Shown here: positions 1 to 20,993 of the stretch, in pieces
Position numbering within the stretch: the stretch's first letter is position 1
How the letters are laid out: every line of letters starts with the position of its first letter
Virus record (IMG/VR): IMGVR_UViG_3300042486_000817
Coordinates: 1 to 20,993 of that record
Length of the DNA stretch: 20,993 nt
Source of the DNA: a virus
Reading direction: 5' to 3' (one strand)
Notes under the pieces: generated by a model
Seen by the model: the letters and a program-made list of their open reading frames with translations, nothing else
Told to the model about the DNA's origin: nothing
Databases searched by the model: none
Made by a program: the position numbers and the translations under genes

Positions 1-2
1 AG

Positions 3-638
3 AAGCAGGAGGAGATTCAAAAGATGCGCGAGAGCGGTGCGAGGGGAGGAAAGAAGCGCGCGGAAAACGCTGCAAAATCCAAGGAAAAACAGGACAGTTC
101 AAGCCTCCCTTCAAGCCCCCCTTCAAGCCCCCCTTCAAGCCCCCCTTCAACGGAAAGGAAAGGAAAGGAAGAGAAAGGAATACTCCCCCCTACCCCCCAA
201 GGGGAGGAGAGCGAGAGCGCGGAGGATTTTTATGCCGAGAACATGCCCACCGCAAACGCTCAATCGATGCTCGAACTCGAAAAGCGCGTCAGATCGCTCA
301 GGAGCGGCTGGGAGTTGCCTTTGGCATACACGGAGCAAAAACTTCTTTCGGAGGCATCACGGTGCCTTTCTGAGCTAACAGCGGCCCAATGGCAAACGAT
401 GAAGGATTACATGCACGCTCGCATTCCTGATGGAGTCCCAGCATGGCAACCTCGAAGCCGATCAAAGTTCCTTGAGAAGCCATCGGATGTTTGGACTCAC
501 GCATGCGCTTGGCGGAAGAAACAAGAGGCATCGCGCCCACCACCGAACACGATCCCGATGCCGGTGTCATCGAGGCCAACCATCAGCCGCGAGGAACTCG
601 CCGAGTTCTTCGATCCTATCAAAAAGAAGAAAATGTAA
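3..638 (+). CDS. Replication-organiser-like protein, C-terminal part (5' end outside window)
   Basis: The frame is open from base 3 with no stop upstream of the first ATG (24), so the gene probably begins outside the window; a start at ATG 24 behind an AGGAGG-like run (8-13) is possible and would give 204 residues. From that ATG the protein has a basic stretch (GARGGKKRAENAAKSK), then an SSPP repeat linker, a K/E-rich segment, and a folded-looking C-terminal half (about residues 80-180) with many Trp and Leu. A basic stretch followed by a Ser-rich low-complexity linker and a charged run is the usual tail of DUF1376/YdaU-type phage replication proteins, and the place just upstream of small terminase fits. 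This is inference from style and position; no catalytic motif is visible. The C terminus is very basic (DPIKKKKM). Confidence 0.6.
   Translation, partial: KQEEIQKMRESGARGGKKRAENAAKSKEKQDSSSLPSSPPSSPPSSPPSTERKGKEEKGILPPTPQGEESESAEDFYAENMPTANAQSMLELEKRVRSLRSGWELPLAYTEQKLLSEASRCLSELTAAQWQTMKDYMHARIPDGVPAWQPRSRSKFLEKPSDVWTHACAWRKKQEASRPPPNTIPMPVSSRPTISREELAEFFDPIKKKKM
98..150 (+). repeat. 12-bp tandem repeat coding an SSPP linker
   Basis: Four 12-bp units TTCAAGCCYCCC (98-109, 110-121, 122-133, 134-145) plus a partial TTCAA. The last three full units are identical. In the frame of the surrounding gene they read as Ser-Ser-Pro-Pro units. A purine tract of GGAAA units follows directly (about 152-179), so two simple repeats lie back to back. 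Near-identity at DNA level suggests recent slippage expansion; unit number may vary between related phages. Confidence 0.85.
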
Positions 639-692
639 AAATAGGATGAAACCTTTTGCCGATTTCAAACAAACCCCACAAATGGGATCTGA

Positions 693-1172
693 ATGCTGCA
701 CGAGAATCAAGCGAGCTACACGCCCGACTTCGCTGCTGAGATCGATACCGAAGAGGAGATCATTGCAGATGACTTCGGTGTCTCGATCTATCAGGCGCGC
801 AAGATCATCCGCATGCGGGAGGATGCGGTCATCAGGAACCAGTCGCTCATCCTCGCTCGAGTCATCGGCCTGTTGCTTCAGTCCAACAACCTCCCAGCCA
901 CCATTCACGCCCTCGCCCTGGCATCCGGCCTTGATCAGCTCAACGGCAAGAAATCCCAGGCAGAGATCGCCCGAGAGCTTGGCGTCACCCGCGCGCTTAT
1001 CTCCCACTATGTCGTGGGCATCCGCGACATCCTGAGCGGAAACGATTCCAACTTCGACTGCACGAAGTACCGCAAAGCGAACTCAACCCGCGAGACCTAC
1101 AAAGCGAAAGCAACCGACCCGTTCACCAAAGCCAAGGCCGCAGCCCGCGCCCGGCTCACATCCACAAAGTAG
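693..1172 (+). CDS. Helix-turn-helix DNA-binding protein
   Basis: A 159-residue protein. Residues 88-110 (SQAEIARELGVTRALISHYV onward) form a clear helix-turn-helix, with the 'xxAxxLGVTRxxISxxV' spacing of sigma-region-4-like and Xre-like domains. Another helical region lies at 22-60. The C terminus is Lys/Ala-rich. An in-frame TGA directly precedes the ATG, so the start cannot lie further upstream. It probably binds DNA as a late regulator or accessory packaging factor, judging from its place between the replication and terminase genes. The exact family is not recognised. No SD is seen. Confidence 0.75.
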   Translation: MLHENQASYTPDFAAEIDTEEEIIADDFGVSIYQARKIIRMREDAVIRNQSLILARVIGLLLQSNNLPATIHALALASGLDQLNGKKSQAEIARELGVTRALISHYVVGIRDILSGNDSNFDCTKYRKANSTRETYKAKATDPFTKAKAAARARLTSTK

Positions 1173-1181
1173 AAACCACAC

Positions 1182-1610
1182 ATGAACATCATCGACACCA
1201 ACATGCTCGGCTTGAAGGAGCTGAGCATCCCAACCGACACCACCCAGTCACAATGGGAGGAGATCCACCGCAGCCTGCTGGTCTGCAAGAAGTCCGCAGC
1301 CAAGTGGCTCAGCCAGTCCCGCTCTTTCGCCTCCGATCGCTGGGGCGTCGACTATGTGGCAGAGACCGAGGTGCAGCTCGAGCTTGGCCTCGGCCTACCC
1401 GAACCGGTGAAGCCCGAGCCGCTCAACCCATCCGACAAGTCGAAGGCGATCGTCACCATCGAAGGCGTCCACCAGTCCTTTGTGCTTTGGCAACGGAAGA
1501 TGAGCGGCGAGGTCGAGACATGGGATGACGACCGACTCAAACGAGCGTTGGATCTTCTCGAGCCGATGGAGCAGCAGGCGAAACGCATCCGCGAACTTCT
1601 CGGGAAATGA
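1182..1610 (+). CDS. Hypothetical protein upstream of small terminase
   Basis: A 142-residue protein starting 9 bases after the HTH gene, with the leader AAACCACAC and no SD. Residues 1-60 are predicted helical and contain several Trp and Ser (SQWEEIHRSLLVCKKSAAKW). A Pro-rich hinge (LPEPVKPEPLNP) follows, then a helical C-terminal half ending in DLLEPMEQQAKRIRELLGK. I recognise no family. It is co-directional and tightly spaced with the HTH gene, so the two are probably co-transcribed. GC-rich third positions like those of its neighbours indicate a real gene. Confidence 0.7.
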   Translation: MNIIDTNMLGLKELSIPTDTTQSQWEEIHRSLLVCKKSAAKWLSQSRSFASDRWGVDYVAETEVQLELGLGLPEPVKPEPLNPSDKSKAIVTIEGVHQSFVLWQRKMSGEVETWDDDRLKRALDLLEPMEQQAKRIRELLGK

Positions 1611-1670
1611 AAACGCGACCGGAAAAATTTAGGGAGTCTCCTACGCGCGAGCTCTCATTTGGTGTTGGGC

Positions 1671-1716
1671 CACTCTCGTCAGTCGTCCGAGAGTTGCATA
1701 ATGCACAATCGTTGCA
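1671..1716. promoter_or_regulatory. Cluster of inverted repeats before the terminase genes
   Basis: The 113-bp gap ahead of small terminase holds two symmetric sequences. ACTCTCG (1672-1678) and CGAGAGT (1688-1694) are a perfect 7-bp inverted repeat around 9 bases. TGCAT-A-ATGCA (1695-1705) is a short palindrome, and TTGCA recurs at 1712. There is no T-run, so it does not look like an intrinsic terminator. An operator or RNA hairpin controlling the packaging genes is possible, perhaps bound by the HTH protein upstream; this is only inferred from symmetry and place. Confidence 0.35.
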
Positions 1717-1723
1717 ATAAGCC

Positions 1724-2374
1724 ATGGGCATAACTGAGCTAGGCCAAGCCCTAGGGATCGACAAATCGGTCGTCTCGAGGCTTGTGAAGAAAGGAATGCC
1801 CACGCATTCGGTCGAGGCCGCGCAGTCATGGCGGGAAACGAATGCCAAGCCCCGCGCCAAGAGGGGACAGGCCGGAACCACGCCGCCGCCTCCCAAGGCC
1901 ACGAAGACCCAGTCGGTTGCTCAATCTGTCCAACCTACGGTCACGCTGCCGAAGATCGAGGCCCAAGCGCATGACGCGCCCGAGCCGGACGACGATGACA
2001 ACACCCCGCGCCAGTCGCTTCGGCGGGCGAGGTTGGCGGAAAAGGTCGGCTACAACGAGCTTGTCCTCTGCAAACGGAACGGCGGATCGATCGAGGACAT
2101 TCGAAAGGCCAACTCGATCTACATCGCCGCCAGGAACAACCGCCACAAAGCCGAACGCGACTTCAAGGAATGGCAACGCGCGGAGGGGATTCTGCTCTAC
2201 TTCGACGAGGCCAAGGAGATCGCCGGTCGACCGCATGTGGCCGCCAAACAAATGTTGGAAGTGATGCCGAAAAGCCTCGCGCCTCGCTTGTTCGGCCAAC
2301 CGCAAAAGGCCATCGAGGCCGCGCTTTCCGAGTGGTGTGATTCTCTGACTGAAGTCATTCGCAAAGCCCTATGA
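1724..2374 (+). CDS. Terminase small subunit (Nu1-like)
   Basis: DNA-recognition subunit of the packaging motor: it binds the packaging site and hands DNA to the large subunit. The 216-residue protein starts with a helix-turn-helix (residues 2-25, ITELGQALGIDKSVVSRLVK) followed by GMPTHSVEAAQSWRETN, the pattern of Nu1/TerS-like N-terminal domains. A Pro-rich acidic linker (about 50-95) is followed by a helical domain (100-216) that probably oligomerises and contacts TerL. The stop overlaps the TerL start as ATGA, so the two are translationally coupled. Identification rests on the HTH style, size and position directly before TerL. Confidence 0.85.
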   Translation: MGITELGQALGIDKSVVSRLVKKGMPTHSVEAAQSWRETNAKPRAKRGQAGTTPPPPKATKTQSVAQSVQPTVTLPKIEAQAHDAPEPDDDDNTPRQSLRRARLAEKVGYNELVLCKRNGGSIEDIRKANSIYIAARNNRHKAERDFKEWQRAEGILLYFDEAKEIAGRPHVAAKQMLEVMPKSLAPRLFGQPQKAIEAALSEWCDSLTEVIRKAL

Positions 2375-4080
2375 CCCCCGCCGCCGAAGCCCTGCGCGAG
2401 CACATCCGCTCGATCTATGCGCCGATCGATCGCCGGTCGGTCGTTCAGTGGTGTAGCGACGAAGTGATCCTCTCTGAGCGTCAGACCCAGATGCCGGGGA
2501 ACTTTTCAACATCCATGACGCCGTACATGAATGAGCCGCTCGAGTCTTTCGGCGATATCGATGTCACGGATATTGTGATGGTTTTTGGAACTCAGACCGG
2601 AAAAACCACAATCATACAGGGAGGAGCATCTCATCGTATTTGCAATAAACCACAACCTGCTTTGTGGGTCATGCCGACCGAAGGCCTCGCCCGATCATTT
2701 TCAGAAACGCGATGGATGCCGCTCTTTGACGATTCTCCGACGCTCGCTGCCCAAAAACCGGCCGATCGAAACCGTTTCAAGACATTAGAACAACACTTCA
2801 GCCGTTGTACCATGAACTTCGTCGGGTCCAACTCACCGGCCAACCTCGCCAGCCGCCCCGCCGGTCTGCTCTTGCTCGATGAGGTCGACAAGTTCGCGAC
2901 CGAGACCGACAAGGAAACCAGCGCCCTTCACCTCGCCGAAAACCGCACGAAATCTTTCGTCGGCGCCCTCCGCGTCAAGACCTCGACACCGACCACGCCC
3001 GAGGGACCAATCTGGAAAGAGTACCTCAAAGGCACGCAGGAAAAATTCATGCTGCCATGCCCGCATTGCGCAGAACGCATCGAGCTTTTGTGGGAGCAAG
3101 TGAAGTGGGATCGTGAGGCCAAGGCCGACGGCAAGTGGAACATGGCGCAGGTCGAAGAATCCGCGCGCTATGAATGCCAGCATTGCAAAGGCTCGATCAA
3201 CGACGGGCAGAAAATGGAAATGCTTCAGCAGGGGAAATGGCAATGCACCAATGAGTCCGCGCAAAAAGGCTTCCGCTCATTCCACCTCAACTCGCTTTAC
3301 GCACCATGGCGGTCCTGCACCTTCGGCGCGCTGGCGGTGAAGTTCCTCCGCGACTCGGAAACCCTCAACGGCCTGCAAGATTTCACCAACTCGACCATGG
3401 CTTTGCCGTGGGAGCAGGTCGAGACCAGCATCGGCGATGCTAAGATTCTCGGCCTTTCCGGCAGCTACGAAGTCGGCACCTGCCCGATCGATGAACCCGC
3501 GCATGTCGTCACCTGCGCCGATGTCGGCCAGGAGAAACAGCACTGGGTCACCACCGCCTTCGCTGCCGATGGATCATCCTATGTCTTGGACTACGGCACC
3601 ACTCTATCAGTCGAGGATCTTCTCCGTGATCCGCCACTCCGATCCTATGCTACACCCAGCGGCGGTATCGTGAAGCCCGAGTGCGGCTTGATCGACTCCG
3701 GCTTTGCGACCTTTCGCGTCTATGCCACATGCCAAGAGTCCGGCGGATTCTTTCACCCGGCAAAGGGCGCAAATGTCACCTTCGGCACGCGGATCAGCCG
3801 CACCACGATCGACAACTTTCCCGGCGTCGTGCTCTACACCTATGTCGACCACGCGATCAAGACCGAGCTCTTCATCGATCGGATCAAGGACCAGAAACCC
3901 GAGCTCAAGATCCCGAAGAAAGTCACCACCGAGTTCATCGCAGGACTGAGCGGGCAAAAGCTCGTCCCGCGCAAGACGCCGAGCGGCCAAGTCTATGTCT
4001 GGAAGGATGTCCGAGACGACCACTTCATGGACGCGCTCAAGTTGTGCCACATCGCGTGGCACATCTTGAAAAACGCTTGA
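2371..4080 (+). CDS. Terminase large subunit, GpA family
   Basis: ATPase and nuclease that cuts concatemers and drives DNA into the prohead. In 569 residues the order is: Walker A GTQTGKTT (73-80), Walker B LLLLDE (166-171), a CPHC (230-233) ... CQHC (269-272) pair that looks like a zinc-binding insertion as in GpA-type enzymes, then the nuclease half with TCADVG (381-386; D384 a likely metal ligand), LIDSGF, and a C-terminal HFMDALKLC motif. Lambda gpA is somewhat longer (641). The start overlaps the TerS stop. The last bases contain an 8-bp inverted repeat (4043-4063). It ends 3 bases from the stop of a convergent minus-strand gene. Confidence 0.95.
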   Translation: MTPAAEALREHIRSIYAPIDRRSVVQWCSDEVILSERQTQMPGNFSTSMTPYMNEPLESFGDIDVTDIVMVFGTQTGKTTIIQGGASHRICNKPQPALWVMPTEGLARSFSETRWMPLFDDSPTLAAQKPADRNRFKTLEQHFSRCTMNFVGSNSPANLASRPAGLLLLDEVDKFATETDKETSALHLAENRTKSFVGALRVKTSTPTTPEGPIWKEYLKGTQEKFMLPCPHCAERIELLWEQVKWDREAKADGKWNMAQVEESARYECQHCKGSINDGQKMEMLQQGKWQCTNESAQKGFRSFHLNSLYAPWRSCTFGALAVKFLRDSETLNGLQDFTNSTMALPWEQVETSIGDAKILGLSGSYEVGTCPIDEPAHVVTCADVGQEKQHWVTTAFAADGSSYVLDYGTTLSVEDLLRDPPLRSYATPSGGIVKPECGLIDSGFATFRVYATCQESGGFFHPAKGANVTFGTRISRTTIDNFPGVVLYTYVDHAIKTELFIDRIKDQKPELKIPKKVTTEFIAGLSGQKLVPRKTPSGQVYVWKDVRDDHFMDALKLCHIAWHILKNA

Positions 4081-4083
4081 ACA

Positions 4084-4401
4084 TCACAGCTTTGCCGCCT
4101 CTTCTTTGATAGATGTAAGGCAATACTCTCTTATGTTCTCAATGAAATCCCTTGCTTTGTCAGGGTCATGTTCGAGGAAATCATCATCAAGCCAATCGTT
4201 CCAGTAATCGTCACATTGGGTTTTTTTGAGGATTTCACTAAGTCCCTTTTTTGTTTCCTCATACCTTTCAGAAAGGTAAAGATCCACAGCTTTTTCAAAT
4301 GCTCGTAATTCTTTTTGCTGATCTCTGAGCATCGAAAGAATGTCGGAAAATCCTCCGATTAATTCTTCAGGTGTGGTTTCAATATCTTGTTTCAGTTTCA
4401 T
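4084..4401 (-). CDS. Unknown acidic helical protein in the minus-strand island
   Basis: A 105-residue protein, acidic and predicted almost wholly helical, with a WNDWLDDDFLEHDPDKARDF segment near residues 67-86. No family is recognised and no signal peptide or membrane segment is seen. Its DNA is visibly more AT-rich than the flanking terminase and portal genes and uses AT-ending codons, a sign of separate origin. It lies 11 bases downstream of the ribbon-helix-helix gene on the same strand and probably shares its transcript; the spacer is A-rich (AATAAAAAA) with no SD. A host-modifying 'moron' cargo is the simplest reading. A toxin-antitoxin pairing with its neighbour cannot be excluded. Confidence 0.65.
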   Translation of the reverse strand: MKLKQDIETTPEELIGGFSDILSMLRDQQKELRAFEKAVDLYLSERYEETKKGLSEILKKTQCDDYWNDWLDDDFLEHDPDKARDFIENIREYCLTSIKEEAAKL

Positions 4402-4412
4402 TTTTTTATTGG

Positions 4413-4595
4413 TTATAGTTCACGGAATGCTTCATCCGCCACGCTGGAAATGCTGGCGGATTTTTTTTTGGCCACGCTGCGAAGTTTTGCGTTCGCCTCA
4501 TGGGAGATCGAGAGCGCGATCGTCACGCGCGTTTTTCCTGCCGGTCGTCCTGCGCCTTCGCGAGCGCCGCCTCTGGTTTCGGTTTTTTTACTCAT
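4413..4595 (-). CDS. Ribbon-helix-helix (CopG/Arc-like) regulator
   Basis: A 60-residue protein. After a GGAREGAGRP basic turn (residues 9-18, AT-hook-like) comes a strand TRVTIALSI and two helices, HEANAKLRSVAKKK and SISSVADEAFREL, which is the ribbon-helix-helix layout. Such proteins dimerise through the strand, place it in the DNA major groove and usually repress their own operon. It heads a two-gene minus-strand unit with the 105-residue protein. Its coding DNA also forms a strong plus-direction terminator (4434-4469): the Lys-Lys-Lys run comes from the T-tract and the SASISSVAD segment from the hairpin. Likely self-regulating through the promoter at 4665-4692. Confidence 0.75.
   Translation of the reverse strand: MSKKTETRGGAREGAGRPAGKTRVTIALSISHEANAKLRSVAKKKSASISSVADEAFREL
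4434..4469 (+). terminator. Strong plus-direction intrinsic terminator inside the minus-strand regulator gene
   Basis: ATCCGCCA (4434-4441) and TGGCGGAT (4454-4461) form a perfect 8-bp stem with an extra GC/GC closing inside the loop, followed by nine T (4461-4469). This should end rightward transcription coming out of the terminase genes before the head genes, so the genes from 4997 onward would need their own transcription start. It lies fully within the coding sequence of the regulator on the other strand. Confidence 0.75.
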
Positions 4596-4664
4596 GTTCG
4601 GCGTTGATGGTGACTTGCATGGCTTGTTTGGTAGTTAGTGTTAGGCAATTCAGAAGGATTCCTA

Positions 4665-4692
4665 ATCATAGGTATTCGCGGCCCACGGTAAA
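4665..4692 (-). promoter_or_regulatory. Candidate promoter for the ribbon-helix-helix gene
   Basis: Read on the minus strand, TTTACC (plus 4687-4692) and TATGAT (plus 4665-4670) are 16 bases apart and match four and five of six sigma-70 consensus bases. The start codon of the regulator lies about 70 bases downstream. Only a sequence match. Confidence 0.35.
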
Positions 4693-4693
4693 T

Positions 4694-4855
4694 TCAGCCC
4701 CACATTTCGGCGAGCTTGGCCATTCCCTCGTTGTACTCGCGTTCCTCGGCTTTCGTCATTTCGATGGTGTGGATTTCATTGGTTCCACAGTCATCCATGG
4801 CGGAAGCGATCGGAACTTGTACGGTGTTGTCGGTGGTAGTGCGGATTGTTTTCAT
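4694..4855 (-). CDS. Small hypothetical protein, first gene of the minus-strand island
   Basis: A 53-residue protein beginning MKTIRTTTDNTVQVP and ending in an acidic amphipathic helix (EMTKAEEREYNEGMAKLAEMWG). A longer reading from ATG 4900 exists, but that codon would overlap the -10 box of the best promoter, so ATG 4855 is preferred. It lies about 100 bases upstream of the ribbon-helix-helix gene on the same strand. No family is recognised. The short length leaves doubt, but the promoter and clean reading frame support it. Confidence 0.5.
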   Translation of the reverse strand: MKTIRTTTDNTVQVPIASAMDDCGTNEIHTIEMTKAEEREYNEGMAKLAEMWG

Positions 4856-4896
4856 GTTTTCGGTTCTTGTTGGCGTTGCGTCGTGCAACTGGGAGG

Positions 4897-4925
4897 ACAA
4901 TACGCCCCGCTTTTGATTCCGTCAA
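4897..4925 (-). promoter_or_regulatory. Sigma-70-like promoter of the minus-strand island
   Basis: On the minus strand TTGACG (plus 4920-4925) and TATTGT (plus 4897-4902) have the optimal 17-base spacer and match five and four of six consensus bases. Transcription would start near 4890, about 35 bases before the ATG at 4855. It is the best vegetative-type promoter I see in the window, and it drives the island against the direction of the structural genes. Confidence 0.5.
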
Positions 4926-4957
4926 TAGGGAAATCAAATAAAGATGAATTTTTTTCA

Positions 4958-4999
4958 CGGGTTGAAAACCCGCCATTTTGACACCCGCCCGTCGGCGTG
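4958..4999 (+). promoter_or_regulatory. Hairpin plus TTTTGACAC start element, copy 1
   Basis: A perfect 6-bp hairpin CGGGTT-GAA-AACCCG (4958-4972) is followed by ATTTTGACAC (4975-4984), then 12 bases, then GTG (4997). A small second hairpin CGCC/GGCG (4986-4989, 4994-4997) ends in the G of the start codon. No SD is present. The start context CGTGAGCGAA is shared with the portal gene. Confidence 0.6.
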
Positions 5000-5272
5000 A
5001 GCGAATCCATGAAAATCAGCGGCGTAAAGTCCTACCTGCGCCGGACCAAGACCAACGAAGAGCTAGAAGCCTTGGCCGATACCGTCTTTTCAAGCGCCAC
5101 CGAGGAAGTCGTCATCACCAGCATCGGCACCGAGGGCTCAAGCTCGTCGGGGCAGGTGAGTTTCCCCAAGTGGCTTTTGCTCCAAGCTATCGAGGAATTA
5201 CTCACCGACGGAGGCCGTGAGCGTCAGCTTGCCTCGATCGTCGACCGCTCGCGCTACTCATCGCCGCTTTGA
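4997..5272 (+). CDS. Head-tail joining protein in the gpW position
   Basis: A 91-residue protein from GTG 4997, or 87 from ATG 5009 (MKISGVKSYLRRTKTNEELE). An N-terminal helix (NEELEALADTVFSSA) is followed by a short strand region (EVVITSIGTEGSSSSGQVSF) and a helix (PKWLLLQAIEELLTDGG). A helix, hairpin and helix of this size directly before the portal gene matches the lambda W gene, whose product seals the filled head and accepts the tail. Identity is inferred from position and layout, not from a motif. The GTG is preferred because the upstream element keeps its usual 12-base spacing. Confidence 0.6.
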   Translation: MSESMKISGVKSYLRRTKTNEELEALADTVFSSATEEVVITSIGTEGSSSSGQVSFPKWLLLQAIEELLTDGGRERQLASIVDRSRYSSPL

Positions 5273-5297
5273 TTTTGACACCCCGAAATCAATCGTG
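5269..5297 (+). promoter_or_regulatory. TTTTGACAC start element, copy 2 (portal)
   Basis: ATTTTGACAC (5272-5281) begins at the stop codon of the upstream gene and lies 13 bases before GTG 5295. TTGATTT (5269-5275) pairs perfectly with AAATCAA (5286-5292), enclosing TGACACCCCG in the loop, with the start codon just after the 3' arm. The sequence CGTGAGCGAA around the start is the same as in copy 1. Confidence 0.6.
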
Positions 5298-6719
5298 AGC
5301 GAAATCAAAAAATCAAACCGCGGCGGCAAGCGCGCCGGAGCCGGACGCCCGAAGAAAAACGCCACGCCCAAGGCAGCTGCCTTTGAAGCTGCCGAGCACT
5401 CAATCAACCGAGGCCTCGTCATCCTCAACACCGTCGAACCCCGCCGCGAGCTCCCCGCGCAGACTCGCCTCGAGCTACTGAAGAAAGCCCGCTGGCTTTA
5501 CAACAATGTCGGCGTCGCGGCATACCTCATCGAGCACCTTGCCCAGCGTGCCGTCGGCACCGGCATCGTCCCCAAGGCCCGCACCGCGAATGCCGAGTGG
5601 AACCGCATTGCCGAGCGTGCGTTCGAGGATCGCGCCTGCGCTGAGGCATGGGCATTCGACGCATCCTCACAGGTCAACTTCTACGGCGCCCAATCCCTCA
5701 TCCTCCGACAAGTCGCCTGCGATGGTGATTTCTTCGCGCAGTTCCTCACCACCCAGACCGGCGGCGCACGCGTCCGCTTCATCGGCGGCGAGGCCGTCGG
5801 ATCAACTGCCGATTCATCCGACCGCTCGTTCGACGGCGTGCTACTCGATCAGTTCGGTGCGCCCATATCCTACCGCGTTATTACGGACCGCGCGAATGGC
5901 AAGTACACCGATGTCCCAGCGCAGGATATGCTCCACTTTCGGCACATCCGCCGGGCAGGCTACCCACGCGGCGCGTCATGGCTGCACAACGCAGCGATCA
6001 ACCTGCAAGACCTCTCGGAGATTCTCTCCTACACCAAGGGCGCATTCAAAGCAGGCGCGCAGATTGGCTTTTCGATCACCAGTAATGAAGCCGCCAAGAT
6101 CGGCCTCGGCGCGAAAATCACCACCAGCGAAGGCGAAGACCTCAGCACCGAGCGCCTCTACAACGGCACTTTGATCCCCAAGCTCAAGCCGGGCGAGTCG
6201 ATCCAGAGTTTCAAAAACGAACATCCCGGCCAGAGCTTCGAGCCGTTCGTCCGCTATGTGATTTCCGAAGTCGCGCGCGGCATCGGCCTGCCACCGGAGG
6301 CGCTCATGATCTTCGTCGGCGCGAGTGGCACCGAGTTTCGCGGTCTGCTCGAAGTCGCGCAGAATTTCCTCGAGCGCCTGCAACAAATGCTGGTCGATCA
6401 ATTCTGCCGTCCGTTTTGGAAATTCTGGATCTATCAAGAGATCCAAGCCGGTCGCCTGCCATACCCCGGCGACGATTGGTGGAGATGCGAGTTTATCCCG
6501 CCGAAGAAAATCACGGTCGACAACGGACGCGATGGCCGCCTGTACAGCGACTTGATGGATAAGGGCTACATGTCGTGGGAGCGCTACTGCAACCTCCACG
6601 GCCTCGATGCCGAAGCCGAGGAGGACGACATCCTGCAAACCTACCTGCGCCGCAAAGCGAAGTGCGATCAACTCGGCCTCGAGGTTGGCGAGGTTTTCCC
6701 AAGCCAAGGCACCGTCTGA
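5295..6719 (+). CDS. Portal protein, lambda family
   Basis: Dodecameric ring at the head vertex through which DNA enters and leaves; partner of terminase and the connector. The 474-residue protein has features of the lambda-type portal family: an N-terminal ARWLYNNVGVAAYLIEHLAQRAVGTGI-like block, QVACDGDFFAQFL, the DMLHFRHIRRAGYPRGASWL region, a long central helical stem (LQDLSEILSYTKGAFKAGAQ) and a C-terminal LPPEALMIFVGASGTEFRG segment. Lambda gpB is 533 residues. GTG 5295 is chosen because no ATG lies near and the start element is placed properly; a GTG at 5217 would overlap the upstream gene heavily. The N terminus carries RGGKRAGAGRPKK, resembling the turn in the ribbon-helix-helix protein. 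Confidence 0.92.
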   Translation: MSEIKKSNRGGKRAGAGRPKKNATPKAAAFEAAEHSINRGLVILNTVEPRRELPAQTRLELLKKARWLYNNVGVAAYLIEHLAQRAVGTGIVPKARTANAEWNRIAERAFEDRACAEAWAFDASSQVNFYGAQSLILRQVACDGDFFAQFLTTQTGGARVRFIGGEAVGSTADSSDRSFDGVLLDQFGAPISYRVITDRANGKYTDVPAQDMLHFRHIRRAGYPRGASWLHNAAINLQDLSEILSYTKGAFKAGAQIGFSITSNEAAKIGLGAKITTSEGEDLSTERLYNGTLIPKLKPGESIQSFKNEHPGQSFEPFVRYVISEVARGIGLPPEALMIFVGASGTEFRGLLEVAQNFLERLQQMLVDQFCRPFWKFWIYQEIQAGRLPYPGDDWWRCEFIPPKKITVDNGRDGRLYSDLMDKGYMSWERYCNLHGLDAEAEEDDILQTYLRRKAKCDQLGLEVGEVFPSQGTV

Positions 6720-6720
6720 A

Positions 6721-6745
6721 ATTTTGACACGCCCGCTGCGGCGTG
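6721..6745 (+). promoter_or_regulatory. TTTTGACAC start element, copy 3 (protease)
   Basis: ATTTTGACAC (6721-6730) directly after the portal stop, 12 bases before GTG 6743. CACGCC (6728-6733) and GGCGTG (6740-6745) form a perfect 6-bp stem with loop CGCTGC; the start codon GTG is the last three bases of the 3' arm. The hairpin could hide the start until opened. Confidence 0.6.
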
Positions 6746-7864
6746 AAGACCTGGTATGCCCTATCTGCCCGCGCTGAAGTTCGCCAAACCGAAATCTCCA
6801 TCTTTGATGAGATCGGTTATTACGGCGTCAGCGCCAAGCAGTTCATCGGCGACCTCAAGCGCGTCCCTGCCGATCACGAGATCGTCCTCAAGATCCACAG
6901 CCCCGGCGGTGAAGTCTTCGATGGCAACGCGATCTTCAACGCGCTCAAGCGTCACCCCGGCGGCGTCACCGTCCAGATCGAAGGCCTAGCAGCCTCGATG
7001 GCCACCGTCATCAGCCTTGCCGGTGCTCCGGTGAAGATGGCGGCGAATGGATTCTACATGATCCACAACCCGTGGGGAGTCGCGATGGGCGATGCCGACG
7101 AGATGCGCGATCAAGCGGCACTCCTCGAGAAAATCCGCGAAGGCATGATCGCCGCCTACGCATCGAAGAGCGGTCAAGAGCCAGAGCAGATCGCCGCGTG
7201 GATGGATGCCGAGACATGGTTCTCCGCCGAAGAAGCGCAGGCCGCTGGCTTCGTCGATGAAGTCACCGACTCACTCGCGATCGCTGCCAATGCCAACAAG
7301 TTCTCACGCCTTGGAAAGTTCCGAAACGCACCATCCGATTTGACAGCGCGGTCCGTGGATATGGACCAAGAAGTCAAACCCTCCGAAGAGGAAGTCATCA
7401 TCGCCCCTGCCGATGAGACCATCGTCGAGCCTGCCGCTTCCGAAGAAACACCCGTCGCCATCACGGAAGACGCGGTCATCGAAAGCGAAGCTACCGAAGA
7501 AGAAGTTCAAGAAGAAGAAGCACCTGCACCTGCCGCGCCGGTCGCATCCGTGCCACACGCCGACGCGATCTTCGCCAAGTACAACGCCGTGCTCGCCCGC
7601 GCTGAAAAAGCCGAGAGCGAACTCACCGCAGTCAAAGCCGAGCTCGATGCAGAGCGCAGCGCACTCGCGAGCCTCGAGCGTTCGCTTGGCCTCGCCGCCG
7701 CACGCGTCGTGCCGGTGATCGAAAATTCCGCGCCAGAAGTGAGCGACCCAGTCGCCGAGTACCTCGCCGCCGTTGAGGCAGGCGACCGCAAAGCCGCATC
7801 CGCGCTCTTCGAGTCGCACAAGGCCGCGATCTGGAAACACCGCGCATCCCTTTCGAAGGCGTGA
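6743..7864 (+). CDS. ClpP-like head maturation protease with fused scaffold
   Basis: Serine protease that cuts scaffold and perhaps capsid during prohead maturation. Residues 15-190 match the Clp/crotonase-like fold: IHSPGGEVFD (51-60, oxyanion loop), GLAASMA with nucleophile Ser85, MIHNPWG with His108, and MDAETWFSAEEAQAAGFVDEV with probable Asp155. A very acidic linker follows (about 208-265, E/A/P-rich), then a coiled coil (about 275-322) and a conserved-looking C-terminal helix. This mirrors lambda gene C, whose 3' part encodes scaffold Nu3 from an internal start. The start is GTG, with the usual upstream element and no ATG alternative near the N terminus. 373 residues. Confidence 0.9.
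   Translation: MKTWYALSARAEVRQTEISIFDEIGYYGVSAKQFIGDLKRVPADHEIVLKIHSPGGEVFDGNAIFNALKRHPGGVTVQIEGLAASMATVISLAGAPVKMAANGFYMIHNPWGVAMGDADEMRDQAALLEKIREGMIAAYASKSGQEPEQIAAWMDAETWFSAEEAQAAGFVDEVTDSLAIAANANKFSRLGKFRNAPSDLTARSVDMDQEVKPSEEEVIIAPADETIVEPAASEETPVAITEDAVIESEATEEEVQEEEAPAPAAPVASVPHADAIFAKYNAVLARAEKAESELTAVKAELDAERSALASLERSLGLAAARVVPVIENSAPEVSDPVAEYLAAVEAGDRKAASALFESHKAAIWKHRASLSKA
7338..7367 (+). promoter_or_regulatory. Internal TTTGACAG start element, copy 4 (scaffold)
   Basis: ATTTGACAG (7338-7346) lies inside the protease gene, 14 bases before the in-frame ATG 7361. GGTCC (7350-7354) and GGACC (7363-7367) form a perfect 5-bp stem; the ATG occupies the last two loop bases and the first base of the 3' arm, the same geometry as at 17680. 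This supports a separate start for the scaffold. Confidence 0.5.
7361..7864 (+). CDS. Nested scaffold protein (Nu3-like), in frame with the protease
   Basis: Predicted separate product of 167 residues from internal ATG 7361, identical to protease residues 207-373. It consists of an acidic disordered N-terminal segment, a coiled coil and a C-terminal helix (AAIWKHRASLSKA), the usual make-up of a scaffold: an elongated helical core and a basic end that binds capsid subunits. It would organise the prohead and be removed by the protease. Lambda C/Nu3 is the precedent. Support is the boundary at the end of the protease domain and the start element 14 bases upstream; expression is not proven. Confidence 0.5.
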   Translation: MDQEVKPSEEEVIIAPADETIVEPAASEETPVAITEDAVIESEATEEEVQEEEAPAPAAPVASVPHADAIFAKYNAVLARAEKAESELTAVKAELDAERSALASLERSLGLAAARVVPVIENSAPEVSDPVAEYLAAVEAGDRKAASALFESHKAAIWKHRASLSKA

Positions 7865-7906
7865 GCCGGAGAGAACCACGAAACCAACCCCAAACACACC
7901 CCCGCA

Positions 7907-8764
7907 ATGCCTAACACATTCGACTCCTCCCTCGTTGCCGATTCCATCGCGCAACAAGCACAGACGGTTCTCAGCAACCGTCTCGCCGCCCTTAACCTTT
8001 TCGCCACCGACTTCTCGTCGGATGCCAAGAAGGCCAAGGACACCATCCAAGTCCCGATCGTTTCCGCGACCGGCGCGACTGTTGTCAACCCGACCAACTT
8101 TGAGCCCGGCGGCAGCGCCACCGTGGGCAAAGGCACCGTCACCCTCGACCACATCTTCCAACCGTTCGCAATCACTGCGGCTGAGTTGGCAAACGGCCAC
8201 CGCCTTGAGCGCTTGATCCAAATCTCGCTCGACGCACTCGCCGACAAGATCTGGGCGCTCGCCACCACACCGGTTACTGTTGCCAACTTCGGCGCAGCCG
8301 CTGTGACGAAGGCTGCCACCGGCATCACCGCCACCTCTGGCGATCTGCCAAAGGTATGGGCTGCGATCAGCAAGAGCGCCCGCAAAGGCCTCGTCGTGTC
8401 ACCCACGATCTACTCGCAGTTGATCCCGACCAGCACGACCGCCATCAACCTCGGAGCCGGTGCTTACGGCTTCGACAACGGTGTCCACTACGCCAGCTCG
8501 TTCGGTGGTGAAACCAACATGATCGGTTTCGGCTGCTCGCCAGAAGCCCTTGTGATGGCCGCTGCCGCTCCCGCGATCGACGACGCAGTGCGCGCTCAGT
8601 TCGCCGTCAGCGATGTTGTCACCCTCGACCAACTCGGTCTCTCGGTGCAATACAATGTCTGGGGCTCGACCGCCAACCGTCAAGTCAACGCTTCGCTTGA
8701 GCTCATGTTCGGCGCAGCCAAAGGCCTCACCGACGGCACCATGGCGATCATCAAGTCCGCATAA
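7907..8764 (+). CDS. Major capsid protein
   Basis: Main shell subunit. The 285-residue protein follows the protease/scaffold gene directly, the expected place. The N terminus (DSSLVADSIAQQAQTVLSNRLAALNLFATDFS) is helical, followed by a strand-rich region (DTIQVPIVSATGATVVNPTNFEPGGSATVGKGTVTLDHI), a long helix (AELANGHRLERLIQISLDALADKIWALA), VVSPTIYSQL, and a C-terminal SVQYNVWGSTANRQVNASLE strand region. This suits an HK97-like fold by layout, though I see no diagnostic motif. The leader is C/A-rich (CCAAACACACCCCCGCA) with no SD. A strong terminator follows, as often seen for capsid genes. Confidence 0.85.
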   Translation: MPNTFDSSLVADSIAQQAQTVLSNRLAALNLFATDFSSDAKKAKDTIQVPIVSATGATVVNPTNFEPGGSATVGKGTVTLDHIFQPFAITAAELANGHRLERLIQISLDALADKIWALATTPVTVANFGAAAVTKAATGITATSGDLPKVWAAISKSARKGLVVSPTIYSQLIPTSTTAINLGAGAYGFDNGVHYASSFGGETNMIGFGCSPEALVMAAAAPAIDDAVRAQFAVSDVVTLDQLGLSVQYNVWGSTANRQVNASLELMFGAAKGLTDGTMAIIKSA

Positions 8765-8790
8765 GGTTCGGATTCTCATCGGTAGCGTTC

Positions 8791-8831
8791 AACTCCCCAT
8801 CGGCCAAGCGTCGGTGGGGAGTTCTTCTTTT
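8791..8831 (+). terminator. Intrinsic terminator after the capsid gene
   Basis: AACTCCCCA (8791-8799) pairs with TGGGGAGTT (8815-8823), and the stem continues inward with GU/CG pairs to about 13 bp; CTTCTTTTG follows. The T-rich tail is also the start of the TTTTGACAT element of the next gene. Confidence 0.8.
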
Positions 8832-8849
8832 GACATGCACGCGCATTCA
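8828..8849 (+). promoter_or_regulatory. TTTTGACAT start element, copy 5
   Basis: TTTTGACAT (8828-8836) lies 15 bases before ATG 8852. TGA-c-ATGC (8831-8838) pairs with GCATTCA (8843-8849) with one bulge and loop ACGC; the 3' arm ends two bases before the start. The element directly follows the capsid terminator hairpin. Confidence 0.5.
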
Positions 8850-8851
8850 GA

Positions 8852-9181
8852 ATGACCCCCGCCGCGATCAACGCCTTCCGCCTCAAATCGGCGGCAGTTC
8901 AAAACGAGGCACACGGCGTCACGGTTCGTTTCCGAAATGCCGACATCAAGGTGGTGATTTCCACCGTGCGACTTTCGCTCTCGCTCGAGCTTGGCGGCAA
9001 TGCCCAAGGCGGTGAGTACACCGTGCGTTTTCTCGGCTCCACTCTCACCACCTCACCCACACGCGGCGAGCAACTCACCTTCGGTGGTCGCAAGTACACT
9101 ATCACTGAGGTCCGCGATGCCATCAGCACGCCGGGCGAGCATGTCGTGACGATTCACCCTGGCTCAATTTCCACCCTATGA
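8852..9181 (+). CDS. Head-tail connector (FII-like position)
   Basis: A 109-residue, mostly beta protein: helix 1-20, then strands such as VTVRFRNADIKVVIST, GEYTVRFLGS, EQLTFGGRKYTITEVRD and GEHVVTIHPG. This layout and its place after the capsid gene match lambda FII-type attachment proteins that join head and tail. The Gly-Gly-Arg-Lys-Tyr turn in a strand hairpin is common in such adaptors. The stop overlaps the next start as ATGA, so translation is coupled. The role comes from position and secondary structure. Confidence 0.6.
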   Translation: MTPAAINAFRLKSAAVQNEAHGVTVRFRNADIKVVISTVRLSLSLELGGNAQGGEYTVRFLGSTLTTSPTRGEQLTFGGRKYTITEVRDAISTPGEHVVTIHPGSISTL

Positions 9182-9579
9182 ACCTTTTGATTGAGCAATC
9201 CGTGCGCGACTGGCTCGCCGACCTCGAGGCCTTCGAAGGCATCGCCATTCATTGCGGCCAGAGTGACGAAGAAATCCCCAACGATGCGCCGCTCATCATG
9301 GTCGCCTGCGAGGACATCAACACACCTGCGCCCACGCTCTACATCGCCACCGTGCGGCTGATCGTCAGCACGCCCTCCGTCATGGCCGATGCGCTCACCG
9401 ATCACCGCAATCTTGTGGCGAGCCTACGCAGCACCCTCAACGACGCCGAGACCATGGCCGACTTTTTTCCCGAAGGCATCACCTGCGCCGGCGCGTCCAT
9501 CAACACATGGAACGAGTCGCAGAGCAACGACCGCTGGATGTCGCAAGTGAACCTCACACTAGGCATGGTCGAGGGATAA
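9178..9579 (+). CDS. Tail terminator / completion protein (gpU-like)
   Basis: A 133-residue alpha/beta protein. An N-terminal helix (IEQSVRDWLADLE) is followed by strands (IAIHCGQSD, APLIMVAC, TLYIATVRLIVSTPS), a helix (DALTDHRNLVASLRSTLND), and ends with a long strand (SNDRWMSQVNLTLGMVEG). The pattern of helix, strands, 'DHRxLVxxLR' helix and closing strand is that of gpU and similar tail terminators, which cap the tube at full length and join it to the head. The place between connector and tube genes agrees. It starts four bases before the upstream stop. Confidence 0.6.
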   Translation: MNLLIEQSVRDWLADLEAFEGIAIHCGQSDEEIPNDAPLIMVACEDINTPAPTLYIATVRLIVSTPSVMADALTDHRNLVASLRSTLNDAETMADFFPEGITCAGASINTWNESQSNDRWMSQVNLTLGMVEG

Positions 9580-9622
9580 TCGCGCAACGCGATTTGACAC
9601 GCGGGCAGTGGGAGACCCCCAC
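9578..9622 (+). promoter_or_regulatory. Hairpin plus ATTTGACAC element, copy 6 (tube gene)
   Basis: AATCGCG-CAA-CGCGATT (9578-9594) is a perfect 7-bp hairpin beginning in the upstream stop codon and running into ATTTGACAC (9592-9600). A second hairpin GTGGG-AGACC-CCCAC (9608-9622) follows. ATG 9629 lies 28 bases after the element, GTG 9608 only 7, so the spacing differs from other copies unless the hairpin brings the ATG near. Confidence 0.5.
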
Positions 9623-9628
9623 AATACC

Positions 9629-10000
9629 ATGCCCGCCACCATCTACAAAGCATCGTCCGTCTCTTCAGTTGAGTTCGGCATCACCAACGAGACCGGCATC
9701 TTGCTCAGCTCGTTTTCGCGCAATGTCACCGCCAACAAGTCCGAGCTTCGCGACGCGGAAGGTGAAGTTGTCGCCGTCGCTATCACCGGCAAGCAAGCCG
9801 AGATCACCCTCGAAGGCACGCTGAACGGCAGCGCGACGATGCAAGTCGGCAACCTGCTCACACTGTCCAACGACATCGACAAGTACGGCCTCGCAGACGG
9901 CACCGTGATCGTCAACTCGGTGCAGGAGAAGTCTGCCGCCGGTGAGTTCAAGACCATCTCGGTCAGCGCCACTCAGTACAGCGCGACGATGGAGGACTAA
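9629..10000 (+). CDS. Major tail (tube) protein candidate
   Basis: A 123-residue beta-rich protein from ATG 9629 (MPATIYKASSVSSVEFG); GTG 9608 would add seven residues and starts inside a hairpin. Alternating strands (EVVAVAITGKQAEITLEGTLNG, TMQVGNLLTLS, GTVIVNSVQEKSAAGEFKTISVSATQY) resemble small tail-tube subunits, which stack as hexamer rings around the tape measure. The position after the tail terminator and before the G/GT pair is that of lambda V. It has its own upstream hairpin element and a strong downstream terminator, fitting a highly expressed virion protein. No diagnostic motif. Confidence 0.6.
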   Translation: MPATIYKASSVSSVEFGITNETGILLSSFSRNVTANKSELRDAEGEVVAVAITGKQAEITLEGTLNGSATMQVGNLLTLSNDIDKYGLADGTVIVNSVQEKSAAGEFKTISVSATQYSATMED

Positions 10001-10025
10001 GCGCCACGCGCCTCTACCCGCCGAC

Positions 10026-10057
10026 GGCTCCCCGGCTAATGGGAGCCAATTTTTTTA
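10026..10057 (+). terminator. Intrinsic terminator after the tube gene
   Basis: GGCTCCC (10026-10032) and GGGAGCC (10041-10047) form a perfect 7-bp stem with an 8-base loop, followed by AA and seven T (10050-10056). The T-run continues into ACACATT and ATG 10064, so the T-run and ACAC tail sit directly at the next start, like a shortened version of the TTTTGACAC element. Confidence 0.85.
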
Positions 10058-10063
10058 CACATT

Positions 10064-10459
10064 ATGGACCACACAGAACTATTCCACACTAGCAACCTCA
10101 AGCTCGCTGCGACGCTCGCCACCCTTGGCTTTGATCCGCACGAAGCACCCGTCACGCGACAAGTCCGCAGCGACGGCAACGAGACCACCATCTTCTGGTT
10201 CAAGGCTTCACACCCGCACAACGGAGAGAGCGCCTTCGATGTTTTCCAGAAGTTCACCAAGCGTGCCGAGTTTTTCGCCGAGAGCGATCCCGAGCACCCG
10301 ATCAACTACATGCGCGCGGTCCTTCAAAACCGCGACGAGTTCATCGATCTGATCCGCAACACGCCGCGCGATGTCGTCATCGAGCGCAATGGCCGGCGGA
10401 TCGCGATCCGCGAAACCGCCTCGGAAGAGACGAAGAAGAAGTTCGCTGCGCTGCTCTGA
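10064..10459 (+). CDS. Unknown protein between tube and tail chaperone genes
   Basis: A 131-residue protein with a mixed layout: N-terminal helix (LKLAATLATLGFDP), strands (TRQVRSDGNETTIFWFKAS), a helix (SAFDVFQKFTKRAEFF), HPINYMRAVLQNRDEFIDLIRN, and a strand hairpin (RDVVIERNGRRIAIRE). No family is recognised. It begins 3 bases after the ACAC that ends the terminator tail, so it is either transcribed by readthrough or started at that site. Co-directional with the tail genes and probably tail-related. Confidence 0.65.
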   Translation: MDHTELFHTSNLKLAATLATLGFDPHEAPVTRQVRSDGNETTIFWFKASHPHNGESAFDVFQKFTKRAEFFAESDPEHPINYMRAVLQNRDEFIDLIRNTPRDVVIERNGRRIAIRETASEETKKKFAALL

Positions 10460-10479
10460 TCTCCAACCCCCACACATAT

Positions 10480-10878
10480 ATGAAAAAAGACACGAAAATT
10501 GAACTAGTAAAAGATGACGAAGTCCTGCGCGAGCAGGGCATGACCAGTGGGCCTGCTAAGGCGAGCCGCTGGGAGCTGCGCACCACCGCCGCCACCGAGG
10601 TGAGCTGGATGCAGCGCAACAAGGTGTTGCAACCGGAGATGGACATCCTATGGCGCGCCAGTGCCTTCGCCTACATCCACGAGGCACCCCGCGTCGAGAT
10701 CCGCAAGGTGATCAATGACCACGACACCTTCATCGAAGCAGTCGACCGCTGGATGGACAAAAACGACCCATCCTCAAACGAGATCAAGGAGCTCGCGACG
10801 CTCATGAACTCACGCATCGAGGAATGGTTCGCCAGCTCAAGCGAGCAAGAAAACTCAGCCTCAGCGCCGGGAAACTGA
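10480..10878 (+). CDS. Tail assembly chaperone G-like protein
   Basis: A 132-residue, mostly helical protein (TAATEVSWMQRNKVLQPEMDIL, SSNEIKELATLMNSRIEEWFASSS) directly upstream of the tail genes leading to the tape measure. In lambda, gpG and the frameshift product gpGT coat the tape measure and recruit tube subunits; gpG is 140 residues. The identification rests on size, place and the GGGAAAC slippery heptamer in the last codons, followed at once by TGA. The leader CCCCCACACATAT has no SD. Confidence 0.75.
   Translation: MKKDTKIELVKDDEVLREQGMTSGPAKASRWELRTTAATEVSWMQRNKVLQPEMDILWRASAFAYIHEAPRVEIRKVINDHDTFIEAVDRWMDKNDPSSNEIKELATLMNSRIEEWFASSSEQENSASAPGN
10869..10875 (+). other. Programmed -1 ribosomal frameshift site GGGAAAC
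   Basis: In the G frame the codons are ccG GGA AAC TGA: a canonical X XXY YYZ heptamer directly before the stop. A -1 slip (GGA to GGG, AAC to AAA) continues with CTG AAC AGC and opens the T frame to 11108. Lambda uses GGGAAAG at the same place. A bulged 7-bp hairpin CGCAGGC/GCCTGGCG (10895-10912) lies 19 bases downstream, farther than usual, so its role is unsure. Confidence 0.8.
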
Positions 10879-11108
10879 ACAGCCCCGGTTGGCTCGCAGG
10901 CTATGCCTGGCGGATCGCATCCATCACCGGCTGGGGCTACCGCGAGATCATGGAAGACCTGCCGTTCGCGGCAGGCTTGCAGATCCTCCATGCGGAGGAC
11001 TACGCCCACAATCGCCAGCGAATATGGTCGAGAAACAAGGCTGTGTCCGAATTTGACTCTCTGGAGTTGATTGAAGACGCATTCGAGAAATTAACGCCAT
11101 GCCAATGA
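10875..11108 (+). CDS. T domain of the GT tail chaperone, expressed by -1 frameshift
   Basis: The T-like part is 77 residues (LNSPGWLAGYAWRIASITGW onward), translated only as an extension of G; the fused GT would be 209 residues. The frame is -1 relative to G and open well before the heptamer (an ATG at 10824 lies inside G but has no initiation signal). The helical EDLPFAAGLQILHAEDYAHN segment is typical of C-terminal domains of tail chaperones. In lambda the T part binds the tube protein while the G part binds the tape measure. The end overlaps the next gene by 10 bases. Confidence 0.75.
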   Translation: MNSPGWLAGYAWRIASITGWGYREIMEDLPFAAGLQILHAEDYAHNRQRIWSRNKAVSEFDSLELIEDAFEKLTPCQ

Positions 11109-11950
11109 CCGCCTACACGAATGACATCGAGGATATGCTGGATAAATACCAGCAGGTCAGCGGTCGCTCGGTGCGCGATCTCGTGCGGGCCTACGCTCGC
11201 CTGGCTTGCGTTCAACTCGCCAATCGAACACAGGCGTTCACGACCGGCCCGAGCGATGGGCCTGCCGCTCTGGATCGCCAGTCGAAGACGGTATCTTTCG
11301 ACATCAAGAAAGTCATCAAGGACAAAGAAAGCCTGCGCGAGCGTTTTGAGAAATCGGTTCAAGATGAAAAAATCCGAGATCGATTGGTCAAGGTGTTGAA
11401 CGCAGGCCGTTATGACATCCTAGCCAAGATCATGGTCAATATCGGCATGATTCACAGTGAGTCGGATTTCATCAAGATCGCAGGTGTTTCATCAGCGAAA
11501 ACCGCGCACACGCAGCACATCAAAAGAAAAAGCGGTCGAACGAACTTACCACCCGGCAAAGTCTACCTGAGCACCGGCGAGCTCGAGAGCTACATCGAAG
11601 AGGTCTCAAAGCGCATCGGCTACGCTAAGGGCGGATGGGCAGAGTGTGCGCGTGAGATCGGTGGCATTAGCGGCGATGGTGCTCGCGGAATCCCCGCCTA
11701 TGCCAAACGGCACAAGGGCAAGAATTTCAGCGTCAGCGACCGTTCGAACGACAAGGATGAGCCGCATTTCACAATGACCAACTCCACCCCCTACATCCGC
11801 AAGCTATTGGACCAGAGGCAAGAAATGGCGGCGATGAACATCGCCCGTGAGCGCATGATCAAGTCACTTGAGAAGATTTTCCAAGCAGCCGCCAAGAAAG
11901 GCTCTGACATTCCAGCCACCACAAAAAAAGAAACTGATTCAGCCGTATGA
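11099..11950 (+). CDS. Putative tail completion protein (gpZ/gp10-like)
   Basis: A 283-residue protein. The N-terminal helix (DDIEDML-like, VRDLVRAYARLACVQLANRTQAFT) is followed by a charged middle (KKVIKDKESLRERFEKSV), a basic loop (HIKRKSGRTNLPPGKVY) and a C-terminal FTMTNSTPYIRKLLDQRQEMAAMNIARERM segment. A strand 'xxNxxPYIxxL' followed by a helix at the C terminus recalls Z-like and HK97 gp10-like completion proteins, which bind the end of the tail. Those usually lie before the tube gene; here the gene lies just before the tape measure, so the call is tentative. It overlaps GT by 10 bases and the tape measure by ATGA, so all three are coupled. Confidence 0.45.
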   Translation: MPMTAYTNDIEDMLDKYQQVSGRSVRDLVRAYARLACVQLANRTQAFTTGPSDGPAALDRQSKTVSFDIKKVIKDKESLRERFEKSVQDEKIRDRLVKVLNAGRYDILAKIMVNIGMIHSESDFIKIAGVSSAKTAHTQHIKRKSGRTNLPPGKVYLSTGELESYIEEVSKRIGYAKGGWAECAREIGGISGDGARGIPAYAKRHKGKNFSVSDRSNDKDEPHFTMTNSTPYIRKLLDQRQEMAAMNIARERMIKSLEKIFQAAAKKGSDIPATTKKETDSAV

Positions 11951-14622
11951 GCGATTCCACAGTAAAATTTGGAGCAGAGGATGTCGGGCTCGAGAAAACC
12001 CTGAAGAAGCTTCAGGAAGAGCTCGGAGGCCTCCAAGACAAGGTGAAGTCCGGTGACCTATCGATGTCGGAGCTCGAGAGCACCATGAAGCGCATCGGAC
12101 AGGTCGAGTCGCTTGAGAAGCGCCTCAAAGGCATGGGCGGTGAGGCGGCTCAGACATCACCAAAGATCAACGAGCTTGGCGATCAAGCAAGGACCATGGG
12201 CAAGAAAGCCGAGGACGCTGGAGAACGCGGTCACTTGAGTCTCGGCAAGATCGGTGCAGCGGCAGGCGTGGCAGGCGCTGCGTTCGCCGCTGGCATGAAG
12301 GTGATGGAGTTGGCAGCCGCAGCGACAAGAGCCGTCATCGATAGCTTCGGGGAAGCACTCGACCTCGGCGGCAGGCTCTCGGACCTCAAAGCCCGCACCG
12401 GCGAAACGGCTGGGCAACTCCTTCTCCTCGAGCGCGCCTTTGATAATACAGGCGTCGGGGCGGAGAAGGTTGGCACCGTCATCAACAAACTGCAAAACTT
12501 CATGCAGGACGCTGCCAATGGCGGTGATAAGCAAACAGCAGCAATGGCTCAGCTGGGGATCACATTGCAAGAGCTTCAAGGCAAAACACCGATCGAGCAG
12601 ATGCGGATATTTGCAGAGAGGATCGCAGCGATTGAAGATCCCACACAAAGAGTCGCAGTCGCTTCCGATGTGTTTGGCACGAAACTAGGTGGCTCGCTTC
12701 TTCCGATTCTCACCAGTTTTTCAGGGGAGCTCAGAAACGCACAGGATGAACTTGGATCGATGACCAAGATCATGGATCAAAACAGCGATGTATTCGATAC
12801 CATCGGCGACAAGTTCGAGATCATTAAAGGCAAGCTCATGGAGTTCGCCGCAGGCGTGATGTCGAGAGCGCTCCCAGCACTCGAGCTCTTCACCACCGCC
12901 TTCTCAAAATTCGATGCCGCAGGTTTCGGTCAACGCCTTGCTGATGCGTTCATTGGTGGCAGGGAGGCGATGAATGGATTTTCTAAAGCACTGGAGGCTC
13001 TCAAGGTTGGAAACCTATCTCTTGCTTTTGAAATAGCTTTTGCTTCGGTGCTTCTTCAAACAAAGCAAACAGCCAACGAGATTTACAAGAATTTCGTCGC
13101 CTCACTAAAAGCCGTCGGCGGGTTCATCGTCGAAGTGTTAGGACCGGATAGCACCATTTGGTCGATGATCTCGATGCAATTCGAAAAACTCGGCCTAGGT
13201 GTCGAACTTTCGTTCAAGCGCTCCGTGAAATCGATCATGGAAGCCACAGGGCTTTTTAGCACTGATACCATCAAGGCGATCCAAGAAAGCATAGATGTAA
13301 CCTCAGACAGCATTAGCAGTCTCGAGTATCTAATGAAGGCCAGCGCCGGAACCATAAAAACCGACTTCAAAAACGCAGCTTCAGCATTCCCTGAAGAGTT
13401 TAAGCGTGCATACGGTGAAATAAATCCGATCTTTGATGTACAGCAAGACATCCAGAAAGTCTCTGACCTCACATCGAAACTTGCAGAGCAACAAATTTTC
13501 GGCGAAGAAGCCGTCAAAACAACCCAAGAGCTTCGCACATCGCTCAAGGAAATGCAGGATGAGTCATTGTCTCCATTGCAGCAGGTTTTTGCGGCAGTCG
13601 GAGGCACAGCTAAAAACTTCTCCGATGCAATGCTCAACCTCGGAAATAATATCCGAGCGGTTCCAGATGAAAAAAACATCGGGATCAAAATGAATGGCGC
13701 TGATAAAGCGGAAGCTGAGATCAAAAGAGTAAGCAATGCGCTGGACGGAATGCCCAATCAGAAAACCGTGGAACTTGCACTTGATGCAGGTTCTTTCAAC
13801 AACCTCGCAGAACTCAAAAAAGAGCTCGATTTTTTCCCAGATTCCAAACAGATAAAACTGGTTTTGGAAAAAACCGGGCTCAGTCTTGAGGAGTTAAAGG
13901 AGCAGATCAACGGAATCCCTGAAGAAAAAAGAGCTAAAATCGCAATCGAGGCAACCGGCATTGATGACCTTGGGAAAGCTCGCGACATCCTCAATGCCAT
14001 TGAAGACAAATCGATCGAGGCCGCCGCAAAAGCCATAGGTGTCGACGATATAGCTGAGCTGGAAAGCAGGCTCAATGGTGTGCCAGATCAAAAAACGGCT
14101 GAGCTCGCGATGAAGATCACGGGCAAGGATAGCATTGAAGAAGCGGCCAAAGCGCTCGAATCATTCCCAGGCACAAAAGATGCAAGGTTACTGATTGAGA
14201 CTTCAGGCCTTTCATCCGTAACGGAGGTAAGAAAGATGCTCGATGGTATTCCCAACGAAAAGCAAACCAAACTGGCTGTCGAAGCGAGTGGATTGAAAAG
14301 CGTCGAAGACCTCAAGAAAGCCATCGATCTGATCCAAGACGGAACAGCCAAGATCGACGCCAACACATCGTCAGCGGACGCCAAGGTCAAAGAGCTTGAT
14401 AATAGCATCAAAAAACTAGGCTCCGAGGCTGTGGAGGTAAATCTTAACGCCAGCGGCAGCGTCGAAAAAATTCGCTCGCAGCTCTCGAAAGAAATTGATC
14501 TTGGCCTCAGCAGTTCGAAAGGCACAGATATTCTGAATCAGATAAAGCCAGTAATCGAAGCAATCCGCGACCTTGTCACCAAACTTGAAAAGAAACTCCC
14601 GCAGTCAGCCCTCGGATACTAA
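11947..14622 (+). CDS. Tape measure protein
   Basis: The longest protein of the window (891 residues); it sets tail length and is ejected with the DNA. The N-terminal part is a coiled coil (15-65), followed by a Gly/Ala-rich hydrophobic segment (about 100-131) able to cross a membrane, then an amphipathic helical region with typical tape-measure blocks (TGETAGQLLLLERAFDNTGV, RVAVASDVFGTKLGGSLLPIL). The middle (330-560) is helical. Residues 576-853 are ten repeats of about 28 residues, described separately. The C terminus is a short coiled coil. The place after G/GT is diagnostic. The start overlaps the upstream stop as ATGA; no SD. Confidence 0.92.
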   Translation: MSDSTVKFGAEDVGLEKTLKKLQEELGGLQDKVKSGDLSMSELESTMKRIGQVESLEKRLKGMGGEAAQTSPKINELGDQARTMGKKAEDAGERGHLSLGKIGAAAGVAGAAFAAGMKVMELAAAATRAVIDSFGEALDLGGRLSDLKARTGETAGQLLLLERAFDNTGVGAEKVGTVINKLQNFMQDAANGGDKQTAAMAQLGITLQELQGKTPIEQMRIFAERIAAIEDPTQRVAVASDVFGTKLGGSLLPILTSFSGELRNAQDELGSMTKIMDQNSDVFDTIGDKFEIIKGKLMEFAAGVMSRALPALELFTTAFSKFDAAGFGQRLADAFIGGREAMNGFSKALEALKVGNLSLAFEIAFASVLLQTKQTANEIYKNFVASLKAVGGFIVEVLGPDSTIWSMISMQFEKLGLGVELSFKRSVKSIMEATGLFSTDTIKAIQESIDVTSDSISSLEYLMKASAGTIKTDFKNAASAFPEEFKRAYGEINPIFDVQQDIQKVSDLTSKLAEQQIFGEEAVKTTQELRTSLKEMQDESLSPLQQVFAAVGGTAKNFSDAMLNLGNNIRAVPDEKNIGIKMNGADKAEAEIKRVSNALDGMPNQKTVELALDAGSFNNLAELKKELDFFPDSKQIKLVLEKTGLSLEELKEQINGIPEEKRAKIAIEATGIDDLGKARDILNAIEDKSIEAAAKAIGVDDIAELESRLNGVPDQKTAELAMKITGKDSIEEAAKALESFPGTKDARLLIETSGLSSVTEVRKMLDGIPNEKQTKLAVEASGLKSVEDLKKAIDLIQDGTAKIDANTSSADAKVKELDNSIKKLGSEAVEVNLNASGSVEKIRSQLSKEIDLGLSSSKGTDILNQIKPVIEAIRDLVTKLEKKLPQSALGY
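13672..14505 (+). repeat. Ten protein-level repeats of 27-30 residues in the tape measure
   Basis: Residues 576-853. Each unit begins with a strand of the form K-x-hydrophobic-x-hydrophobic-x-hydrophobic, then a Gly turn, then a helix with a central Glu-Leu, and ends near Pro-Asp/Glu. Examples of unit starts are KTVELALDAG, KQIKLVLEKTG, KRAKIAIEATG, KSIEAAAKAIG, KTAELAMKITG, KDARLLIETSG and KQTKLAVEASG. Units three to eight are nearly constant at 27-28 residues without gaps. The DNA has diverged, so the array is old rather than freshly expanded. Confidence 0.85.
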
Positions 14623-14640
14623 CAATCACCACATCACCAA

Positions 14641-15462
14641 ATGCCAGCGATCATCTACCAGAAAACACCGGGCGGGCTCTTCGCGACCGGCGAGCGCACG
14701 GTTTCGACTTTCCCCAGCGGCCTCATCCGCGTCGACCAGACATTCATCTGCCCGACATCAGACGCCGCCACTCACCGCGCGGCACTCGCTGTCGGTAATG
14801 ACATGCCCGGCGACAGCGCGCCAGCGATAGACGGCCTTAAGATTTTTCCCGAGCCGCAAGAGAAGAAACGAGACAACGGTTTCACCGAGTTTATTGTTAG
14901 TGCATATGGGAGGGTTTCCACTAACGTCACTATCAATGAATCAATAAAAACATTTAGATACAGAAATTACTTTTACACTTGGAAGACAATAGACATGATT
15001 TATGTAATTCAAGCGTCAGAAAATTTGATAAGATTACCAGAAGTATCACCATCTATTTTGGTACAAGATATTGATTGGAATGTTTCTTTCGATCTTAAAA
15101 CCAACGGTGATACTTTGTTGAGTCAAACAATAAATCTTACTGATTATTATAATCCTACTTTTGTTTTTGCCTTTATTGGAACTGGCACTGTCACCATATC
15201 AGGTTCGGGTGTTCCAAACGCCACGACGATAACAGGAATCGGGCCAAACAAAGTAATAAAACAAACCGTGGATCGCTCCGGCGCATCGGGCAGTGTGATT
15301 GAAATTGCTGTTTCCGGAGATGTAAGGCTCGCAGCACTTAAAAAGTCAATCACTGAACCTCCTTTAAGAGAAATATCACGAGGTTCCTGGTTGGCCGCGG
15401 GCACCCAAAGAACAAATTTTGGGACATTCAATGAGATTGCGGTTAGTTATAGAAGTTATTGA
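14641..15462 (+). CDS. Putative tail tip protein with AT-rich central segment
   Basis: A 273-residue, mostly beta protein. The N-terminal 80 residues (MPAIIYQKTPGGLFATGERT) and the last 30 are coded in GC-rich DNA like the neighbours. The middle (about 14890-15200) turns abruptly AT-rich with AT-ending codons (VSAYGRVSTNVTINE to YYNPTFVFAFIGTG), suggesting domain replacement. It is the first gene after the tape measure, where distal tail proteins lie, but shows no similarity I recognise to lambda M, L or Dit. The leader is ACCACATCACCAA, without SD. Confidence 0.6.
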   Translation: MPAIIYQKTPGGLFATGERTVSTFPSGLIRVDQTFICPTSDAATHRAALAVGNDMPGDSAPAIDGLKIFPEPQEKKRDNGFTEFIVSAYGRVSTNVTINESIKTFRYRNYFYTWKTIDMIYVIQASENLIRLPEVSPSILVQDIDWNVSFDLKTNGDTLLSQTINLTDYYNPTFVFAFIGTGTVTISGSGVPNATTITGIGPNKVIKQTVDRSGASGSVIEIAVSGDVRLAALKKSITEPPLREISRGSWLAAGTQRTNFGTFNEIAVSYRSY

Positions 15463-15468
15463 TTTGCC

Positions 15469-15744
15469 ATGTCCGACCTCAAACTACCAGTCAACTTCGA
15501 AGAGAAGGCCAAGCTGCCGCCTGCGGCCAATGGCACGGGCTATCCGTACCGGATCTCGGCGTCGGATTTGATGAAGAACTTCACTTACGCTGCGCTCGAC
15601 GCCCATGAGGACTGGATTGAAGATGTTGGAGTTTCCCAATACACTGGCCGCAAGCTCAAGCTGCCTCAACTACCCGGCAGCGGCACGCATGTGCTCGGCT
15701 GCATCGACGGTGAAATCCAATGGATCGGAACGGAATCCTGTTAA
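15469..15744 (+). CDS. Small hypothetical tail-region protein
   Basis: A 91-residue protein (MSDLKLPVNFEEKAKLPPAA). The middle has an ISASDLMKNFTYAALDAHEDWIEDV helix; the end is strand-like (GRKLKLPQLPGSGTHVLGCIDGEIQWIG), as in trimeric fibre or tip adaptor proteins. No family is recognised. It begins 6 bases after the preceding stop and ends 3 bases before the next start, so it lies in a tight tip operon. Confidence 0.6.
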   Translation: MSDLKLPVNFEEKAKLPPAANGTGYPYRISASDLMKNFTYAALDAHEDWIEDVGVSQYTGRKLKLPQLPGSGTHVLGCIDGEIQWIGTESC

Positions 15745-15747
15745 TCC

Positions 15748-16386
15748 ATGGCCACGATCAAATACCAAGAGGATGCGCAGGGGAACAAGAAGGTGATCAT
15801 TTCGGTTGTCGGCAGCGAAACCAAGGTTAGTTGCGAATGCTGTTCCTCATGTCTTGCTTATCCTGCTTACCCAGTTGAGGTTGGAATCGATGAGGATGGC
15901 AATCCGACATTTGACCAATGGACTGCCGATTCAGCGAACCTTCCTGACTCAATCAATTTCTTTGGCACTACGCTATCTAAGAGCGGCACGAGTTACGGCA
16001 ACACAACCAATGGCGTTTTTCTTGAGGGTGAAAAGTGGGCGGTTTACCGCAACGGAGTAAGAACCATAAAAGACCATTTGATTTCGGGCGGAATCAAAGA
16101 TTTGTTTTTGGATCAGTATACCGCGACTTGGCCGAAACTCGACGAAACCGAAAACTATACCGTCACCTTGATTCGCACTGGCTGCAACACTTGGGATGCT
16201 CCATTCATTGCGGATGGGTGCGGTGCTGGTGGTGCTGAATTAGAAATTAGCGATCTTGGATGGAGTTTTACTGTTCTCTCGCTAACCTCAGGTGGCGGCC
16301 CATGTTATGGATATGGAGATGGAAAATACCCAGACTACCCGCAAAATGACCCAACTGGAACATGGAATGAGGTTACCATTTCATGA
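15748..16386 (+). CDS. Hypothetical tail-tip protein with a Cys cluster
   Basis: A 212-residue protein. Near the N terminus is a tight cysteine cluster CECCSSC (C29, C31, C32, C35), followed by a beta-rich body with many aromatic residues and Gly (FFGTTLSKSGTSYGNTTNG, GEKWAVYRNGVRTIKDHL) and further Cys (CNTWDAPFIADGCG, GGGPCYGYGDGKYPDYP). It may bind a metal or form disulfides; a surface-exposed tip role is plausible. The stop overlaps the next gene as ATGA. DNA composition is lower in GC than the head genes. No family is recognised. Confidence 0.6.
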   Translation: MATIKYQEDAQGNKKVIISVVGSETKVSCECCSSCLAYPAYPVEVGIDEDGNPTFDQWTADSANLPDSINFFGTTLSKSGTSYGNTTNGVFLEGEKWAVYRNGVRTIKDHLISGGIKDLFLDQYTATWPKLDETENYTVTLIRTGCNTWDAPFIADGCGAGGAELEISDLGWSFTVLSLTSGGGPCYGYGDGKYPDYPQNDPTGTWNEVTIS

Positions 16387-16730
16387 TCTGCCCCCATCAG
16401 TCCCGAACCGCAGACCGAGGGCAATACACCTGCGCGGTCGGCAAGCATGGCGGCAAGCCGTGGCCGGGGCAATGTGCTGCCTGTCTCAACCCGAAACTGA
16501 GCACCGGGCAAATGATGGCAAACCTCGGCTCATCGCTCGTCAAATGGGCGGGCTCTGGCTTCACCGCCAGCGATCCCGACACGCTCGCCAGCCGCATGGA
16601 TACCTGCAAAGCCTGCGACCTGTGGGACGCTGCCGGCATGGCAGGCACCGGACGCTGCCGCAAGTGCGGGTGCTCGACACAGGCAAAGCTCCGCATGGCC
16701 TCGGAGAAATGCCCGCTGGGCAAGTGGTGA
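16383..16730 (+). CDS. Double zinc-binding small protein
   Basis: A 115-residue protein with ten Cys in two groups: C3, C17, C31 and C34 (N-terminal CPHQ ... TCAVG ... CAAC), and C75, C78, C92, C95, C97 and C110 (CKAC ... CRKCGC ... KCPLGKW). The two groups are joined by a helical linker (40-72). The second half, CxxC-x13-CxxCGC-x12-CPLGKW, is a pattern I know from small phage proteins in tail regions with no assigned function. Each half can supply a four-Cys zinc site. It is coupled to the upstream Cys-cluster gene by ATGA. Possible roles are a tip assembly factor or structural zinc module. Confidence 0.7.
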   Translation: MICPHQSRTADRGQYTCAVGKHGGKPWPGQCAACLNPKLSTGQMMANLGSSLVKWAGSGFTASDPDTLASRMDTCKACDLWDAAGMAGTGRCRKCGCSTQAKLRMASEKCPLGKW

Positions 16731-16731
16731 G

Positions 16732-16759
16732 TTTTTGACACAAACCCAGCATTGCAATG
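16732..16759 (+). promoter_or_regulatory. TTTTTGACAC start element, copy 7
   Basis: TTTTTGACAC (16732-16741) begins at the upstream stop region and lies 15 bases before ATG 16757. A small GCCC-GCT-GGGC hairpin lies upstream (16711-16721). The start is embedded in ATTGCAAT, a palindrome, rather than in a clear hairpin arm. Confidence 0.5.
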
Positions 16760-17620
16760 AATATCACCAACGCACGCGCCACAGTAGGCTTGTCTTCCAA
16801 GGCCTCGCCAACTTCGACCAACACGAGTGGGTCAGTTCAAATCGGTCAGAATAACGAAACCCTGTCCTTTCCAACCGCTGATGTAGCATTCACGCTCCAA
16901 GCGTTTTTCGCAGGAGCAAATGGTGTGCTTGCACTGAATCCCTTCACAGGCTCGACCACTGGCTCTACGACTTGGGTCGCTGGTGCTCCGCAGGTTGAAA
17001 CCGCAACCGCAGCCGGGACCGCAACCGCATCATCCAACGCTAATCTTGTTGTGACTGCGGCGGGGATGACCGGTTCACCCAAAACGATTTCGGTTCCGCT
17101 TCTTAGTGGCGACACCGCTTCCGTCTGCGCTGAAAAATTCCGCGCGGCCCTGGCCAATGATGCTGCTGTTTCCGGTTTGTTTACTGTCAGCGGCACGGGG
17201 ACATCGGTAGTTCTTACCCGGAATCCAGTCAAAATACTGCAAAGTGATGGCGTTTCGGTTCCGCTTTATACAACATCGGATGCCACATTGAACATCGCGA
17301 TCAACGCTGGAACAACTGGCATTACTGCGGCTGCCTCTTCCGCAAACACGATTGCCGGTACTCTTTCGAGTGGGGTGCTCATCTATGATGGCGATGGCCG
17401 CGACTTTGAAGGCACCACCCTCCCAACACTCACGACAATCAGCGCCCAGTTGTTCAAAACAATCGAATCCAACTTTGTTGTCGATGGTAGCGGCGATGAC
17501 TTGTTTAGCATCTTTGGAAATGGCTCCTATCTCTTTGCACCAGGGCTTAACGAGGCGAGCTACACATTCACATCAAGCGCTGCTGGGGCTTTGCAAATTA
17601 CAATCGTCGGCGTCGACTAA
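16757..17620 (+). CDS. Beta-rich structural tail protein
   Basis: A 287-residue protein rich in Ser, Thr, Ala and Gly, with many short strands (VQIGQNNETLSFPTADVAFTL, SGVLIYDGDGRDFEGTTLP) and no charged helices. The C terminus (EASYTFTSSAAGALQITIVGVD) is a typical last strand of a beta-sandwich or jelly-roll. A middle segment has the SVCAEKFRAALANDAAVSGLFTVSG motif (about 125-150), which recurs in beta-repeat phage virion proteins. It lies in the tail-tip block, probably as a minor tail or fibre-attachment protein. Specific family not recognised. Confidence 0.6.
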   Translation: MNITNARATVGLSSKASPTSTNTSGSVQIGQNNETLSFPTADVAFTLQAFFAGANGVLALNPFTGSTTGSTTWVAGAPQVETATAAGTATASSNANLVVTAAGMTGSPKTISVPLLSGDTASVCAEKFRAALANDAAVSGLFTVSGTGTSVVLTRNPVKILQSDGVSVPLYTTSDATLNIAINAGTTGITAAASSANTIAGTLSSGVLIYDGDGRDFEGTTLPTLTTISAQLFKTIESNFVVDGSGDDLFSIFGNGSYLFAPGLNEASYTFTSSAAGALQITIVGVD

Positions 17621-17640
17621 GTGCCGATTGATGGATAGTC

Positions 17641-17693
17641 GCCAGTTCGTCTGGCAAATTTGACATGGTGCCGGGCTTGATGCCCGGCACCAT
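17641..17693 (+). promoter_or_regulatory. ATTTGACAT element with 12-bp start-codon hairpin, copy 8
   Basis: GCCAG-TTCGT-CTGGC (17641-17655) is a hairpin followed by ATTTGACAT (17658-17666). ATGGTGCCGGGC (17665-17676) and GCCCGGCACCAT (17682-17693) form a perfect 12-bp stem with loop TTGAT. ATG 17680 takes the last two loop bases and the first base of the 3' arm, 13 bases after the element. No T-run follows, so it is not a standard terminator. The stem should strongly block initiation unless opened. Confidence 0.65.
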
Positions 17694-17997
17694 CACATTA
17701 TCGCAAGGCGAGCGGCTTTCCTTGCTCGCGACTGCCAAGCAAAACGGCACAGCGATCACGCTCGATTCGTCGTGGTTGGTCGGTGCCGCTATCATGCCCA
17801 ATGGTCAGTCATCGCCGGTCGACATGGCCGCGTCGATCGTCCTGGGCAAAGTCTCGATCGACTTCGACACCGCCGACCTCAAGCCCGGCACGCATGTCAT
17901 GGACATTCGGTTCACGAATCCCGAGAGCCGCGACCAATGGAGCCAAACGATCAAAGTCGTGATCGATCGCACCGTCACCCCTTACAGCCCCCGCTAA
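17680..17997 (+). CDS. Small beta-sandwich tail protein
   Basis: A 105-residue protein from ATG 17680 (MPGTITLSQGERLSLLATAK); ATG 17665 would add five residues but overlaps the start element, so the later ATG is preferred. The strand pattern (GTITLSQGERLSLLATA, AITLDSSWLVGAAIM, ASIVLGKVSIDFDTADLKPGTHVMDIRFT, WSQTIKVVIDRTV) looks like an Ig-like domain of the kind found in phage tail and baseplate adaptors (BppU-like N-terminal domain layout). It lies directly before the tail fibre and could anchor it. Role inferred from fold and place. Confidence 0.6.
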   Translation: MPGTITLSQGERLSLLATAKQNGTAITLDSSWLVGAAIMPNGQSSPVDMAASIVLGKVSIDFDTADLKPGTHVMDIRFTNPESRDQWSQTIKVVIDRTVTPYSPR

Positions 17998-18003
17998 CGA
18001 GCC

Positions 18004-20502
18004 ATGCCCATCAACGAAATCGACATCGTCCAAACTCCAAGCGGCCAACTCGTCACCGAGATTGAGCTTCAGCAAGGCCTGCCGGGTCCACCGAACACGC
18101 TCGAGATCGGCAACGTCACAACTGGCGTGCAAGCAGCGGCTAGTATTACTGGTTCGAGTCCGTCGCAGTTGCTGCATCTGACTTTGCCTAAAGGCAATAC
18201 AGGCACAGCAGCTACTATCGCTGTTGGCACGACTACAACTGGCGCAGCTGGAAGTGACGCATTAGTGACTAATGCCGGAACAAATTCGGCAGCTGTCTTT
18301 GACTTCACCATTCCGCGTGGCAACACAGGCGCGACGGGCACAGCAGCTACTATCGCTGTTGGCGCGACTACAACTGGCGAAGCTGGAAGTAGCGCATCAG
18401 TGACTAATGTCGGAACAAATTCGGCAGCTGTTTTTAACTTCGACATCCCGCGTGGCAACACAGGCGCGACTGGCCCTGCAACACAGCTTTCGGTAGCCAG
18501 CACTTCCACGGGCAGTGCAGGATCAGAAGCGTCTGTTACAATCAGCGGAACTGCGCCCGTCCAGTCGCTTGCATTCACCATCCCGCGTGGCAACACAGGC
18601 GCGACAGGCCCTGCGACACAGCTCTCAGTAGCCAGCACCACCACGGGTGCGGCGGGATCAAATGCATCTGTTACAATCAGCGGCGATGCGCCTAACCAGT
18701 CGCTCGCATTCACAATACCCACAGGCCCACAAGGCCCACAAGGCCCGACCGGCAGCAGTGGTGCTACCGCCCAGCTGACTGGCTACGTATCAAGCCCCGG
18801 CACGGTCGCGGCAACCGATACGGTGATTCAAGCGGTCGGCAAGCTAAACGGCAATGACGAGCTGAAAGCCCCGATTGCATCTCTGTATCCATACATCGGC
18901 GGCAAGCTGCTCACCTACACCGACGAGGAGGCGGCTATTGCCGATCCGTTGATTTCCGCAGGTGACATCTACCGAAAGACCGCTGGCGGCGTTGATTACG
19001 TCAACCCCGACAACGTGCCATCACTCGATCTGCGCTTTGCCGCCGACAAGACGCTGACCGCGAGGCGTGGCCCGACGCCGACCTTTACGCGAGGAAGTGG
19101 CGCAACCTACATCGGGAGCGATGGTCTGATCCACGGGGTCGATACCTCGACCACCTCGAACACGATCGGCACAGGCAGCCGGACATTCACTCTGGCAGCG
19201 ACCGCCGGACAGGATCAATTCTGGCGCACTGGCGATGCCGTCGAGGCATCGAATGGGGCAAACATCATGGCCGGAACTGTGACCAGTTACAATGCCACCA
19301 CGCAGTCGCTGGTTTGCAACATGACGACCGCGAGCGGATCGGGAACATTCACCTCATGGCGTATCGGCTATCGCGGCCCCCGCTTCGACCACAATACCAC
19401 ATCTCCATTCGCCTGCCGTGGCTTGCTGATCGAGGAGGGGCGGACGAATGCGCTTCAGCACAGTGCCAACTTCAAAAATACGACCTCAAGCAACTACTGG
19501 GAAAACATAACAGGAACAACGGTAACTGTTGACCAAACAACATCCCCAGATGGAGGTGTAAATGCAGACTTGCTTACTACTTCTACGACAGCTTTCGATT
19601 GCTTTACTAGGCGTAGTGGTGTTTATGCGGCGGCATCTACACAACATACTTACTCGATATTTGTAAAACGAGGCCCGTCAAATTACCGATATGTTGGATT
19701 TTATGTTGGAGCTGGCACAGGCGGTACAGGTCAGTTTCCATATTTTGATTTTGACAATCCAACGATTGTTCAGCTTCCAACAATTACGTACGGGACAATA
19801 AATTCAACTAGAGTAGATCCTTATCCAAATGGATGGTATCGAATTAGTATTACATTTACTACTGGTGCAACTACACCAAGCACATTTGCTGGGGTTTTTA
19901 TTTCCTCGTCGACTGGAGCGGCGCAATCGACTAACCCTGCTGGTAACGACTGTTATATCTGGGGTATCCAGTCTGAGCTAGGCTCCTTCGCCACCTCCTA
20001 CATCCCGACGACGACAACACCACTGAACCGTAGCGCGGATGTGTGTAGTATTACGGGGGCTGACTTTACGAGCTTCTATAATCAGAGCGAGGGGACATTC
20101 TTGTTGAAAGCGACATCGCTGATGGCAACCGCAACAACAGGAAATCGGACGTTTGTTTCCTTTACGGATGGTGGATACATCAATCAACAAGGCCTTTACA
20201 AAGCTGCCAATACTAATAACTTAGGTTTTCCTATTGGGGTTGGAATAGGTCCTACTATCGGCACCCTAACAGCCGGCAGTCCATTTGCCGTTAGCGGAGC
20301 AATGCAGGTCGCTAACAATGCCGCAGCTTTTAACGGGGCGGCAGCGGTAGCAGTAACAGGATCAGCGGCGACAGGCATTTCAAAGCTGGAGTTTCGCGAT
20401 CCAACGGCAGCGGCGTCAGGGCATCCGACAATGCACATCTCACAGTTCCGCTACTACAAAAAACGCCTGCCAAACGCAAAACTCCAAGCACTCACGGTAT
20501 GA
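18004..20502 (+). CDS. Tail fibre / receptor-binding protein
   Basis: An 832-residue protein. The N-terminal 28-240 region has five repeats of about 45 residues, each ending in (F)TIPRGNTGATG, the beta-plus-collagen repeat common in phage fibres. A short collagen stretch GPQGPQGPTGSSG (241-253) follows, then a coiled region (AVGKLNGNDELKAPIASLYPY). Next is the RRGPTPTFTRGSGATYI ... CRGLLIEEGRTNAL block seen in many phage tail proteins, and a beta-rich C-terminal part with lectin-like segments (SYIPTTTTPLNRSADVCSITG). The last 60 residues end in a FRYYKKRLPNAKLQ motif. It probably trimerises and binds the host surface. DNA from about 19480 to 19970 is more AT-rich, suggesting a swapped receptor domain. 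Confidence 0.88.
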   Translation: MPINEIDIVQTPSGQLVTEIELQQGLPGPPNTLEIGNVTTGVQAAASITGSSPSQLLHLTLPKGNTGTAATIAVGTTTTGAAGSDALVTNAGTNSAAVFDFTIPRGNTGATGTAATIAVGATTTGEAGSSASVTNVGTNSAAVFNFDIPRGNTGATGPATQLSVASTSTGSAGSEASVTISGTAPVQSLAFTIPRGNTGATGPATQLSVASTTTGAAGSNASVTISGDAPNQSLAFTIPTGPQGPQGPTGSSGATAQLTGYVSSPGTVAATDTVIQAVGKLNGNDELKAPIASLYPYIGGKLLTYTDEEAAIADPLISAGDIYRKTAGGVDYVNPDNVPSLDLRFAADKTLTARRGPTPTFTRGSGATYIGSDGLIHGVDTSTTSNTIGTGSRTFTLAATAGQDQFWRTGDAVEASNGANIMAGTVTSYNATTQSLVCNMTTASGSGTFTSWRIGYRGPRFDHNTTSPFACRGLLIEEGRTNALQHSANFKNTTSSNYWENITGTTVTVDQTTSPDGGVNADLLTTSTTAFDCFTRRSGVYAAASTQHTYSIFVKRGPSNYRYVGFYVGAGTGGTGQFPYFDFDNPTIVQLPTITYGTINSTRVDPYPNGWYRISITFTTGATTPSTFAGVFISSSTGAAQSTNPAGNDCYIWGIQSELGSFATSYIPTTTTPLNRSADVCSITGADFTSFYNQSEGTFLLKATSLMATATTGNRTFVSFTDGGYINQQGLYKAANTNNLGFPIGVGIGPTIGTLTAGSPFAVSGAMQVANNAAAFNGAAAVAVTGSAATGISKLEFRDPTAAASGHPTMHISQFRYYKKRLPNAKLQALTV
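18193..18723 (+). repeat. Tandem repeats of about 132-135 bp in the tail fibre gene
   Basis: Units at residues 64-105, 106-150, 151-195 and 196-240 (42, 45, 45 and 45 residues), preceded by a degenerate unit (28-63). The first two units share long identical DNA runs, such as ACAGCAGCTACTATCGCTGT at 18208 and 18340, and the last two share CAGCTYTCRGTAGCCAGCAC. The pairs 1-2 and 3-4 are thus recent duplicates, while the two pairs have diverged. The repeats could recombine and change fibre length. Confidence 0.85.
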
Positions 20503-20792
20503 TCGACTATCTTCTCAAATTCCCAGACCGCGCCACCGCAGTCCAGTTCGGACTAGCCAACGGATTTGCTATCATCGACGACGAAGGCAACGAGCAAATC
20601 ACCCTTGCGTCCCATGAGTATGCGCTTTGCATCGTCGGTGAGCACAACGGCGATGGGCAATGGTGGGTGCTGTTCCGCGATCTGGTGGGCATCCCGATTC
20701 CCGCAGGCGGCGAGCAGTTTATTTTCTGGGCTTCCACCTCCGGCGAACAACGCCCTACCGACGAATCCACACCTAACATCTTCTGGTCATGA
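20499..20792 (+). CDS. Small hypothetical protein after the tail fibre
   Basis: A 97-residue alpha/beta protein (MIDYLLKFPDRATAVQFGLA). Segments are YLLKFPDRATAVQFGLANGF, EQITLASHEYALCIVGEH, QWWVLFRDLVG and a Pro-rich tail. The start overlaps the fibre stop and its own stop overlaps the next start, both as ATGA, so it is coupled to both. A fibre chaperone or accessory protein is possible by position; no motif confirms it. No family is recognised. Confidence 0.65.
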   Translation: MIDYLLKFPDRATAVQFGLANGFAIIDDEGNEQITLASHEYALCIVGEHNGDGQWWVLFRDLVGIPIPAGGEQFIFWASTSGEQRPTDESTPNIFWS

Positions 20793-20993
20793 TCGAACTC
20801 CCCATCGCATGGATTCTTGGCACGATCGGCACGCTTTCGGGCGCAGTCGCAACCTTGGCCGCGCTCATGTGGAACTTCATGAAGTCACGCCTCGAAGCGC
20901 AGGATCGAGTGATCAACGCCCAGAGCGCGACGATCGAAAAACTCCAAGGCGAAGTCGAGCGCATGGCCGCCGGATGCGGTGTCATTGAGTGCC
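20789..20993 (+). CDS. Membrane protein of the lysis region, holin- or spanin-like (3' end outside window)
   Basis: Begins at ATG 20789, overlapping the previous stop as ATGA, and stays open to the end of the window (68 codons). One N-terminal membrane segment (IAWILGTIGTLSGAVATLAALMW, residues 6-28) is followed by a basic turn (NFMKSRLEAQDR) and a coiled-coil helix (VINAQSATIEKLQGEVERMA), then GCGVIEC with two Cys. A single membrane anchor plus coiled coil after the tail fibre suggests the lysis cassette: a single-pass holin, or an Rz-like inner-membrane spanin. The partial length does not allow a choice. Confidence 0.6.
   Translation, partial: MIELPIAWILGTIGTLSGAVATLAALMWNFMKSRLEAQDRVINAQSATIEKLQGEVERMAAGCGVIEC

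Follow-up and report, generated by a model that had tools for sequence, protein, structure and literature searches.

A rightward intrinsic terminator-like element behind the terminase genes of a phage group, coded within an antisense gene in part of its members

In a 20,993-base IMG/VR phage record, the whole of which was analyzed here and is called the window, the DNA at 4434-4469 is very probably a rightward intrinsic terminator that would end the terS-terL transcription unit and that, in part of the phage population, is coded within a gene of a leftward cassette, with the head genes restarted at a TTTTGACAC element or reached by read-through or antitermination. It had been proposed in an earlier note that this DNA serves both as minus-strand code for a ribbon-helix-helix protein and as a rightward terminator dividing the terminase from the head genes. 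As judged from sequence, this dual use is supported by a structure that is conserved in 14/16 related loci carrying the gene and in 18/18 related loci lacking it.

Structure and coding context of the element

The plus strand of the window encodes the terminase subunits, a portal protein, a head protease, and a major head protein (weak match), and a block of three minus-strand ORFs (105, 60, and 52 aa) separates terL from g91 and the portal gene (Table 1). The 105-aa ORF was found only in the window and in three very close relatives (L002, L003, and L004), and its presence widens the distance between the terL stop and the terminator from about 37 nt to 354 nt. No DNA similarity to the window was found in the annotated phage collection, and a TerL search of bacterial genomes gave no relative that would point to the phage host.

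Table 1. Features of the window around the terminator-like element
Feature	Position	Strand	Remark
Small terminase subunit	1724-2374	+	Upstream of terL, same unit
terL, large terminase subunit, GpA type	2371-4080	+	Transcript that the terminator would end
105-aa ORF of unknown function	4084-4401	-	AT-rich, 37% GC vs 55%
60-aa ribbon-helix-helix-like protein gene	4413-4595	-	Residues KKKSASISSVAD coded by terminator DNA
Intrinsic-terminator-like element	4434-4469	+	Hairpin and T9; stand-alone homologs in relatives
52-aa ORF	4694-4852	-	Site of DNA-ligase-like gene in most gene-bearing relatives
Conserved TTTTGACAC element and short leader before g91 start	4976-4996	+	Possible restart signal
g91, conserved small protein preceding portal gene	4997-5272	+	First post-terminator gene in cassette-free relatives
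Portal protein	5217-6719	+	Likely start GTG 5295, behind second TTTTGACAC element

The element reads ATCCGCCA-CGCTGGAAATGC-TGGCGGAT on the plus strand, followed by T. Its outer stem is a perfect 8-bp helix (4434-4441 paired with 4454-4461; 5/8 pairs G-C), beyond which a 1-nt bulge leads to an inner helix of two G-C pairs (4443-4444/4452-4453) and a 7-nt loop. The T9 run occupies 4461-4469, the T at 4461 doubling as the last base of the stem; the 8-bp perfect stem and nine T of the earlier note were exact to the base. The whole hairpin and T-run fall within the opposite-strand coding sequence, and the residues KKKSASISSVAD, which had correctly been assigned to this DNA, are its minus-strand reading (AAA AAA AAA at 4461-4469; GAT, Asp, at 4434-4436). 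The element thus joins a GC-rich hairpin to a U-tract directly 3' of it and lies downstream of a co-directional gene (terL), as is characteristic of intrinsic terminators, and its structure has been kept through compensatory change (two pairs between two versions; one haplotype weakened), as described below. A second, weaker hairpin with T5 is present in the same ribbon-helix-helix gene at 4514-4530 (+), and its T tract is lost in relatives.

The bare hairpin folds at -15.3 kcal/mol, and at -15.9 kcal/mol with its flanks (z = -2.0); since 11/200 shuffles were equally good, the hairpin by itself is moderately unusual. Its combination with the T-run is rarer: 4434-4469 is the single case in the window of a run of at least eight T adjoining a hairpin of -12 kcal/mol or better, with 0.04 expected per dinucleotide-shuffled 21-kb window, both strands included. 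When the 60-aa protein was recoded synonymously according to the codon usage of the phage, 2.7% of the recodings yielded such a terminator, and 0.7% yielded one of -15 kcal/mol or better. Because of these frequencies the site alone is suggestive, and the case rests on the relatives.

The 60-aa protein is likely of the ribbon-helix-helix type, although this assignment rests on weak scores. The AlphaFold2 monomer model contained helices at residues 32-45 and 49-59 and no strand (mean pLDDT 76), and almost all of the top Foldseek matches were to ribbon-helix-helix proteins (Arc, CopG, and antitoxins), at weak E-values (0.5 or higher). The protein matched a PHROG Arc-like family weakly (E = 0.0098), and its homolog in L058 matched RHH_1 with E = 0.0048, below the curated cut-off. 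The cassette of most gene-bearing relatives exceeds that of the window by about 1.1 kb. An ATP-dependent DNA-ligase-like gene (Pfam E = 4.7e-9) lies beside the ribbon-helix-helix gene at 3711-4694 (-) of L021, where the window has a short ORF. No convincing minus-direction terminator was found for the cassette, the best candidate, with four T, being inside terL at about 3959.

The terminator in relatives with and without the antisense gene

The comparison covered 34 IMG/VR loci belonging to this phage group (TerL identity of 92% or more). A hairpin and T-run of this family follows terL in all 34 (18 stand-alone, 14 intact in the gene, and 2 weakened in the gene), although these locus counts are not independent, given the close kinship and the recombination among most of the sequences compared. 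With the 60-aa protein as query, 15 gene-bearing loci of the group (88-100% identical) were retrieved, and the TerL search added L052 to make 16. Fourteen of these retain the stem unaltered, with T8 or T9 (the minus-strand A-run is A8 in L014-L016 and L052). In the haplotype shared by L050 and L051, two synonymous changes cut the stem to 6 bp and -5.9 kcal/mol, showing that the constraint on the terminator is not absolute. These are the sole synonymous changes in the stem, so that the codon-neutral changes preserving it that the earlier note had suggested looking for were not found within the gene. Because most gene-bearing relatives lack the 105-aa ORF, and their gene is directly convergent with terL, the terminator lies 36-38 nt past the terL stop in 13/16; it lies 354-355 nt past it in the three that have this ORF. 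An exact-pattern search for TGGCGGATTTTTTTT matched 102 stretches, with terL copies of this phage group among them.

Within the gene, the terminator codons are less variable than the preceding codons (3/12 vs 27/40, Fisher p = 0.017), also when synonymous variation only is counted (p = 0.05), but these values are soft because of recombination and shared ancestry, Fisher tests ignoring kinship. The TRVTIALSI block of the same gene is nearly as invariant as the terminator codons.

In the 18 loci of the group from which the antisense gene is absent, g91 begins about 90-190 nt after terL, and the gap contains CACCCACCACGCGGAAACGCYGGTGGGTTTTTT or near variants of it in 18/18, 31-37 nt past the terL stop. 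The forms in L046 and L024 fold at -19.0 and -16.3 kcal/mol, respectively. The stand-alone and gene-coded terminators align with a single 1-nt gap, which falls in the loop, and 2/8 outer stem pairs are changed on both sides between the versions (T-A to C-G, and G-C to A-T). Counted on the RNA strand, 2/10 pairs are changed on both sides, and 92.9% of the cells are paired. The covariation score was 0.200 vs 0.094 +/- 0.030 for shuffles (0/500 reached it), and slid partners gave no more than 0.143; the result derives from two base pairs and amounts to a single contrast of the two versions. A pattern search for the gene-free form gave 19 stretches, nearly all on contigs already among the terL or g91 search results. 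Three gene-free loci (L025, L030, and L044) have a left flank as in the gene-bearing phages, including the codons of the protein's last residues. Just past the terL stop, L025 and L021 share an imperfect inverted repeat, ACTgGTAAGC-AGC-GCTTACaAGT, which overlaps the stop codon of the ribbon-helix-helix gene and is possibly an operator.

Because the same stop signal is kept by relatives without the gene, we consider that the signal itself is maintained and is not due to chance. A coincidence of coding, in which A9 and an inverted repeat would be chance by-products of a lysine run and an alanine/serine-rich helix, with no plus-strand function, would agree with the 2.7% of recodings giving a comparable structure and with the silent breaking of the stem in L050 and L051. 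It is nevertheless improbable, since 18/18 relatives that do not code the protein carry a homologous terminator whose stem differs by compensatory changes, and the hairpin is missing from distant homologs of the protein.

These distant homologs came from 46 further loci, with TerL 71-83% identical, in which no hairpin with a T-run was found within 120 nt of the terL stop (using a narrow length grid); in 2/46 there are as many as six consecutive T within 150 nt of the stop. Two of the 46, L057 and L058, carry a homologous gene (42-43% identity) at the same antisense place. Their proteins align gap-free through the terminator-coded part, and no hairpin or T-run was found in the equivalent region of the genes. 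The earlier note had treated the absence of a stem from homologous genes as evidence against its proposal. Within the group the stem and T-run are present (14/16 genes, as well as all 18 gene-free loci), and in L057 and L058 the stem is absent, showing that the protein does not need the terminator and that the terminator is no property of the protein family. As gene-free loci keep the terminator and L057 and L058 keep the protein alone, neither requires the other.

In our terL tree, in which several nodes have modest support, gene-bearing and gene-free phages are interleaved, and the cassette has therefore probably been gained or lost repeatedly, with the terminator kept throughout. It is conceivable, and we suggest it tentatively, that the terminator arose inside the end of the ribbon-helix-helix gene and outlived it as a stand-alone signal, or that the reading frame of the gene grew across a terminator already in place. 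If true in either direction, a C-terminal helix and a signal ending an operon would have been converted one into the other within a population of recombining phages.

Such exchange raises the question of whether the block is mainly a recombination junction, an island of homology for cassette swapping whose stem would owe its persistence to exchange rather than to selection for termination. The similarity between gene-bearing groups does end abruptly at the stem (the tail is EAFREL in the window vs ELFRDL), two left flanks occur among the gene-free loci (L025, L030, and L044 having the gene-bearing one without the gene), and the terL tree points to repeated exchange. We judge this quite improbable as the main explanation, because exchange does not account for the paired compensatory changes and the conserved T-run of 6-9, and because both versions stand just past a stop codon, as is typical of terminators. 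The two ideas are compatible.

Proposed transcription of the terminase and head genes

In the proposed mechanism, RNA polymerase arriving from terL would stop at 4434-4469 and the terS-terL transcript would end there. Part of the population has the leftward cassette (the ribbon-helix-helix gene, usually with the ATP-dependent DNA-ligase-like gene) between the terminator and the head genes. There the terminator complement supplies codons close to the end of the ribbon-helix-helix gene, and termination would spare the cassette antisense transcription from terL. The head genes would be started anew at TTTTGACAC before 4997 or be transcribed through read-through or antitermination. This account of termination in the cell, its efficiency, the site of restart, and the reason why the overlap has been kept is drawn from DNA comparison.

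A new start before 4997 is plausible, given the conserved TTTTGACAC element at that point. The element recurs before gene starts in the window (4976, 5273, 6722, 8828, 9592, and 16733, all +), and it or a near form of it precedes g91 in 27/27 distinct distant upstream regions. In the window and L055-L100, TTTGACA occurs in 98 sense vs 3 antisense copies, 82 of which sit 13-16 nt before an ORF start, many of the loci counted being related and not independent. We do not call the TTTTGACAC element a promoter because no obvious -10 box was found with it. Between 4081 and 4434 the plus strand has one promoter-like match (9 of 12, at 4157), and such matches are no more frequent across the window than in shuffles. 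Intergenic stretches of the CTCTGTGTCCTCTGTGCTCTCTGTGGTTAA type were seen upstream of g91 in L060, L072, L098, and many of the distant relatives L234-L278.

Other strong plus-strand terminators are predicted at 8791-8823, after the major capsid gene, and at 10026-10047, after an ORF ending at 10000. Both are conserved in most relatives whose sequence covers them, and each is followed by a TTTTGACAC-type element (one mismatch each) and a gene.

Two further explanations concern the minus strand. A bidirectional terminator common to terL and the ribbon-helix-helix gene would suit two genes that are convergent and nearly abutting in most gene-bearing relatives, and such terminators between convergent genes are common (PMC7566282). 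We rejected this idea as very improbable because the stem is followed by GAAGC in the minus direction, leaving a T-run on one strand only, and because the stem lies inside the minus-strand gene ahead of its stop codon, so that termination in that direction would truncate the ribbon-helix-helix mRNA. A slippery or transcriptional-slippage site leading to a frameshifted C-terminus, for which A9 directly upstream of the stem in the minus-strand mRNA might be taken, was also rejected and deserves almost no credence, since the shifted frames yield short tails (IRQHFQRGG and PPAFPAWRMKHSVNYNQ), the stem starts within the A-run with zero spacer, the run is A8 and not A9 in L014-L016 and L052, and gene-free relatives keep the hairpin and T-run.

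Significance and comparison with known systems

A predicted terminator that would end the terminase unit and that in some phages lies within an opposing gene offers a natural comparison, the same terminator at the same place being available in a gene-free and a gene-coded form, and with it a direct test of how far an overlapping transcription signal can bend the protein code. It would also show a route by which a phage can gain a convergent gene in a packed late operon with the operon boundary intact. For annotation, it is a warning that terminators within opposite-strand genes should not be dismissed.

The cassette resembles phage morons in that accessory genes stand between structural genes and vary in presence among close relatives. 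A moron is usually equipped with a terminator acting in its own direction, whereas the terminator described here faces the opposite way and belongs to the host operon.

In the noncontiguous operon or excludon, an oppositely oriented gene lies within an operon of co-directional genes (PMC7154746), and an opposite gene is likewise interposed here; however, the terminator precedes most of the interposed gene and would prevent an overlapping transcript rather than make it. Term-seq in Zymomonas mobilis identified bidirectional intrinsic terminators at the junctions of convergent genes (PMC7566282). The element at 4434-4469 is likewise located where convergent genes meet, but it has no T-run on the opposite strand and lies inside a coding sequence, not between genes.

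The closest likeness is to the tO terminator of phage lambda, which ends the OOP RNA inside the cII coding sequence on the opposite strand (PMC5869508). In the lambda sequence used for comparison (J02459; locus L297), the tO hairpin and T-run lie on the minus strand at 630-603, and cII is at 361-654 (+). In both cases a phage intrinsic terminator (a predicted one here) sits entirely in the 3' portion of a coding sequence, that of an oppositely read DNA-binding regulator (a putative one here). Since tO within cII has the same geometry, the arrangement is not new. Whereas the RNA ended by tO is a short antisense transcript from a promoter of its own, the element at 4434-4469 would end a long terminase unit, and it is replaced by a stand-alone homolog in related phages. 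The present case adds that gene-coded and stand-alone forms alternate within one phage group, and that the predicted terminator is positioned at a major operon boundary.
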